From positions 3,347,001 to 3,411,000 of the forward strand of contig NZ_CP047656.1 of the NCBI RefSeq assembly GCF_009906955.1: a stretch of DNA of 64,000 bases. Reading direction: 5' to 3'. The notes under the pieces were generated by a model. That model was not told the origin of the DNA. It did not search any database and saw nothing but the letters and a program-made list of their open reading frames with translations. Shown here one piece after another: positions 1 to 64,000 of the stretch. Origin of the DNA: Paraglaciecola mesophila. Lineage in GTDB: Bacteria > Pseudomonadota > Gammaproteobacteria > Enterobacterales > Alteromonadaceae. The first letter of the stretch is position 1. Every line of letters begins with the position of its first letter. A program made the position numbers and the translations under genes.

Positions 1-746
1 GTCGCCCTATCTTTTACATGCTAGGAGGGATCCTCCTGTGGTGGTTTGTGTTGCAATCAGGTGTTCACGCTACTGCGGCAGGGATATTAGCCGCACTAGC
101 TGTACCAACTAAACCCTACGCACAAAGCTCTTGGTTTTCACGCAATATGCGCAGTGTATTGAATCGTTTCGAGAAAAACGACCGTGAGGATAAGTCAATT
201 TTGGAGCAGCAAGAGCAGCATGAATTAGTCGAACAAGCCCAAGATATTGCTGCCATGACGACCACGCCTATTCAACGTTGGGGGCATGTATTGAATCGCC
301 CCGTCAGCTTGATAATTTTACCTATTTTTGCCTTTATTAACGCGGGTGTTGCTTTACCGAACGAACTGGACAAAATCTTTGAGTCAGTGGTGTTTGTAGC
401 GGTTGGCAGTGGCTTGGTGTTAGGTAAGGTCATCGGCATTAGTTTATTCGCATGGCTTGCCGTGAAGTGTAATTTTGCGCGCTTACCCAAGGGCTTAAAT
501 TTTCATCACATAATCGCGTTAGCAAGCTTAGCCGGAGTGGGCTTTACTATGTCGCTGTTTATTGCCTCTTTGGGGTTTGCTGATTATCCGCAACTATTGG
601 CTCAGTCGAAATTGGGCATATTAGCTGGCTCGGTAATCGCGGCTATTATTGGTACGGTCCTGTTTTTGATTGTCAAAAAAGAAGAGGAAGAGCCAAAAGA
701 GCAGCTTCACAATAAAGCGGGGTTACCTCAAACGGAGCCTGAGTAA
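1..746 (+). CDS. nhaA: Na+/H+ antiporter NhaA, C-terminal part (5' end outside window)
   Basis: This is the C-terminal 248 or so residues of an NhaA-type sodium/proton antiporter of the inner membrane, which extrudes Na+ in exchange for H+. The frame is already open at base 3 (reading RPIFYM), so the internal ATG at 18 is not the start. Family blocks are visible: GVHATAAGILAALAVP, then a long charged loop, RPVSLIILPIFAFINAGV, GLVLGKVIGI and AGVGFTMSLFIA. The tail is acidic and lysine-rich. A full NhaA is about 390-430 residues, so roughly 150 residues lie upstream. It heads a block of salt and envelope stress genes, which fits a marine host. Confidence 0.95.
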   Translation, partial: RPIFYMLGGILLWWFVLQSGVHATAAGILAALAVPTKPYAQSSWFSRNMRSVLNRFEKNDREDKSILEQQEQHELVEQAQDIAAMTTTPIQRWGHVLNRPVSLIILPIFAFINAGVALPNELDKIFESVVFVAVGSGLVLGKVIGISLFAWLAVKCNFARLPKGLNFHHIIALASLAGVGFTMSLFIASLGFADYPQLLAQSKLGILAGSVIAAIIGTVLFLIVKKEEEEPKEQLHNKAGLPQTEPE

Positions 747-854
747 TATCATTCCGCTTTCAAAAGTGAGGTGCACCTCTCAATGGGGATTGGCAAAATT
801 GATCTGTATAGGTTTTACTGATGTTTACTAACCTGTGGTTAAACGAGACTAACT

Positions 855-2042
855 GTGAGTAGAAAGTGGCAATTTAGCGTTTTTATGCGCTTAGTGGTTA
901 TATCCACCATGACGAAATTGGCTGATATTCTAATATCAGCGAAAACCACCTTGCCTTGGATAATGACGAGTATTGGGGCTCCCAGTTGGATGATTTCACT
1001 GTTGGTGCCTATTCGAGAGTCTGGGTCGCTTATCCCCCAGTTACCGTTAAAGCGACGCATTCAGCATTTTGTTCGCCGCGAACGCGTCTGGCGTCTAGGA
1101 GTGTTAGTGCAAGCATTAGCTATCCTAGCTATGGTGCCAGCTGTCGCGTTGTTGGGCTCCTTTGGGGCGGGCCTATCCATACTTATTTTATTATTGATAC
1201 TTAGCTTAGGCCGTGCCATTTGCTCACTCACCATGAAAGACATGGAAGGGGTATTAATTGAAAAAGGCCGCCGGGGTAAACTCGTCGGTATCGCCAGTGG
1301 GTTGTCCGGTTTACTGTCTCTAATTAGCGCAGGTGCACTTATTCTCGGCAAGTCGCAATTCGAACAGGCGTGGTTACTGATTATTATAGCCAGTGCGAGC
1401 GTACTTTTTATGGTAACCCTGCCCCTATCACTTGCCTTAAGAGCCCGCGTAACACCTGATGATAAACACACAAGTCAGTCGTTCTTGCGTACATTACGAA
1501 GTGATAAGGCATTGATGCACCTAATTATTAGCCGTTGCCTGTTATTGCACAGCGCCCTCATTGCCCCCTTTTTTGTCAGTATCACTACAGAGCAAGATGG
1601 TAGCTTTCACTTACCCTATTTTATTGCCGCAAGTGCCCTCGCGGCCTTTTTATCGTCTTATGTGTGGGGTTCCTGGTCTGATAAGAGTGCGGTGCTGACC
1701 ATTCGTATTGCCAGTGTCATCTGTGTGGTTGCCAGCGGCGCGTTTTATTGCGTTTTTGATGCTGGCTCATTGTGGTTAAATGTGGGGTTATTCTTTTTAC
1801 TTTCAGTGGGTTACTCAGGTATTCGTACCGCTCGTAAAACCTACCTTCTCGACATCGCCAGCGGCGATACGCGCACCGAATATGTCGCCACCGCAAATAC
1901 CATAGTTGGCTATGTGCTGCTGATATTCGGTGCTGTGTATGCTGTTATTTACCCTATAATCGATCAGCACATTATCGCTCTGATGAGTCTGTTTTTATTA
2001 CTCGGCTTAGGGCAAAGCTATTGGCTTAAAAAAGAGAAGTAA
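855..2042 (+). CDS. MFS transporter
   Basis: This is a 395-residue polytopic inner-membrane protein with about 11-12 hydrophobic segments and MFS-like organisation (early TM pair, basic cytoplasmic loop KRRIQHFVRRERVWR, central charged loop DDKHTSQSFLRTLRSDK). The start is GTG at 855; the next in-frame ATG would cut into the first membrane segment. The ligand cannot be told from the sequence. It follows nhaA in the same direction after about 110 bases and converges on the MscS gene, with only about 25 bases between stops and no clear terminator. Family assignment rests on overall pattern, not on a diagnostic motif. Confidence 0.75.
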   Translation: MSRKWQFSVFMRLVVISTMTKLADILISAKTTLPWIMTSIGAPSWMISLLVPIRESGSLIPQLPLKRRIQHFVRRERVWRLGVLVQALAILAMVPAVALLGSFGAGLSILILLLILSLGRAICSLTMKDMEGVLIEKGRRGKLVGIASGLSGLLSLISAGALILGKSQFEQAWLLIIIASASVLFMVTLPLSLALRARVTPDDKHTSQSFLRTLRSDKALMHLIISRCLLLHSALIAPFFVSITTEQDGSFHLPYFIAASALAAFLSSYVWGSWSDKSAVLTIRIASVICVVASGAFYCVFDAGSLWLNVGLFFLLSVGYSGIRTARKTYLLDIASGDTRTEYVATANTIVGYVLLIFGAVYAVIYPIIDQHIIALMSLFLLLGLGQSYWLKKEK

Positions 2043-2066
2043 CCCCTTCGCCACTTCATTTATTAT

Positions 2067-3227
2067 TTACAAAATATTTTGCCCTTGCTCAGGATCGCGT
2101 GCTTGCTTGGCTTGTTGACGAATATCGTGGGTGTCACTACTCAAATCATCAACGTGTTCACTGGCTTGCATATCGTGTTCAATTGCTGGCGATAGCGGTT
2201 TATTCTCGGCGTTTTCGTTTAGCTGCGCGGCTTTGTGCTCATCAGGTTCAGCCATTTGATGAACCGGTACGCCCTGAGGAAAGATAATTTCACGTGCATC
2301 ATCTGGCATGCTGATGTTGTTTTTCTCGAACTCGCGCATGATTAGGCGCATCAACATTGACGACACCTTGAGTAAACTGTATTGCTGGGCATCAATCCAA
2401 AAGTAAACTTGTAAATTTACCGTGGACGAACCGAGCGTATCGACTAGCACCTGGGGTTCTGGGTCTTGTAAAATTGTGGACTGAGCTGCTAATACCTTAG
2501 TGGCTAGTTGCTGGGCTTCTAAAATACTCGAGTCATAACCGATGCCAATAATAAACTTGCCGCGCATCTTAGGGTTGGCAGTCAGGTTGCGTATGATGTT
2601 TTTATAAATCGTGGCGTTTGGAATTTGGATATGGTTACCGTCGAAGTCAACTAATGTGGTCGCTCTTGCTGTCACCTGCTTCACGATGCCAAGTTGGCCC
2701 TGTACCTCAATAACATCATCTATTTTGAAAGGTTTCTGAACGCTTAGTAGCAAGCTGGAAATAAAATTCTCTGCAATATCACGAAACGCAAAACCCAATA
2801 TTAAGCCCATCACCCCAGTTCCACTGACAATAGCAATGGCAAACTCGCTTAAACCGGCGAAGCGCAGAAACACATATAACCCGAGCAAGATAATCAACAA
2901 ACTTATGGTGCGCCGTGTCACGAGTTTGATTAATTGGCTTTGACTTAGGTAGCCGATTGGCCTAACGAGCAAACTCGAAACGGGCTTGGCTAATAGATAA
3001 CAGAGCACGAGAAACACCAGTCCTAGCAACAACATTGGCAGGGCTAACACGAATTGCTGCCACAGGTTAATGACATCGGCCCACATATCTAATGTTTGGG
3101 TTGATATTGCGTTATGGGATGAGGCGGCTTGGTCTTGAGCAGAAGCGATAGGCATAAAAATGGCATACCAGATAATAGCGAACAACAAAGAAGCCGATAT
3201 TTGACTAGCACGAGTATGAGTTTGCAT
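2067..3227 (-). CDS. MscS-family mechanosensitive channel
   Basis: This is a small-conductance mechanosensitive channel of 386 residues that would release solutes on hypo-osmotic shock. An N-terminal signal peptide (ending near ASAQDQA) is followed by three membrane segments. The pore helix and beta domain are recognisable: GVMGLILGFAFRDIAENFISSLLL, then KPFKIDDVIEVQGQLGIVKQVTARATTLVDFDGNHIQIPNATIYKNIIRN. The C-terminal about 60 residues are hydrophilic and acidic. A GAGG Shine-Dalgarno lies a few bases before the ATG. It is divergent from the YihY gene, sharing a 135-base upstream region. Confidence 0.93.
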   Translation of the reverse strand: MQTHTRASQISASLLFAIIWYAIFMPIASAQDQAASSHNAISTQTLDMWADVINLWQQFVLALPMLLLGLVFLVLCYLLAKPVSSLLVRPIGYLSQSQLIKLVTRRTISLLIILLGLYVFLRFAGLSEFAIAIVSGTGVMGLILGFAFRDIAENFISSLLLSVQKPFKIDDVIEVQGQLGIVKQVTARATTLVDFDGNHIQIPNATIYKNIIRNLTANPKMRGKFIIGIGYDSSILEAQQLATKVLAAQSTILQDPEPQVLVDTLGSSTVNLQVYFWIDAQQYSLLKVSSMLMRLIMREFEKNNISMPDDAREIIFPQGVPVHQMAEPDEHKAAQLNENAENKPLSPAIEHDMQASEHVDDLSSDTHDIRQQAKQARDPEQGQNIL

Positions 3228-3362
3228 TTATTTAGCACCTCAGTTAATTGGCAACAACAATATGACGGTTGACAGGGTATTGCGTTAAGCAAGTAATCGA
3301 GCAAACGCAAGATAGGTGCCACGTAAGCTCTCATGTAACAACAAACGAATAAGGACTTCCCC

Positions 3363-4319
3363 GTGACAGCAAACAGAGGGCAAAGCGCTACTTCTCCCCA
3401 AGACATCCCATTGATTGGATGGTGGGATATTTTACGCCGTACCGTGAAAAAAATGCTCGATGACAACCTGTCATTGATTGCCGCAGGGGTCGGTTTTTAT
3501 TTTTTACTGGCTATTTTTCCTATGCTGGCAGCATTTATTTCTGTGTATGGCTTAGTGGTATCGCCAGATGAATTACAACAACATTTAAATAGCTTGATTG
3601 GCGTGGTACCGGCTCAGGGCAGAGAGATCATCCAACAGCAAATAAGCAATATCATTAACAAATCTCAAGCCGAGTTAAGTGCAAGCGTCGTATTCAGTAC
3701 GCTATTTGCTGTATGGAGTGCCAGTAAAGGGGCTCAAGCTATGGTGACGGCGAGTAATATTACTTACGATCAGCGTGAAAAACGTGGTTTGATTATGATG
3801 ATTGTCATGCGCGTTGTTTTGACCTTCAGTGCAGTTTTCGTACTGGCCGGAGCGTTGTTAGCCATTGCCTTGTTACCCATTCTACTTAATTATATTGGCC
3901 TCATGGAGCACAGCAGTTTCCTAGTAAAGCTCATCACCTGGCCATTTCTGGCGATTGTTTTCAATTTAGCTTTAGCTTCCTTCTACCGCTATGGCCCGCA
4001 TCGTTCATCGGCCAAATGGCGTTGGGTAACGCCAGGCTCGATACTGGCGAGTGTAACTTGGGTCATGTTCTCTGTAGGGTTTTCCTATTACCTAGGTCAA
4101 TTTGGGCAGTACGATAAAACGTACGGCTCACTTGGTAGTGTGGTGGTTCTATTAATGTGGTTTTACTTAACGGCTTTTATCATCTTGCTAGGCGCCGAGT
4201 TTAATGCCGCTATGGAGCACCAAACACAAGAAGACAGCACCCATGGACACGCAAAAAAAGCAGGTAACCGAGGGGCTGTTGTGGCAGATACAAGACCAGA
4301 AGATTTGGAGAGTAAATAA
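3363..4319 (+). CDS. YihY/BrkB family inner-membrane protein
   Basis: This is a 318-residue six-TM protein of the YihY (virulence factor BrkB) family. Signature blocks are DDNLSLIAAGVGFYFLLAIFPMLAAFISVYGL near residues 35-65, ASNITYDQREKRG, and a C-terminal YYLGQFGQYDKTYGSLGSVVVLLMWFYLTAFIILLGAEFNAAMEHQ, which is the strongest family match. The start is GTG with AAGGA about 8 bases before. The true biochemical role of the family is not settled; older RNase BN naming was an error. Its neighbours are osmotic and salt-stress genes. Confidence 0.93.
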   Translation: MTANRGQSATSPQDIPLIGWWDILRRTVKKMLDDNLSLIAAGVGFYFLLAIFPMLAAFISVYGLVVSPDELQQHLNSLIGVVPAQGREIIQQQISNIINKSQAELSASVVFSTLFAVWSASKGAQAMVTASNITYDQREKRGLIMMIVMRVVLTFSAVFVLAGALLAIALLPILLNYIGLMEHSSFLVKLITWPFLAIVFNLALASFYRYGPHRSSAKWRWVTPGSILASVTWVMFSVGFSYYLGQFGQYDKTYGSLGSVVVLLMWFYLTAFIILLGAEFNAAMEHQTQEDSTHGHAKKAGNRGAVVADTRPEDLESK

Positions 4320-4456
4320 ACTAAATTTGAGGTGGTTTGACAAGCCGGAACAGTATTTGCGTAATGAGTTAAGACAATTGCTTTTACATAGCGAAATTTT
4401 TCGTTATTTGGCAAATTGGGATTTACAAACCATATAGATAAAACAGGAGTGTTATT

Positions 4457-4615
4457 ATGGATTTACTAAGAATATTGATCGCAATTTTACTTCCTCCTTT
4501 GGGTGTTTTCCTGCAGGTAGGGCTAGCTGGAGCCTTCTGGCTAAATATCCTGTTAACCTTATTGGGATATATTCCAGGCATTATTCACGCGGTTTGGATC
4601 ATCGCTAAACGATAG
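4457..4615 (+). CDS. YqaE/Pmp3 family small membrane protein
   Basis: This 52-residue peptide with two hydrophobic helices is typical of the UPF0057/Pmp3/YqaE family. It opens MDLLRILIAILLPPLGVFLQ, with the family's PPLGV turn, and ends with LGYIPGIIHAVWII and a short basic tail. ACAGGAG lies 7 bases before the ATG. Members hyperpolarise or stabilise the membrane under salt and cold stress in yeast and bacteria; the exact role here is inferred from the family. It stands alone, 140 bases after the YihY gene. Confidence 0.93.
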   Translation: MDLLRILIAILLPPLGVFLQVGLAGAFWLNILLTLLGYIPGIIHAVWIIAKR

Positions 4616-4726
4616 AACATTTTGCACTCGCAGTGCTGAGCACTCTTGCTGAAGTGGTAGAAAGGCGCTCAATGTGATGCAAGTTTTACCTCAATGCATT
4701 GTTGTTCAATCGCCATAACGGTCATC

Positions 4727-4759
4727 AGCAATTACCCGCCTCATTAGCGGGTAATTGCT
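4727..4759 (+). terminator. Perfect 13-bp hairpin between YqaE and DUF748 genes
   Basis: Two 13-base arms, AGCAATTACCCGC and GCGGGTAATTGCT, surround a 7-base loop, followed by CATTTTCTC. It is a strong stem but the T run is short. It sits 20 bases before the DUF748 start and only about 9 bases before its Shine-Dalgarno, so it may terminate the YqaE transcript or shape the DUF748 leader. Confidence 0.6.
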
Positions 4760-4779
4760 CATTTTCTCAGGAGCTAACG

Positions 4780-5907
4780 ATGGGGTCTGGTACACGTAAA
4801 ACCGTGATCACTGCCATATGCTTGGTAGCGGTTATTGTTGTGTTGCGTTTGTTGGCGCCATACGCGGTGGAGAAAGGTGTGAATTATGCGATTGCCAGCA
4901 CACCCGGTTTGAGTGGTCACGTAGGTGATGTTGATATCGCTTTGTATCGTGGTGCGTATCAAGTCCAAGACATTGAATTAAACCTTGTCGATGGGGGCTT
5001 GCAAAAACCGTTGATTAAAATTCAGCAATTAGACATATCGGTTTTATGGTCGGCTTTATTGCGGGGGAGCATAGTGTCCGAAATGACCTTTTTAAAGCCG
5101 CAGTTTTATTATGCTGATACCGCAGGTGAAGAAGAGAAAGTGAATGAAGACGTACAAGATGAACAGACTTGGATTACCTTAGCTAACAAGCTTGTGCCAT
5201 TTTCCATCGACCGGATAGATATTATCGATGGAAAGTTGACATTCGAAACGATCAGTAACGAACTTAAAACCCACAGCGAAATTCAAGACATACATGGGCA
5301 AGTTACCAATCTGACCAACAGCAAAGCGCGCTCTGGGTCACTGGTCACTAACATGCGGATGACTGCTGAAATAGAGGGTGTTTGCCCATTATCACTTTCT
5401 GGTTCTTATGATCCTTATGCACAAAAACCGACGTTTAACTTGGATGTTGAAATGCAGCGTCTACCCATGATGCACATAGACCACTTAATTAGTTTCTATT
5501 CACCATTTGATGTAGAAGCCGGACAACTTGATTTCGCTATGGAGTTTGCTTCAAAGCAAGGAGTCGTTAGTGGTTATGTGAAAGCTGGGGTCTACGGCTT
5601 GTCTGTATTTGATTGGCAAGAAGACGTGGTGCAAGACGGGGATAATCCATTTCAATGGTTATTTGAGGCTATGACCGGTGGCATAGCTGAGTTATTCGAA
5701 GGTGGTAACAAAGACCTCGTCGCTACGCGTATACCCTTAGAGGGCAATATTGATGATATTGAAACACCATTATGGCCTGCAATAGGGGCGATTATTAGAA
5801 ATGCGTTCATTAAATCTCTTGATATTAAAATTGATGAAACCGTCTCATTGCCTCTATCAACAGAGCACAGTAATCGCCAGCAACTGTTTGCTGTACAGCA
5901 TAAATAA
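4780..5907 (+). CDS. DUF748 (AsmA-like) envelope protein
   Basis: This 375-residue protein has an N-terminal membrane anchor (residues about 8-28, VITAICLVAVIVVLRLLAPYAV) and a long periplasmic part rich in beta strands. The DUF748/AsmA pattern is seen in SRGS-like segments such as QQLDISVLWSALLRGSIVSEMTFLKPQFYY and in the C-terminal GNIDDIETPLWPAIGAIIRNAFIKSLDIKIDE. AsmA-related proteins are thought to bridge the periplasm and affect lipid or outer-membrane assembly. The ATG at 4780 is chosen because CAGGAG precedes it by 7 bases; the upstream in-frame ATG at 4699 would read through the hairpin. Confidence 0.82.
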   Translation: MGSGTRKTVITAICLVAVIVVLRLLAPYAVEKGVNYAIASTPGLSGHVGDVDIALYRGAYQVQDIELNLVDGGLQKPLIKIQQLDISVLWSALLRGSIVSEMTFLKPQFYYADTAGEEEKVNEDVQDEQTWITLANKLVPFSIDRIDIIDGKLTFETISNELKTHSEIQDIHGQVTNLTNSKARSGSLVTNMRMTAEIEGVCPLSLSGSYDPYAQKPTFNLDVEMQRLPMMHIDHLISFYSPFDVEAGQLDFAMEFASKQGVVSGYVKAGVYGLSVFDWQEDVVQDGDNPFQWLFEAMTGGIAELFEGGNKDLVATRIPLEGNIDDIETPLWPAIGAIIRNAFIKSLDIKIDETVSLPLSTEHSNRQQLFAVQHK

Positions 5908-5975
5908 ACACTAAACCCCTTGGGTTAATATTTGATGAGTACCACTGTCACCTCTGACTACAAGCGAGGGCGAAG

Positions 5976-6953
5976 ATGTTTACCACCTTTATCATAGTAA
6001 CCTGTTTCTTATTACTACTGACCTTTGTTCCGCTTCTGCCGAGCGATCACTGGGTTGTTAGAGTGTGGGAGTTTCCACGCTTGCAAATCGCCGTGTTGAT
6101 AGCCGTCAACCTAGTGGCGATAGGAGGATTTTATCATGCGAATCTGTCTTATATGGCAGGGCTGATACTGGTTAATTTGCTCGCGCTAGGTTATCAAATT
6201 TACTGGATATTACCCTATACAACTATGGTTAAGCCAAGTGTAGAGGTGATGGAACAGCCTGATCCTAAACGTAGTATTAAAATTATTAACGCCAATGTAC
6301 TGATGACTAACCGTGACGCTCCCAAACTAATCAAGCTAGTGAAACAAGAGCAACCGCATATATTGGTTACACTAGAAAGTAACCAGTGGTGGCAAGACGC
6401 ATTAGGGCCGCTACACGGGACTTACCCGTACCGGGTTAACATACCGTTAGAGAATCTTTACGGCATGCATATTTTCAGTCGCTTGCCCTTGAGTGAGATT
6501 ACCACTGCAGAACGCGTAGAAAAGGGCGTGCCTTCTGTGCATTGCATAGCAACGTTGGAAAGTGGTGAACAGATTAGATGTCACTTTGTACACCCTGCGC
6601 CTCCAAGTCCAACGGAAAATGAGGAAGCCACAGAGCGCGATATTGAACTTCTTGGGTTGGCCAAAGAGATAGCTCAAAACGACAGCGAAAGTACACTGCC
6701 GGTTCTTGTTAGTGGGGATCTAAATGACGTGGCATGGTCTCCTACCACGCAAGCATTTTTACGGATAAGCGGGTTATGTGACCCACGCATTGGGCGCGGA
6801 GCGTTTAATACCTTTCATGCGCAACATGTGTTCGCTCGGTGGCCGCTTGATCATGTGTTTCATAGTGATGATTTTGCCTTGGTTAGCTTGTCACGTTTAC
6901 CTGAAATTGGCTCCGATCACTTTCCACTATTAACCGAGCTTTGTCTTAAATAG
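5976..6953 (+). CDS. Endonuclease/exonuclease/phosphatase-family membrane protein
   Basis: Of 325 residues, about the first 85 form two or three membrane helices; the rest is an EEP (DNase I-like) domain facing the periplasm or cytoplasm. Catalytic landmarks are IKIINANVLMTNRDAPKL (Asn of the first metal motif), a glutamate in ILVTLESNQWW, SGDLNDVAWSPTT (the GDxN motif), a histidine-bearing RWPLDHVFHS, and the terminal GSDHFPLL. All active-site positions appear present. It resembles E. coli YafD. The substrate (phospholipid, nucleic acid or other phosphodiester) cannot be told. It lies 68 bases after the DUF748 gene and is likely co-transcribed with it. Confidence 0.88.
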   Translation: MFTTFIIVTCFLLLLTFVPLLPSDHWVVRVWEFPRLQIAVLIAVNLVAIGGFYHANLSYMAGLILVNLLALGYQIYWILPYTTMVKPSVEVMEQPDPKRSIKIINANVLMTNRDAPKLIKLVKQEQPHILVTLESNQWWQDALGPLHGTYPYRVNIPLENLYGMHIFSRLPLSEITTAERVEKGVPSVHCIATLESGEQIRCHFVHPAPPSPTENEEATERDIELLGLAKEIAQNDSESTLPVLVSGDLNDVAWSPTTQAFLRISGLCDPRIGRGAFNTFHAQHVFARWPLDHVFHSDDFALVSLSRLPEIGSDHFPLLTELCLK

Positions 6954-7182
6954 CGCAGGGTTGGCGCAAACATAGCAATAGGGCTCAAATTGCAATGTTG
7001 TCTGTGCTTCGCGGCGTAAAACTTGGGAAACTTGTTCCTTTTCTAATTGTAATTATTTCAACTTTTCGTTACATCTTGATCTTACGGCATTTGTTCTAAT
7101 CAAATATAACTCTTTAAATTCAATGGTTTGCAGTATTTTGTTAGGGTGGCATGAATAGCGCATTAAGTTACTCGACATCCAG

Positions 7183-7260
7183 ATTTGAAGAAATTTTCAA
7201 ATACAACTTGAAGCACAACTTCAAACGGAGTTGTAAAAAGAAATTTGAATATTTAAGGAG
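7183..7260 (+). promoter_or_regulatory. 5' leader with mutually exclusive hairpins before DUF1328 gene
   Basis: Directly before the AAGGAG of the DUF1328 gene, TTCAAAT (7196-7202) can pair with ATTTGAA at 7183-7189 or with ATTTGAA at 7243-7249. The second option extends with TACAACT/AGTTGTA (7202-7208 with 7229-7235) and encloses a perfect TTGAAG/CTTCAA hairpin (7208-7213 with 7219-7224). The AT-rich, low-stability stem ending 5 bases before the ribosome site could act as a thermosensor or translation switch. This is read by eye only; no folding was run. Confidence 0.45.
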
Positions 7261-7266
7261 ATTATT

Positions 7267-7443
7267 ATGTTGGGTTGGGCATTAACGTTTTTAATTATCG
7301 CAATCTTAGCTGGCGTAATGGGTTTCGGCGGAATCGCAGGAACAGCAGCAGGAATTGCAAAAATCATATTCTTTATATTTTTGGTTCTATTGGTATTGTC
7401 GCTCGTAGCAAATGCTATTCGCGGTAAAGGCCCTAAAGTCTAG
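7267..7443 (+). CDS. DUF1328 small membrane protein (YtjA-like)
   Basis: This 58-residue protein has two membrane helices. It starts [20 protein letters not shown], followed by [27 protein letters not shown] and the short basic tail RGKGPKV. The layout and the [12 protein letters not shown] turn are diagnostic for DUF1328. AAGGAG lies 6 bases before the ATG. The function is unknown; in other proteobacteria members are induced by stress. The lipoprotein gene follows after 46 bases, so the two are likely co-transcribed up to the terminator at 7719. Confidence 0.93.
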
Positions 7444-7489
7444 AAATTTAACACACAATTTATTTATAAAAACAGGACGGAGATTCATT

Positions 7490-7684
7490 ATGAACTTACT
7501 TAAAAAATTTACTCTTTTAGCGATGGTTTTCAGCTCACTAACATTAGTAACTGCTTGTAACGATAATAACGCGGAAGAAGCAGGTGAAAAAGTTGACGAA
7601 ATGGTAACTGACACCGGTAACGCAATCGAAGACGCATGTGAAGATGTTAAAGACGGTGCAGGCGCTGAAGACAAAGATTGTTAA
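7490..7684 (+). CDS. Small entericidin-like lipoprotein
   Basis: This is a 64-residue secreted lipoprotein. A signal peptide MNLLKKFTLLAMVFSSLTLVTAC ends in the lipobox LVTAC with the acylated Cys at 23. The mature 42 residues are very acidic and rich in Ala, Glu and Asp (EAGEKVDEMVTDTGNAIEDACEDVKD), with two further Cys near the end. Composition and size recall entericidin and other tiny stress lipoproteins, but sequence identity to EcnA/B is weak. ACAGGACGGAG precedes the start. It shares a transcript with the DUF1328 gene, closed by the terminator at 7719. Confidence 0.85.
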   Translation: MNLLKKFTLLAMVFSSLTLVTACNDNNAEEAGEKVDEMVTDTGNAIEDACEDVKDGAGAEDKDC

Positions 7685-7718
7685 TATGCCCTAAAGGCTC
7701 ATACTGAGCTTTAGTGTT

Positions 7719-7744
7719 AAAGGGGGTGCTTGCACCCCTTTTTT
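7719..7744 (+). terminator. Intrinsic terminator after lipoprotein gene
   Basis: GGGGTGC/GCACCCC stem (7723-7729 with 7732-7738), 2-base loop, preceded by A residues and followed by six T residues. It is 35 bases past the stop codon. Confidence 0.88.
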
Positions 7745-7867
7745 AATGTTTATAAATCAACCTCACAGGGTAGTGGGTATGAGTTATGTAAAGGCCAGCA
7801 CGGCACAATTTACATGAGGTGAGGTTAAACGAACAACAGTGGCAAAAGTTGCCCAGGAGAATTCAAC

Positions 7868-8050
7868 ATGTTAATGCAAATTACTATGATCGTTTTAATC
7901 GTCTCTGTTGGTGTTATTGTCGGCCTAACCGGCATGAGTGGTGGAGGCTTCTTAACCACATTTTTGGCCGCCTTTGGGCTTTTCGTAATTATTGTACTCG
8001 GTGCTGCCATGGTGCTTGTTAAAAAGAGAAACGCCAACAAAGACTCATAA
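7868..8050 (+). CDS. Small two-helix membrane protein
   Basis: This 60-residue protein has two hydrophobic helices: residues about 3-22 (MQITMIVLIVSVGVIVGLTG) and, after a glycine-rich turn MSGGG, residues about 28-50 (FLTTFLAAFGLFVIIVLGAA). It has a basic tail KKRNANKDS. CCAGGAG lies 9 bases before the ATG. No family was recognised. It sits alone between the small-lipoprotein terminator and the DUF2254 gene, among envelope stress genes of similar size. The overlapping longer frame at 7819 lacks protein-like composition and was judged a shadow. Confidence 0.7.
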   Translation: MLMQITMIVLIVSVGVIVGLTGMSGGGFLTTFLAAFGLFVIIVLGAAMVLVKKRNANKDS

Positions 8051-8127
8051 ATACCTTGTCTAGCTGGCTTACAAGGCAAACCGCTTATATTTATCAGTAA
8101 CTCAAGTCTTGTCAGTAAGGGAATGAG

Positions 8128-9462
8128 ATGAATACACGGATTATCACACTATGGGAAACCATACGAACCAGTTTTTGGTTTGTGCCTTCGATTATGGCCT
8201 TACTCGCCATCGTGACATCTCAATTGGGTTTAGCATTTGACCGATTTGGCGCTGACAGTGAACTTAGCGTATTGGCCGGCTTCTATGAAACGTCTCCTGA
8301 GTCAGCCAGAGCGCTTCTTACTACCATAGCCACCGCCATGATTACCGTTACCAGCATCGCTTTCTCCATCACTGTGGTGGCGCTCAGTCTTGCTTCGTCA
8401 CAGTTTGGGCCGAGATTGATTCGCAATTTCATGATGGATACAGGCACGCAATGTGTACTGGGCTTTTTCTTATCCACTTTTATTTATTGTTTGCTCATCA
8501 CTCAAGCAACCAAATCATTTGAGCAACAGAGCTTTGTTCCTGGTTTCAGTATTCTAACCTCGGTGTTGTTAGCCATACTGGGCGTTGGTGTTTTAATTTA
8601 TTTTATTCACCATGTGGCTAGGGCGATCCAAGCGGATAATGTCATCGACAATGTGTATTGCGAACTTAACGAAATTATCGAACGTTTATTTCCTAAAGAT
8701 GGTGAGAAACATACGGCACAAAACGCTGCTGGTGTTGAGATAGACACGCCTAATTTCAGCCAAGTTTATCCTAATCAACAAGAGATTCATTCACTCAGCA
8801 GTGGCTATGTACAAACACTAGACTTAGCACAACTGCAATCACTAGCGAAAGAGACCCACATAGCCATACACATGTATGTGATGCCGGGCGATTTTGTGGT
8901 GAAAGGTGCTGTGCTAGGTGTGGCGTACTTCCATCAGCCAGCGCTTGGATGTGCAACCCATAAAATCACTGACTTGGTGCGCCTAGGGGCGCATCGTACT
9001 CCTGTACAAGATGCGGAGTTTGCGATTCGTCAACTCGTGGAAATAGCCGTGCGAGCACTGTCACCAGGGATCAACGACCCATATACTGCGGTCACTGTGG
9101 TGGATAAATTAAGTGCGGTGTTATGTGATTTAACGGCTAAAACGTTTCCACCTGTGACCTATGAAGATGAAGAAGGGGTAATACGCTTACAGTGCAAACC
9201 TGTAGAGTATTCCGGATTAGGAGAAGCTGCTTTTAATCAAATTCGTCAGTACTCCAAAGATAGCTTGGCAGTGACAATACGCTTACTAGAGGGATTGAGC
9301 AGTATTTTGTCTTTTAGCCAAGCTGCTGAACATCGTCAGTTTGTGCGTCAGCAAGCGCAAATGATCGAGCAAATTCAGAGTGAATCCTTATTAGGGCAAC
9401 AAGACTGGCAAGACATTAAAAAACGCCTAGACGACATTAAGCGCCATTTAGAAAACGAGTAA
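8128..9462 (+). CDS. DUF2254 membrane protein
   Basis: This 444-residue protein matches DUF2254. Four membrane segments occupy the N-terminal 170 residues, with the family's SARALLTTIATAMITVTSIAFSITVVALSLASSQFGPRLIRNFMMD near residues 58-105. A soluble C-terminal half contains SGYVQTLDLAQL, ALSPGINDPYTAVTVVDKL near residues 310-330, and a coiled-coil-like end. The function is unknown for the family. GTAAGGGAATGAG precedes the ATG. Confidence 0.92.
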   Translation: MNTRIITLWETIRTSFWFVPSIMALLAIVTSQLGLAFDRFGADSELSVLAGFYETSPESARALLTTIATAMITVTSIAFSITVVALSLASSQFGPRLIRNFMMDTGTQCVLGFFLSTFIYCLLITQATKSFEQQSFVPGFSILTSVLLAILGVGVLIYFIHHVARAIQADNVIDNVYCELNEIIERLFPKDGEKHTAQNAAGVEIDTPNFSQVYPNQQEIHSLSSGYVQTLDLAQLQSLAKETHIAIHMYVMPGDFVVKGAVLGVAYFHQPALGCATHKITDLVRLGAHRTPVQDAEFAIRQLVEIAVRALSPGINDPYTAVTVVDKLSAVLCDLTAKTFPPVTYEDEEGVIRLQCKPVEYSGLGEAAFNQIRQYSKDSLAVTIRLLEGLSSILSFSQAAEHRQFVRQQAQMIEQIQSESLLGQQDWQDIKKRLDDIKRHLENE

Positions 9463-9698
9463 CTTTTAGCCATTATTTTAAAGTGCTGAGCGTTTAGTTT
9501 TTGTGAAGGTGCGGGGCAGTAATGACTTCACTCGGGCGTGCAAATATTTCACTTATTTCCCTCCGTATGATCAGTTATTTAAAAAAGGTAATGTAATTCA
9601 GTGTGTTAGTAAGTGGCATGGTATTCGAATGCAGTTACGCTACTTAGTTAACGCGCAAAGCCAGTTTTGGCTTTCGCCATCAGAAGAAGGACAGTTTC

Positions 9699-10505
9699 AT
9701 GCACACTTTTTCATTACCCACCCCCGGTTTTGGCACCTACCGTTTAAAAGGCGACGAAGCAAAAATGGCGGTAGAGAACGCCCTTGATGTTGGTTATCGT
9801 CATATCGACACTGCGCAGATATATGAGAATGAAGCTGAGGTAGGAGATGCGATATCGGCCTCAACACTGCCAAGAAATGAGCTTTTCGTGACAACCAAGG
9901 TTTGGTACGAAAACCTCAGCGCAGATAAGTTTATTACCAGTGTGCAAAATAGCCTAACTCAGCTCAATACAGACTACGTCGACTTGCTCCTCATTCATTG
10001 GCCGTCACCTGAGGACAAGGTACCTATGAGCGAATATTTGCAAGAGCTCAAGGCGTGTAAAGAGCGAGGTTTAACAGAGCATATTGGCGTATCTAACTTT
10101 ACTCAAAGTCAACTTGATGAAGCCCTAGCCATACTTGGCAAAGATCATATTTTAACTAATCAAATAGAAGTACACCCTAATTTTCAGAACAAAGAATTAG
10201 TGGCCTACTGTCAACGAAATAACATTCAAGTGACAGCTTATATGCCTTTGGGTGTGGGTAAGGTGATGGAAAACGATGTGTTAAATGCGATTGCTAAAGA
10301 GCATGATACCACCCCTTCTGCCGTCGCACTGGCTTGGCTGAGTCATAAAAAGATTGTGGCGATCCCTTCATCGACTAACGTCGAGCACATGCGAGACAAC
10401 CTCACGGCAAAACAGATGATGTTAACCGCAGAAGAGATAGAGAAAATAGATGCGATTGAACCTCAAGAACGCATTGTTGATCCTGATTTTGCGCCAGATT
10501 GGTAA
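9699..10505 (+). CDS. Aldo/keto reductase (2,5-diketo-gluconate reductase type)
   Basis: This 268-residue cytosolic NADPH-dependent oxidoreductase follows the AKR barrel. Visible are GYRHIDTAQIYENEAEVG (catalytic Asp and Tyr), LFVTTKVWYENL (catalytic Lys), LLLIHWPSP (catalytic His), IGVSNFTQSQL, NQIEVHP and the C-terminal cofactor loop IPSSTNVEHMRDNL. All four catalytic residues are present. It is most like the DkgB group, which reduces small aldehydes and ketones including methylglyoxal. AGAAGGACAG precedes the ATG. A terminator follows at 10566. Confidence 0.93.
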   Translation: MHTFSLPTPGFGTYRLKGDEAKMAVENALDVGYRHIDTAQIYENEAEVGDAISASTLPRNELFVTTKVWYENLSADKFITSVQNSLTQLNTDYVDLLLIHWPSPEDKVPMSEYLQELKACKERGLTEHIGVSNFTQSQLDEALAILGKDHILTNQIEVHPNFQNKELVAYCQRNNIQVTAYMPLGVGKVMENDVLNAIAKEHDTTPSAVALAWLSHKKIVAIPSSTNVEHMRDNLTAKQMMLTAEEIEKIDAIEPQERIVDPDFAPDW

Positions 10506-10565
10506 CCATGCATAAAAGCCTAGTCGTTTAACTAGCATTGGGTTACAGCAAAGTACACAGTACTT

Positions 10566-10602
10566 AAAACGCTCCTAGCACTTCGTGTTAGGGGCGTTTT
10601 TT
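10566..10602 (+). terminator. Intrinsic terminator after aldo/keto reductase
   Basis: AACGCTCCTAGCAC and GTGTTAGGGGCGTT form an imperfect stem (one bulge or wobble) closing on TTC, followed by T residues. It lies about 60 bases after the stop. Confidence 0.88.
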
Positions 10603-10660
10603 ATGGCCTATAAACCAAGTTAAAGGAACGTACAAGGCGAACTGCATAGCGAGTTTTGTT

Positions 10661-10770
10661 TTGGGTTCTCACTATTTGAAAAGGGAACAACCATTACTCC
10701 AAAGCGACGCTTTGATCAGAAACCACTGGACGCATGCTAAGGGGGAACTTGTTAATACGGATTGGTATCA
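10661..10770 (+). repeat. Dispersed intergenic repeat, copy A
   Basis: This is one of three related, same-orientation intergenic segments in the window (others at 24771 and 35103). Shared blocks are GGGTTCTCACTATT, AGCGACG, CTGGACGCAT and an ending like ATACGGATTGGTAT. The copy lies 180 bases before the BON gene. Its hairpin arms CGCAT/ATaCG are the least well kept of the three. Confidence 0.8.
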
Positions 10771-10947
10771 GATCAGTACTAAGCAAATAATTTGTTAAAG
10801 AACTATTTACAAGACCTTGGTAATAAATTTCATGTGCGGAGCTACTGTGAAAGTACAAAATGTCGAATAACTTTATTTAATTCATGTGGTTACGGCTTTG
10901 GCATTGAAATGGCATTAATTATTGTGAATCTTAATAAGGAGATATTT

Positions 10948-11514
10948 ATGAAAAATTCAATCATTTCAGTATTAGTAGCCGCTTCACTTGGAACCGCATC
11001 TTTAGCTGCGAATGCAGAGAATACTTGGAAGGACTCAGCCAGCGACGCCTGGATTGACGGCAAAGCCGAAACCACATTGATGCTAAATGGCAATCTTGAT
11101 TCATTTGACATCAATACAGATGTGAAGAACGGCAAAGTGACCCTAACCGGTAAAGTTGACCGTGAAGTAGACAAGGCACTAGCCACCGAGTTAGTCATGT
11201 CCCTTGATGGTGTGACTGATGTAGATAACCAATTGACCGTTATTGAAGAAATGGATGACGAGCAAGACGGTGAAGTGATGCAGACCCTTAACGACGCAAA
11301 GATTGAAACTGTGGTGAAAACCCGTTTGATGTTTGAATCAGAAGTCAGCGGAATGGACATTGACGTAGAATCTAAAATGGGTGAAGTGACCCTTTCAGGT
11401 ACCGTGGATAACGATGCTGAGCGTCAGTTAGCGATTAAAATCGCCGAAAATACCAATGACGTGAAAACCGTGGTTGATATGCTTAAAACCACTGAACAAG
11501 GTGGCAACGCTTAA
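10948..11514 (+). CDS. Periplasmic protein with two BON domains (OsmY-like)
   Basis: This 188-residue protein has a cleavable signal peptide (about residues 1-25, ending LAANAEN) and two BON domains, residues about 34-100 and 112-180. Each BON repeat shows TxLMLNGNLDSFDINTDVKNGKVTLTGKVD or TRLMFESEVSGMDIDVESKMGEVTLSGTVD, with the conserved GxVxLxGxV strand. OsmY-type proteins bind membranes in the periplasm under osmotic and envelope stress. AAGGAG lies 6 bases before the ATG, which decides this start over the longer in-frame opening at 10792. A strong terminator follows at 11538. Confidence 0.92.
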   Translation: MKNSIISVLVAASLGTASLAANAENTWKDSASDAWIDGKAETTLMLNGNLDSFDINTDVKNGKVTLTGKVDREVDKALATELVMSLDGVTDVDNQLTVIEEMDDEQDGEVMQTLNDAKIETVVKTRLMFESEVSGMDIDVESKMGEVTLSGTVDNDAERQLAIKIAENTNDVKTVVDMLKTTEQGGNA

Positions 11515-11537
11515 TATTGCGTTATGCTAGTACATTG

Positions 11538-11568
11538 AAAACACCCGCTATACGCGGGTGTTTTTTTG
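11538..11568 (+). terminator. Intrinsic terminator after BON gene
   Basis: ACACCCGC/GCGGGTGT perfect stem with a 4-base loop, followed by seven T residues. The transposase element begins directly at the end of this T-tract. Confidence 0.93.
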
Positions 11569-11591
11569 TTTGCCCAGCGAAGCTGGCAAAC
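11568..11591 (+). repeat. Left-end hairpin of RAYT element
   Basis: GTTTGCCCAGC and GCTGGCAAAC pair across a GAA loop with a single unpaired C. Imperfect hairpins of this kind near the ends are what Y1/HUH transposases recognise. It follows the BON terminator without a gap. Confidence 0.6.
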
Positions 11592-11760
11592 CCGTCAGGT
11601 TGGAAGAAGCCTGAATCACCCTGACTGAGGGGAAGATAATCTGAATGTTAAGTTAAGGACGTTGTTGGCCAATGGCAGGGTCCGAAGGAAGCCATAGGAA
11701 GTACAAAATATAAAAAGTATAAGGACATCCATGTTAAAAATGGTTAATTTTCATCCCTCA
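11592..11760 (+). other. Structured non-coding leader of the transposase
   Basis: About 170 bases without an ORF, rich in purine motifs: GGAAG occurs at four places (in TTGGAAGAAGCC, GGGGAAGATAA, GAAGGAAGCC and AGGAAGTAC). Possible stems are GTCAGG/CCTGAC enclosing CAGG/CCTG, CCCT/AGGG, and TGGC/GCCA. The density of short stems and unpaired GGAAG runs looks like structured RNA. It faintly recalls domain I of bacterial group II introns, but that comparison is from memory and no domain V was found. Confidence 0.4.
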
Positions 11761-11801
11761 ACTACACTTTTTGTGTGTTCCAATTTATTGAGTCGACTGT
11801 T

Positions 11802-12785
11802 ATGCCCCAGTCACGAAAAAGCCAAATCAGTTTAATCGATACGCCTTATTATCACTGTGTGTCCCGTTGTGTTCGTCAGTCTTATCTGTGTGGCACAAAC
11901 CAACTTACTGGGCAAAGCTACGAGCATCGTCGTGGCTGGGTGGAAGAGCGTTTACTGTTTTTATCGACCGTGTTCGCGATTGATATTTGTGCTTATGCAG
12001 TCATGAGTAATCATACTCATGTGGTGCTTTGTGTGGATAAGGAGTTGGCTGATAGTTGGAATACCGAATCGGTACTAAAGCGTTATCACATACTTCATAA
12101 AGGCACGTTACTCACTCAAAAATTTATAAACGGCGATACCTTAACTCAAGGGGAGCTCATCACCCTTGATGACACTGTTGAAATCTACAGAAAGCGTTTA
12201 TATGACATCAGTTGGTTTATGCGTGACTTAAATGAATATATTGCCCGTGAAGCGAATAAAGAAGATGACTGTACGGGTCGTTTTTGGGAAGGACGATTTA
12301 AATCACAAGCCCTACTAGATGAAAGCGCCGTGCTAGCTTGTATGGCCTATGTGGATTTAAATCCCATTAGAGCGAAAATAGCCAAAACACCTGAAACAGC
12401 AACACACACCAGTATTAAAAAACGTATTCACTCTGCTAAATATCATCAAGCTCAACCGAGTACGCTAATGCCCTTTGCGGGAAACCTGAAAGAAAACATG
12501 CCAAAAGGTATTGCGTATTCACTCAAAGACTATTGTGAGCTTATTGATACCACAGGTCGTTGTATTCGTGATGATAAGGCAGGTTATATAGATAACACTC
12601 AAAGCCCTATTCTAGAAAGACTAGGACTAGATAGCGCTCAGTGGTTAGCCTTAACCACTGAGTTTGAAAAACACTTCTGCTACGCCGCTGGGGGCGAGCA
12701 AATGATGAATGCCTTTAAGCGACATACCCACCATCAACGAATTCGAGGGATGGGCAAAGCAAAAGCGCTGCTAAAGCGCGCTTAA
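11802..12785 (+). CDS. REP-associated tyrosine (Y1/HUH) transposase, TnpA_REP type
   Basis: This 327-residue HUH single-strand DNA transposase is of the RAYT/IS200 superfamily (COG1943). The metal-binding HUH motif is H71-T-H73 in YAVMSNHTHVVL. The likely nucleophile is Tyr146 in DLNEYIAREANKED, followed by the family block TGRFWEGRFKSQALLDESAVLACMAYVDLNPIRAKI. It belongs to the long, roughly 320-residue marine gammaproteobacterial group beginning ISLIDTPYYHCVSRC. The ATG at 11802 is preferred to an upstream GTG (11775) because homology begins there. No TnpB partner is present. The frame is intact, so the gene may be active. Confidence 0.88.
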   Translation: MPQSRKSQISLIDTPYYHCVSRCVRQSYLCGTNQLTGQSYEHRRGWVEERLLFLSTVFAIDICAYAVMSNHTHVVLCVDKELADSWNTESVLKRYHILHKGTLLTQKFINGDTLTQGELITLDDTVEIYRKRLYDISWFMRDLNEYIAREANKEDDCTGRFWEGRFKSQALLDESAVLACMAYVDLNPIRAKIAKTPETATHTSIKKRIHSAKYHQAQPSTLMPFAGNLKENMPKGIAYSLKDYCELIDTTGRCIRDDKAGYIDNTQSPILERLGLDSAQWLALTTEFEKHFCYAAGGEQMMNAFKRHTHHQRIRGMGKAKALLKRA

Positions 12786-12800
12786 GTTAGAGCTAGGCTG

Positions 12801-12842
12801 AGCTACTACATCTCAGCTACTACATCTCAGCTACTACATCTC
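12801..12842 (+). repeat. Three tandem 14-bp repeats
   Basis: The unit AGCTACTACATCTC occurs three times without change, 15 bases after the transposase stop, followed by AGCGAG. An imperfect partial unit (GGCTGAGCTA) precedes it. It lies inside the proposed right end of the element. Confidence 0.92.
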
Positions 12843-12886
12843 AGCGAGTACCCCTTATGCACCTCTCGTGAGGTGGACGCTTGTCT
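12841..12886 (+). repeat. Right-end irregular hairpin of RAYT element
   Basis: A perfect inner stem CACCTC/GAGGTG (12860-12865 with 12870-12875, loop TCGT) sits inside a weaker outer pairing of CAGCGAGT with GCTTGTCTG (G-U pairs and one bulge). Its form is REP-like or IS200 right-end-like. Nothing beyond 12886 looks like part of the element. Confidence 0.5.
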
Positions 12887-13302
12887 GTATTTTTATCTCT
12901 TCACATAAATTTCTCTCTAAACCCTTACGATTCCATCAAAAGTCTTCAGTTGCTCATCTCAAAAGTGCAGTTATTTAGTATTAAGAGAATTTCTTACCAA
13001 TGAATAACATGGCTGTCTACATAAATTTTTAAACGTTTTTCAATATTCGGCTTAAAAGCACGTTTATGCTTTTAAGCGGGGTTTTAATAGTCAAAACATA
13101 TTATGAATAAGCTGAAGGTTTTATATTGGGTGTCTTTATAATTTGCTCTTCGAAAGACCGAGCTCGCTAAAAAAATCAATAAACTGGACTGAGTAGGCTT
13201 AACGCTCACTCTAGCCCTACTTTCTCTTCTCTTTCCTCTTAGTCGTGCTACCAACCTGTAACTGCAAAACCCTGTGCGGTCTAGCAAATCAGCCAGTCAT
13301 TG
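12887..13302. other. AT-rich intergenic stretch without a gene
   Basis: No convincing ORF. The only clear structure is a perfect 11-bp hairpin at 13050-13077 (GCTTAAAAGCA/TGCTTTTAAGC, 6-base loop) followed by GGGGTTTTAA. The reading frame on the minus strand at 13084-13287 has no ribosome site or protein-like pattern. Confidence 0.6.
13050..13077. terminator. Perfect 11-bp AT-rich hairpin
   Basis: Arms GCTTAAAAGCA and TGCTTTTAAGC with loop CGTTTA. It lacks an adjacent T-tract on either strand (GGGGTTTT follows on the plus strand). It could end transcription from the cupin gene on the minus strand, 225 bases away, or mark an old element boundary. Confidence 0.4.
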
Positions 13303-14010
13303 CTATTTGGTGTTTTGAACGCGCGCTATTTGTTCATCAACGAACGGCAGATGCTCGGTTTTTATCCAAACCCTTGCACCAGTTTTACCGGCTTTAGCTT
13401 TGAATTGACTGCCTACGGGCAGGCGCAGCCAGCTGTGCTTTTCTAGGGTGTCGTGGCCTTCACTAATTTCACCCGTTAGCACTAAAGCTTCAAGGCCTTT
13501 GATGGCGTCAAGCTCAAGCATACTATTGGGCGCTAATTCATACACGCTGACGACTTCATATTCATCATGATAGAGTACTTTGCTTATTGCGCCTGTCGCG
13601 GGAGGGGTAAATTCAGAAGATGCTGCAGCGTCATCTGCTCGAGCAGGTACGTTCACATGTAATCTGTCATCAAGATTGAATTGCCACAACTTGACGAAAA
13701 TTACGCAGCCTTCATCAGAGCCAGGTTTATGTGACGATTGAGGCGGGTTGCGAATATAGGAGCCTGCAGGAAAGTCACCATGCTGATCTTGAAACACGCC
13801 CTCAAGCACAATGAATTCTTCGCCGCCGGTATGCACATGAGGCGAAAATTCACTGCCTGGTGCATAGCGCACTATGGTGGTTGCCCGAGCGACTTCATCG
13901 CCCATGCGATCCAGCGGCCTACGATCAACCCCTGGCATAGGTGAAGCTACCCAAGGCTGCTGTTGACTGTGAACAACGACACGCTGGCTGAAATCAGCAT
14001 TAATATTCAT
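13303..14010 (-). CDS. ChrR-like double-cupin protein
   Basis: This 235-residue cytosolic protein has two cupin folds. The first (about residues 20-110) holds the metal-site pattern FSPHVHTGGEEFIVLEGVF and SYIRNPPQSSH. The second (about 140-225) is degenerate and lacks the histidines. It resembles the cupin part of ChrR anti-sigma factors but has no zinc-binding anti-sigma N-domain, so it is more likely a stand-alone ChrR-like cupin, possibly acting on reactive carbonyl or thiol compounds. AGGAGCC precedes the ATG. It follows the GST gene by 44 bases and probably forms an operon under the promoter at 14780-14808. Confidence 0.85.
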   Translation of the reverse strand: MNINADFSQRVVVHSQQQPWVASPMPGVDRRPLDRMGDEVARATTIVRYAPGSEFSPHVHTGGEEFIVLEGVFQDQHGDFPAGSYIRNPPQSSHKPGSDEGCVIFVKLWQFNLDDRLHVNVPARADDAAASSEFTPPATGAISKVLYHDEYEVVSVYELAPNSMLELDAIKGLEALVLTGEISEGHDTLEKHSWLRLPVGSQFKAKAGKTGARVWIKTEHLPFVDEQIARVQNTK

Positions 14011-14054
14011 ATATAGGCTCCTATTGGTGCATCAATCATAGAGTTGCTGGCGTA

Positions 14055-14675
14055 TTAAGCCGCAATACTGGGGCGCTTAGCAACTCGGTCGTGCCATGCT
14101 TGTAAGTGCGTTAAGTTAGCAGGAATACCGACACTACAAAAACCGCCGAATACCAAGCCACACCACAGGGTAATGTCAGCCATAGTAAATGATTCACCCG
14201 CTACGTAGCTTTGTTCGGCTAATACACTGTCAAAATATACTAAACCTGCTAATGCACGTGCATGCTGTTTTTGACCCCAATCACTATTTTGATAGGTTTC
14301 TAACTCAGGGCCTAAACCGTCGGTCGCATGATGAAAGTAAGTGGCGATAGCGTCAAGCACTTGGGTTTCGGCGCGGCGCTGCATCATGCTGATGACTGCA
14401 CGCTCTTTGGCGGTTTCACCTGTCAATGAAGGGCCAGCAAAATGATGATCAATGTATTCGGTGATCGCTGGGGATTCAGAGATATAAGTGCCGTCGTCCA
14501 GTTCGAGTACGGGTACACCGGCAAAGGGGTTTTTATGTAGAAAGGCTGCACTTCTGTGTTCGCCGTTCATTAAGTCTACTGGTTTAAAAGTTACGCTATC
14601 AAGGGCGTTTTTCTCGGCTAATGCGATACGCACGCGAAGTGGGTTTGGGAAATTTTCTACGTCATAAATAATCAT
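14055..14675 (-). CDS. Glutathione S-transferase
   Basis: This roughly 206-residue protein has a thioredoxin-like N-domain (IIYDVENFPNPLRVRIALAEKN, then NPFAGVPVLELDDGTYISESPAITEYID with the cis-Pro and Glu-Ser glutathione site) and an all-helical C-domain (MADITLWCGLVFG). It lacks the Cys or Ser-Cys start of some bacterial classes. The inner ATG at 14675 follows AGAGAG; the outer ATG at 14705 (ten residues longer) lacks a site, so the inner one is preferred. It is first in the GST-cupin pair, divergent from the TetR gene. Confidence 0.9.
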   Translation of the reverse strand: MIIYDVENFPNPLRVRIALAEKNALDSVTFKPVDLMNGEHRSAAFLHKNPFAGVPVLELDDGTYISESPAITEYIDHHFAGPSLTGETAKERAVISMMQRRAETQVLDAIATYFHHATDGLGPELETYQNSDWGQKQHARALAGLVYFDSVLAEQSYVAGESFTMADITLWCGLVFGGFCSVGIPANLTHLQAWHDRVAKRPSIAA

Positions 14676-14762
14676 GGGTGTCTCTCTATCGTTTTTTTGA
14701 TTCATCGTTTTTCAAAAGGGTCTTTAAACGTTCTCAGGAGTAGATTGGTCAAATATGTTAAT

Positions 14763-14808
14763 CTACCTATCGGTAGGTAGTTATAATGTTCAACGGTTAA
14801 CCTGTCAA
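14763..14808 (-). promoter_or_regulatory. Sigma-70 promoter with overlapping TetR-type operator for GST-cupin operon
   Basis: On the minus strand, TTGACA (14803-14808) and TATAAC (14780-14785) are separated by exactly 17 bases. Immediately downstream, at the likely start of transcription, lies the perfect palindrome CTACCTA-TCGG-TAGGTAG (14763-14780). A repressor bound there would block the promoter. The palindrome resembles the one before the TetR gene at 15084. Confidence 0.75.
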
Positions 14809-15083
14809 CTTTCATAAGCTGCTTATCGCGCGCTTAGTGAGTCGGCTTTATGCGGTTTTTCAGTTTTATGTATGGAATTCAGGTGCTTAATTAACTTTCT
14901 TGTTGAATAAATATTTTTAATTTTGATAACCAGATCGGTTTCGTGAAGGGGCGTCGTGACGGAGCGGGAGTGTCGGTGGCACGATCATACTCAGAGCTTT
15001 CGGTGCGAATTTTCTTAAAGCACGGTCGTTAAAGCATCGGCAACCCAGAAACCGCTAATAGACGCGCCTCACTTGTACCCATG

Positions 15084-15099
15084 TATCTACTGATAGATA
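15084..15099 (+). promoter_or_regulatory. TetR autoregulatory operator candidate
   Basis: Perfect inverted repeat TATCTA-CTGA-TAGATA, 21 bases before the TetR start codon. Aligned on its centre with the 14763 palindrome, 5 of 8 half-site bases agree (TACCTATC against TATCTACT), so both may be read by the same repressor. Confidence 0.6.
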
Positions 15100-15120
15100 A
15101 TGTGCGAAACAGGAGCACTT

Positions 15121-15666
15121 ATGAGCAAGAAACAACTTTTACTTAAGGCCGCTGAAGCCAAAGTAAGAACCGGTGGTTACAACAACTTTAGCTTTCGTGA
15201 ATTGGCCGACGAAATCGGCATTAAAAGCTCGAGTGTGCATTATCACTTCCCAACAAAAGCGGATTTAGGCGCTGAATTGGCGCGTCAATATACAGACAAC
15301 TTTTTAACCAATTTAGGGGCGCCAGAAGCGCTTATTGCTGAGGGTAAAAAGCCGATTGAAGTGTATTTGCAACAATTTCAGTGTGCCCTAACTGAAGACA
15401 AAAAAATGTGTCTTTGCGGGTTGCTAGGCGCTGAAACAGACGGTCTGCCAGAGAAAGTGAAAGCGCAAACTCAGCGTTTCTTTGAACAAAACATTGAATG
15501 GTTGACCCAAGCGTATCAACAAGTAGATGGTGCTTCTGAGCAAGCAGCTAACGCGCAAGCTATTGGGACCTTGTCTCTGCTTGAAGGCGCCATGCTGGTA
15601 AGCAAGGCCATGAACGATACCGCCATTTTTGCAACCGCCAGTGCAGGGTTGCTCGCCACACGTTAA
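15121..15666 (+). CDS. TetR/AcrR family repressor
   Basis: This 181-residue regulator has an N-terminal TetR helix-turn-helix (about residues 18-48: FSFRELADEIGIKSSSVHYHFPTKADLGAELA) and a C-terminal ligand domain with CLCGLLGAETDGLP. ACAGGAG lies 6 bases before the ATG at 15121, choosing it over the upstream ATG at 15100. It is divergent from the GST-cupin pair; palindromes lie on both promoters. The likely role is an electrophile- or drug-sensing repressor of GST-cupin and itself, perhaps also of the MFS gene downstream. Confidence 0.9.
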   Translation: MSKKQLLLKAAEAKVRTGGYNNFSFRELADEIGIKSSSVHYHFPTKADLGAELARQYTDNFLTNLGAPEALIAEGKKPIEVYLQQFQCALTEDKKMCLCGLLGAETDGLPEKVKAQTQRFFEQNIEWLTQAYQQVDGASEQAANAQAIGTLSLLEGAMLVSKAMNDTAIFATASAGLLATR

Positions 15667-15792
15667 ATATGAAAGTTCACAGCATTAGGTGGCTATCGCT
15701 AGGTTAATTGTTGTTGTTTTCGATAAAGTATTTTGTCATTAATGGCGTTTTTCGCAATAATTTCTAAAGGCATACTCCCACATCAATTCACG

Positions 15793-15822
15793 GCTTATCT
15801 TTGCTAAAAGATAGCGTTTTTT
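15793..15822 (+). terminator. Intrinsic terminator after TetR gene
   Basis: TATCTTT/AAAGATA stem with a GCTA loop, then GCG and six T residues. It separates the TetR gene from the MFS gene, suggesting separate transcripts. Confidence 0.75.
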
Positions 15823-15843
15823 AGGATCCTAGGGAGTTTTACT

Positions 15844-17031
15844 ATGCCACTTGCTCTTTGGGCACTTACCTTAAGTGCCTTCGCTATTGGTACCACCGAA
15901 TTTGTTATTGTCGGGCTGGTACCCACTATCGCTCAAGACCTGAGCGTATCACTACCTTCAGCTGGCCTATTGGTCAGTCTTTACGCCTTAGGTGTTGCCA
16001 TTGGCGCACCTGTGTTAACTGCTTTAACCGGCCGCTGGAACAGAAAAGTAGTGTTACTGGCGCTTATGTCTTTGTTTATTGCGGGTAATATTCTGGCATG
16101 GTTAGCACCAAGCTATGAGTCTTTGATTACCGCACGTATTCTTACTGGCCTTGCTCACGGGGTATTTTTCTCCATTGGGTCTACTATAGCCACCAGTTTG
16201 GTCAGCAAAGATAAAGAAGCCAGTGCCATCGCCATAATGTTCACTGGTTTAACTGTTGCTTTAGTAACAGGTGTGCCATTAGGTACGTGGATCGGGCAAA
16301 TGTTTGGCTGGCGAGCGACGTTTTTAATTGTCGCCTTGTTAGGTTTAATAGCCTTGATGGGCAGTGCCATACTGTTGCCGAATACATTAAAGAAATCAAT
16401 GCCAGCCACCCTTGCTCAGCAGCTAAAGGTACTCACACAGCCGCGTTTACTCTTAGTGTATGCAATGACCGCGGTGGGCTACGGTGGCACGTTTGTGGCC
16501 TTTACCTATCTAGCCCCCATGTTGCAACAAGTGTCAGGTTTTTCGGCTAGTGCCATAAGCTTAATACTTTTGGTTTATGGAGTGTCAGTGGCATTCGGGA
16601 ATATTTGGGGAGGCAAACTGGCAGATAAACACGGCCCGGTGAGAGCCTTGCAGTTTATTTTCGCAACCCTCGCAGTTGTGCTGTTTATCTTTACGTTTAC
16701 CGCGGGCAACCCAATTACGGCGGTACTCACCGTATTAGTCTGGGGGGCATTCGCATTTGGTAACGTACCAGGCTTGCAGGTGTACGTGGTACAACTCGCC
16801 CAAAAGCACTCACCAAACGCGGTAGATGTGGCTTCAGGGTTAAACATTGCAGCATTTAATGTGGGCATTGCTTTAGGCTCCATTATTGGCGGCAGTGTGG
16901 TAGAAAATATGCAACTCAATGATACCCCATGGATAGGCGCCCTTATTGTGGTCTTGGCGTTACTGCTAACAACCTGGTCTGGTGCGCTCGATAAGAAACA
17001 GAGGTTACCCACGGAAGCGCAGGCGACATAA
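15844..17031 (+). CDS. MFS exporter of the AraJ/YdhP (DHA1) group
   Basis: This 395-residue, 12-TM efflux carrier matches the AraJ/YdhP/NepI group: LWALTLSAFAIGTTEFVIVGLVPTIAQDL at the N-terminus, LARILTGLAHGVFFSIGSTIA (motif C region), GVPLGTWIGQMFGWRATFLIV, and the second-half KHGPVRALQ. It is predicted to export sugars or drugs by proton antiport. TAGGGAG precedes the ATG. It stands between its own terminator and that of the TetR gene. Confidence 0.92.
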   Translation: MPLALWALTLSAFAIGTTEFVIVGLVPTIAQDLSVSLPSAGLLVSLYALGVAIGAPVLTALTGRWNRKVVLLALMSLFIAGNILAWLAPSYESLITARILTGLAHGVFFSIGSTIATSLVSKDKEASAIAIMFTGLTVALVTGVPLGTWIGQMFGWRATFLIVALLGLIALMGSAILLPNTLKKSMPATLAQQLKVLTQPRLLLVYAMTAVGYGGTFVAFTYLAPMLQQVSGFSASAISLILLVYGVSVAFGNIWGGKLADKHGPVRALQFIFATLAVVLFIFTFTAGNPITAVLTVLVWGAFAFGNVPGLQVYVVQLAQKHSPNAVDVASGLNIAAFNVGIALGSIIGGSVVENMQLNDTPWIGALIVVLALLLTTWSGALDKKQRLPTEAQAT

Positions 17032-17049
17032 GGGTAAACTGCGCAAAGA

Positions 17050-17077
17050 AAAGCCGGATGTATTCCGGCCTTTTTTT
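17050..17077 (+). terminator. Intrinsic terminator after MFS gene
   Basis: GCCGGA/TCCGGC stem with a 5-base loop, followed by C and seven T residues. It lies between convergent genes. Confidence 0.9.
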
Positions 17078-17110
17078 AATGATCTTAGGGCGCAGCGAAT
17101 ACGACACAGA

Positions 17111-18493
17111 TTAAATCACGCTTAAGCCACCACCGAAGGCACGGTAAATATCCACTAAACGGTTGAAGCTCTGTTGCTCTTGCAGCGCTAAAAGGTCTCG
17201 GCTGCGCAGGGCGTCGCGCTGGGCTTCCAAGAGCTCAAGAAATTCCCCGCTACCTGCTTCAAACCTTTGGCGGGCTAACGTCATGGCTTTTTCACTGGCT
17301 TGCCATTGGTACTTTGTACTTTGCTGTTGTTGACGGCTAAAGTTATAACTTTGCAGTGAAAACTGCATATCGGCTAGGGCATCAAATACCTGTTGCTCAA
17401 ACTGGGCTAAGGCGATCTCAGAGCTTGCTTTAGCTTGACGGATACGCGCCTTAACCGAAACCAAATCAGCTGCTTGCCAACTGATTGTTGGGGCAACGCT
17501 CCAGCTTTTGGTCTCGCCGCCTAAGGTCAAGCCCGGACCTGACATAAAGCCTAAGAAACCACTGACCGATATGTTCGGGTACAAATCGGCTGTGGCGACA
17601 CCAATGCGCGCAGTGCTGGCCGCTAATGCGCGCTCAGAGCTTGCTACATCAGCGCGGTAACGCAGGTAGTTTTCCCCTGGTATCAGTGCCACAGGTTGCG
17701 TTAACTGAGGCAAATCTGGCTCAGCATTAAGGGCAAGCTCGCCGGGCTTTTTGGCCAGTAGCGCTGAGAGCGTCGCATCGGCACGGGCCAACAAGGTACG
17801 CATTTGCGGTACTGTGGCTTCAACCTCGAATACTTGGGCATCAATACGCGCCATTTCTAATTCAGAGGCAAACCCAGCTTGGAAACGCGCTTTCACAATT
17901 GTGCGAGTTTGGCGTAAGTTCGCTAAGTTTTGTTCAGCTACTCGCAGACGGAACTGGGCACCTCGATAGTCACCATAGCTAGCGGCTACCTGACTGATAA
18001 TTTGTAACTGGGCGTCATGCCACAAAATATCGGCCTGCTCGGCTTCAGCCAATGAAGCCTCTATAGCGCGGCGTACTTTGCCGAACAAATCCACGTCCCA
18101 GGTTAAATTAGCGCCGGTGTTGTAACCGCGAGCAAGCGTATTGTCGTCAGACTCGAGCACAGTTGGGTTTTTGCCTGCTTCGTAGCCCACGTCTAGCGTA
18201 CCTTTTGGCAATAAGTCATTTTGGCTATCGCGAAAAATTGAATACGCGCGTAACACGTTAGCTTGAGCTTGAAACAAGGTACGGTTTTCTTTGAGCGCTT
18301 CATTAATTAAACGATTTAGGTCTTCGTCACCGAAGGCTTGCCACCAGTTAGTCAGCTTTTCCGCTTTCTCATATGTGCTGGCTACGTCAACATTATTTGC
18401 TTTGGTGGGGGCCTGATAATCAGGCCCTACAGCACAGGCACTCAGGGCAAGGATAAGCCCTGCGAGTGTGCCGATTTTCAAGATATTACCCAT
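17111..18493 (-). CDS. RND efflux outer-membrane lipoprotein (OprM/NodT family)
   Basis: This 460-residue outer-membrane channel of the TolC/OprM/NodT type has a signal peptide with lipobox ALSAC (Cys 20), then AVGPDYQAP, typical of the family. WWQAFGDEDLNRLINEALKENRTLFQAQANVLRAYS and the second-half repeat (SVAPTISWQAADLVSVKARIRQAKASSEIALAQFEQQVFDALADMQ) show the duplicated OEP fold. Its start overlaps the pump gene's end by 8 bases, so it is translationally coupled as the last gene of the efflux operon. Confidence 0.95.
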   Translation of the reverse strand: MGNILKIGTLAGLILALSACAVGPDYQAPTKANNVDVASTYEKAEKLTNWWQAFGDEDLNRLINEALKENRTLFQAQANVLRAYSIFRDSQNDLLPKGTLDVGYEAGKNPTVLESDDNTLARGYNTGANLTWDVDLFGKVRRAIEASLAEAEQADILWHDAQLQIISQVAASYGDYRGAQFRLRVAEQNLANLRQTRTIVKARFQAGFASELEMARIDAQVFEVEATVPQMRTLLARADATLSALLAKKPGELALNAEPDLPQLTQPVALIPGENYLRYRADVASSERALAASTARIGVATADLYPNISVSGFLGFMSGPGLTLGGETKSWSVAPTISWQAADLVSVKARIRQAKASSEIALAQFEQQVFDALADMQFSLQSYNFSRQQQQSTKYQWQASEKAMTLARQRFEAGSGEFLELLEAQRDALRSRDLLALQEQQSFNRLVDIYRAFGGGLSVI

Positions 18494-21400
18494 GGTCAGC
18501 CTCCTGTTTGGCAGTGATTACTTGGGTTGTGTTGTTAGATTGGCGCTCACCGCGTTTGGCGAGCACGTAGTAAAATAGTGGGGTAAGCAGTAGGCCGAAC
18601 ACGGTCACACCGATCATGCCAGAGAACACCGCAACCCCCATGGCTTGGCGCATCTCTGCACCGGCTCCACTTGAGAACACCATAGGCACCACTCCCATAA
18701 TGAATGCGATAGAGGTCATCAATATCGGGCGCAAACGTAAGCGGCCAGCTTCAAGGATTGCCTCGTAAGCGGTTCTACCTTCGTCTTGCAATTCTTTAGC
18801 AAACTCGACAATCAAAATAGCGTTTTTGGTTGCCAGCCCTACTAGCACAATAAAGCCAATTTGGGTGAAGATATTGTTGTCGCCCCCAGCGATAAGCACG
18901 CCGCTTAATGCGGATAGTAACGTCATCGGGATGATCAAAATGATTGCCAAAGGTAAGCTTAAACTCTCGTACTGAGCGGCCAAGACCATGAATACCAACA
19001 GGATGATCAACGGGAAGATATACATGCCCGCATTACCTGCGAGTATTTGTTGGTAGGTGAGTTCGGTCCACTCGTAGGTCATGCCGTTCGGTAGGGTTTC
19101 AGCCAAAATTTTCTCAATCGCCGCTTGTGCTTCACCCGAGCTAAAGCCTGGTGCTGCACCGCCGTTGATTTCAGCTGTGGTGAAACCGTTGTAGTGCATC
19201 ACGCGGTCAGGGCCGGCAGTATTGTTCACGTTAATGAACGAGCCAATTGGCACCATGTCGCCATTGTTGTTACGTACTTTCAGTTGGGCAATTTGCTCAG
19301 GGGTTTGTCTGAATTGCTCATCTGCTTGCACGTTAACTTGATAGGTACGGCCAAATTGATTGAAGTCATTGGCATATACCGAGCCCATGTAACCTTGCAA
19401 CGTAGTGAATAGCTCGTCCAAAGAAACCGACTGTTGTTTTGCTTTGGTGCGATCAATATCCACATCTAGTTGAGGCACATTAATTTGATAGCTTGAGAAC
19501 ACGCCGGCTAATTCAGGTGTGGCCCACGCTTTTTGCATCACTTGCATGGTGACTTTGTAAAGCTCGTCGTAACCATAGTTCGCACGATCTTGAATTTGCA
19601 GTCTAAAGCCCCCTATGGTGCCTAAACCTTGTACTGGCGGCGGCGGGAAGATAGCGATGTAGGCATCTTCAATGGCGGCAAATTTTTGATTGAGCGCTGC
19701 TGCAATGGCACCTGCTGATAATGACGGATCTTTGCGCTCGGCAAAGTCATCAAGTGGCGTAAATACAATGCCGCTGTTGGTGCTGTTGGTAAAACCATTG
19801 ATACTCAAACCAGGAAACGCAACAGAGTTGGCCACACCAGGTTGCTCAAGAGCAATGCGCGACATTTCTTTAATCACCTCTTCTGTGCGATCAAGCGATG
19901 CTGCATCAGGCAATTGGGCGAACGCGACTAAGTATTGTTTGTCTTGACCCGGTACATAACCCGTTGGTGTGGTGGCAAATTGTAAGCCGGTTAAGCTAAC
20001 CAAGCCGATATAAATCACGCCGACTAACAATCCAAAACGCAACACTTTTTTTACTACCCAGCCGTAGCCGTCTGACAAGCGAGTGAAGAAACGATTAAAC
20101 GGGTTAAATAACCAGCCGCCGAGCAGCTTGTCCATTCCTCGAGTAAGAGCATCTTTCTTGCTGTCGTGGCCTTTAAGTAATAAGGCTGACAAAGCAGGGC
20201 TTAGGGTGAGCGAGTTGATCGCCGAGATAAAGGTCGAAATTGTGATAGTCAGCGCGAATTGCTTGTAAAACTGGCCGGTTAAACCTGACATGAAGGCTGT
20301 TGGGATAAACACCGCGGCCAATACCAAGGTGGTGGCAACGATAGGGCCAGTTACTTCTTTCATGGCTTTTTGGGTCGCCGCAACAGGGGCCAAGCCGTCA
20401 GCAATATTCCGCTCAACGTTTTCTACTACGACTATGGCGTCATCTACCACGATCCCGATGGCGAGCACCAAGCCAAACAAGGATAAGGCATTCAGTGAGA
20501 AGCCGAGTAAGTGCATGAAGGCAAACGTGCCAACTAACGAAACGGGTACCGCGACCAAAGGAATAATTGAGGCGCGCCATGTTTGTAAAAACAGCACCAC
20601 CACTAACACAACTAACAATACGGCTTCAAATAATGTTTTTACTACCGCTTCAATCGAGCCGCGTACAAACACAGTTGGGTCGTAAACAATGTCGTAACTC
20701 AAACCCTCAGGAAAGCTTTTCGATAGCTCAGCCATTTTGCTGCGCACATCATCGGAAATTTGGATCGCATTTGAGCCAGACGCCTGAAACACAGGTAAAG
20801 CGGCAGCGTCTTTGTTATCTAGCATAGAGCGAAGCGCGTACGTCGAGGCACCTAACTCAACACGAGCTACGTCTTTCAAGCGGCTAATTTGCCCTTGCTC
20901 ACCCACTTTAACAATGATGTCTTCAAATTCTTCGACGTCAGTCAAGCGGCCTTTTACATTGATTAAAAGTTGAAAGTCACTGTCGCCACTAGGTTGTGCG
21001 CCAAGGCTACCAGCAGCGGCTTGTTGGTTTTGTTCACGAATAGCCGCCACGATATTGCTTGGTGATAAGCCTAGCGCCGCCACTTTGTTTGGGTCTAACC
21101 AAACACGCATACTGTAATCGCCCGCGCCGAAGGTACGTACTTGACCAACGCCTTCGATACGAGCCAGTTCATCTTTGACGTTTAGCACAGCATAATTTGA
21201 CAGGTACAACATGTCGTAACGGTCATCAGGTGAGGTTAAATGCACCACCATGGTTAAGTCCGGTGAGGATTTTTCAGTCACAACACCCAAGCGTTGTACT
21301 TCTTCAGGTAAACGTGGCTTGGCACGTTCAACGCGGCTCTGTACTTGGGTTTGAGCCAAGTCTACGTCGCTGCCGATGGCAAACGTGATGGTTAGCGTCA

Positions 21401-21665
21401 TGCGCCCATCAGAGGTGGCCTGAGAAGACATGTACAACATGTTTTCTACGCCATTAATTTCTTGCTCAAGAGGTGATGCTACCGTTTCTGCAATCACTTT
21501 CGGGTTTGCACCCGGGTAATTAGCCGTTACGACCACAGTCGGTGGTACCACTTCTGGGTATTCTGTTATCGGTAGCTGCCATACAGAAATGGCCCCAACA
21601 ATAAAGAAAATCAGCGAAATAACCGCCGCAAAAATAGGGCGGCGTATAAAAAACTGTGAAAACAT
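18486..21665 (-). CDS. RND multidrug efflux pump, inner-membrane subunit (HAE1, AcrB/MexB type)
   Basis: This 1059-residue proton-driven exporter has a normal family length. Visible are FFIRRPIFAAVISLIFFIVGAISVWQLPITEYPEVVPPTVVV at the N-terminus, the proton-relay GLVLAIGIVVDDAIVVVENVER near residue 400 (two Asp), TATTLVLAAVFIPTAFMSGLTGQFYKQFA, the porter domains, and the second bundle with GLATKNAILIVEFAKEL (Lys of the relay). It would pair with the adaptor and channel on either side. Drug range cannot be told. It lies 11 bases after the adaptor gene. Confidence 0.97.
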   Translation of the reverse strand: MFSQFFIRRPIFAAVISLIFFIVGAISVWQLPITEYPEVVPPTVVVTANYPGANPKVIAETVASPLEQEINGVENMLYMSSQATSDGRMTLTITFAIGSDVDLAQTQVQSRVERAKPRLPEEVQRLGVVTEKSSPDLTMVVHLTSPDDRYDMLYLSNYAVLNVKDELARIEGVGQVRTFGAGDYSMRVWLDPNKVAALGLSPSNIVAAIREQNQQAAAGSLGAQPSGDSDFQLLINVKGRLTDVEEFEDIIVKVGEQGQISRLKDVARVELGASTYALRSMLDNKDAAALPVFQASGSNAIQISDDVRSKMAELSKSFPEGLSYDIVYDPTVFVRGSIEAVVKTLFEAVLLVVLVVVLFLQTWRASIIPLVAVPVSLVGTFAFMHLLGFSLNALSLFGLVLAIGIVVDDAIVVVENVERNIADGLAPVAATQKAMKEVTGPIVATTLVLAAVFIPTAFMSGLTGQFYKQFALTITISTFISAINSLTLSPALSALLLKGHDSKKDALTRGMDKLLGGWLFNPFNRFFTRLSDGYGWVVKKVLRFGLLVGVIYIGLVSLTGLQFATTPTGYVPGQDKQYLVAFAQLPDAASLDRTEEVIKEMSRIALEQPGVANSVAFPGLSINGFTNSTNSGIVFTPLDDFAERKDPSLSAGAIAAALNQKFAAIEDAYIAIFPPPPVQGLGTIGGFRLQIQDRANYGYDELYKVTMQVMQKAWATPELAGVFSSYQINVPQLDVDIDRTKAKQQSVSLDELFTTLQGYMGSVYANDFNQFGRTYQVNVQADEQFRQTPEQIAQLKVRNNNGDMVPIGSFINVNNTAGPDRVMHYNGFTTAEINGGAAPGFSSGEAQAAIEKILAETLPNGMTYEWTELTYQQILAGNAGMYIFPLIILLVFMVLAAQYESLSLPLAIILIIPMTLLSALSGVLIAGGDNNIFTQIGFIVLVGLATKNAILIVEFAKELQDEGRTAYEAILEAGRLRLRPILMTSIAFIMGVVPMVFSSGAGAEMRQAMGVAVFSGMIGVTVFGLLLTPLFYYVLAKRGERQSNNTTQVITAKQEADHG

Positions 21666-21676
21666 GAGTGGCTCCC

Positions 21677-22924
21677 TTAACCGCGATCAACAAACGTTTC
21701 GTCAGCTTGCGCTGTCAATTCGTTGCTGGTTTGGTCGAGTAATTTTTGTTGTTGGCGAAGGGCAGTTAGGGCTTCTGGTGAAGTCATATCAACCAATTTA
21801 GGTTGGATCTGCATATTCGGACGAACGCGCTGTAAGCCATTGACTACTATGGTTTCATTAGGGGCTAAACCATCAGTGACTATGCGTAAACCGTTAACTT
21901 TTTCGCCTAGCACTACATTTCGATATTCAAGTTGGTTGTCTTGGTTTACCACCAATACAAACTTGCGGTTTAGATCCGTACCCACCGCTTTTTCATCAAT
22001 CAAAATACCTTGATAAGAGTTGCTGCCTGTCAATTTAACTCGAGCAAACAAACCGGGTAATAGGGTGTGATCTAGGTTTTCGAAGGTGGCGCGAATACGG
22101 ATAGTGCCAGTGGTTTGGTTAACCGCGTTATCCACGAAGTCGATGTTGCCGGTATGCTCGAAATTCGTTTCGCTGGCCAAAGCCATGTAAACAGGATTCG
22201 CTTTGTCATCGCGCGTATCCGAGCGCTGACCTGATTCTGCTAACTGAGCATATTTCAGGTAGGTTTGCTCGTCTACGTCAAAGTAAGCGTACATTTTATC
22301 CATTGAAACTAAACTCGTAAGCTGGCTTTGACCTGCATTGACGAAGTTACCTTCGGTGATAAGCGCATAAGACACACGGCCTGAAATCGGCGCAGTGACT
22401 TGGGTGTAGGATAAGTCTAGTTCGGCACGCTCTAATGCAGCGGATACCGAGGCCACAGTAGCGGCTGTTTGCTGCTTACGCGCTAAACGCCCATCTAAGA
22501 TCTCAATAGAAACAGCGCGTTGTTCACTGAGTGTTTTGGCGCGTTCAAAATCGTTTTGTGCCTGCACCGATGCACTTTTGGCACTTTGTAATTCCGCTTT
22601 TAAGCGATCAACTTCAGCCTTAAAGGGACGCGCGTCGATTTGAAACAGCACGTCGCCTTTGGTCACAACAGCGCCTTCTTCAAACAGCACGTTTTCAATA
22701 TAGCCAGAAACACGTGGCATTAGCGTTACTGTTTGCGGTGCTTGTAAGCGACCGGTGAATTCGTCCCATTCGGTGATTCGTTCGTTTACCACTTGTGCCA
22801 CACTCACTTGCGGTGCAATAGGTGCAGCAGGTTCGTTAGATGCGTCTGGATTGCCACAAGCTATCAACACGACGCTGGCGATCCCGCCTAATACCCAATT
22901 TTTAACGGTGTGTTTAGTACTCAT
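21677..22924 (-). CDS. RND efflux periplasmic adaptor lipoprotein (AcrA/MexA type)
   Basis: This roughly 415-residue membrane-fusion protein has a lipobox in VVLIAC (Cys near 23). Then come QVVNERITEWDEFTGRLQAPQTVTLMPRVSGYIENVLFEEGAVVTKGDVLFQIDARPF (barrel-sandwich half motif), an alpha-hairpin (ELQSAKSASVQAQNDFERAKTL), LDLSYTQVTAPISGRVSYALITEGNFV (second half motif) and a beta-barrel. The ATG at 22924 with AGAGGA upstream and a proper signal peptide is preferred over the in-frame TTG at 22957. It is the first gene of the operon, under the operator pair at 22988-23052. Confidence 0.95.
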   Translation of the reverse strand: MSTKHTVKNWVLGGIASVVLIACGNPDASNEPAAPIAPQVSVAQVVNERITEWDEFTGRLQAPQTVTLMPRVSGYIENVLFEEGAVVTKGDVLFQIDARPFKAEVDRLKAELQSAKSASVQAQNDFERAKTLSEQRAVSIEILDGRLARKQQTAATVASVSAALERAELDLSYTQVTAPISGRVSYALITEGNFVNAGQSQLTSLVSMDKMYAYFDVDEQTYLKYAQLAESGQRSDTRDDKANPVYMALASETNFEHTGNIDFVDNAVNQTTGTIRIRATFENLDHTLLPGLFARVKLTGSNSYQGILIDEKAVGTDLNRKFVLVVNQDNQLEYRNVVLGEKVNGLRIVTDGLAPNETIVVNGLQRVRPNMQIQPKLVDMTSPEALTALRQQQKLLDQTSNELTAQADETFVDRG

Positions 22925-22987
22925 GCGCTTAATTTCCTCTGATTTAACCTGTTTCAAAATGAAGTTCTTAATAAAAGTTGCTATTTA

Positions 22988-23052
22988 TGTACTGGTCGGT
23001 AAGAATATAGATGTGCAGCGTTTAGTCAATACAATTTTGTACTAATCGGTAA
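22988..23052 (-). promoter_or_regulatory. RND operon promoter flanked by two TetR-type operators
   Basis: Two near-identical sites, TGTACTGGTCGGTAA (22988-23002) and TGTACTAATCGGTAA (23038-23052), lie exactly 50 bases apart in the same orientation. Between them on the minus strand are TTGACT (23024-23029) and TATTCT (23002-23007) with a 16-base spacer, a good promoter for the adaptor gene. Each site is an imperfect TAC-N6-GTA palindrome of the AcrR kind. Confidence 0.72.
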
Positions 23053-23256
23053 TTTATTTTTAATCTACCTTATTTCGGATGTTTATAACCCGTCCCATGA
23101 CGAGGAAATTGAATGGTCTTAATATGAAAATTTGAACTTTGCGTTGTCTCAACAGACTAAGCACAGGAAGCATAGTACGCAGGTAGATCCACATTCGAAA
23201 TGTCGAAAACTGCACCTTTATTGCCTATTTCTACGAACGTAATAACTGGGTGTTAT

Positions 23257-23271
23257 TGTACTAAAGAGTAA
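23257..23271 (+). promoter_or_regulatory. Third operator-like site, before the TetR gene
   Basis: TGTACTAAAGAGTAA shares 12 of 15 bases with the 23038 site and keeps the TAC-N6-GTA frame. It lies 70 bases before the regulator's start codon, a place suited to autoregulation. Confidence 0.5.
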
Positions 23272-23340
23272 ATAACCCCATATAGACAAGGGTTAATTAG
23301 CTGTTTACTATGTAAGCATAATGACATCAGGAGCAAAAAA

Positions 23341-23955
23341 ATGAGTGCTGTTAGTTGTACTGCCACTGTGGGGCGACCACGGGCATTTGACATGCAAACC
23401 GCCCTAGAAAAAGCGCTAGACGTTTTTTGGACCAAAGGTTATGACGGCGCATCTTTGTCTGATTTAACCTCTGCTATGGGAATAAATAAACCCAGCTTGT
23501 ACTCTGCATTTGGCAACAAAGAGCAGTTGTTTTTAAAGGCGATCGAGTTTTACGAGAATCGTCCTTGTAGCTTTTTTAAGCCGGCTTTAGCGCAGCCAAC
23601 TGCTTACCAGGTGGCTGAAATGATGTTGATAGGCGCGGCAAAGGATATGTCCGATGCGTCTCATCCTCAAGGTTGCGTTATGGTGCAGGGCGCGTTGGCC
23701 TGTAGCGAAGCGGCCGCTGGTGTAAAAGAAGTGCTAATTCAGCGCCGACAAAAAAGTGAAGCAGATTTACGTGAGCGCTTTGAGTTGGCGGTCGCGCAGA
23801 AAGACTTACCTAGTGGTACTGATGCCGCTGCGTTATCTCGCTACTTGTGTACGGTAATCAATGGTATTGCTATTCAAGCCAGCAGTGGGGCAACCGAAGA
23901 GCAATTGATTGAAGTGGCAAATATGGCGCTGGCCAGCTTTCCAAAAGGGGAGTAA
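23341..23955 (+). CDS. TetR/AcrR family regulator of the RND pump
   Basis: This 204-residue repressor opens with GRPRAFDMQTALEKALDVFWTKGYDGASLSDLTSAMGINKPSLYSAFGNKEQLFLKAIEFY, a textbook TetR helix-turn-helix near residues 35-65. The ligand-binding part has HPQGCVMVQGALACSEAA. AGGAGCAAAAA precedes the ATG. It is divergent from the adaptor gene, with three related operator sites in the shared region, so local repression of the efflux operon and of itself is the likely role. Confidence 0.92.
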   Translation: MSAVSCTATVGRPRAFDMQTALEKALDVFWTKGYDGASLSDLTSAMGINKPSLYSAFGNKEQLFLKAIEFYENRPCSFFKPALAQPTAYQVAEMMLIGAAKDMSDASHPQGCVMVQGALACSEAAAGVKEVLIQRRQKSEADLRERFELAVAQKDLPSGTDAAALSRYLCTVINGIAIQASSGATEEQLIEVANMALASFPKGE

Positions 23956-23962
23956 TATCTCA

Positions 23963-23990
23963 TGCCCATTTCGCGTCGTTGAGATGGGGC
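23963..23990. terminator. Hairpin between convergent TetR and hypothetical genes
   Basis: GCCCATTTC and GAGATGGGGC form an imperfect stem with an 8-base loop; TTTCATGTGTTTT follows on the plus strand. Probable terminator of the TetR gene. Confidence 0.55.
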
Positions 23991-24001
23991 TTTCATGTGT
24001 T

Positions 24002-24745
24002 TTATTGAGCAAAATCTTGTACTTCTAAATACGCTGGTGGCGCAAAGCAATGGGACAAATACTGGAACGTTCGTTGCCAGTCATAGCCATTTTCTTCTTT
24101 TATCTCACTAATACCAATACACGCTGTCACTTGTTTCGGCTGTGCGCTCTGGTCATGTGTAAGCCAGATTACATCGAAAGAGGGGCGCGAGGTAATTTGA
24201 TGTAGGATCAATGTTTCACTTTCATTAAGTTTAACCGGCACAAAGCGTGGCTGACTCCCTTTCTCAAGTGCAATTTTTTCGCGATAAATAGGTTTTACAA
24301 AGGTGATTTCGCTGGTAAATAGCGCTTCACCGCCTCTCTCAAAGTGTCCTTGATAAACGGTCGCTTTCACCTTAAAAGTGTCACCTTTGACAAGGAGGCG
24401 TAAATCAAACGGGTCAGGTTTTATGGTAAGTAAGCCATGTCTTTTCAAGGGACTAATAGGCTTCGACGCTTCATTTGGCTGACCTTTTAACAAGTTCGCT
24501 GACAAGCGCTTTACGATCTTCAACTGATAGACAATCTGATAATCATGAGGCGGAGAATATAACGGCAGGTGATGCCCGTATGCGCTGCCATCTTGTGCAA
24601 ACAGTAAGGCCATTCCGTGAACGCCGATATAATGCTTATGCGCTGTGTGTTCGGTTTTTAGCAAACTGTTAGGTAGGCTATCGGCCCAGCTCATACCGGG
24701 TGCGATTGTGAGCAGATACAATAGCCAGATCGAAAAATGTTGCAT
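24002..24745 (-). CDS. Secreted protein of unknown function
   Basis: A 247-residue protein with a signal peptide cleaved near GMSWADS (residue about 22). The mature part is mixed, beta-rich, with a HKHYIGVHGMALLFAQDGSAYGHHLPLYSPPHDYQIVYQL segment (five His) near residues 37-75, and two Cys (ACIGISE and SHCFAPP) near the C-terminus that could pair in the periplasm. No family was recognised. The His-rich N-terminal stretch might bind metal, but no motif settles it. It is read alone, convergent with the TetR gene, its promoter side facing repeat copy B. Confidence 0.75.
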   Translation of the reverse strand: MQHFSIWLLYLLTIAPGMSWADSLPNSLLKTEHTAHKHYIGVHGMALLFAQDGSAYGHHLPLYSPPHDYQIVYQLKIVKRLSANLLKGQPNEASKPISPLKRHGLLTIKPDPFDLRLLVKGDTFKVKATVYQGHFERGGEALFTSEITFVKPIYREKIALEKGSQPRFVPVKLNESETLILHQITSRPSFDVIWLTHDQSAQPKQVTACIGISEIKEENGYDWQRTFQYLSHCFAPPAYLEVQDFAQ

Positions 24746-24770
24746 GACATTCTCTCCTTTAGATAACGTT

Positions 24771-24830
24771 AAATCAAAAACCCGCTGGACGCATTCCGAG
24801 GGGAAGCTATTAATGCGGATTGGTATAAGC
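24771..24830 (+). repeat. Dispersed intergenic repeat, copy B (short)
   Basis: This is the 3' half of the repeat also seen at 10661 and 35103: CCGCTGGACGCATTC, then a G-run, then ATTAATGCGGATTGGTAT. Arms CGCATT/AATGCG are perfect here, with a 16-base loop. It lies 150 bases before the LysR gene. Confidence 0.82.
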
Positions 24831-24947
24831 GTTGCCTGCGCAAAATACCTTGTGCATGAAGGCGTGGTTTAGTGAATTTTATAAATAGTACTGTTCACGG
24901 TAGCCTGAATTTTGGTGCCAATAAATAGATGAAAGCTGTACTATTAT

Positions 24948-24960
24948 TTCCATATTGGAA
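24948..24960 (+). promoter_or_regulatory. Inverted repeat before LysR gene
   Basis: TTCCA-TAT-TGGAA, a perfect palindrome, lies 20 bases before the start codon. It fits the general T-N11-A form of LysR sites and may serve autoregulation; this assignment is inference only. Confidence 0.4.
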
Positions 24961-24979
24961 ATTAAAAGAGTGACTAACC

Positions 24980-25888
24980 TTGGATATTGAAGACTTGCGT
25001 AAAATCGTTCACGTGGCCAAAACACAGAACTTGCAGCACAGTGCCAAAGCCCTTTTTACGTCAGCTGGCGCCTTATCTAAAATCGTCAAAAAAACGGAAA
25101 CATCGCTGAATACGCAGCTATTTGATCGCATCGGTCGAAATATTAAGTTGAATGAGCAAGGGCGTATTTTTGTTCTACATGCAGCTAACTTGGTTCATGA
25201 TAGCGATCAACTTTTGAGTCATTTTGCGGCTAAACAAACTCGACACAGTGTGCAGATTGGTGGGCCGAGTATTATTCAAGATTACTGGCTTGAGCAGATC
25301 CTGCCGAACGTGGTTTGTCAGCAATTTTATATCAATGTTGATAACTGTTATGAAGGTGAAGCCCTAACGAAAGTGAAGCATGGCTTGGTGCAATTGGGGT
25401 TTGTGACCGGTGAAGCTCTGCATAATGTCGAAGACAGTGAGGTACAACGAATACATTTAGCTAGGGTGCATTTTGCCTTGGCTATTTCAGCCCAACATGC
25501 TGATTATATTGAGCTTGTGAATGAGCTTACCCTAGAGAAATTCACTCGTTTGGCTTTTGCATGCCCAAAAAACTCGGCGTTTTGTGGGTTGCAGCGCGGT
25601 GTCGGGTCAGACGGCTGGCGTGATGATCAATTGCCGCGCAATATTCAGTTTCGTTTTAACGACTTGCATCCTTTACTGGCCATGGTGAAACGCGGCGCAG
25701 CAGCGGCATATTTACCTGAATATGTGATTCAGCATGAAGGGTTAAAAACCTTAGGTAGAGGTCAATTTCAGCAGAAAATAACTCGCCCATTCGAAGATAT
25801 TTATCTTATTTGGAAGCCGACGTTCGCTCCAGGGTGGTTGAATGGATTACTGGAAAAAATAACGGCAAATTTAGCCTCGTCCCAGTAA
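24980..25888 (+). CDS. LysR family transcriptional regulator
   Basis: A 302-residue regulator. The N-terminal winged helix reads DIEDLRKIVHVAKTQNLQHSAKALFTSAGALSKIVKKTETSLNTQLFDRIGRNIKLNEQG, close to the LysR pattern. The rest is a periplasmic-binding-like effector domain with VQIGGPSIIQ, LVQLGFVTGE and LLAMVKRGAAAAYLPEYV. Translation starts at TTG, since no ATG lies upstream in frame and the helix begins at once. The target is unknown; the neighbouring genes are a secreted protein and the fructokinase. Confidence 0.9.
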   Translation: MDIEDLRKIVHVAKTQNLQHSAKALFTSAGALSKIVKKTETSLNTQLFDRIGRNIKLNEQGRIFVLHAANLVHDSDQLLSHFAAKQTRHSVQIGGPSIIQDYWLEQILPNVVCQQFYINVDNCYEGEALTKVKHGLVQLGFVTGEALHNVEDSEVQRIHLARVHFALAISAQHADYIELVNELTLEKFTRLAFACPKNSAFCGLQRGVGSDGWRDDQLPRNIQFRFNDLHPLLAMVKRGAAAAYLPEYVIQHEGLKTLGRGQFQQKITRPFEDIYLIWKPTFAPGWLNGLLEKITANLASSQ

Positions 25889-26163
25889 ACCTTATAAAGT
25901 CATAAATTATATCAAATTAGCGGTAATCAAAGGGCTACAAGGATGTTAATTGGGCGTTGCTTTGCGTATAATCAAGCCTTTGCACACCACGAAAAAGGCA
26001 TTATTTGTGGATTGATTTCAGTGCAGGGCCGAGGATGGCTCGCGAAGCATTTATGGCTGTGAATGAGCAACATTAAAATAAGACAGCATGACAGGCGTTC
26101 GTGTTGTTTCTTGTGGTTCTCATCGAACCAACATTATTCAATTATTTAATACGGAATAAGATT

Positions 26164-27129
26164 ATGAAGATAGTTTGCATTGGTGAAATGCTCATCGATT
26201 TTGTATGTACAGATACCAATAAAGGCTTGGTAAACGGTGTTAATTACGTAAAGAAATCCGGTGGTGCGCCGGCCAATGTGGCAGCGTGTATTGGTAAGTT
26301 AGGCGGCGAACCAATCTTAGTCGGCTCTGTAGGCAGTGACCCTTTCGGTGAATTTCTGATTGAAGAAGTAAAAGGATATTCGGTTAACACTGACCATGTA
26401 GCGTCTTTGGCCTCTTCTACTACTTTGGCCTTCGTTTCACTTGGAGACAATGGCGAGCGGGAATTTGCGTTTAATCGTGGGGCAGATGAGCAGCTTAATC
26501 TTGACGATGCAACTATCAGTACCTTGCTTGATGATTCGATTTTACACCTTGGTTCAGCGACTGCGTTATTGGGTGGTGAGTTGGGTGACAGTTATTTGCG
26601 TCTTGCTAAAAAGGGCAAAGAAAACGGCAATATAATCTGTTTCGACCCAAATTTCAGAATCGATTTATGGCGCGGGCGTGAAGAGCAATTTAAAGCTATT
26701 TGTAACACTTACTTTGCCTTAGCGGACATTGTTAAAGTCAGTGACGAAGAGCTTGTGCTTTTGTCAGGACACAGCGATATGGCGGCAGGCTGCCAGCACT
26801 TTCATGATTTAGGCGTTAAAGTGGTGTTAGTCACTTTGGGCCCAGACGGCTGCCTAATTTCACAAAATGGCCAGCAATACATAGTGCCTGCGTATGAAAT
26901 TAATGCGGTAGATACCACAGGAGCAGGTGACTCTTTCATTGGCGCGATTTTATTTCAAATGGCGAATAGCCAAGCTGGGGATAACTTCTTTCAAGATGAA
27001 TTTAAAGGGTTTATCGAGTTCGCGGGCAAAGTCAGTGGTTTGGTGTGCGCCAAAATTGGTGCAATGACAGCATTACCGACTTTGTCTGAAGTGAACGGTA
27101 TGACGTTTGTAGTAAAAAACAAAAAGTGA
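26164..27129 (+). CDS. Fructokinase (PfkB family)
   Basis: This 321-residue PfkB-fold sugar kinase is predicted to phosphorylate fructose at C6. It shows the N-terminal GEMLIDFV, substrate motif KKSGGAPANVAACIGKLGGEPILVGSVGSDPFGEFL (PfkB signature 1), and C-terminal AVDTTGAGDSFIGAILFQM (signature 2, with catalytic Asp and anion hole). The ATG at 26164 begins the Rossmann strand directly; the earlier in-frame start at 26101 adds an unrelated leader. It is convergent to the SorC-type regulator and placed to use fructose from polyol oxidation. Confidence 0.93.
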   Translation: MKIVCIGEMLIDFVCTDTNKGLVNGVNYVKKSGGAPANVAACIGKLGGEPILVGSVGSDPFGEFLIEEVKGYSVNTDHVASLASSTTLAFVSLGDNGEREFAFNRGADEQLNLDDATISTLLDDSILHLGSATALLGGELGDSYLRLAKKGKENGNIICFDPNFRIDLWRGREEQFKAICNTYFALADIVKVSDEELVLLSGHSDMAAGCQHFHDLGVKVVLVTLGPDGCLISQNGQQYIVPAYEINAVDTTGAGDSFIGAILFQMANSQAGDNFFQDEFKGFIEFAGKVSGLVCAKIGAMTALPTLSEVNGMTFVVKNKK

Positions 27130-27154
27130 TTTAGCGTTACGCTAAACCGCATCA

Positions 27155-27184
27155 ACAAAAAAGGGACCATATGGTCCCTTTTCT
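27155..27184. terminator. Bidirectional terminator between fructokinase and regulator
   Basis: AAAAGGGACCAT/ATGGTCCCTTTT is a perfect palindrome with A and T tracts on either side, serving both converging genes. Confidence 0.92.
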
Positions 27185-27202
27185 ATGCGCATTAATGGAT
27201 TT

Positions 27203-28162
27203 TTAATCGATGCTGAGTAAGCGCTCTGCAGTGTATTCGTTGGTAATCAAAGAGTTAACTAATTTTGAGCGCAGTGCACCTAGTATGGCATACACTTTTT
27301 CTTCACCAGCAGCTAAGGCAAAAACCGGTTTGTCTGATGCCACCAATAGTGGTGTACTGGCAACGCGTTGATTAATCGCGCAATCGAGTAATTGCCCATT
27401 TTTATCAAATACCCAACTGATCATTTCACCAACCGCCCCGCCAGATTGCAATTCATCTAGCTCACTTGGGGTCACGAATCCATCTAAGTGTAGCGGAGAG
27501 TTAGTCCCTAAATTTCCAACACCTACAAAGGTGACATCCGCTTGTTGCGCCAATTGCATATTTTGTGAAATGTGCGGCATAGCGTGTAACTGATTTTTGG
27601 CTTTTACCGTTTCAGGTAATACGGGTAATGGCATGGGGTAGTGCTTGGCGTTCACTCGTTCGGCCATGCGTACCACCACATCATAGGGTGAGGCAGAGCC
27701 ATCAGATGCCATGTTGCCCAATAACGCAACCACTTTATGTTCGGGGCAATTCAGCGGAGCAAGCTCATCAACGCAAGCGCGAAGTACGCGACCTGTGCCC
27801 ATGGCCAAGGTTTTTGGCTTATCTGATTTTAAATGACGTTCAATCTCGTTTGCTCCGGCTTGGGCCAATCCTACGGTTGAAGAAGGATCGCTTGGGTCGC
27901 TGGGCACCACCTCGCAAGATTGCAGACCAAAACGGTTGGCAATTTTATCCGCCAAATCCATGCATTTAGCAATAGGGTGGTCGAGGCGAACTTTGACCAG
28001 TTTTTCGCTCACGGATAAGGCAACCATACGCTGGGCTGATTGACGAGAGACGCCCAATTTTTTGGCTATTTCGTCTTGAGTGTTGCCAGCAACATAGTAC
28101 ATCCAGCCAGCGCGGGCGGCGTCATCTAATCGTCTGTTTTCGGCATTGGAAAGCTTAACCAC
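27203..28162 (-). CDS. SorC/DeoR-type sugar-responsive regulator
   Basis: A 319-residue regulator with an N-terminal sigma-70-like helix-turn-helix (AAWMYY region: AGWMYYVAGNTQDEIAKKLGVSRQSAQRMVALSVSEKLVKVRL) and a SorC sugar-phosphate-binding domain (LAMGTGRVLRACVDELA, VVALLGNMASDGSASPYDVVVRMAERV, FVGVGNLG and AAGEEKVYAILGALRSKLVNSLITNEYTAERLL). Such proteins sense phosphorylated sugars. It is 15 bases downstream of the HAD gene on the minus strand and likely controls the polyol regulon. Confidence 0.92.
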   Translation of the reverse strand: MVKLSNAENRRLDDAARAGWMYYVAGNTQDEIAKKLGVSRQSAQRMVALSVSEKLVKVRLDHPIAKCMDLADKIANRFGLQSCEVVPSDPSDPSSTVGLAQAGANEIERHLKSDKPKTLAMGTGRVLRACVDELAPLNCPEHKVVALLGNMASDGSASPYDVVVRMAERVNAKHYPMPLPVLPETVKAKNQLHAMPHISQNMQLAQQADVTFVGVGNLGTNSPLHLDGFVTPSELDELQSGGAVGEMISWVFDKNGQLLDCAINQRVASTPLLVASDKPVFALAAGEEKVYAILGALRSKLVNSLITNEYTAERLLSID

Positions 28163-28177
28163 GGATACCTCTCGATC

Positions 28178-28879
28178 TTAATTAGTAGTTGTTAATGCTG
28201 GAGCTAGGGTATAAATATCCTGCCACTGGCTAATGGTTGTTACATTATCCCTCAGGGGGGCTATGGTTCTTCGCCATGGTTCCATATGGCTGGCGCCTGC
28301 AAAGCGAATAACCTGCATGTTCGCTGCCTTTGCCCCCTGGATCCCAGCGGGAGAATCTTCAATGACTAAGCAATGTTTGGCATCAACGCCCATATTTTGA
28401 GCGGCATGTAAGAATAAATCCGGGGCGGGCTTGCCGTTTTTAACTTGTGACGCGGTGAAAATATGCGGCGCAAAGTATTGGTCTAATCCGGTCACTTTCA
28501 TTGCATGACCCACGCGTGTAGGTGAACTACTGGTCGCAATACAACGCGGTACCGCTAGGGTGTCGAGCATATCCTTTAAGCCTACTGTGGGTTGTAGTTC
28601 GGCGCTAAAGGCGGCAATCAAGGCTTTTTGATATTCAGGACGAAACGTGTCCGGTAAGGCCACACCGAAGTCTTGGAAAATTTTAGCCGTCACATGCTCG
28701 AAGCTATGGCCAAGAAAGTTCGCTTCAAAATAGTCGTCGCTGATATTCACGCCCAAGGTTTTGAGTAGCACCAGTAATTCGCGTTTGCTGAGTCCTTCGC
28801 TGTCAATCAACACACCATCGCAGTCAAATATGACCAGTTTGATGTCATTCAGTTCGGGCATTGTGTTCACTAAATCCAT
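28178..28879 (-). CDS. HAD-IA family phosphatase / phosphosugar mutase-like
   Basis: A 233-residue HAD enzyme with all four motifs: IFDCDGVLIDSE (nucleophile Asp and acid Asp), TSSSPTR, KNGKPAPDLFL (Lys) and VIEDSPAGIQGAKAA. The helical cap with SKRELL and ENFLGHSFEHV resembles beta-phosphoglucomutase and 2-deoxyglucose-6-phosphatase relatives. In polyol regulons of other proteobacteria such HAD genes occur and may dephosphorylate dead-end sugar phosphates. Upstream in the same transcript as the SorC-type regulator; 235 bases separate it from the ABC operon. Confidence 0.9.
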   Translation of the reverse strand: MDLVNTMPELNDIKLVIFDCDGVLIDSEGLSKRELLVLLKTLGVNISDDYFEANFLGHSFEHVTAKIFQDFGVALPDTFRPEYQKALIAAFSAELQPTVGLKDMLDTLAVPRCIATSSSPTRVGHAMKVTGLDQYFAPHIFTASQVKNGKPAPDLFLHAAQNMGVDAKHCLVIEDSPAGIQGAKAANMQVIRFAGASHMEPWRRTIAPLRDNVTTISQWQDIYTLAPALTTTN

Positions 28880-29060
28880 GTTGTTACCACGTTTGCTGGG
28901 TTAAATAGCGGCTCGGTTTATCTGTTAAAAAGGTAATGCAGGCTTACTTAGTACAAGTTAAGTCATTGCTTTTAAGACAAATTAGCCTTTGCTCAATAGG
29001 CTGACAAATATACACCTAAAATTCAAATATTCATTAACTGATTTAATGCGTATTTGAGTA

Positions 29061-29090
29061 GGGCGGCAAAAATGTCAAAATTGGCCGCCC
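29061..29090 (-). terminator. GC-rich stem-loop after the ABC operon
   Basis: GGGCGGC/GCCGCCC arms with a 16-base loop, 25 bases past the ATPase stop. No T-tract follows on the minus strand, so it may be a processing or stability hairpin instead of a true terminator. Confidence 0.5.
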
Positions 29091-29114
29091 TAGCCACTAT
29101 GCCTACGGCATATT

Positions 29115-30122
29115 CTAACCGTTGGCTATGGTTTGGCCTTGGTTATCAAAGCGCAGTATCTTATTGGGCTGTGCACCCAAAGAAACATCATCACCGTAGC
29201 TAAGCGCGCAGTCACCATTGGCTTTCACCGTCAAGGTATCCGCGCCGTTTACCTGCACATGCAAGAAGGTTTCAGATCCCAAGTGTTCAACGACACCCAC
29301 TTTACCTTGCCAAATACCACCTGACTCAGTGATTTCGATGTGTTCAGGTCTAACGCCTAAACAGGTGGCACCGTCTTCTTGAGGTGTATCTAACTCAATG
29401 AAGTTCATTTTAGGTGAACCAATAAAGCCAGCCACAAAGCGGTTTACAGGATATTGGTATAGCTCAAGTGGCGTACCGACTTGTTCGATGACGCCACCGT
29501 TGAAGACCGCGATACGATCCGCCATGGTCATGGCTTCAACTTGATCGTGCGTGACGTAAATCATGGTCGTTTTCAGGCTTTTATGTAGCTCGGAAATTTC
29601 TAAGCGCATGTTTACCCGCAGCGATGCATCTAAGTTCGACAATGGCTCATCGAATAAAAACGCAGAAGGTTGACGTACAATGGCGCGACCAATGGCCACG
29701 CGCTGACGTTGCCCGCCAGAAAGCTGGCCTGGTTTACGGTCTAGGTAATCACCTAAATTCAAAATGCGTGCAGCTGATGCGATTTTTTCTTCTATTTCAG
29801 CAGGAGGCACTTTTGCTCTTTTTAACGGAAAAGCAATGTTGTTGCGTACCGACATATGAGGGTATAAAGCATACGATTGAAACACCATTGCAAGACCGCG
29901 TTTGGCCGGTGGTGTGCTCGTGGCATCTTGGCCGTCAATTTCAATGTTACCGCTGGTGGTATCTTCTAACCCTGCAATCATGCGTAGCAAAGTTGATTTG
30001 CCACAGCCTGATGGCCCAACAAAAACGATAAACTCGCCGTCTCTGATCTCTAAATCGAGCGGTTTAATGACATTCACTTCGTCGAAGCTTTTGGTTACTT
30101 GTTTTAAGGTAATACTGCCCAT
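29115..30122 (-). CDS. Polyol ABC transporter ATPase (SmoK/MtlK type)
   Basis: A 335-residue MalK/UgpC-type ATPase. Walker [21 protein letters not shown]-loop [23 protein letters not shown], signature [32 protein letters not shown] with Walker B, H-loop [14 protein letters not shown], then a C-terminal TOBE/OB regulatory domain ([12 protein letters not shown]). The N-terminal half is complete. It energises the two permeases encoded just upstream (10 bases apart) and is the last gene of the operon. Confidence 0.95.
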
Positions 30123-30132
30123 GATAATTCTC

Positions 30133-30963
30133 CTATTTCACCGCGCCGAAGGTTAATCCGCGTACGAGTTGTTTTTGGCTAAACCAACCAAGTATCAATA
30201 TCGGGGCGATTGCCATCGCTGAGGCGGCTGATAACTTGGCGTAAAATAAGCCCTCAGGGCTTGAGTAACTGGCAATAAACGCGGTGAGTGGAGCTGCGTT
30301 TGCTGCGGTTAAAATGAGTGTCCAGAATGCTTCATTCCACGCGAGTATCACGTTAAGTAGCAGAGTTGAAGCAATGCCAGGTAACGCTATAGGTAGCAAT
30401 ACATGAAATATTTCTGCTTTGATGCTTGCGCCATCCATGCGCGATGCTTCGAGTATTTCATTAGGAATTTCGCGAAAGTAGGTGTACAGCATCCACACCA
30501 TAATCGGTAGATTAATCAAGGTCATGACTATGACCAAGCCTAGCTTGGTATCCAGTAAGTCGAAGTCACGGAATAACAAGTAAATAGGAATTAACACGCC
30601 TACAGGTGGCAACATTTTGGTGGAAAGCATCCACATCAATAGGTTCTTAGTGCGCTTTGTTTGCACAAACGCCATCGACCATGCAGCCGGTATTGCAATT
30701 AGCAATCCTATTAAGCTTGAACCGAGCGAAATCACCACTGAATTCCAAAAGTGATCAAAGTAGGGAGAGCGTGCTAGCACGTCTTGGTAGTTTTCTAACG
30801 TCCAGTCGAACATAAACAAGCTTGGGCTGGCTGATATGGCTTCTGCTTCCGTTTTAAAGCTGGTGAGTAAGGTCCAGAAAATCGGAAAGAAAATAGCCGC
30901 GCTTATCGTCCACGCCAGTAGGGTATAAATAATTTTTGATTTATTGCTGCTTTGAATAGCCAT
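30133..30963 (-). CDS. Polyol ABC permease (SmoG/MtlG type)
   Basis: A 276-residue, six-TM MalG-like permease. The EAA loop reads [33 protein letters not shown] near residues 185-215, which docks on the ATPase. The start [34 protein letters not shown] is typical of this subfamily. It lies 2 bases after the other permease gene, implying coupled translation. Confidence 0.94.
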
Positions 30964-30965
30964 GA

Positions 30966-31838
30966 TTAACCCTCTAAGTTCTTGCCAATCAGGCGCATAA
31001 GGAAGATAGCCACGATGTTGGCGATAATGACCGCAATGATCCCGCCCGCTGAACCACCACCTACGTCAAACTGCAACAAGGATTGGGTGTAAATAAGGTA
31101 CGTAATGTTTGTCGACTCATAGCCAGGGCCGCCGCTAGTGGTAACCAAAATTTCAGCAAAAATCGATAGTAAGAAAATCGTTTCAATTAATATCACTGCG
31201 GTAACCGCGCGTGATAAATGTGGCAATACAATATAAAAGAACTTACTGAATGGGCCTGCACCATCTAAGTCAGCCGCTTCAAGTTGTTCTCTGTCCAGTG
31301 ACTGTATGGCGGTCAGTAATATCAATGCCGCAAAGGGTAACCACTGCCATGACACAATGATGATGATTGATAGCAAAGGCGCTTGAGAGAAGAAATCTAC
31401 AGGTTCAATTCCAATGAAGGTCGCAAAATGGGCAAATAAGCCATTCACTGGGTTCATCAGCATATTCTTCCACACGAGTGCTGATACTGTGGGCATAACG
31501 AAAAACGGGGCAAGCACCATAATACGTACATAATTACGGCCCCATATTGCTTGGTCTAACAATATGGCTAAACCGATGCCACCACAAATCGTGATGAGCA
31601 ACACACCACCAACTAACAGTAGGGTGTTAAAAAATGATTCAAAAAAAGCCGGGTCGGTTAAGAAAAACTCATAGTTAAGAAAACCGATGAATTCCTCTGT
31701 TCCAGGGCTAAGAAGGTTGTAATCTAAAAACGAGAAATACAAGGTCATGCACAGAGGTACTATCATCCAGGCGAGTAGTAAAACTACTGAAGGAAATAGC
31801 ATGAACTGCGCTAGCGTACGTGAGTGTGTAGTCGCCAT
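30966..31838 (-). CDS. Polyol ABC permease (SmoF/MtlF type)
   Basis: A 290-residue MalF-like permease with about six membrane helices. The EAA motif is EAADLDGAGPFSKFFYIVLPHLSRAVTAVILIETI near residues 190-225. ETIFLLSIFAEILVTTSGGPGYESTNITYLIYTQ is a family-typical C-terminal block. A 68-base gap separates it from the binding-protein gene. Confidence 0.94.
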   Translation of the reverse strand: MATTHSRTLAQFMLFPSVVLLLAWMIVPLCMTLYFSFLDYNLLSPGTEEFIGFLNYEFFLTDPAFFESFFNTLLLVGGVLLITICGGIGLAILLDQAIWGRNYVRIMVLAPFFVMPTVSALVWKNMLMNPVNGLFAHFATFIGIEPVDFFSQAPLLSIIIIVSWQWLPFAALILLTAIQSLDREQLEAADLDGAGPFSKFFYIVLPHLSRAVTAVILIETIFLLSIFAEILVTTSGGPGYESTNITYLIYTQSLLQFDVGGGSAGGIIAVIIANIVAIFLMRLIGKNLEG

Positions 31839-31906
31839 AACTGAGTCCCATTACTAAAATAAAAAGCGGGCAAGCGCAGCACATTGCGCCTACCCGAACC
31901 AAAGCG

Positions 31907-33232
31907 CTACTTGGGGTAGCGCGCCTTGCGCATTGCGCGGTCAACTAAGCGTTGGGCATTGTTTAGGGCTTGCTCAACCGTCATCTTCCCTGCTAAAGCG
32001 GCAGAGAATTGCTGACCGACTGCCGTGCCAATCCCTTGAAACTCTGGGATAGCGACAAATTGCACGCCCACATAAGGTACCGGCTTTACGGTTGGGTTTT
32101 TCGGATCGACTGACTCAATAGAGGCAAGGGTGATTTCAGCAAAAGGTGCGGCTTCCATGTACTTGGGGTTTTCATACAATGACGTACGCGTACCTGGCGG
32201 AACGGCTGCCCAACCTTTTTCTTTGGCGACTAAAGCTGAATACTCTTTTGACGTCGCCCAGCTGATGAACTTTTGCGCGGCATCACTTTTTTGACTGCTT
32301 GATGGTACGGCTAAGGTCCATGCCCACAACCAGTTGCCGCGTTTTCCAAGTCCGTTATCTGGTGCCATTGCAAAGCCGACTTTGTCAGCCACTTCGGAGT
32401 CTTTTTTGTTAGTCACAAATGCGCCTGCTACGGTGGCATCTATCCACATGCCGCATTTGCCTGTTTGAAACAACGCAAGGTTTTCGTTGAAGCCGTTTGA
32501 TGATGCACCAGGAGGGCCTGATTCTTCCATCACATCAACATAATATTGCAGGGTGTCTTTCCACTCTTGGGTATTGAATTGTGGCTTCCAGTTTTCGTCG
32601 TACCAGCGGGCCCCAAAGGAGTTAGACATAGCGGTGATAAGCGCGGTATTTTCACCCCATCCCGCTTTACCGCGTAAGCATATACCGTAAACACCGGCTT
32701 CTTTGTCGGTCATGGCTTTAGCGGCTTGGCGAATGAACTTCCAGCTTGGCTTAGTGGGCATGTCGAGACCGGCTTTTGCTAGCAAATCAGTACGGTACAT
32801 GACCATCGAGCTTTCACCGTAGAAGGGGGCGGCATAAAGCTTGTCGTTGATGGATAAACCGCTACGAATGGCAGGTAAAAGATCCTCTTCATCGTAGTTT
32901 GGCCCTAAGCCGTCAAGCTCAGTTAGCCAGCCTTGTTTACCCCAAATCGGTACTTCATACGTGCCTATGGTCATTACGTCATACTGGCCGCCTTTGGTCG
33001 CTACATCAGTGGTAACGCGTTGACGCAAGATATTTTCTTCTAGTGTGACCCATTGAAGGTCGATGTCAGGATGCTTAGCTTCAAAATCTGTGCTGAGCTC
33101 CTTCATGGTGATCATATCGCCGTTGTTAACGGTTGCGATGGTGATGGTTTCAGCACTTGCTGAAGTACTGACGGTTAATGCAGCGCTTATGCTAAGCGCG
33201 GTACAAGTTGCTATCGTTATTTTTTTCAACAT
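31907..33232 (-). CDS. Polyol (mannitol/sorbitol) ABC substrate-binding protein
   Basis: A 441-residue periplasmic family-1 solute-binding protein with a signal peptide ending near SASAETI (residue about 28). Its text closely follows the SmoE/MtlE family: ITMKELSTDFEAKHPDIDLQWVTLEENILRQRVTTDVATKGGQYDVMTIGTYEVPIWGKQGWL, and MNLF-type FYGESSMVMYRTDLLAKAGLDMP, TGKCGMWIDATVAGAFV and RGNWLWAWTLAVPSSS. The match to this polyol-specific family makes mannitol, sorbitol or arabitol likely ligands; the exact one is not decided. Confidence 0.93.
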   Translation of the reverse strand: MLKKITIATCTALSISAALTVSTSASAETITIATVNNGDMITMKELSTDFEAKHPDIDLQWVTLEENILRQRVTTDVATKGGQYDVMTIGTYEVPIWGKQGWLTELDGLGPNYDEEDLLPAIRSGLSINDKLYAAPFYGESSMVMYRTDLLAKAGLDMPTKPSWKFIRQAAKAMTDKEAGVYGICLRGKAGWGENTALITAMSNSFGARWYDENWKPQFNTQEWKDTLQYYVDVMEESGPPGASSNGFNENLALFQTGKCGMWIDATVAGAFVTNKKDSEVADKVGFAMAPDNGLGKRGNWLWAWTLAVPSSSQKSDAAQKFISWATSKEYSALVAKEKGWAAVPPGTRTSLYENPKYMEAAPFAEITLASIESVDPKNPTVKPVPYVGVQFVAIPEFQGIGTAVGQQFSAALAGKMTVEQALNNAQRLVDRAMRKARYPK

Positions 33233-33265
33233 CGGGCATTCCCCTTATGTTTTCTGTGGGTGACT

Positions 33266-33308
33266 CACTAAGTGTTGCGTGCAACTGCACACTTATGCAC
33301 ACTTAGTG
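33266..33308 (-). promoter_or_regulatory. Nested hairpin between porin and binding-protein genes
   Basis: A perfect 10-bp outer repeat CACTAAGTGT/ACACTTAGTG (33266-33275 with 33299-33308) encloses a perfect inner GTGCA/TGCAC stem (33279-33290). It sits 34 bases before the binding-protein gene and 34 after the porin. No T-tract follows, so differential mRNA stability or attenuation within the operon is more likely than termination. Confidence 0.6.
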
Positions 33309-33341
33309 AAGTTCAAGAAGCCGGCGGTCGCCAACCAAAAC

Positions 33342-34754
33342 TTAAAACTTAACTGAAATCTCAGACGTGATGCCGTCAAAGCCTGCGCCAATTTGGCCAC
33401 CAGAGTTGATGCCTTCGTCTTGGTCAACATATTCAACTTTCAATAAGGTTCTATCGTTGAACCAGTAACCTGCGGCAACCTGCAAACGTTCAACTGTGTT
33501 ATCCGTTTGAGCAATGAGGTCAGAAGTGTTTTCGGCTTCCCCGTAACGGGCAGCAAGATAGAATTTACCTGGAATAATGTAGTGCTGCGCTTCTACCGTC
33601 CAATACTCAACAGATGACTCTCCTTTGATGACTCTGTTGGAATCAAATGTTGTTCCGTCAGGGTCGGCTACGCCATCGGTGCCGAAGTAAGTAATCCCTG
33701 CCACCGCGTTACCTTGTGTATCTGCAAAGGTATAATCATCACTTGATTGTCCTAGCATCAAAATAACGCTGGTATCTGCGTTCGGTTGATAAGCTAAGTT
33801 TAGTTGAATGGTTGTTTGGTCAAGACCCGGCATAATACCGACGTGAGTATCACGCTCACTGCTAGGAGAAGCAGAGAAGTTGTAGTTTTCTCCGTCACCG
33901 AAGCGATAGTTTGTGGTGGTGAGTCCGTCAAGGCTGGCAACACCATTTTCGAAACGTAGCTGGTCGCCTTGATTGGCTTGTAAGAAGTTTAAACCGACTT
34001 TGAAACCGCCAGTGAACTCTAATGTACCTTGTAGTAAATAGTTAAAGCCACGATCTTCTTGAAAAGCCTCACCAAAGCTTGAGGTCGTAATGTGACCCGT
34101 GACGTTATAGGCTCGTAGAACACCGCTATCGAATCGCTCGTTGTAGCGCAATTGGGCACCGTTTTCTGCGGTGGCATAGTCGGTCATCCAGTTACCAATA
34201 AGTGCATTGCCTTGGTTGTCTGCCCCGTCTTGAAAGCCTTTAAACTGAAAGGGTGAGCCGCCAATGTTACCTAAGCGAAGTGTTAGGTCAGCGTTTTCAC
34301 GTTTGTATTCTGTTAGCCCAAATACGTCAAACTCGATACCTGCATAGTCATTGTGAAACGAGAAGTCTCTGTCACCATTGTTACCAAAGTCATTCGGCTC
34401 TTCGGCAATATCGATATCTGCTGTGATGTACTCGTTAATATGAAACTTAAACATTAAGTTGGCTCTGATACGGCCAAAACCAGCTGATTGCTCTTCATCT
34501 ACTGGGCGAAAAGCCCCTTCTTTAGCCTGAATCGACTGATAATTTTGCATGGCTAAAAAATTGACATCCACTAAACCATCAAGGAATGAAGCGGCGTTAA
34601 CAGGGGCTGATGCGGTCATAACAGCGGCAGCTACTAGGCCTACTTTGCTAAAAAGTGATACTGATCGGGCATGACTCGCCGTTACGTTAGATTCGTTGTG
34701 AAAGCGTTTGGCGGCTGTTGAAACTAGTGTTGTCTGTATGTTTTTTAACATCAT
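33342..34754 (-). CDS. Outer-membrane porin of the polyol operon
   Basis: A 470-residue outer-membrane barrel: long signal peptide (basic N-terminus, hydrophobic VGLVAAAVMTASAPVNAA ending near residue 54), many alternating amphipathic strands and a C-terminal Phe (ISVKF) as the BAM signal. It resembles OprB/phosphate-selective-type porins but no tight family match was made. First gene before the binding protein and ABC genes; its likely job is polyol or oligosaccharide entry across the outer membrane. AGGACA precedes tandem ATG codons. Confidence 0.82.
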   Translation of the reverse strand: MMLKNIQTTLVSTAAKRFHNESNVTASHARSVSLFSKVGLVAAAVMTASAPVNAASFLDGLVDVNFLAMQNYQSIQAKEGAFRPVDEEQSAGFGRIRANLMFKFHINEYITADIDIAEEPNDFGNNGDRDFSFHNDYAGIEFDVFGLTEYKRENADLTLRLGNIGGSPFQFKGFQDGADNQGNALIGNWMTDYATAENGAQLRYNERFDSGVLRAYNVTGHITTSSFGEAFQEDRGFNYLLQGTLEFTGGFKVGLNFLQANQGDQLRFENGVASLDGLTTTNYRFGDGENYNFSASPSSERDTHVGIMPGLDQTTIQLNLAYQPNADTSVILMLGQSSDDYTFADTQGNAVAGITYFGTDGVADPDGTTFDSNRVIKGESSVEYWTVEAQHYIIPGKFYLAARYGEAENTSDLIAQTDNTVERLQVAAGYWFNDRTLLKVEYVDQDEGINSGGQIGAGFDGITSEISVKF

Positions 34755-34883
34755 TGTGTCCTAGTAAAAGTAAATATGTGTGGTGGTTAGATTCCCTTTG
34801 GAAATCCCTTAACGCCGATAAACCCATTAACCATCATTTAATTTCAGAGCATAAGCTCTCTTGCGCTGATAAAAATACATAAT

Positions 34884-34914
34884 GGGTATATGCCCGACTG
34901 GTGAGCATATTCCC
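34884..34914 (-). promoter_or_regulatory. Inverted repeat upstream of porin: operator candidate
   Basis: GGGTATATGC and GCATATTCCC (one mismatch in 10) with an 11-base spacer, 130 bases before the porin start. Size and spacing fit a dimeric regulator such as the SorC-type protein. No second copy was found before the fructokinase or the HAD gene. Confidence 0.4.
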
Positions 34915-35102
34915 AAATTGTTTTAACATCGTCAATTGTTTTTGCTTACAAAAACTTCACATTTTTATTCATTTTTAAATTATTAGATAAAGATCAGTGG
35001 CTTAACTTTGTTAAAAATGTTGGTGAAATGTGTTTTTTGGGCGTGGTGTTGTATCGATGAGATTGCTTGCACCGCAGCTAATGTTAAAAACGCTGTTTCG
35101 CT

Positions 35103-35210
35103 CTGGGTTCTCACTATTGGAAAGGGAGCAAGCATTAAGACATAGCGACGGCTTAATCAATAAACCGCTGGACGCATTCTGAGGGGGACTTATTGATGCG
35201 GATATATAAC
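35103..35210 (+). repeat. Dispersed intergenic repeat, copy C
   Basis: Full-length copy of the segment at 10661: CTGGGTTCTCACTATT, GGAAAGGGAGCAAGCATTA, AGCGACGGCTT, CCGCTGGACGCATTCTGAG, and ATTGATGCGGAT. It lies 283 bases before the GGDEF-EAL gene in the same orientation as the other copies. Arms CGCAT/ATGCG are retained. Confidence 0.82.
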
Positions 35211-35492
35211 TGGGCGCTGAAAGACAAAAGTCATGCAGCAACTTGACTCACAAGACGGCCTGCCTGGGTGCTAAAAGGTATGCTTAGCTATAAACGGGTC
35301 TGACGAAGTAGACGAAAACTTAACCGATTGTTTAATATCGAAACTTTGCAATAGTTATTAAGCTGTATTAGCTACAGATATTTACTTAATTACTTGCTTT
35401 AATATGCCGAATGTATGTTGAAAACCAGTGTATTGTTGAGCACAAAAGCATGTTGCTAGCTTTAAAGTGATTTGGTTGAAAGGGATAGATAC

Positions 35493-37538
35493 ATGTTGTT
35501 TAGAACCATCAAAAGCACCACGACCATGCTTACCGTCGTCGCCATTTCTTTGGTGTGTGCTGCGGTTGTTGTTTTTTCAATTGAAGAATATGAAAGACTT
35601 TATTTAGAGACAACCAGTAGTGACTTAGACGGTTTATCAGAAAATATGGCTAATGATCTTGTTTCTTTGATTGCATTGGAGCCGGACGTATTTGAAGTTA
35701 CGACCACGTTGCTGCGCTTAGATCGCTACGAAAACGTTAAGTTCGCTGTGGTTTATGACAACGAATGGCAGCGCATTAACCTGTACTTTGGCCCTCTATT
35801 CGATCCTTATGATTTTGAAGAGGATGTGCAGCTAAGCGAACTACAAAATCGCGAATTTGGTGTGTCGGTCAAAGACGGGGAACTGATTGCACTCAAACTG
35901 GTAGGGGATACTCGCTTACCCTTAGGCTATTTACTGATAGTGAACGACTCAGTTGGGCCTTTAAACAAAAGTAAATTGACCTTATTGAAACGCGTATTAC
36001 CTTTAGTCTTGCTGGTGTTGTTTATTGCGATTGTGGGGTCGCTGATGATTCAGCGAAAACTCTTTTTACCATTGAGCCGCTTGTCGCGCTTAGCGCAAAA
36101 AATTTCTCAAACCCATGATTACTCCCTCAGAATAGACATTCGTGGTAAACAAGAAGTGGCTGAATTAAGCCGTGATATCAACAGTATGATGGAAACCATC
36201 AGTAGCGAGACCGAGAAAAACAGCGAATACACCCAGCAATTAAAAGAGCAACAAAAAACCATGGAGCGTTTGGCTAACTTTGATAGCTTAACGGGCTTAC
36301 CTAATCGTCAATTTTTCATGGAAACCTTGCGTATTGAGTTGGCAAAAGCGAAACGTGATAAGCGTAATCTGGCGCTTATGTACTTTGATCTTGATGGATT
36401 TAAAGGCATTAACGATTCTTTTGGGCATGAAATTGGTGATTTGCTGCTGCTTGATGTTTGTCAGCGTACGAAAACCTTTTTACGCGAAGGGGACTTAATC
36501 TCTCGGTTAGGGGGAGATGAGTTTCTAATTTTGTTGCACAACGACCCTGATGACATCATGTTATTTGAAATATCCGAGCGCATTGTAAATGGCTTAAGTA
36601 AGCCGTTTGAAATCCAATCTTGGGAAATGCAAATTGGGGTGAGCATTGGTATTGCTCGTGCCAGCGATTCACATTTCAATGTGAGCGAATTTATCAGTAA
36701 TGCTGATATTGCTATGTACCGTTCTAAAATGGCGGGGCGAAGCACCCACACTGTTTTTGTACCCGATATGATGGAAGACAACAAGCGCCGCCTCTTGGTG
36801 GCAAATTCTATTTCTAGCGGTATCAAAAATGATGAATTCACAGTGCACTACCAAGCTAAAGTCGCTCCAGATGAAACTGTAGTGGGTTACGAAGCCTTGA
36901 TCCGCTGGCATAGCGAACAACTGGGTTTTGTGTCTCCTGCTGAGTTCATTCCAATTGCGGAACAAAGCGGCAAGATTTTATCAATCACTAAGTGGGTTAT
37001 TCAGCAAATCTGCGAAGAGTTAAACCAATTGCTGGGTTTGCATGAGGGCAGTGTGGTGCTGTCTGTGAACCTTTCAGCGCACGATATCAACAATGCCTCG
37101 TTGGTGGATTACATTCGAGCCATGTTTGAGAAATACAAGGTGGATACTTCATGTATTGAATTTGAAGTCACAGAATCTGCTTACTTGGAAAACTTTGATG
37201 TTGCTAACCAGTTTCTAAATCAAATCCGCGATATGGGCTGCTCAATCGCTCTTGATGATTTCGGGGCAGGTTATTCGTCACTGGGTTATTTAACGCAAAT
37301 TCACTTAAATACCTTGAAAATCGACAAGCAGTTTGTAGATAACTTGAATGTCTCTAAACGCAGTACTTTGGTCACCAAAACCATTATCGAAATGGCGAAG
37401 CAACTCAATTTACATATTTGTGCCGAAGGGGTAGAAACACGAGAGCAGGCAGATTTCTTAATTGCCAATGGCTGTCATCAGTTGCAAGGGTACTTATTTT
37501 CAAAGCCCATGAGTCTGCAAGATATTTTGGCTAGTTGA
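35493..37538 (+). CDS. Membrane GGDEF-EAL cyclic-di-GMP enzyme with periplasmic sensor
   Basis: A 681-residue inner-membrane protein: TM1 (about 6-28), a periplasmic sensor of about 140 residues (CHASE8-like: MANDLVSLIALEPDVFEVTTTLLRLDRYENVKFAVVYDN), TM2 (about 170-190), HAMP, GGDEF with intact GGDEF at 340-344 and RLGGDEF context, and EAL with E467-A-L, DDFGAGYSSLGYL and KIDKQFVDNL. Both catalytic sets look intact, so it may make or break c-di-GMP. The ATG at 35493 is preferred (GAAAGGGATAG upstream) to the in-frame TTG at 35472. Its last 8 bases overlap the convergent periplasmic-protein gene. Confidence 0.93.
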   Translation: MLFRTIKSTTTMLTVVAISLVCAAVVVFSIEEYERLYLETTSSDLDGLSENMANDLVSLIALEPDVFEVTTTLLRLDRYENVKFAVVYDNEWQRINLYFGPLFDPYDFEEDVQLSELQNREFGVSVKDGELIALKLVGDTRLPLGYLLIVNDSVGPLNKSKLTLLKRVLPLVLLVLFIAIVGSLMIQRKLFLPLSRLSRLAQKISQTHDYSLRIDIRGKQEVAELSRDINSMMETISSETEKNSEYTQQLKEQQKTMERLANFDSLTGLPNRQFFMETLRIELAKAKRDKRNLALMYFDLDGFKGINDSFGHEIGDLLLLDVCQRTKTFLREGDLISRLGGDEFLILLHNDPDDIMLFEISERIVNGLSKPFEIQSWEMQIGVSIGIARASDSHFNVSEFISNADIAMYRSKMAGRSTHTVFVPDMMEDNKRRLLVANSISSGIKNDEFTVHYQAKVAPDETVVGYEALIRWHSEQLGFVSPAEFIPIAEQSGKILSITKWVIQQICEELNQLLGLHEGSVVLSVNLSAHDINNASLVDYIRAMFEKYKVDTSCIEFEVTESAYLENFDVANQFLNQIRDMGCSIALDDFGAGYSSLGYLTQIHLNTLKIDKQFVDNLNVSKRSTLVTKTIIEMAKQLNLHICAEGVETREQADFLIANGCHQLQGYLFSKPMSLQDILAS

Positions 37539-37950
37539 TTTGATACACAACAGTGAGTTCATCAGGTAAGGGCATTCCTGCTGGTAAATAGCCAATAGAG
37601 CCCTGGTGGGTTTTTAAGTACTCTAAAACTTGCTGCTCATTGTTGATTTCTTTCGGTGCCTTTTTACGTCCAGTAAAGCGCATTTGTGCCCAATATGACT
37701 GAATGCGCGATTCCGTTAGCCCCACCACTTTGGTGTTAAATAGCACGCGGGTGTGATTTTCTGGCGGTAGCGCCACAGCGTTTAAATCATAGGACAAAGC
37801 CCCGCCCATGAAGAGGTTACGCACTTGTTGGCGGGTTAATTGGATTGAGGCGTCAGGCGTGTTGGCCACAATAATGAGCGCGTCATTTGCCATAGCCGTT
37901 TTAACGGGGCCAAGAAAACAAAGTATCAGTAAGTAGAGGTATCTATTCAT
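37531..37950 (-). CDS. Short periplasmic phosphate-binding-like protein, copy 1
   Basis: A 139-residue secreted protein (signal peptide ending near AMANDA). It resembles one lobe of PstS-type binding proteins: IIVANTPDASIQLTRQQVRNLFMGG, ENHTRVLFNTKVVGLTESRIQSYWAQMRFTGRKKAPKE, and a C-terminal SIGYLPAG. At about half the family's length it cannot form a full two-lobe clamp. Its ATG overlaps the barrel gene's stop as TGATG, so the two are coupled. The alternative upstream start (37962) would lie inside the barrel gene. Copy 2 at 40164 is nearly identical across the middle. Confidence 0.88.
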   Translation of the reverse strand: MNRYLYLLILCFLGPVKTAMANDALIIVANTPDASIQLTRQQVRNLFMGGALSYDLNAVALPPENHTRVLFNTKVVGLTESRIQSYWAQMRFTGRKKAPKEINNEQQVLEYLKTHQGSIGYLPAGMPLPDELTVVYQIN

Positions 37951-39149
37951 CAAAATACCCACTCTAGACCAAGCTGATACAAGATGGCGCTGCCGTCAAA
38001 GTTTCCTAAGTCTCGCAGGGTAAAATCACCACTGATTTTTTCATCGGCGTCAATATGCGTCGCTTCTGCTTTTAAGGCGACGTTTGAGCGCCAATCCCAG
38101 CGTATACCAATTTTAGTGCCAGCAGATTTATCATCTAAGAATCCATTTGTAACGGCTACATAGCCGCCAGCAAGTGCATTTAGCTGATCGGATACGCCAA
38201 ATGGTATTTCATTTTCTGGGTGGTTATAGTAAAGGTTACGCTTGCTGTACGAAAGGTACACAGTATAAGGGTAAAAGTTATAACCTACTGAAACATAGAA
38301 ACTATCTATATCTGGTACCGGGCCACTTTCCCCTTCCATTTTAGCGATTTCACTGCGCAGAAAGTAATTTAAATCTTCATAATTAACACTGAATTGATAA
38401 AACTGAATCAAGCCGTCAGGGTCTAACCAATCAGCACTCCGCTCGAACCCTACTTGCCTCAACTGTTCGCCAAATTGGCTTGCGCTTAGTAGGGTTAATT
38501 CAGTATTACCTTGGTTATATGAAGCTCTGGCGTTCCAGTTTTTCCATGTGACGCTGGTGTTAAAACCAAATAGCCCAGTTACTTTGGTTTCAACGCCGCC
38601 GTCAGGGGAGTAAATATCATCGTCGTAATACCCCCAATACCCTTCAAGGTTGATGAGTAGTACGGAAACAGGAAACTCGTAGTTTGCCAGTAGCCCTTCA
38701 AAGGTTGAGAAGAATGATGTTTCGTAAAATTGTTTTGGTAGGGTGAGCCAAGGATACGCAAAGCCCACATCAAGGCTGTCACTGTAGTTAAAAAAAGGAA
38801 GACGTTGTTTGCCTAATTTTACTTGAAAAGCCTTGTTCGGTTTGTAGGTTACGTAAAGCCATTCTAGCCCTGATTCACGTCGTTCATTTGTATGGCCGAC
38901 TAATTGACTGGTGAGCGATATTGTATCACTAAACTGGTAATCCGCTTGTAAGCCTAATAGTGACTGCTCGCCTAAACTAATGCTGTTGTCATAACCTGCA
39001 TACTCAGCATTACTGTCATCTAAGTAGCCCATGATTAGGCGCGCAAACCCCGAAAATTGCAATTTGTCCTCTGTTTGCGCATTCGCAAAACAAGCATAGC
39101 TGCTTAGGATAATAAAAGCGGTGAGAGCGGGCCTAAAGAAGTACGTCAT
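37950..39149 (-). CDS. Outer-membrane porin-like barrel, copy 1
   Basis: A 399-residue predicted outer-membrane barrel with a signal peptide (to about residue 24, CFANAQTED), repeated amphipathic strands such as LQFSGFARLIMGYLDD and LEWLYVTYKPNKAFQVKLGKQRLPFFNYSDSLDVGFAYPWLTLPKQFYETSFF, and the terminal aromatic ending LEWVF. It starts near LQFSGFAR typical of porin-like proteins. It precedes and is coupled to the periplasmic protein. The barrel at 40583 is its paralogue. Confidence 0.85.
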   Translation of the reverse strand: MTYFFRPALTAFIILSSYACFANAQTEDKLQFSGFARLIMGYLDDSNAEYAGYDNSISLGEQSLLGLQADYQFSDTISLTSQLVGHTNERRESGLEWLYVTYKPNKAFQVKLGKQRLPFFNYSDSLDVGFAYPWLTLPKQFYETSFFSTFEGLLANYEFPVSVLLINLEGYWGYYDDDIYSPDGGVETKVTGLFGFNTSVTWKNWNARASYNQGNTELTLLSASQFGEQLRQVGFERSADWLDPDGLIQFYQFSVNYEDLNYFLRSEIAKMEGESGPVPDIDSFYVSVGYNFYPYTVYLSYSKRNLYYNHPENEIPFGVSDQLNALAGGYVAVTNGFLDDKSAGTKIGIRWDWRSNVALKAEATHIDADEKISGDFTLRDLGNFDGSAILYQLGLEWVF

Positions 39150-39346
39150 ATATTGGTTAATTCAGATTGATAACTGTGTGAAATGCAACATCTTTGTATT
39201 AAAAATACTCGAGGATGGCTAAGAGTCAAATTCTTTTCTGTTTATCTTTACGGGGGAGCGCTTCGTTATCCAGCAAAATGGGTCGAAACAGGGGTTTATT
39301 CAAGATAGGCTAGTACGCATTCAAGTTAGTTGTAAGCAAACATACT

Positions 39347-40111
39347 ATGCTTTTTTTCAGTAGTGAGTTGGTCAGTCCTGGGTTGTCTTTATTGTTAATC
39401 ACTCTCGCTGGCTTCACCTCTTTTTTAACCGCAGCGATGGGCGCTGGTGGTGGGTTGTTATTGTTAGTTGTCATGGCATCATTTCTGCCAATGGCGGTTG
39501 TTATTCCTGTGCACGGCTTAGTACAGTTGGGCTCAAACGCGAACCGTATGCTACTGACTTACCGTCATGTTGATATCAGTATGTTGCTGTATTTTGTGGC
39601 TGGTGGCTTGATTGGTGCGCTCATGGCATTCTTTGTGGTCAGTGATGTACCGCTGGATTGGATGAAATTGGCTGTTGGCGGGTTTGTGTTATTTTTGTTG
39701 TGGGGGAAGAAACCTAGCATCAAAGAATCAAGCCCGTTCGGTAAGGCGTTGGCGGGACTGAGCACGACTTTTTTGTCTATGTTTGTCGGCGCAAGTGGCC
39801 CATTAGTTGGTAGTTATTTACACACCAAGGGCTACGATAAAATGCGTTTTACTGCGACGTTTTCGTCTAGCATGACCATACAGCATACCCTTAAAGCATT
39901 AGTGTATGGGATGGCGGGTTTTGCATTTTGGCAATGGTTGCCTTTAGTCATAGCCATGATCGCAGCGGGTGCCGTCGGGACTTGGCTTGGCCTAAAACTG
40001 TTGCATAAAATTCCTGCCGAACGGTTTCAACGAATGGTGCAAATTACCTTATCTGTATTGGCGCTGAACTTGATGTGGCAAGCAGTAAAAGCGTTGTCTT
40101 GGTCGCACTAA
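39347..40111 (+). CDS. TauE/SafE (TSUP) family permease
   Basis: A 254-residue, seven- or eight-TM anion permease of the TauE/SafE (TSUP) family: AAMGAGGGLLLLVVMASFLPMAVVIPVHGLVQLGSNANRMLL in the first half and SMFVGASGPLVGSYLHTKGYDKMRFTATFSSSMTIQHTLKALVYG in the second, showing the two-fold repeat. Family substrates are sulfite, sulfonates or small organic acids. It lies between the two copies of the barrel/periplasmic-protein module, in the opposite direction. No strong ribosome site is seen before ATG. Confidence 0.92.
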   Translation: MLFFSSELVSPGLSLLLITLAGFTSFLTAAMGAGGGLLLLVVMASFLPMAVVIPVHGLVQLGSNANRMLLTYRHVDISMLLYFVAGGLIGALMAFFVVSDVPLDWMKLAVGGFVLFLLWGKKPSIKESSPFGKALAGLSTTFLSMFVGASGPLVGSYLHTKGYDKMRFTATFSSSMTIQHTLKALVYGMAGFAFWQWLPLVIAMIAAGAVGTWLGLKLLHKIPAERFQRMVQITLSVLALNLMWQAVKALSWSH

Positions 40112-40163
40112 TGCGTTTAGCGGGTCGTGGTGCGGCCCAAATTACAATGCCAATCGAATTATC

Positions 40164-40583
40164 TTATTGCACGGTAAAAATAACAGATAAGCCGTCAGGA
40201 ATAGGGGTACCAGCAAGCAAGTAGCCTACGGCACCTTCGTGGCTTAGAAGATATGCCAGCACTGACATTTCGTCTTCGACTTCTTTAGGGGCTTTTTTAC
40301 GGCCAGTGAAGCGCATTTGCGCCCAGTAGGATTGAATTCGCGACTCTGTTAACCCAACTATCTTTGTATTGAACAACACTCGGGTGTGGTTTTCCGGGGG
40401 GAGCGCAATTGCCTTTAAGTCATAGGGCATGATGCCACCCATAAATAAGTTTCGTACCTGTTGACGATTGAGCTCGATAGATTTATCGGCCGTATTTGCG
40501 ACCACAATAATCGATTCTGCCGCAGCGATAGAGGGCGTGAAGCTAAACAAGAAAAGCAGCATTAAGGTAGTATACACTTTCAT
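40164..40583 (-). CDS. Short periplasmic phosphate-binding-like protein, copy 2
   Basis: A 139-residue paralogue of the 37531 protein. Signal peptide ends near SIAAAES; RQQVRNLFMGG and ALPPENHTRVLFNTK and VGLTESRIQSYWAQMRFTGRKKAPKE are unchanged, while the N- and C-terminal parts diverge (IIVVANTADKSIEL; LLSHEGAVGYLLAGTPIPDG). The conserved middle probably forms the ligand or partner face. The start codon overlaps the barrel stop (TGATG), the same coupling as in copy 1. Confidence 0.88.
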   Translation of the reverse strand: MKVYTTLMLLFLFSFTPSIAAAESIIVVANTADKSIELNRQQVRNLFMGGIMPYDLKAIALPPENHTRVLFNTKIVGLTESRIQSYWAQMRFTGRKKAPKEVEDEMSVLAYLLSHEGAVGYLLAGTPIPDGLSVIFTVQ

Positions 40584-41785
40584 CAAAATACCCACTCCAC
40601 TGCGAGTTGGTACAAGATTGCATGACCGTCAAACCCGCCTAAATCTTTGACTGCATAATCATTACTAATATCGTCTTGGGCTTGAACAAAGGTCATTTCC
40701 GCTTTAAACGCGATATTAGGTTGCCAATCCCAGCGTGTGCCTAATTTAATCCCGGTGGCTTTATCATCAGCAAAGCGCCCTATAACGTCAGCGTAGGTCG
40801 CTGCCAAAAAATCGAGCTCTGGGCTTACACCCAAGGGGATCTCACTGGGGCGATGATCGAAATGCAGGTCTTTTTGGCTATAGGAGATGTAAAATGTATA
40901 AGGGTAAAAATTGTAGCCGGCAGAAATATAAAAGCTTTCAATGTCAGCGACTAAGCCGCCGTCGCTGACCATTTTAGACACCTCACTGCGCAGGAAATAG
41001 TCTAGGTTCTCGTAGTTTGCACTCAATTGATAAAACTGAATAAGCCCATTTGCATCAAGCCATTCGGCGTTATTGGCAAATCCAAATTGGCGTAATTGCT
41101 GACTAAACAGACGCGCCTCTTCTTGCTCTATGTTTACATCACCTTGATTATACGAAGCGCGCAGCGTGAGGTTTCTATAAGCAAAGCTCGTGTTGAAACC
41201 AAATAACCCAATCACCTGAGTGTTAATTTCTTCACTTGCTAAATATATTTTATCGTCAAAACGGCCCCAGTACCCTTCATAGTTGATTAGCCAATCGTTA
41301 TGCACAAATTGGTAGTTCGCTAAAACACCATCAAAGGTTGAAAAAAATGCGGTGTCGTAAAATTGTTGCGGCAGGGTTAGCCAAGGGTATGCAAAGCCTA
41401 CATCTAGGCTGTCGCTGTAATTAAAGAAAGGAATGCGCTGCCTACCCAGTTTAATTTGTAATGCATTGCTAGGGGAATACGAAAGGTATAACCACTCTAA
41501 ACCAGAATTGCGCTGATCATCAGTAAAGCCAACTACTTGGCCAGTCACCGACAATGCATCGCTAAATAAATACTCGGCTTGAAGTCCGAACAGAGATTGT
41601 TGGTTAGCGCTGATGCTGTTGTCGTAACCCACATACTCAGCATTTTCGTCGTCCAGGTAGCCCAAAATTACCCGAGCAAAGCCGGAGAATTGGAGTTTAT
41701 CCTCTGTTTCAGCGTGAAGCGTGGGCGCAACGCACAGTAACATTAACCAGCAGGCGAGAAATAAGTGGGGTGATCTGCGCGTCAT
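40583..41785 (-). CDS. Outer-membrane porin-like barrel, copy 2
   Basis: A 400-residue paralogue of the 37950 barrel, matching along its length: LHAETEDKLQFSGFARVILGYLDDENAEYVGYDNSIS, LGRQRIPFFNYSDSLDVGFAYPWLTLPQQFYDTAFFSTFDG, ending VEWVF. Signal peptide in residues 1-25. Divergence between copies is mostly in predicted loops. First gene of the second barrel/periplasmic-protein pair; no other gene follows in the transcript. Confidence 0.85.
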   Translation of the reverse strand: MTRRSPHLFLACWLMLLCVAPTLHAETEDKLQFSGFARVILGYLDDENAEYVGYDNSISANQQSLFGLQAEYLFSDALSVTGQVVGFTDDQRNSGLEWLYLSYSPSNALQIKLGRQRIPFFNYSDSLDVGFAYPWLTLPQQFYDTAFFSTFDGVLANYQFVHNDWLINYEGYWGRFDDKIYLASEEINTQVIGLFGFNTSFAYRNLTLRASYNQGDVNIEQEEARLFSQQLRQFGFANNAEWLDANGLIQFYQLSANYENLDYFLRSEVSKMVSDGGLVADIESFYISAGYNFYPYTFYISYSQKDLHFDHRPSEIPLGVSPELDFLAATYADVIGRFADDKATGIKLGTRWDWQPNIAFKAEMTFVQAQDDISNDYAVKDLGGFDGHAILYQLAVEWVF

Positions 41786-41939
41786 GTTTTTAACTTTACG
41801 ACCTTAATGGTGGTTAAAATATTACCTATTAATCAAAGTACTATAGAGTCGCAAAGTGTCAACTGCTATTAGACGAAATGCTAAAACACTGTTGTTTTAC
41901 CTTACATCGGCCAGTGAAATGTTAGTGGCTCTTGCTACG

Positions 41940-42101
41940 CATAAAATGAATCTTTTTGCGCCGCGCTAATAATACCCATTTCAATAAATAATTAATCACT
42001 CAGCGAAAATTTAATAGAACGGGTATAAGTGCTCATTCGGGGAAGTGCTTCACTTTAAATACCCAGTCAACTTGGCTTTCACGGTCTGTTTTTACATACA
42101 A
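41940..42101 (-). pseudogene. Decayed 3' fragment of a paralogue of the 46856 gene
   Basis: The 33 bases at 41940-41972 are identical to 46874-46906, the C-terminus of the intact gene (LLARRKKIHFM). Upstream on the minus strand the resemblance goes on at lower level: VKA, then DWVF, then PNEHLL against IKA, SWIF and PKEHLL of the intact protein, with stop codons and at least one frameshift. A 53-bp insert (41973-42025) splits it. Only about 110 bases of gene remain. Confidence 0.75.
41973..42025. mobile_element. 53-bp MITE-like insertion
   Basis: Ends TACCCATTTC and GAACGGGTA are inverted repeats (one mismatch). Comparing with the intact gene at 46874 shows the exact insertion point and a 2-4 base TA-rich target duplication (TTA or TTAT; ambiguous). 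The inside is AT-rich and non-coding (TTAATCACTCAGCG in the middle). Its mobilising transposase is not in the window. Confidence 0.72.
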
Positions 42102-42136
42102 CAAAGCCCTGTGCTAAACGTCAGCAGAGGGCTTTG
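42102..42136 (-). terminator. Hairpin after TonB-receptor gene
   Basis: CAAAGCCCT/AGGGCTTTG, perfect 9-bp arms with a 17-base loop, 92 bases past the TonB-receptor stop. ATTTT follows on the plus side, a weak T-tract on the minus side. Confidence 0.6.
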
Positions 42137-42227
42137 ATTTTATATGCAGTGGCTATGCGTAGAAATACAAAAGAGGATGCTTTACATCACCTGTGTCGAT
42201 CCTTACGACTACTTTTTCACTTCGTTA

Positions 42228-44276
42228 TTAAAATGAGTAAGTAACTGATATACCGACATTTCTAGGGTCAACAACTGACACGTAACCATCTGGGTAGCGG
42301 GCACTTGTGGGCTCGCGGCTTACAATCGCTTCATCGTCAAAGGCATTGTTTATGTAAGCTGACACTAGCCAGTTTTCATATTCATACCGACCTTGCAAGC
42401 GTACCAAGCTGTAGTCACCAGCGACGCGTTCTGCAGTGTTAGTAAAATCACCATAGTATTCATCAACGTAATTTACCGACACACCAAGATTAAAGTTATC
42501 AGTTAACCAGTACTTGGCCCCCAAATTAGCGGTCACACTGGGAGCTGAATTTAGCTCGTTGCCCTCGACTTCAGGGTAATTGTCGCCTGGATCGCGGATC
42601 TCGGTTTTCAGTAAACCAAGTCCTGCTGTTAATTCAATGTCTTCACTAACAGTGGCTGATATTTCCATTTCTAAGCCGTAAGTGGCCACGTCGTCTACGT
42701 TAACAATAAAGCGTGTAGAGCTTAATGCTTGATAACCTTGGTAATCGTTGTAGAAAAGGTTAGCACTCAAAAATACATTGCCGTCGGCAAATATACTGCG
42801 GCTGCTTAATTCGTAGGTGTTGACCTCTTCTTCATCAAAATAATAATATTCTTGAGCCGTAAAGTTCAACGCACCGCCAGCAGCGTTGTATCCTTTGCGC
42901 GCACTGATGGCGAGGGTAGTTTTTGGTGTCCAAGCGTATTGCAGCACTAACTTTGGCAGAAAGATGGTGGTGTCGTTATCCAGTATTGAATCAATTTCGC
43001 CGTATATAAAGTGACGTAGTTGAGACTCTCGTTCTAAACGTGCACCAGCGATAACGGTAAATACGTCTGAGACATCGTAACTAATCTCACTGTAAACCGA
43101 GATCGAATCGCTTTCGTCATCACCGTTATAGGGAAAAGAGCCTTCGCTAATGATGTCGTGGTCACGTTCAAAGTAGGCTAACCCAACAAAGCCTTTCACC
43201 TCATCGTTTTGTTGACCAAAGTTAAGTTTGGCGTCGATGGTGATATTGCTTTCATCGAACAGAAGTTGTTGTTCATCCGCTGGGTCGGGCTCATAGCTAT
43301 CGAAGCCCCACTGGTAATCCATGTAGGCAACAATGAGATCTAGGCTCATTCCCTGATTGATTTGATAGTCAGCGGTTAAACTGGTGGTATCTACATCAGT
43401 TTCGATATTTCTGAAGAAGAGCCTTTCGTGTTTGTCTAAATCTGTCGCTTTATAATATATACGCCCAGTATCCCCTTGCTCATTGCTTGAAGAATGGGCC
43501 AATAGCAGTTTGAGATCTTCTGTTGGGGTCCACTGGAGCTTTGCCCGTACCCGATCAGATTCAATTTTATTTAAATCATAATCAGCTGGGTTGTCAGCGA
43601 AACCCGTTTCATCGGTTATGGTGTTGGCATCTAAGCGCTGAGCACTAATGCGAAAAGCGAGCTGGTCTTTGATAAGTGGGCCAGATATAACGGCCGAAGT
43701 ATCAAGGTAGTTCTCTTGGTTACGGTAACCCACACGCACTGCACCTTCCCATTGCTCAGTGGGGGCTTTGGTTTGAATGTATATTGAGCCACCTATACTG
43801 TTACGCCCATTGCTGGTGGATTGCGGCCCGCGATACACCTCAATTTGATCGACATCCCATATGCCGCTGTCACCGGTAAAATCAGCTACAAAGGGTTGAG
43901 CTATGCCATCAATTAGGGTGGTAACCCGACCTTTGGCGCCGCCAGAAATAGAGTTAAAGCCACCTGCTGCGCCATTACCAGATACGCCGCGAATATCCGG
44001 CACAGCACCAGACAAAGCCACCACGTTAGGGATTTCTGAGATGGCATCGGTCACTGACTGATACTGGGTGCTATTAAGCGCTTCTTCAGAAATAACCGAA
44101 ATAGATGATGTCGTATCTTTTAACGACCGTTCTATTTTCTCACCGACCACGACTATGGTCTCCAGAGAGGATTCACCTCTATCTGGTGCCTCTTGCGCTA
44201 CGGCCATATTGCTAGCAAAACACGCCGAGATGACGCCGGCTAATGACAACCGAGTTTTATATTCAGGCGAACGCAT
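42228..44276 (-). CDS. TonB-dependent outer-membrane receptor
   Basis: A 682-residue receptor: signal peptide ending near MAVAQEA, TonB box-like LETIVVVGEK (about 38-47), plug domain with SVTDAISEIPNVVALSG, IRGVSG and QIEVYRGPQSTSNGRNSIGGSIYIQTK, then a 22-strand barrel ending YSF. Ligand unknown; the PepSY protein upstream and a Fur-like site point to ferric siderophore or heme uptake. AAGGAG precedes the ATG. It is last in a three-gene iron operon, 83 bases after the PepSY gene. Confidence 0.93.
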   Translation of the reverse strand: MRSPEYKTRLSLAGVISACFASNMAVAQEAPDRGESSLETIVVVGEKIERSLKDTTSSISVISEEALNSTQYQSVTDAISEIPNVVALSGAVPDIRGVSGNGAAGGFNSISGGAKGRVTTLIDGIAQPFVADFTGDSGIWDVDQIEVYRGPQSTSNGRNSIGGSIYIQTKAPTEQWEGAVRVGYRNQENYLDTSAVISGPLIKDQLAFRISAQRLDANTITDETGFADNPADYDLNKIESDRVRAKLQWTPTEDLKLLLAHSSSNEQGDTGRIYYKATDLDKHERLFFRNIETDVDTTSLTADYQINQGMSLDLIVAYMDYQWGFDSYEPDPADEQQLLFDESNITIDAKLNFGQQNDEVKGFVGLAYFERDHDIISEGSFPYNGDDESDSISVYSEISYDVSDVFTVIAGARLERESQLRHFIYGEIDSILDNDTTIFLPKLVLQYAWTPKTTLAISARKGYNAAGGALNFTAQEYYYFDEEEVNTYELSSRSIFADGNVFLSANLFYNDYQGYQALSSTRFIVNVDDVATYGLEMEISATVSEDIELTAGLGLLKTEIRDPGDNYPEVEGNELNSAPSVTANLGAKYWLTDNFNLGVSVNYVDEYYGDFTNTAERVAGDYSLVRLQGRYEYENWLVSAYINNAFDDEAIVSREPTSARYPDGYVSVVDPRNVGISVTYSF

Positions 44277-44359
44277 ATTTTATTATCTCCTTGTGTGGGT
44301 TACGTGTGATATTCAGTAACCTAATGTGTGGTGTGACTGGTATGGCTTGTGGGCAAACC

Positions 44360-45919
44360 CTAAGACCAGACACTATCCGTGGGTATTAATGCTTTGCGTT
44401 TATGTAGATGAACTAGGGTGGCAATCAGTCCAAGCAGCAAAACACAGGCAACCAAGCAAACGCTCAAGTCGGTGGCGTAATTAAAGGCTCGATCGAGATT
44501 CAATCCGGTTAACACAATCAATGTGCCAATTAGCCCGCACAGTACAGCTAATAGGTGCTTAGCGGCTGTTATCGGGCGGTTTACAAAGGGGTAAGCAAGG
44601 CTCAATAAAAAGCCGCAGTAGTAGGCTGTTTGTTGCCAAAACGGAATGTTCACCGCTTTGTGGTTCAGGCCCTTAACCACTATTAACGCACACGCGATCC
44701 CGATTAATGTGCCAACGGTGACGCCAATCGTCAGGCGCGCCATGACCTTGACTGAGCGCCTTTGCTCTACAGATTCGGCTGATTTGAGCTTTTTGCGTCG
44801 CGCCTCAATCCAGATGATGTTCCCAGTAAGAAACAGCAGCGCCCCAGAAAGCCCTAAGCCAAAGTAAATCCAATGGACGAACGTGCCACCAAAGCCACCA
44901 AAGTGCAGCGTGAAAAAACCGTTCACTACTTTGCCTTCAAATCCAGACAGGCTAGGTAGCATAGCGCTATAACCCGATGCGGCGGTGTATGGGTCACTAA
45001 CCCAATAGGCGTATTCAGGCCCACGGATCCACTCACCGTCTAACTGGCCACCAATCATCACTCTGGCTCGCGGTGTGTTTAGCCCAGCATATTCAAGTAC
45101 AGCAGGCTCAAACTCAGGCTCTAACGCTTTTATGGCTTGGTCGAGCTTAGCGACGGGTAAAAGCTGGGTAACGTCTCGCTCAACCTTGCTAGGAGAGGGG
45201 AGAGTGAACATAGGCGTGTCTTTGTATACCCACTGCTGCATAGCGCCATACAGAATGTCGTGGTAGGCGAACACCACTGTTGTGACGGCTATAACGATAT
45301 GAAAAGGCAGGGCGGTGATCCCCAGAATATTGTGAAAATCGACCCAAAAACGTTTGCTGTTTTTCCCCTTGCGCAGGGTAAATAAGTCTTTAAACCAGGT
45401 GGGTAAAAAGATAATTAAACCCGATACGATGGCAATAAAATATAAGGCAGCTACTAAGCCCATCACGAGAATGCCGTAAGCATCATGATCACCACCACCA
45501 GGAATCCCCCCCGTACGGTGTAAGTCATCCAGAAAATCCCCAATGGCTGATAGACGAGTAGACTGAACCAGCAACTCGCCGCTTTCATCTAGGCTGGCTT
45601 GCCACGTGGTGGCAGCGTGCGTGTATGGGTCTTCGACGACCCAGCTAACAGGCGCATGCTGAGAAACAGAGTGGGGTAAATTGACGGTCATTTTCGCCGC
45701 AGCTGCAGGGTAAGCAGTCAGTACGGCCTGAATTAGGTCATCATACTGCTCATAAGCGATAGTAGGTAAACGTTGTTCACTTTGCAGGGCCCATTGATTT
45801 AACGGTGCCTTAAACATGGTAAAAGCACCGGCCACAAAGCAAATATACAATAGCAAGCCAGATAAAATACCGGTCCAGATATGAACCTGCTGGTAGTTTT
45901 TAAACGATTCTAAGCGCAT
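44360..45919 (-). CDS. PepSY-associated TM protein (iron reductase-like)
   Basis: A 519-residue inner-membrane protein with an N-terminal TM, PepSY domains in the periplasmic loops, and further TM helices: HIWTGILSGLLLYICFVAGAFTMFK, DLHRTGGIPGGGDHDAYGILVMGLVAALYFIAIVSGLIIFLP, and WVDFHNILGITALPFHIVIAVTTVVFAYHD with candidate heme-ligating His. Such proteins (PiuB/FhuF-like partners) sit beside TonB receptors and are thought to reduce ferric siderophores. Starts 4 bases after the preceding gene. Confidence 0.9.
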   Translation of the reverse strand: MRLESFKNYQQVHIWTGILSGLLLYICFVAGAFTMFKAPLNQWALQSEQRLPTIAYEQYDDLIQAVLTAYPAAAAKMTVNLPHSVSQHAPVSWVVEDPYTHAATTWQASLDESGELLVQSTRLSAIGDFLDDLHRTGGIPGGGDHDAYGILVMGLVAALYFIAIVSGLIIFLPTWFKDLFTLRKGKNSKRFWVDFHNILGITALPFHIVIAVTTVVFAYHDILYGAMQQWVYKDTPMFTLPSPSKVERDVTQLLPVAKLDQAIKALEPEFEPAVLEYAGLNTPRARVMIGGQLDGEWIRGPEYAYWVSDPYTAASGYSAMLPSLSGFEGKVVNGFFTLHFGGFGGTFVHWIYFGLGLSGALLFLTGNIIWIEARRKKLKSAESVEQRRSVKVMARLTIGVTVGTLIGIACALIVVKGLNHKAVNIPFWQQTAYYCGFLLSLAYPFVNRPITAAKHLLAVLCGLIGTLIVLTGLNLDRAFNYATDLSVCLVACVLLLGLIATLVHLHKRKALIPTDSVWS

Positions 45920-45923
45920 CAGT

Positions 45924-46520
45924 TTACCCTCCGAACTTGATTATTTGCAGCAAACCAAATGCGACACACGTTAAAGTGACAAACGCGATAAATACCGACA
46001 AAGGGCGACGAGAGAAGAAAATTAAACTTAAAGGAGTGAGCCACAAAGGGACAATCAGCCACATAATATATTGCGAACGTATATCGCTAGGCACGCTGTC
46101 AGGGGCCATCCAACCAATTAAGCTGCTGGTAAATACGGCAAAGGGAAAGCCGATCAAGAACATGCCAATCGTTTTTAGCAGCCACTGGGTTTGGTGATTG
46201 GCATAGGAATCACCGCGCACCAAAGATGACTTAGCTTTGCTGGTATTTGCCAACGGCTTTTCGTATTTAGGCATAAACGGGATAAGCCCCAAAAACAGCA
46301 TTTCCAAGCTAAGCACAGTAAAGACACCAGACAAACCCGACATAACATTCAATAAAAGCCACCAAGCCAGCAAAGATAAAACAAGGCTAATCAGTAGGCT
46401 GGGCAAGAAGGTCAAATAGCGTTTGGCGAACCATTGTTGGTTCGGACATCCAATGTAAAACACAGCGGTTGCGAAAAGGCATAACACCAGTGCAAGCCCG
46501 CTTGGCAAATTCTCAGCCAT
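45924..46520 (-). CDS. Six-TM protein of the iron operon, unknown function
   Basis: A 198-residue membrane protein with about five or six hydrophobic stretches (LALVLCLFATAVFYIGCP, FLPSLLISLVLSLLAWWLLLNVMSG, VFTVLSLEMLFLGLIPFMP, TIGMFLIGFPFAVFTSSLIGW, YIMWLIVPLWLTPLSLIFF, VFIAFVTLTCVAFGLLQI). It resembles the DUF3649/DUF3325-type companions of PepSY proteins in iron operons but was not matched securely. First gene of the operon, 105 bases below the Fur-like site. Confidence 0.78.
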   Translation of the reverse strand: MAENLPSGLALVLCLFATAVFYIGCPNQQWFAKRYLTFLPSLLISLVLSLLAWWLLLNVMSGLSGVFTVLSLEMLFLGLIPFMPKYEKPLANTSKAKSSLVRGDSYANHQTQWLLKTIGMFLIGFPFAVFTSSLIGWMAPDSVPSDIRSQYIMWLIVPLWLTPLSLIFFSRRPLSVFIAFVTLTCVAFGLLQIIKFGG

Positions 46521-46855
46521 AACAAACCTTGTTAGTTGTAAGTGATAAATTCAATTAGCTTTAAAGAGCAATGGGTTTAAAGCGCTGCTTAATTGAGCGG
46601 CAGTAGAGTATTTTAATATTAATGAAAATGCAAATGATTATCAATTGAGATTTGTGATAATTTGCTGGTGCTTGCATGCTGAAATGCGCGCAATAGCGCA
46701 GAGTATCGACCTAGCGAAACATAGCGAGTGACACGACACCCTTGGTATTAAAGAAAAGTACGCTTGATTTAACGCACTGGGATGGGCGGGGCATGCATAT
46801 AAATGCTCGCTTGCCCGCGCTTTGCTAGCTTAGCGGACAAGTTACTGGGTGACTT
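46521..46855. other. Intergenic region of iron operon
   Basis: About 335 bases without a gene. It holds the Fur-like site and, further on, a direct and inverted set of GCGC-rich words (TGCGCGCAATAGCGC at 46685-46699) of unclear meaning. No terminator of a plus-strand gene is needed here. Confidence 0.55.
46628..46646 (-). promoter_or_regulatory. Fur-box-like site before iron operon
   Basis: ATGCAAATGATTATCAATT matches the Fur consensus core TGATTATCA with AT-rich arms, in front of the TonB/PepSY operon. Iron repression is the likely meaning. Confidence 0.65.
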
Positions 46856-47701
46856 TTAATTTTGTATTGCACCCATAAAATGAATCTTTTTGCGCCGCGC
46901 TAATAAGTGCTCTTTTGGGCAGTACAGCTCGCCGAATATCCAACTACCTTGGCCACCGTCCACTGCTTTTATATCACTCGCGTCATAAACCGTGTTACAG
47001 CTTTTACAATGCGCCTGGCCTTTGCCCGCTTCAATCATTTCGCTGGCGATATATTCAAAACGGTCAAACGAATTAGGGACTACATTGCACACATAAAGCG
47101 CTGGGTCGTAAGTTCGCAGCCAGCGATGAATATAATGTTCTTGCTTGACTGCTTTTCTGTTGGTGTTTATCCACTCGTTTAATTCATTTCTGACGTTTAG
47201 CGCCTGCACATCCGTTTCATCAATGTCACGGCCTTCATCTATATCAAAGGGTTCAGGGTGCATAGCATCGAATAGAACAGGTAATAAATCAGCGGTTTCA
47301 AAAATAAAACGCCCATTGAGTCTTTCACCGTAAATGTCTGTGCCTTTATACATAATGTGCGAGCCGCACTGGGGCAGAGCATCTACAAATGCCTCCCATT
47401 CTTGTTGTACCTTCTGGGCTTTAAGGGCGGCTTTTTGTGCATTGAGCTTAACGGCCTCAGCATTCGCTGGGCTTAGCTCAGGTAGTACAAAATCTGGATG
47501 GGTAATAAAACGCGTTTTATCTTGGCTTTTTAGCCACTTCCAATACAGCACAGGCCACACAAAGATATAGGCGGTCGCTCGAATCAGCATAAGCTTGAGT
47601 GACGCGGGATTCTCCACTCGGTCTTTGTACAGCCACCAATAGCCAAAAAAAGCGCAAGACGACAGACCACCAACCAAGAAATAAAGCATAAGGTAAATCA
47701 C
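46856..47701 (-). CDS. Membrane-anchored protein with C-terminal Cys-rich site, unknown function
   Basis: A 281-residue protein: two N-terminal TM helices (about 2-22 and 38-56), then a soluble domain of Glu/Asp-rich sequence ending with a Cys/His pattern HCKSCNTVYDAS...LYCPKEHLL, consistent with a zinc ribbon (C-x2-C...C-x3-H). An acidic stretch DIDEGRDIDETD sits in the middle. No family recognised. A decayed relative with a transposon insert lies at 41940. Its start faces the methyltransferase-HNH gene, divergently. Confidence 0.8.
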   Translation of the reverse strand: MIYLMLYFLVGGLSSCAFFGYWWLYKDRVENPASLKLMLIRATAYIFVWPVLYWKWLKSQDKTRFITHPDFVLPELSPANAEAVKLNAQKAALKAQKVQQEWEAFVDALPQCGSHIMYKGTDIYGERLNGRFIFETADLLPVLFDAMHPEPFDIDEGRDIDETDVQALNVRNELNEWINTNRKAVKQEHYIHRWLRTYDPALYVCNVVPNSFDRFEYIASEMIEAGKGQAHCKSCNTVYDASDIKAVDGGQGSWIFGELYCPKEHLLARRKKIHFMGAIQN

Positions 47702-47924
47702 AGTGTTGTTACTCCTTTAACGTACTGAAAATCCTGAGATTAGTATTCTTTATACAGATTGCTTGTTAACTTAGAAAGACAAATCATTTCCTATCGGGTA
47801 CATTTTGTTACGTAGAGTTTAAGGCGTTGCCTGTACTTAAATTGAAGTGTTTTGCCCTCAGAGATAGTATTAAAATTCGCACTGTTATAGAAAATAGCCA
47901 GTTGATGTGTCACAAGGATTTAAT

Positions 47925-49685
47925 GTGTCTAACGATTATTACAACGATAAAGTTCAAGAACTCGCGCCTCAATATATGTCGTTGTCGTTTGATCAAGTGC
48001 ATAACAATTGGGCGCACTATTTACCTGCTATTCTAGACAAACCCCACGCCACGATTCTTGATGTTGGCGCAGGTGTTGGCCGAGACGTGAGTCATATCGC
48101 TAATCTGCTCGCTGAAAAAAATCAAGGTGATAATCATTGCCGTGTTTATGCGGTAGAGCCTGCATTGCAAATGCTGCAAAAAGGGCAAGCCACAACCCAA
48201 GGGCAAAATGTACATTGGCTGCAAGACGCATTACCCGCCTTAGATAAAACCACCCGCTTAGAAATGAGTTTTGACCTCATTTTACTCAGTGCCGTTTGGA
48301 TGCACATTCCCGTTTCTCAACGAAGTCGTTCATTACGCAAACTAGCCAATTTGCTTAAACCCGGCGGTAAAATAGTAATTTCGCTGAAATTTGGTATGAC
48401 AGCCGAAGAGCAGCATGAAAGGAAAATGTACAACGTCAGCGTTGAAGAGGTAGAAGCATTAGCACAAAACCTCGGGTTGTTTTCAAAGCTCGAATCGCAG
48501 AACAAAAAAGACCAACTAGGGCGTGAGGGCGTTTACTGGCAAACCCTAGTATTGCAAATGCCAGACGATGGCACAGGGGCCTTTCCGTTTATCCGCCATG
48601 TGGCCATAAATGACGGTAAATCTGCCACGCATAAACTGGCGTTGCTAAGAGTTTTGTTAAGAATTGCCGATGGCCATGCAGGTGCGGTACTAAGGCGAGA
48701 GCCATCTGCAAATGGCGACAGAGTCATACTGCCACTGGGTTTGGTGGCTTTGTATTGGATTCATCAATACAAAGATCTAATCGATCACCACGGGTTATTC
48801 CAAACACCGAATAAAAACCCCAACATGGGATTTATGACAGACGACGGCTGGCGGCAACTGACCCACAGAACCGCCGCCGATTTTCGTATTGGTAACTTAT
48901 TTATCGGTGCTGACGCAAAAGCGTTATACCGAACGCTTTCAGCCAGCGCGCAAAATATTAAAAAGATGCCATGCACGTACATTACGCTACCCAATAGTGA
49001 TACTCAGGTGTTCGAAGTCGAAGCAAAAACCGTCAAAGCAAAAGACAGTTTGTTCCTAGATTTAGATTCCCTGACACAATGGGGCGAGTTCTCCTTACCC
49101 GAAACCACGTGGTTAGCGCTTAGCCGATATGCCTGCTGGATAGAGCCTGTATTAGTCAGCGAATGGGTAAAAACCATGGCCAGCTACCAAGGTAATGAAC
49201 GCCTCAACTCGTCAGACAAACAACACTTGCTGTACCAAGCATTAAAATGGGAAGAGCCAATTCGTTCTACCACAGACGTACGCAAACGGTTCGACGTACT
49301 TGCCAGTACCCAACAGATGCAATGTGTATGGTCAGCGAAAACTTTAAAGCGAAAATACGACATCGATCACAGCATGCCTTTTTCACGCTGGCCAAATAAT
49401 GATTTATGGAACATAGTGCCCAGCGATAGCAAAGAGAACAATAGTAAAAGAGATAAATTGCCCTCAGAAAAAAGACTCAGTGCGGCCAAAGAGCGCATGC
49501 AACACTGGTGGTCATCGGCGTGGTTAAACGATAACGGTTCTAACGAAAAACAACGCTTCTTCGCTGAAGCGAATATCGCACTACCTGGCCTCAGCGCACA
49601 AAACGATTCTATCGATGATGTATTTGAAGCTCTGCTGTTACAAAGAGGGCGCTTGAAAGATATGCAGCAGTTAAGTGAGTGGTAG
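47925..49685 (+). CDS. SAM methyltransferase-HNH nuclease fusion
   Basis: About 586 residues. The N-terminal 220 form a class I SAM methyltransferase (ILDVGAGVGRDVSHIA motif I, VYAVEPALQML, LILLSAVWMHIPVSQRSRSLRKLANLLKPGGKIVISL). A middle region of about 230 residues is unassigned. The C-terminal part carries an HNH-type site: CVWSAKTLKRKYDIDHSMPFSRWPNNDLWNIVPSDSKENNSKRDKLPSEKR, with the DIDH histidine and N/H motif intact. The GTG at 47925 has AAGGA 6 bases before and is preferred to the GTG at 47907. A single-chain modification-restriction protein is a plausible role, not proven. Confidence 0.83.
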   Translation: MSNDYYNDKVQELAPQYMSLSFDQVHNNWAHYLPAILDKPHATILDVGAGVGRDVSHIANLLAEKNQGDNHCRVYAVEPALQMLQKGQATTQGQNVHWLQDALPALDKTTRLEMSFDLILLSAVWMHIPVSQRSRSLRKLANLLKPGGKIVISLKFGMTAEEQHERKMYNVSVEEVEALAQNLGLFSKLESQNKKDQLGREGVYWQTLVLQMPDDGTGAFPFIRHVAINDGKSATHKLALLRVLLRIADGHAGAVLRREPSANGDRVILPLGLVALYWIHQYKDLIDHHGLFQTPNKNPNMGFMTDDGWRQLTHRTAADFRIGNLFIGADAKALYRTLSASAQNIKKMPCTYITLPNSDTQVFEVEAKTVKAKDSLFLDLDSLTQWGEFSLPETTWLALSRYACWIEPVLVSEWVKTMASYQGNERLNSSDKQHLLYQALKWEEPIRSTTDVRKRFDVLASTQQMQCVWSAKTLKRKYDIDHSMPFSRWPNNDLWNIVPSDSKENNSKRDKLPSEKRLSAAKERMQHWWSSAWLNDNGSNEKQRFFAEANIALPGLSAQNDSIDDVFEALLLQRGRLKDMQQLSEW

Positions 49686-49848
49686 GGGGATGGTTAGGGT
49701 TATCTATTGATGAATATTCAAGGTTGGGCCAACCTTAAGGTGTTTAGTTGAGTACTTTATTTGGCAATTTTATACTTTCTTAAAAATTCTAGCTGTTAGT
49801 ATCTATTTAACTTAAAAGCCACACATTTAGTTGTTAAAGAAAATATCC

Positions 49849-50688
49849 ATGGCTAAGAAAAACACGTCTTTCTTCAATTTACTCACCCAAGCACCGTGGT
49901 GGGTACCGGTAGCTGTTGCTGCTATTACTTACGTATTTTTAGTCATGATATTGCCTAAGATACAAACCGGTAACCCAATAATCAATGCTATTTTTACAGC
50001 GCTTTCACAAGTGGCTCCATTTTTTACCGCTGTTTTTTTATTTGCTACTCCGTTTGCTTATTTTAATAGCAGACGCAAACAAAAATTACTCGATCGCCAA
50101 CAAGATATTGACTCCATAAAGGCGCTTAGCTGGAAAGAGTTTGAAGAGCTAGTCGCTGAAGCGTATCGCAGACAAGGGTTTCGGGTTATCGAAAACGGCT
50201 TCGGGCCTGATGGTGGTGTCGACGTCAAGCTGAGTAAAAATAAACAAACAATCTTAGTTCAATGTAAGCAGTGGAAATCCAAAAATGTTGGGGTAGCTGT
50301 AATTCGTGAAATGTTCGGCATATTAACTTCTGAAAATGCGACTAAGGTGGTTATTATTTGTTGTGGAGGATTTACTCGTGAGGCATCAAATTTTGCTGAA
50401 AACAAGCCGATTGAATTAATCGGTGGCACCGAACTATTGAGCATAGTAAAAGATATACAGTGCAATTCGTCTTCTAACGTAGAAAATTCTACAAACCCTA
50501 TGCCTCTCGAATCAAGTCAGCAATTAGGACCTTCACCAAACGTTAATCAAGCCCCATGTCCAAAATGTGGTAATCAGCTTGTTCAGAGACAAGCCAAACG
50601 TGGTGCTAATTTAGGTCATGCATTTTTGGGATGCTCTTCTTTTCCGAAGTGCCGTTACACAAAAGACATGCATGTTAACTGCTCATGA
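49849..50688 (+). CDS. Membrane-anchored Mrr-type restriction nuclease with C4 zinc finger
   Basis: 279 residues: two TM helices (about 14-35 and 48-68), a Mrr-cat restriction domain (about 86-195) with SWKEFEELVAEAYRRQGFRVIENGFGPDGGVDVKL and ILVQCKQWKSKNVGVAVIREMFGIL (D...QxK active site), and a C-terminal topoisomerase I-type C4 zinc finger (CPKCGNQLVQRQAKRGANLGHAFLGCSSFPKCRYTKDM). The catalytic pattern appears intact. ATG at 49849 is preferred over a TTG six residues earlier. Mrr-type enzymes cut modified foreign DNA; membrane anchorage suggests action on incoming DNA. Confidence 0.9.
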   Translation: MAKKNTSFFNLLTQAPWWVPVAVAAITYVFLVMILPKIQTGNPIINAIFTALSQVAPFFTAVFLFATPFAYFNSRRKQKLLDRQQDIDSIKALSWKEFEELVAEAYRRQGFRVIENGFGPDGGVDVKLSKNKQTILVQCKQWKSKNVGVAVIREMFGILTSENATKVVIICCGGFTREASNFAENKPIELIGGTELLSIVKDIQCNSSSNVENSTNPMPLESSQQLGPSPNVNQAPCPKCGNQLVQRQAKRGANLGHAFLGCSSFPKCRYTKDMHVNCS

Positions 50689-50693
50689 ATAAA

Positions 50694-51749
50694 TCAACCA
50701 ACAGCCAACTTCGCTGTCTCGTTCCATAAATAAGCGGGCATTGGATGTTTCAATTTCCAAGTGATATTCATTGGTTGGCTGCCCTCTGACTTTACAAAAT
50801 CGACAGGGCCAAAGTTTACAAAGCCCATAGTTCGACCATTTTCGTCTTTACCTTTTTCGCGTACAAATAACAGAAAAGTTTTGTGATTATCTTTTTGCTG
50901 CACGTAGTCTAAACCTCGCCCAGAATTTGGCCTTGCACTATTTTGTGTTTGCCAGTGAAACAACGTTGGACTGATGGCGTAGTCATGGTACATAGTGGTA
51001 GCGGAAAATTGCTTTTCACATTTATCTAGGGTGACAAACAACAACTCAGTATTGGCTCTCTTAATATTCAAAACACCTTCACGACTAGATGACTTCTTCT
51101 CAAAAGTACTGTCACCAAAAGCCACAAGGATATGTTCTTTAGGGTATCGAACATGCATTTTAAGTGGTGATGAATTCACTATAGGGTTATCAACCATTGG
51201 CATGTCGAACTCGCGAACATCGAGTCGCTCAATGAGTATTGAAATTACTTCACTCAACTCATTTTGTAATACTTTGTCTTTCAATGCGTCTAAGCTGTTT
51301 GCTACGTTATTAAAGCCAAGATCTTTACTCGATTTATCCCAAAAGTCATAGTGGCACATCAAAGCATAAAGCTTTTGGATATCAGTCATCACTGGTATTG
51401 AAAAGTTGTTATCGCAGAGTTTTTTCACGAAACGTAAATACGAGAGTGAGGAACAGTTCAGCAGTCTATTATTGACGGCTCTGTAATATGCGGTATAAAG
51501 TGCGTTATTATCTGACGCTATTTCTTTATCTTTACTTGCTGCAACTAATGCATTCCATCCACCAAATTTACCTATCTTAATTTTGAATATATTTTCCAGA
51601 GTAATATTGGGATGAATCACCAAAAAATTAGTAAGAGTTAAAGGTAAGTTAGTGACGTGAGGAAAGTTGATTATTAAGCTAATTAACGGAATTATGTAGC
51701 AAATGCACAAACCCAGTAAAAACAATGCTTTACCGAGTTTGTATTGCAA
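50694..51749 (-). CDS. Stand-alone DUF3427-domain protein (helicase tail without helicase)
   Basis: 351 residues from a TTG start with no good ribosome site. From about residue 180 the text follows DUF3427: SSPLKMHVRYPKEHILVAFG, TLDKCEKQFSATTMYHDYAISPTLFHWQTQNSARPNSGRGLDYVQQ, TFLLFVREKGK, GFVNFGPVDFVKSEGSQPMNITWKLKHPMP. Such a domain normally forms the C-terminus of about 1000-residue PLD/helicase proteins. Here the helicase is missing and the first 30 residues are unusually hydrophobic. It begins 3 bases after the methylase stop. It may be a decayed tail or a trimmed accessory subunit. Confidence 0.75.
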   Translation of the reverse strand: MQYKLGKALFLLGLCICYIIPLISLIINFPHVTNLPLTLTNFLVIHPNITLENIFKIKIGKFGGWNALVAASKDKEIASDNNALYTAYYRAVNNRLLNCSSLSYLRFVKKLCDNNFSIPVMTDIQKLYALMCHYDFWDKSSKDLGFNNVANSLDALKDKVLQNELSEVISILIERLDVREFDMPMVDNPIVNSSPLKMHVRYPKEHILVAFGDSTFEKKSSSREGVLNIKRANTELLFVTLDKCEKQFSATTMYHDYAISPTLFHWQTQNSARPNSGRGLDYVQQKDNHKTFLLFVREKGKDENGRTMGFVNFGPVDFVKSEGSQPMNITWKLKHPMPAYLWNETAKLAVG

Positions 51750-51752
51750 ATA

Positions 51753-54700
51753 TTACTTAATTCCCAATACCTCGTTAACTAAATCATCAAGTTCTTTTTG
51801 TTCTTCTTCCGAAATATCACCACCGGACATTGTTGCAATACGGGCGATCTCGCTAATAGCCAGGTGATCACTATCCATATCGTCGAACTCAGGAATTTTG
51901 AGGTATTCTGCTACGCTGGACCCCAGACTCAATAGCGACCCGTAAGCCATAACAGCTTTGGCAACATAGGTTGAATTGAGAAAGCCTGTCAGAAACGCGG
52001 CATGATCTTCTGTTTCCACTGGGATAAAGTAGAGTTTATGGTCAGGCACAACAACTTTTTCACCCAAAATTTTGTCCTCTACAGGACCAATATAGGCGGC
52101 GAAAAACGTTTTGCTGTTCATTTCCCGCCACAACACTTTATACGGTGAAAACGTATAGTCGCCTGTACTCCAGAGGGAATAATATGGTTTGTTCTTCTGG
52201 AACCGTTTTAAACTGGATCGAACTTTTAATTGTTCTTTAAATTGCTCTAAGAACTGGTAAGTTTTTGGGTAGTTGAATGGCAGATCAGGATCTCCATGCA
52301 TCTCTCGTTGCGGTACGAGAGAATGAAACGGTGTTGGAACGGCCCTGAACTTTGTTACATCCTTTCCTCTGAGCATAGGGAAAATGTGCTCTGCTTCTAC
52401 GACATCAGTAATTTCGGGTATTCCCTTTGTACGTCCCTCCTGCACTCTGTTTCGGATAGTCACGTTACCATTGGTCACTTCCTGGTCCAGGATGTCTACC
52501 CAAAATATGGCGTGTCTGTCGGTTGTAATACCTTTTCTAGCTACGTAGTGGCTTTTTCCTTCATTAAACACATATTTAAACACCTTGTGCTCTTTCTTCG
52601 TTGCAATTAGCCATGGACGGGAATCGTTTTCTCCGCCAGGGGCGGGCTTTGCAAACAGGTTTTCATTTTTTGCCTTCCCACGAAAATCGGAAGCATCTGA
52701 AAAAGAGCGGATGGTTTTATTTTTAGCGTCTTTCGCCGACCATTTTTTGTAAGTAATTGGATACTTAGTATTTTCGCCACGTTCAACAACCAGTAACGCC
52801 GGAAAGTTACTGACACCATCAAATGGCTTAATGGCGTTATAATCTTCCACCAGAGTTACTGCGCAATTGATACGTCCCTCATCAATTTTAAAGCGTCTGA
52901 AGCCCTCACTAGATTCATTTGAAAAAACAGTGCCTGTTATGAAAAATCCAAGTCTTCCACCGTCCTTCAGATATTTTCGAATAGTCTCAAAGGTGATGAC
53001 GGTAGAAATATCAGATTCGATGCCACCAACCCATTTATCAGAGCTAAAGACTCCCATACTTCGGCATTTATCATTAACGGCTCTGACATAGGCTCTTGGT
53101 AAGTGGCTCCATTTAACCCAAGGAGGATTGCCACAAATGTATTTAACCGGAGATATTGAACCCGCCCTGAAGCGTTCTGCAAGAATTGAGCACCATATTC
53201 CATCCCAGCCCTCTTCATGAAGTTCTACTAACGTATTAACTGCATTTGACAGTGCAGTTTCTTCATTTTTATTTAACGCGAGCGGTTCTAATGTTTTAAG
53301 AAGATGCTCTAGTATCTTGTTGGCTGGTAAATCTGCCATTATCCATTGTTTAAGCTGCTGAAATACAGAATAAAACTCTGTATCTAGTATTAGTTTCTCT
53401 GGAATTCGGAAGAGCTTTTCGCCTTTATCAGTCAGAAGATTGTATTCATAACAGCCATCAGGTTGAATGTTGGCTGTATTGATTGCATCAGCCATATAAA
53501 CTGGAATAGTCACTGGTTTGTGAGGATTCAAATATGGTGCAATAAAAGTCACTATCGAACCTTTAGCGCTCAAAACAGCAAGCGGATTAAGGTCTATTCC
53601 GTATAGTCCCGACAATAGCTCATTTGCATCAGCCTCGGGTTTTGCAACCCTTCTTCTTCTAATCGCCTCAAGTAAAAATGTTCCAGATCCACATGTAGGG
53701 TCAAGTAAATCTGCTTCAAGATCCCAATCAATGACATCTAGCCCATGCTCTGCCAGCCAGTCTGGTGTATAGAATTCTCCAAGCGCGTGCCGAAGCTCGC
53801 GAGGAACAAACCCCTCATAAATTCCTTTAAACAAATCTCTGGTACTTTCTGGCCGTTTTTTGCTTATCTCAAAGTCCACTATTGAAAGTTCAACCAGTAA
53901 GCTGTCTATTACCTTTGCAAACTCCGTCCAGTTGTCATCTTCTAAATACCAGGAAAAGAAATCACCGGCATACATATTTGATATGCCAGCGTTCTTGAAC
54001 AATTTCCCCGTTTCCATTGAATTAATCCTTTCTTGAACATCAATGGTAGTATTTAGAATGTTTTGGGTTGAACCAGGCAAAGCGCAGGCTGCGACTATTT
54101 TGGCTAATAGTGCGATATAACTATTAAGCGAAAATAGGTAGGCGGAAATATTTTTTGCGTAGTCTGTTCCATGATGGGTACTTTGACGCTCTATCAAGTT
54201 TCTCATTCCATCCGGCTGAATACCGACGACTTGACCGAATAGACGATTCCATTCGGTATAGAGAAGCTTTTCTTTTGAGGTTCCACCTGCATCTGCGTCC
54301 ACAATAGCATCAAAAAACATTGGAATGAGTTGCTGTCCGTAAATAGAATCAGGACCAACAACCTCTTTTAATAGGAGCGCTGATACAAGTGGCGTTCCGT
54401 TGTTCAATAACTCCTGAATTAGCCTAGTGGCGGCCTTTTGATCGAATACTTGCAAGGATTCCCAATCTGGAATACCTGAGAGGTTGTAACGTCCAAACAC
54501 AATGCTTTCACCATCCCATGCCACCATTGTGTAATCAGATAGTTCTCTACCTTCATCACGGTGTAATAGATCTGCATATTCTTCGGCCTGTTTTTTAGCA
54601 TGCTTACATTTTGCATTATTCTTTTTATTGAAACTCTTTGGAGGTTCGTATTCGATAATCACTGCACCATGAGCCGAATCTACCCACTTATAGCCCCCTT

Positions 54701-54869
54701 TTCCATTGGGTACTCTGCGCTGTATAGGACATGGCTTCCATGAACTTTGTAGGTTCTGACTTAGTTCTTTGAAAGATTGCTCAATTTCGTGCTGCAACTG
54801 ATACTCGTTTTGCGAGCTTTCAGTTTTTTCAATAACATCCTTAACTAACTGGATTGCATGTTGTTTCAT
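51753..54869 (-). CDS. Type IIG-like restriction-modification protein (N6-adenine methylase)
   Basis: 1038 residues. An N-terminal PD-(D/E)xK-like nuclease motif is seen near residues 62-72 (SAHGAVIIEYEPPKSF; the usual Lys is Glu, as in several relatives). The methylase core has DPTCGSGTFLLEAI (motif I, about 385) and catalytic NPPW (about 578, ICGNPPWVKWSHLPRAY). The last 250 residues hold a target-recognition-like region (KVLWREMNSKTFFAAYIGP, LSLGSSVAEYLKIPEF). One chain may both cut and protect. It follows the XRE gene by 13 bases and precedes the DUF3427 gene. Confidence 0.88.
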   Translation of the reverse strand: MKQHAIQLVKDVIEKTESSQNEYQLQHEIEQSFKELSQNLQSSWKPCPIQRRVPNGKGGYKWVDSAHGAVIIEYEPPKSFNKKNNAKCKHAKKQAEEYADLLHRDEGRELSDYTMVAWDGESIVFGRYNLSGIPDWESLQVFDQKAATRLIQELLNNGTPLVSALLLKEVVGPDSIYGQQLIPMFFDAIVDADAGGTSKEKLLYTEWNRLFGQVVGIQPDGMRNLIERQSTHHGTDYAKNISAYLFSLNSYIALLAKIVAACALPGSTQNILNTTIDVQERINSMETGKLFKNAGISNMYAGDFFSWYLEDDNWTEFAKVIDSLLVELSIVDFEISKKRPESTRDLFKGIYEGFVPRELRHALGEFYTPDWLAEHGLDVIDWDLEADLLDPTCGSGTFLLEAIRRRRVAKPEADANELLSGLYGIDLNPLAVLSAKGSIVTFIAPYLNPHKPVTIPVYMADAINTANIQPDGCYEYNLLTDKGEKLFRIPEKLILDTEFYSVFQQLKQWIMADLPANKILEHLLKTLEPLALNKNEETALSNAVNTLVELHEEGWDGIWCSILAERFRAGSISPVKYICGNPPWVKWSHLPRAYVRAVNDKCRSMGVFSSDKWVGGIESDISTVITFETIRKYLKDGGRLGFFITGTVFSNESSEGFRRFKIDEGRINCAVTLVEDYNAIKPFDGVSNFPALLVVERGENTKYPITYKKWSAKDAKNKTIRSFSDASDFRGKAKNENLFAKPAPGGENDSRPWLIATKKEHKVFKYVFNEGKSHYVARKGITTDRHAIFWVDILDQEVTNGNVTIRNRVQEGRTKGIPEITDVVEAEHIFPMLRGKDVTKFRAVPTPFHSLVPQREMHGDPDLPFNYPKTYQFLEQFKEQLKVRSSLKRFQKNKPYYSLWSTGDYTFSPYKVLWREMNSKTFFAAYIGPVEDKILGEKVVVPDHKLYFIPVETEDHAAFLTGFLNSTYVAKAVMAYGSLLSLGSSVAEYLKIPEFDDMDSDHLAISEIARIATMSGGDISEEEQKELDDLVNEVLGIK

Positions 54870-54882
54870 TTATTTCTAAGCC

Positions 54883-55155
54883 TTAACCTTTTCTGTTTCC
54901 GCCAAACTGAGCATCTTTCGCCGCACCACGGGGTTTATTAGGAGCAATATCAAGCCCCGAAACGACCATTCTGAAATCAAGCCCGTGGTCCGCCATTTCT
55001 CCCATGAGTGCCACAATTACAGCTAGATGATCAGGTACTTCACCTTTAGTTTTGTAATTGGTGTATGAGTTGGGATTTTGCCGCAACAATTCAGCAAGCT
55101 CTTTAATAGACAATCCAGCCTTCCCCAAATGGCGTTTAAATTCATCGTATACCAT
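54883..55155 (-). CDS. XRE-like regulator (DUF6471-type) of the restriction system
   Basis: A 90-residue DNA-binding protein: YDEFKRHLGKAGLSIKELAELLRQNPNSYTNYKTKGEVPDHLAVIVALMGEMADHGLDFR is a helix-turn-helix of the XRE sort with the DUF6471 pattern, followed by a basic glycine-rich tail. Such genes lead restriction-modification operons and act as controllers. AT-rich palindromes lie upstream. Confidence 0.85.
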   Translation of the reverse strand: MVYDEFKRHLGKAGLSIKELAELLRQNPNSYTNYKTKGEVPDHLAVIVALMGEMADHGLDFRMVVSGLDIAPNKPRGAAKDAQFGGNRKG

Positions 55156-55198
55156 ACTGTATATATATTCAGTTATAAAAACAATGATAATGGAAATC

Positions 55199-55223
55199 GT
55201 ACATACATTTATTTGTATAGTAC
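55199..55223. promoter_or_regulatory. Imperfect palindrome before XRE gene
   Basis: GTACATACA and TGTATAGTAC pair around TTTATT with one extra base. It lies 44 bases before the XRE start, in an AT-rich region, and could be a controller-protein box. Confidence 0.5.
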
Positions 55224-55249
55224 ATAAATATATTTGTTTTTAATTTGTC

Positions 55250-55267
55250 GCACATAAATATATGTGC
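55250..55267. promoter_or_regulatory. Perfect palindrome GCACATA-AATA-TATGTGC
   Basis: A perfect 7-bp inverted repeat, sharing ACATAAATATAT with the neighbouring stretch at 55222-55233. It may be a second regulator site facing the transposase remnant. Confidence 0.55.
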
Positions 55268-55314
55268 AATCATGAACACATAAGATAATGTGATTTATTT
55301 TAAGGAGGGGACTA

Positions 55315-55623
55315 ATGACAATCAAAAAACAACATTTCCTGTTGTCTGCGTCAGCACGTACCCTCAGCCTTAGAAAGATATTCCAGTTAACGCCAGATGA
55401 ATCCTTTGAACTATTCAAAGAAGCTCGCTGGCCTCAAGGTAAACCTGTCTGCCCTCATTGTGGTTGCGAACATCACTATTACCTTAAAACCCGCAAGCAG
55501 TGGTGCTGTAAAGATAAGGATTGCGGTCATACTTTTTCAGTCACCAGTGGGACGATCTTCTCTTCTCACAAATTACCGTTATCTGTGTACCTTGCTGCAT
55601 TGATTTCCCTGATTGGCTTTTAG
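55315..55623 (+). pseudogene. Truncated IS1595-family transposase (N-terminal zinc-ribbon part)
   Basis: 102 residues of an IS1595-type transposase: LTPDESFELFKEARWPQGKPVCPHCGCEHHYYLKTRKQWCCKDKDCGHTFSVTSGTIFSSHKLPL, a Cys4 zinc ribbon (CPHC...CKDKDC). The protein stops at LISLIGF, where the catalytic DDE part should follow (about 200 more residues). A deletion or recombination event cut it; the adjoining minus-strand gene is also truncated at nearly the same point. Confidence 0.85.
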
Positions 55624-55631
55624 TGCTTGCC

Positions 55632-55946
55632 TCAGAGTCGTGGCACCCGTTTTGGCTCCTGTACCTTGTCGGTAATAGCCGTTGTCGTTAACGGCTCAGA
55701 TGCCACCCTGAGTATATCCAACACCATCATCTGACATTCCCTTGGCTTAAACAATCTAGCGTTACCTGTGGTTCGCTTCGGCGATACGGTTCTGAGGTCG
55801 TATTCCGGCTCAAATACTTTGATTGTGGCCTCTACGTGGCCCAGGCTTTTGTTGAGTCGTGCAATTTCCTGTTGATAATGTTGGATTTGTCCTGCAAGCT
55901 CTGAGTGTTTAGAGACTAAAGCAGTAATAACGTGGGATTCAGCCAT
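55632..55946 (-). CDS. Small coiled-coil protein, probably C-terminally truncated
   Basis: A 104-residue protein with an N-terminal coiled coil (HSELAGQIQHYQQEIARLNKSLGHVEATIKVF) and a possible winged-helix end (RECQMMVLDILRVASEPLTTTAITDKVQEPKRVPRL). Proteins of this kind often sit in mobile regions. The C-terminus ends abruptly at the junction with the IS1595 remnant, so the winged-helix part is probably lost. GAAAGG precedes the ATG at 55946. The function is unknown. Confidence 0.65.
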   Translation of the reverse strand: MAESHVITALVSKHSELAGQIQHYQQEIARLNKSLGHVEATIKVFEPEYDLRTVSPKRTTGNARLFKPRECQMMVLDILRVASEPLTTTAITDKVQEPKRVPRL

Positions 55947-56310
55947 ATTGATACCTTTCAATTAAAAGAGAATATGACTGTATTTTATTCAGTTCATGGG
56001 CGGGATTCTTGTGCGCTTGCTACATAATTCCGCTAATTAACTTGTTTCTATTAAGTGTTACTTGGCGAATGTTGGTTAAGATCATTGCTTGGGAAATTAT
56101 CAGGACACTCATGCTAACGACTTCGTACTTTTACTTAGAATCTGCTCCTCAACTGGTGTTTTTAGTAAACTTACGAATGGTAATTCTTATAAATCACCCT
56201 GTACCAGTTACATGTATCTCATCTCATAAAAAACTTATTACTTTTATATCAATAGCTTAGGTTGGGCATCAAGCTTGCTACTGTGATACTTATTCATGTG
56301 AAAACGGTAA
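55947..56310. other. Intergenic region without a clear gene
   Basis: AT-rich, no motif found. A frame at 56009-56260 lacks a ribosome site and protein-like composition. Confidence 0.5.
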
Positions 56311-56733
56311 ATGACAATGATTGATCTGGCCTATTCGGTTTACACGGCATTTTATTTATATTTGGTGATGTTGTTAGTGCAGTGGATGGTTGCCACGTTT
56401 AGCAAAGCCAAGCAGCCTAATGCAATCCCTGGGAAGATAGATGAAAACTTATCCCACGATAGTTTTGTGTTCAGAGCGCATCGCACTTTTCAGAATACGT
56501 TAGAGAACAGTACCTTGTTTGTCGGCACGGTGCTGTTTGCCTTTGTTCTAAATTACCAAAGCCCAATATTTGCTGTTTGTGTGTGGATGTACCTTATCGC
56601 AAGAGTTATGCATATGGCGTTGTACTATGCCATTTCGACAGAGAAAAACCCGAGCCCGCGCACCTATTTCTTTTTGATTGGTCTGTTGGCGAACGTGGTG
56701 ATGTTGGTCCTGGTCGGGCTAAGGTTGTTTTAA
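56311..56733 (+). CDS. MAPEG family membrane protein
   Basis: A 140-residue, four-TM MAPEG protein (family of microsomal glutathione transferases): VRAHRTFQNTLENSTLFVGTVLFAFVLNY gives the RAHxxxxNTLEN motif, followed by ARVMHMALYYAISTEKNPSPRTYFFLIGLLANVVMLVLVGL. Bacterial members are poorly characterised; glutathione-linked detoxification is possible. Either ATG (56311 or 56317) could start it. It is monocistronic and runs into the GGDEF gene from the other side. Confidence 0.9.
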   Translation: MTMIDLAYSVYTAFYLYLVMLLVQWMVATFSKAKQPNAIPGKIDENLSHDSFVFRAHRTFQNTLENSTLFVGTVLFAFVLNYQSPIFAVCVWMYLIARVMHMALYYAISTEKNPSPRTYFFLIGLLANVVMLVLVGLRLF

Positions 56734-56783
56734 CCCCTGTGGTGTAACATGTAAGTTGGTTAGGCTGCAATTAGAGTTAACGG

Positions 56784-57983
56784 CTAGGGCAATTGAACAT
56801 GTTGTAGCGTAAGTGAGTAGAAGTCTTCGCTTTGTGTCTCGCCAGAGGTTTTATTTCTACCGGTTTCTTTCGAGTGATAAAGGGCTTTATCGGCTCTTTC
56901 TAAGGATGACTCCCAAGATTCATCGGCGTCTGTTGATAAAGCAAAACCAATGCTCACTGTTATGTAAAGTGGGCCGTTATAAGTTGTAAACGTTGTTTGC
57001 TCAACGGTTTTACGGATGCGTTCAGCAATCGCATACAATTCGTTCGTATTGGTATCGCTTACTAATATTGCGAATTCCTCGCCACCCAAGCGGAAACAGT
57101 GGTCAAAGTTTCTCATTAGGCTTTTAGCTACTCGGCTTATCTCTATTAGAACTTGATCTCCTGTGGCGTGGCCGTGTTGGTCATTTACATGTTTGAAGTG
57201 GTCGATATCAAACATAACAAATCCAAAGTTTCTTCGTGTTCGCTGGGACAGTGAATACTCTTTTTGTGCAATGCTAGACAGTGCGCTGCGGTTCAACCAT
57301 TTCGTTAGATAATCTGTCACGGAGGCTTCTCGAAGAGTCACTTCTTTCTTCCAAAAAACGATAATGGCAAAACTAATGGTTAATAAAAATATAAAACCGA
57401 TTATCGCGAGATTACCTGACGTTTGCATAAATTGATTACCAATAAATTCCAATCGAACATTTTCAGCGAACATTAGAACTGCACGTATAATCAATTGAGC
57501 AATAAAAAGAGATAGCACAACCATTAATGGCCAATATGCCTTGCCTACTTTGTCGTTTCTTCTTCGCCATAGCGCTACTAACGCAGAGGCGTTAAGGGCA
57601 AAGATCATAGGGTAAAATATCAATATTCTCACTTCTACTGATTCGGCAACCAAAGGAATGTGATGTAGAGGAATGGGGATAAGAAAAACAGCTAACGTCA
57701 ATGTCCAAGTAGAGCGCCCGTTAATACATTTATTTATGCCACTATAAATCGCAGCGTGAGCGGCTAAATAAAACGCATTTCCCATTGCAGGATGTACCGT
57801 AGTCGGCAGATCAAAATCTAAAGAGAATATCGCCAAGATGTTTGACGATATGAAAAATATTCCCGCTATCGCCCAATCCACAAGATACTTTTCACCTCGA
57901 TTAGCTGCGCGCAAAATCATCATGGTGAGTGACATAATTGTGCTAACTAAGATTGTACAAATAAATAACGTCGGTGCGTCCAT
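56784..57983 (-). CDS. Diguanylate cyclase with 7-TM N-terminal domain
   Basis: 399 residues: an N-terminal seven-TM bundle (about 1-205) and a C-terminal GGDEF domain with GGEEF (about residue 300; RLGGEEFAILVSD), RNFGFVMFDIDHFKHVNDQHGHATGDQVLIEISRV and ITVSIGFALSTDADESWESSLERADKALYHSKETGRN. Intact; likely makes c-di-GMP on a membrane or light/redox cue. The RxxD inhibitory site is not seen (SVAKSLMRNFDHCF instead). No partner gene is adjacent. Confidence 0.92.
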   Translation of the reverse strand: MDAPTLFICTILVSTIMSLTMMILRAANRGEKYLVDWAIAGIFFISSNILAIFSLDFDLPTTVHPAMGNAFYLAAHAAIYSGINKCINGRSTWTLTLAVFLIPIPLHHIPLVAESVEVRILIFYPMIFALNASALVALWRRRNDKVGKAYWPLMVVLSLFIAQLIIRAVLMFAENVRLEFIGNQFMQTSGNLAIIGFIFLLTISFAIIVFWKKEVTLREASVTDYLTKWLNRSALSSIAQKEYSLSQRTRRNFGFVMFDIDHFKHVNDQHGHATGDQVLIEISRVAKSLMRNFDHCFRLGGEEFAILVSDTNTNELYAIAERIRKTVEQTTFTTYNGPLYITVSIGFALSTDADESWESSLERADKALYHSKETGRNKTSGETQSEDFYSLTLQHVQLP

Positions 57984-58268
57984 TAACTGCCTGTAAACTC
58001 AATTTAATCCATTAAATTTGCTTTGTAAGAACAAAACATTCTGCCAGCAGGTTACTTTATTTGCCTTTTCATAACAACATCGCCGCGAGGTAATACGTTA
58101 AGCAGCCGCATTGCAGTTGAGTTGAAAAAAGGTGAGCGAAAAGGCTTGATAATGCAACTAAACTTCTTATTTATCAATAAGTTACTAAGCCAACTAAGAT
58201 AATCATGCAAATGCGCGGTTTAGTTATTGCGGGTGGCTTGTTTTGTTATTGTTTAGCTGATTCGACCC
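57984..58268. other. Intergenic region between GGDEF and secreted protein genes
   Basis: 285 bases of AT-rich sequence; no gene, repeat or operator was seen. Confidence 0.5.
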
Positions 58269-59171
58269 TTAATACGAGCGCTCCTTTGCGCTGGGGTTGT
58301 GTGGGTTGAATTGGGTGAAGAAGGCGTCAACGGTATTTACGCCTGTTATGCCTAAAATCCACACGACTTCAACGAGATCTGAAAAATCTGCGCCCCCTGA
58401 GTGAATGGTTTTGTTTAGGTAGCGGCCGTTTACCCCGTTGTATTGACTGCTCACTTTATTCGCTTCTTGCCAAATTTGGGTATCGAGCAAAGGATTATTT
58501 TCGAGTGGGTTTACCGTGAAATCTAAGGTGTTAAAACCTGGGGTGCCGTTTGCGCTTGCGTTGCCGTCAGGTATTTTATAGTAGGTGGTGTTTTGCTTAA
58601 CAAAGGCTAGGGCGTTTTTACTGGTTTCTTTTTCGTTCCATTCGCTGTGCTGCACAAGGACGATTTTCTCTTTTGGGAGCGATGTTCCGTTTACCTTGAG
58701 TTGTTGAATAAGATGCTGGGTAAAATCACTCTGGCCCGCTTCGCTTATCCATACTCGGCCCCCTTGGGCGAGGGTGGTTGATACTTTTTGCACCGTGTCA
58801 TTCAATGCCTTTTGGCGCTGCATGTGGGCGTTCGTCCAGTTTGCGTTAAACACTAAGTCGAATAAATGATCGGCGGGTACATATAGGCCACTTTGAATGC
58901 CATACGTGCCACTGACGGCCCAGTAATTTAATCTGTTGAATTGGGGAGACTGTAAAATTGAGTGCATGGCAGCAATAGTGTGTACGTCGTCTACGTCTGT
59001 TTTAAGATCAAAATGCAGCAGTAATAAATCCTGATTTTTATCAAACTGATAAGGTGCTTTGGTAGTGGCTTGGGCATGATTGGTTGCCGGGGAAGCCGTG
59101 CTGATGTCAAAACGTAACAGCAAAAATACAAGTGCAGCGTGTATGGCGAGTTGTCGGATCATGGAGGACAC
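58269..59171 (-). CDS. Secreted nucleoside-hydrolase-like protein, uncertain
   Basis: A 300-residue secreted protein with a signal peptide ending near STASPAT (residue about 28). LLLLHFDLKTDVDDVHTIAAMHSIL recalls the calcium-binding DxDxDD strand of nucleoside hydrolases (DTDVDD-like), and GGADFSDLVEVVWILGITGVNTVDAFF its C-terminal part, but the usual residues are only partly present. Function not assigned; it stands alone before the KtrAB cluster. Confidence 0.7.
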   Translation of the reverse strand: MSSMIRQLAIHAALVFLLLRFDISTASPATNHAQATTKAPYQFDKNQDLLLLHFDLKTDVDDVHTIAAMHSILQSPQFNRLNYWAVSGTYGIQSGLYVPADHLFDLVFNANWTNAHMQRQKALNDTVQKVSTTLAQGGRVWISEAGQSDFTQHLIQQLKVNGTSLPKEKIVLVQHSEWNEKETSKNALAFVKQNTTYYKIPDGNASANGTPGFNTLDFTVNPLENNPLLDTQIWQEANKVSSQYNGVNGRYLNKTIHSGGADFSDLVEVVWILGITGVNTVDAFFTQFNPHNPSAKERSY

Positions 59172-59379
59172 AACCTCTTGGTTTTGATATCTGATTTAAC
59201 GTATTCGAACATGGAACTCGTCGGGATGATATTACCGTTTTTAATAATGGCGGCGTCAAATTTTGTACGTTATCAAGATTGATGTTGGGCACCGTGCTAG
59301 GATTAACCATCGGGAATCCAGCTGAGCTATCAAGCAAGAACAACTCATAGCGCAGTATAATAATAAAAGGTAAACCCTA

Positions 59380-59478
59380 TTGAACCCTGTTTCAGCATCT
59401 CAACATCTGAATAAAATTGTTTTTCTTGGCGCGTCTGGCGTCATCGTAGCGTCTCGTTTATCAGGACACCCATTTTAA
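59380..59478 (+). pseudogene. Orphan 5' fragment of a second BCCT transporter gene
   Basis: From the TTG at 59380 the frame reads a 32-residue peptide whose LNKIVFLGASGVIVAS matches LNKIVFIGASSVIFAL of the intact BCCT gene at 62283. The leaders match too: TATAATAATAAAAGGTA against AGATAATAATTAAAAAGGTAG. After SRLSGHPF it stops; the remaining 600 or so residues are gone. It is a relic of a duplicate gene. Confidence 0.72.
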
Positions 59479-59738
59479 TGCATCCATAACTAATACAAGT
59501 TCCCTAAAGGCCCAAGCTATTATCGGGGGTAAGAATTTACAGCATTACTGGTTGATTGCGCTAAGTTTTTTCGTCGATTTCGTCCGCGAATCAAAGAGAG
59601 ATTTTTGCGCTCGCCCGATGGATTAAATACTGACTGTTGATATAAAGGAATACGTGTCGTTAAGAATGCTCGTTAGGGGGAAAGCAGTTTGGTTTTAGGT
59701 TTGGATTGTATTAATATTCCCCGCCAATAAAATACTAC
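59479..59738. other. Region upstream of KtrA
   Basis: 260 bases without a gene; joins the BCCT remnant to the KtrA gene. No operator pattern stood out. Confidence 0.5.
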
Positions 59739-60413
59739 ATGTCAGAGCACAACATGAGTCAGTTTGCAGTAATTGGATTAGGCCGTTTTGGGTTGGCGGC
59801 GTCAATAGAGTTGATGCGTCTGGGGAATTCAGTTATCGGCGTCGATTCAGACTCTAAGTTGGTGAATACGGTATCTGAGCAATTGACGGTAGCGGCCATT
59901 GCTGATGCCACTGATGAAAGCTCTCTGAAAGAGTTAGATATCGGCTCCTGTGATGCGGTGCTGGTTGCTATAGGTGAGAGCCTCGAAGCTAGTATTTTAT
60001 GTGTTCTATTACTTAAATCACTCAACGTAAAAGAGATTTGGGTAAAAGCGACGACTAAACCTCATCATATTATTTTGACTAAGTTGGGTGTGTCTCGGAT
60101 TATTCACCCTGAAGAAGAAATTGGCGTGCGTGTCGCTCAGTCGCTTAATTACCCTATGATGAACCAGTACATGTCCATTGGTAATGGCTTGTTTATTGTT
60201 GAGGTTGAAATTAAATCACACCACCCAGATATGTCGGTTAAAAAGCTACTCGGCAAAGCAGGCAAAGACATTGAGCCTATGTTGGTGCGCCGCAATAGCA
60301 CTATCATCAAACACTTAGATGGTGACTTTCAATTAGCCGTGAAAGATTCACTGATATTAAGTGGTTCTTTGACTGCGTTGAAAAAGATAGCGCCTGAGTT
60401 TTATGCTAAATGA
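59739..60413 (+). CDS. ktrA: KtrA-type RCK regulator of K+ uptake
   Basis: A 224-residue cytosolic subunit with an N-terminal Rossmann fold (QFAVIGLGRFGLAASIELMRLGNSVIGVDSD, GxGxxG at about 13-18; nucleotide-binding Asp at about 36) and a C-terminal RCK_C part. It gates the KtrB channel in response to NAD(H) or ATP/ADP. An ATG five codons on (59754) is an alternative start and begins right at the fold. It overlaps ktrB by 4 bases (ATGA), so the two are coupled. Confidence 0.93.
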   Translation: MSEHNMSQFAVIGLGRFGLAASIELMRLGNSVIGVDSDSKLVNTVSEQLTVAAIADATDESSLKELDIGSCDAVLVAIGESLEASILCVLLLKSLNVKEIWVKATTKPHHIILTKLGVSRIIHPEEEIGVRVAQSLNYPMMNQYMSIGNGLFIVEVEIKSHHPDMSVKKLLGKAGKDIEPMLVRRNSTIIKHLDGDFQLAVKDSLILSGSLTALKKIAPEFYAK

Positions 60414-61777
60414 AGCCTTGGGATCCGAATGTTAAACCCTACAAGTTAGCAAAACGCCAATCAAAACTTCATATCCAGTTAAGCCCTCCTGCTGTACTTT
60501 TTCTAGGCTTTATTCTACTGATTTTTGTTGGTGCAGGGTTATTAATGCTACCCATAGCATCGACTGCTGAAACGCCCCTTATCAAAGCCCTTTTCACGGC
60601 GACGTCTGCTGTTACTGTAACAGGCTTGGTGGTGCTGGACACGGGGTCACACTTCACCACATTTGGCCAGGTAGTTATTGCCGGCTTGATACAGGCCGGT
60701 GGGCTGGGGTTTATGACATTTGCCGTCGTAGCTGCTATCAGTTTGGGCGCGCGCCTAGGCCTCAGTCAGCAGATATTGATGAAAGAAGCACTTGATCAAA
60801 CCAGTATGGAAAAGGTCGTGCAAACGGCCAAATTTGTTTTGTGTTACTCGTTTGTGATTGAGCTGGTGGGCTTTGTATTATTAACCCTCGTTTGGCTTGA
60901 TGAATACGGACTGAGAGAGTCAGCGTATCAAGCATTCTTTTACACTTTATCGGCCTTTAATAATGCGGGTTTCGCTTTACGGAGTGACAGTTTGTCGGCT
61001 TACTCGGCGAGCGTTTCCGTCAATATGATTATTACAGCCTTGTTTATTATTGGAGGTATCGGTTTCGCTGTATTGATTGATATCAAAACGAATAAACGCT
61101 GGTGCAAATTAAGTGTGAATACGCGTATCGTGTTGTTGGCCACACTAACCATCAACCTAGTTGCTTTTTTTCTAATTTGGTTACTAGAGGCAAATAATCC
61201 CGCCACTTTGGGCACATTGCCCGTGGCCGAACAAGCTTTAACGGCTTGGTTTCAAGCAGTAACACCTCGTACTGCGGGTTTTAATACCCTACCTATCGAA
61301 AATTTAACTGACGCGAGTACAACGTTAACTATATTACTGATGTTTATTGGGGGAGGATCTTTAAGTACGGCAAGTGGGTTAAAGCTGGGTACATTTATCG
61401 TATTGATTATGACAACTTATACTTTTTTACGTCGTCGTACGCAGGTGACTGTGCTTAATCGCACTATACCTCAGGTGCAGGTGCTTAAAGCGCTTTCGTT
61501 AGCGATCATTTCTATTGGTATGATCTTCATCAGCATATTTATTCTCACAGCTATTGAAAATGCTCCGTTTCTGGATATTGTGTTTGAGGTGGTTTCGGCA
61601 CTCAGTACGGTAGGATTGTCTCGAGGTTTAACTGGTCAACTTAGCGACACTGGCGAAATTGTCATTATTTTTATGATGATAGTTGGGCGTGTAGGGCCAT
61701 TAAGCTTTGCGTACTTTATCGCGACACCTAAGCCGCGCAAAGTGCAGTACGCAGATGCTGAAATTCAGGTAGGTTAA
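60410..61777 (+). CDS. ktrB: KtrB/TrkH-type K+ uptake channel
   Basis: A 455-residue inner-membrane K+ transporter with four M1-P-M2 repeats; loops such as TATSAVTVTGLVVLD, SAFNNAGFALRSD, AVTPRTAGFNTLP and SALSTVGLSRGLTG carry the Gly of each selectivity filter. Together with KtrA it imports K+ during osmotic upshift, Na+-dependent in marine relatives. Its start overlaps the ktrA stop (ATGA). Confidence 0.94.
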   Translation: MKPWDPNVKPYKLAKRQSKLHIQLSPPAVLFLGFILLIFVGAGLLMLPIASTAETPLIKALFTATSAVTVTGLVVLDTGSHFTTFGQVVIAGLIQAGGLGFMTFAVVAAISLGARLGLSQQILMKEALDQTSMEKVVQTAKFVLCYSFVIELVGFVLLTLVWLDEYGLRESAYQAFFYTLSAFNNAGFALRSDSLSAYSASVSVNMIITALFIIGGIGFAVLIDIKTNKRWCKLSVNTRIVLLATLTINLVAFFLIWLLEANNPATLGTLPVAEQALTAWFQAVTPRTAGFNTLPIENLTDASTTLTILLMFIGGGSLSTASGLKLGTFIVLIMTTYTFLRRRTQVTVLNRTIPQVQVLKALSLAIISIGMIFISIFILTAIENAPFLDIVFEVVSALSTVGLSRGLTGQLSDTGEIVIIFMMIVGRVGPLSFAYFIATPKPRKVQYADAEIQVG

Positions 61778-62282
61778 AGGTAAAAGCCTTATATTTTTTG
61801 TTACTTCATCTGTGAATGCTCAAAAAGCAACACGAATTAAAATATGAGCTTGTTTTACCTTACGTGCTTTGTGGCAGGATCGCTTCTGGCTTACCTTTTT
61901 AGCATCACTTGAATAGTTTGCGTGAGGCTCATACTCAGTCGGTAATAGGAAATGACGAGAAAGCTTAGGTATCTCGCTTGGCCACCCCTCAGGTTTTAAC
62001 TTTTAATTTTCGCTATTGGTGTGGTGCTATAAAAACACAAAAATCGGAATAATCTGTATCGCTTTTGTGTTTTAAAGTGCAGCGTTTCAATTAACAAAAC
62101 TATGACGACACCCATGGTAACTAACGAAGCTCACATTATTATTTTTGCTGGTGAAGAATCTAAACATTGGGTTTCTGAGAATGAAAACTCCGCGTGTGCT
62201 AGCATATAACGCATTGAATGCGATAGACCTGTTATCAATGGACATGTGAAAAAGCAGATAATAATTAAAAAGGTAGAATAAT
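61778..62282. other. Intergenic region before BCCT gene
   Basis: About 500 bases of AT-rich sequence. A weak AAGG/CCTT hairpin followed by ATATTTTTT (61775-61800) may terminate ktrB. No other gene or operator was seen. Confidence 0.5.
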
Positions 62283-64000
62283 TTGACCGACAACACCTCG
62301 ACTAGCCCACTCAATAAAATCGTATTTATTGGCGCATCCAGCGTCATCTTTGCACTACTTCTTTTCGCTTTGATTTTGCCTGAGTTTGCCGATCAGACCT
62401 TTACTCAGGTTCAAACATTGATCGTTGATAATGGCAGTTGGTTTTATGTGTTGACGGTGGCGTCAATCTTAATATTTGTGATGTATTTGGCCATTTCTAG
62501 GCATAGTCAAATTAAGCTAGGGCCGGACCATGCAGAGCCAGATTATTCGTTTAGTTCATGGCTTTCAATGTTGTTTGCTGCGGGGATGGGCATCGGCTTG
62601 ATGTTTTTCGGCGTTGCTGAGCCTTTGATGCACTTTTTAGCGCCACCAACGGCGACGCCGGCTACTATCGAAGCTGCTCGCGAAGCGATGAAAATGACTT
62701 TCTTTCATTGGGGGCTGCATGCTTGGGCCATATATGCGGTGGTGGCGTTAATATTGGCCTACTTCAGTTATCGTCATAATTTGCCATTGACCTTACGTTC
62801 GGCGTTATACCCTATTATCGGCGATAAAATTTATGGTTGGCGCGGTAATTTAGTCGATATTTTCGCTGTGATAAGCACTATTTTCGGTGTGGCTACGTCT
62901 TTAGGCATAGGTGTTACGCAGATCAGTTCGGGTCTAAATTATCTGTTTGATTTCCCCATGACGACACCTTACCAAATCATGTTGATTGTGGCGATTACTG
63001 GGTTGGCGATAGTTTCTGTTGTCAGTGGGCTGGATAAAGGCATTCGTATTTTATCTGAATTCAATATGGTACTGGCGATTGGCTTATTGCTGTTTATTTT
63101 ATTAGTGGGTCCTACGGTATTTTTATTACAAGCCATGCTGCAAAACACTGGCGCTTATTTGTCAGATATAGTGCGTAACACGTTTAACCTTTTTGCTTAT
63201 GACAAGAAGGATTGGTTAGGTGGATGGACTATCTTTTATTGGGGATGGTGGTTAGCTTGGGCCCCGTTTGTAGGGGTGTTTATTGCGCGTATCTCTAAAG
63301 GCCGCACCATACGTGAATTTATCATAGGCGTGATCTTAATCCCTTCTATGTTCACCTTGGCTTGGATGACCATATTCGGTAACAGTGCCATTGAATTAGT
63401 ATTGAATCAGGGCAGTACCGAGTTGGGAAAATTAGCCACTGACAATACCCCAGTGGCGCTGTTTTTATTCTTAGAAAACTTCCCGTGGTCAAACGTGATA
63501 TCTGGTGTGGCTGTGTTGATGATAGTGGTGTTTTTTGTCACGTCCTGTGATTCAGGGGCCATGGTGGTGGATATGCTCTGCTCGAACGGTAACAATGACA
63601 CACCTGTTTGGCAGCGTATTTACTGGGCTGCTGGGGTCGGCTTGGTCGCGGCTATCTTATCGATGGCTGGCGGGTTAAATGCCTTGCAAACGATGACTAT
63701 TGCCAGTGCGCTTCCGTTCGCCATCGTCCTTATTATCGCTATGTACGGTTTGGTGAAAGCCTTGCGCGTAGAAGAGTTTAAACGTGAAAGCATGACGTTG
63801 CATGCCCCCTCTGTGCAACATACAAGCAGTACTGATAGCTGGAAGGAGCGGCTACAGGTTATTGTTGATTTTCCTAATAAGACAGCGGTAGAACGATTTA
63901 TACAGCAGCGCGTAAAGCAAGCGTTTACGGCAGTAGCAGAAGAGTTAGGTATTAATCAAATAGACGCCGATATTACGCAAACTGACGAGGCGATTATTTT
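62283..64000 (+). CDS. BCCT (BetT-like) betaine/choline transporter, 3' end outside window
   Basis: An open frame of at least 572 residues starting with TTG at 62283 (AAAAAGGTAG upstream). Twelve TM helices; the BCCT signature is WTIFYWGWWLAWAPFVGVFIARISKGRTIREF, with AGMGIGLMFFGVAEPLMH earlier. Past the last helix, a hydrophilic C-terminal part (ERFIQQRVKQAFTAVAEELGI) resembles the regulatory tail of BetT-type carriers. Predicted to import choline or glycine betaine for osmoprotection; it runs off the window without a stop. Confidence 0.93.
   Translation, partial: MTDNTSTSPLNKIVFIGASSVIFALLLFALILPEFADQTFTQVQTLIVDNGSWFYVLTVASILIFVMYLAISRHSQIKLGPDHAEPDYSFSSWLSMLFAAGMGIGLMFFGVAEPLMHFLAPPTATPATIEAAREAMKMTFFHWGLHAWAIYAVVALILAYFSYRHNLPLTLRSALYPIIGDKIYGWRGNLVDIFAVISTIFGVATSLGIGVTQISSGLNYLFDFPMTTPYQIMLIVAITGLAIVSVVSGLDKGIRILSEFNMVLAIGLLLFILLVGPTVFLLQAMLQNTGAYLSDIVRNTFNLFAYDKKDWLGGWTIFYWGWWLAWAPFVGVFIARISKGRTIREFIIGVILIPSMFTLAWMTIFGNSAIELVLNQGSTELGKLATDNTPVALFLFLENFPWSNVISGVAVLMIVVFFVTSCDSGAMVVDMLCSNGNNDTPVWQRIYWAAGVGLVAAILSMAGGLNALQTMTIASALPFAIVLIIAMYGLVKALRVEEFKRESMTLHAPSVQHTSSTDSWKERLQVIVDFPNKTAVERFIQQRVKQAFTAVAEELGINQIDADITQTDEAII

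Follow-up and report, generated by a model that had tools for sequence, protein, structure and literature searches.

The locus described here, in a 64,000-nucleotide stretch of the Paraglaciecola mesophila genome (the window), is best read as a trans-envelope signalling module, a reading that we hold with moderate confidence, in which a pair of genes encoding an outer-membrane barrel and a half-length PstS-like periplasmic protein (half-PstS) acts as a modular input to an inner-membrane GGDEF-EAL enzyme. The family to which the pair belongs probably represents an undescribed route for signals across the cell envelope. To our knowledge, few systems are known through which outer-membrane cues reach inner-membrane c-di-GMP enzymes or chemoreceptors, YfiBNR being one, and a conserved pair of barrel and half-PstS beside several classes of transducer would provide a trans-envelope signalling route that is both general and testable.

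The enzyme gene (35493..37538, plus strand; 681 aa), identified from the open reading frame list and Pfam, encodes a sensor followed by HAMP, GGDEF and EAL domains. Its end converges with that of half-PstS copy 1 (37531..37950, minus strand; 139 aa including its signal peptide, a single lobe corresponding to PstS domain 2), and the two overlap by 8 bp (37531..37538). A TGATG at 37948-37952 couples half-PstS copy 1 to barrel copy 1 (37950..39149, minus strand; 399 aa, signal peptide, C-terminal ...EWVF; Porin_4 E 1.3e-7). The arrangement recurs in half-PstS copy 2 (40164..40583, minus strand; 139 aa, 63% identity with copy 1) and barrel copy 2 (40583..41785, minus strand; 400 aa, C-terminal ...EWVF, 60% identity with copy 1; Porin_4 E 4.7e-10), which are joined through the TGATG at 40581-40585. 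Re-derived reading frames thus agreed with an earlier sequence-only reading of this DNA in the coordinates, the tail-to-tail overlap and the TGATG-coupled pair present twice, and its three-compartment layout was supported as well. Convergent as they are here, the enzyme gene and the pair are transcribed separately, which counts against the signalling reading.

The HAMP, GGDEF and EAL domains of the enzyme all scored above their Pfam cut-offs. Its motifs are intact (GGDEF, FDLDGFK and the I-site REGD; in the EAL domain EAL, NLS, EVTES, DDFGAGYSS, KID and EGVET), which bears out the intact EAL domain claimed earlier. The GGDEF motif and the EAL glutamate are conserved in 39/39 homologues, the I-site in part of them only, and the enzyme, judged by its sequence, probably both makes and breaks c-di-GMP. 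Transmembrane helices at about residues 6-34 and 160-194 enclose a periplasmic domain, modelled within residues 1-190 (pLDDT 86.7) as a long N-terminal helix and a PAS-like sheet between the two transmembrane helices. Structural matches included WalK, CitA and the LapD orthologue CdgS9 (Z 10.8-14.4), with LuxQ chains also in the list, and no Pfam Cache model matched the sensor; by its predicted fold, the sensor is a PDC/sCache-like domain. It had previously been called CHASE8-like, a fair guess that stops short of membership, because CHASE8 weakly matched just 5 of 40 homologous sensors (best E 0.00078); Pfam gave no match of CHASE8 (PF17152) to the window enzyme, and the fold is PDC/sCache-like and distantly CHASE8-like.

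The half-PstS structure was modelled using AlphaFold2 with 71 relatives (pLDDT 93.6). It matched domain 2 of the PstS-type receptor 1twy (Foldseek E 8e-5) and of the PstS 4gd5 (Z 12.4, rmsd 2.1 over 103 residues), and a sequence-profile search weakly recovered the PstS family (4exl, E 0.001); the best Pfam match of the half-PstS proteins, PBP_like_2, was below threshold. The protein shares the domain 2 fold with PstS, whereas domain 1 is absent, leaving a single lobe and no two-lobe ligand cleft, in agreement with the half-length phosphate-binding-like protein proposed from sequence. As to the Arg and Ser-Gly-Ser/Thr phosphate loop of PstS, alignment with 4exl, together with column counts across the family, indicated that its residues are replaced in half-PstS, the 4exl segment NRAAGSGSRATF being aligned to ALPPENHTRVLF of the window half-PstS family. 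The most conserved residues (R68, F71, G77, E80, R82, Y86, W87, A88, Q89, M90, F92 and G94) lie mainly in two helices past the phosphate-loop position, and this clustering suggests that the two-helix region forms a protein-binding face.

Both barrels exceeded the Pfam cut-off for Porin_4 (32.2 and 40.2 bits; cut-off 27), and their signal peptide and aromatic C-terminus (EWVF) also fit a porin-like protein. Hydrophobic N-termini of the half-PstS proteins and barrels are consistent with export, and no NCBIfam model scored above its cut-off for either. A same-strand barrel adjoins 142 of the 152 half-PstS genes examined; the barrel is thus the constant partner of half-PstS, and the inner-membrane partner varies.

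A scan of close relatives with half-PstS alone yielded 48 loci. The barrel, half-PstS and a GGDEF-EAL enzyme with the same sensor occurred together in 39 of these, spanning Alteromonadaceae, Colwelliaceae, Pseudoalteromonadaceae and Oceanospirillaceae, and some c-di-GMP enzyme lay within 3.5 kb in 43 of the 48. Conservation of the neighbourhood, which the sequence-only reading had proposed as a check across Alteromonadales, was therefore strongly confirmed and reached beyond that order. The genes are convergent in most loci, divergent in Oceanospirillaceae (L050-L052, L061 and L069) and co-directional in one (L046); finding the same neighbours in three orientations indicates that adjacency survives rearrangement. 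When the 148 family genomes were searched independently for the sensor by itself, 38 contained it, at 43 places in all; by their coordinates, 26 of these adjoin the pair and 17 do not. In a tree of 61 GGDEF-EAL enzymes, the 44 that neighbour the pair were spread over four families, and 13 of the 17 that do not formed a separate subfamily; against the main reading, the pair was absent at three nested homologues (L103, L104 and L105).

Relatives of half-PstS were detected in 118 of 148 family genomes and, in a sample of 229 genomes drawn from the whole class, in 58; they are also plasmid-borne, for example on Pseudomonas aeruginosa and Caballeronia plasmids. A c-di-GMP enzyme was present within 3.5 kb at 77 of 126 half-PstS loci compared with 2 of 58 control ORFs (a small control set, from 20 stretches), and any transducer at 94 of 126 compared with 13 of 58, in a count whose loci are phylogenetically related and clustered in sampling, whose groups B and C come from the top of a ranked list and are not random, and whose group D is not unbiased, 5 of 20 stretches (L211-L215) having been chosen for unusually long reading frames. 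Because the transducer calls were based on a small number of seed sequences, the kinase count is probably too low. Chemoreceptors, at 17 of 126 loci compared with 4 of 58 control ORFs, were not clearly above background, and their association depends on tight operon spacing rather than on the 3.5-kb count. They were observed near the pair at L138, L140 (twice), L150, L154 and L231, and a hybrid histidine kinase at L146. Among the c-di-GMP enzymes, a dCache_3-GGDEF-EAL protein accompanies the pair at a further locus of the window's own genome (L084) and dCache_1-GGDEF-EAL proteins at two others (L221 and L222). HAMP-PAS-GGDEF proteins also occur near the pair, often with a GGDEF-EAL gene next in a four-gene operon; four-gene operons of the type barrel-half-PstS-GGDEF-EAL were found at L085, L088, L093, L124, L127 and L156. 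The c-di-GMP module proposed from sequence thus needs widening: the pair is not specific to c-di-GMP, because chemoreceptors and other transducers accompany it too. When partner type was mapped onto the half-PstS tree, the tree was sorted by it, with 7 changes compared with 17 in shuffles.

A fusion conserved in one genus and one further genome joins a degenerate J-like domain, one transmembrane helix and a long linker to half-PstS, a layout reminiscent of TonB, and a barrel-like gene with a C-terminal Phe lies downstream in all seven loci checked. In the window's family, the matches listed, whose longest open frame was 223 aa, included no half-PstS fused to either a chemoreceptor or a GGDEF protein. 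With the barrel constant and the inner-membrane partner variable, the pair is most simply read as a cassette connecting the outer membrane with a selected transducer. We tentatively propose, as a possibility short of even confidence, that this is an outer-membrane sensory cassette in wide use and not described before, which plugs into a range of inner-membrane transducers (enzymes that make or hydrolyse c-di-GMP, chemoreceptors, hybrid kinases and a J-domain protein resembling TonB) and relays outer-membrane signals to second-messenger or chemotaxis pathways in the cytoplasm through direct contact between proteins.

For the window, the barrel would admit or bind a cue, or report the state of the outer membrane; half-PstS would carry the state of the barrel over the periplasm and dock on the PDC/sCache-like sensor domain, and docking would shift the enzyme between its GGDEF (making) and EAL (breaking) activities. 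We infer that half-PstS contacts both barrel and sensor and that it regulates the enzyme. Two pairs here, and up to four in relatives, would then be alternative inputs into one enzyme.

Precedents exist for parts of this scheme. Stimulation by solute-binding proteins is established for chemoreceptors, kinases and c-di-GMP enzymes alike (PMC9602780), and in Vibrio cholerae NspS controls the balance of synthesis and degradation in the GGDEF-EAL protein MbaA (PMC8967002). By analogy with NspS for MbaA and YfiR for YfiN, the window pair probably governs whether the enzyme, which could do both, makes or degrades c-di-GMP. Both NspS-MbaA and the window system combine a periplasmic protein of solute-binding fold with a transmembrane GGDEF-EAL enzyme that has a periplasmic domain, and the window enzyme conforms to this type. 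NspS, however, is a full two-lobe PotD-like protein, whereas the binding protein of the window is a 139-aa single lobe related to PstS domain 2, and we know of no outer-membrane barrel in the described NspS-MbaA system. LuxP-LuxQ is similar in placing a binding protein on a PDC-type sensor, but LuxP is a two-lobe binding protein, LuxQ is a kinase and the system is not known to include a barrel. In Xanthomonas citri, a periplasmic receptor is reportedly paired with a diguanylate cyclase (XAC2383-XAC2382; Teixeira et al. 2018), a likeness limited by the full-length binding protein of that pair, which is not known to include a barrel. Solute-binding proteins that drive chemoreceptors, kinases and c-di-GMP enzymes are thus already known, and the one-lobe form and its barrel partner were not found described: a published account of the set of barrel, half-PstS and transducer was not found in the open-access literature, which is weak evidence of novelty because the search covered open-licence papers only.

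An explanation that we consider unlikely, yet one to be weighed seriously, is that the barrel acts as a porin for a particular substrate, with half-PstS as its periplasmic accessory (plug, gate, or factor for assembly or handover), signalling genes lying nearby without contact since the substrate is also an attractant or biofilm cue. In its favour, the barrel is the most constant partner, and in 32 of 126 half-PstS loci no recognised transducer lay within 3.5 kb. It accounts poorly for the same GGDEF-EAL enzyme being adjacent in three orientations and four families, for a half-PstS tree sorted by transducer type, and for a fusion that ties half-PstS to an inner-membrane protein.

A divergent YfiBNR system, with half-PstS as YfiR, the barrel as YfiB and the enzyme as YfiN, is very improbable. 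The two share three compartments and an enzyme with a PAS-like (PDC) periplasmic domain, HAMP and GGDEF; YfiR acts on the periplasmic PAS domain of YfiN, which was modelled on CitA 1p0z (PMC3375315), a structure also among the matches of the window sensor. YfiR, however, is a DUF4154 protein with conserved cysteine pairs (PMC3375315, PMC4887326), whereas half-PstS is a PstS lobe whose mature copies 1 and 2 have no cysteines, and DUF4154 was absent among its Pfam matches. YfiB is a Pal-like lipoprotein and YfiN has no EAL domain, unlike the 399-400-aa Porin_4-type barrels and the EAL-bearing enzyme of the window. Profile comparison by hhalign gave a probability of 1.1% over 5 columns between the 71-sequence half-PstS profile and E. 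coli YfiR, and, on the sensor side, of 2% with the YfiN sensor region; with no profile match to support it, homology to YfiR or YfiN was set aside. The 50 structural matches listed for half-PstS included no YfiR structure, an absence that does not count as evidence on its own. Strict membership of YfiBNR therefore fails for both outer parts, as the sequence-only reading had held in assigning them to other families, although the mechanisms may be analogous.

We also give little credence to the pair being a component of high-affinity phosphate or oxyanion uptake. The PstS-like fold invites this idea, as does the database name 'phosphate ABC transporter substrate-binding protein', a misleading label for the short half-PstS proteins that recognition of such a signalling route would also correct. 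With one lobe only and a replaced phosphate loop, half-PstS is poorly suited to that role, and no ABC permease or ATPase adjoins the pairs within the window. Chance proximity, conceivable in genomes with many GGDEF genes, is refuted by the conserved neighbourhood (the shared loci, the excess over control ORFs and the enzyme tree) and has practically no probability left.

The signalling module that we favour carries its pair twice in the window, and the almost unchanged middle block noted earlier between the half-PstS copies is indeed conserved. Alignment identified it as a core that is conserved throughout the family, with diverged codons, and not as a sign of recent copying: of the 57 core codons that specify the same residue in both copies, 35 show synonymous differences, and 19 of the 27 fourfold sites differ too. 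This divergence at synonymous sites within a conserved core points to an old duplication of the pair under purifying selection, and recent gene conversion between the copies was ruled out on the same grounds. The number of pairs per locus ranges from one to four, with two to four beside one enzyme in Paraglaciecola relatives and one in most other genera. A gene for a TauE/SafE-family permease (39347..40111, plus strand) lies between the two pairs and probably stands outside the module; in several Paraglaciecola it is found within or next to the cluster.

Further pairs of an outer-membrane barrel gene and a half-PstS gene, the latter encoding a one-lobe periplasmic protein with the predicted fold of PstS domain 2, were located elsewhere in the P. 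mesophila genome. Near position 2,933,400 of its contig C1 (G000:C1, locus L084), a half-PstS gene is followed by a barrel gene and then by an overlapping gene for a dCache_3-GGDEF-EAL protein of 829 aa, an order that is the reverse of that of the window pair. Behind the additional pair near 2,451,600 of the same contig (L083), the next gene is on the same strand and encodes a small membrane protein of 192 aa.

The half-PstS domain was also found at the C-terminus of fusion ORFs in loci L212 (3231-4937) and L211 (3241-5265), where it is preceded by a degenerate J-like domain, one transmembrane helix and a long linker, a layout resembling that of TonB. The L212-type fusion is retained in 8 of the 12 genomes searched within its family. 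The next gene after both fusions is barrel-like, with a product ending in QWAF(L/M/I)xF. On the Alteromonas mediterranea plasmid MRG65-300 (L234), the type IV CRISPR genes csf1, csf2, csf3 and csf5 are adjoined by a half-PstS gene, downstream of which is a hypothetical gene whose product has the size of a barrel (386 aa).

Homologues of the window GGDEF-EAL protein occur without the pair in L103 and L105, where its downstream place is taken by genes for an EAL protein (769 aa) and an exported protein (223-230 aa). One subfamily of this sensor-GGDEF-EAL protein has a different conserved neighbourhood (L106-L108, L110, L112, L115, L116 and L118), whose core includes a small protein starting 'ELATAAL' and a membrane protein with a start like 'LGSLRQLTLxSF'; the membrane protein has the appearance of a histidine kinase. 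Just upstream of the window enzyme gene, on the opposite strand, lie genes for two exported proteins, both outside the barrel/half-PstS/GGDEF-EAL module: one (31907-33232) resembles substrate-binding proteins of sugar ABC transporters, and the other (33342-34754; 470 aa) looks like a further porin.
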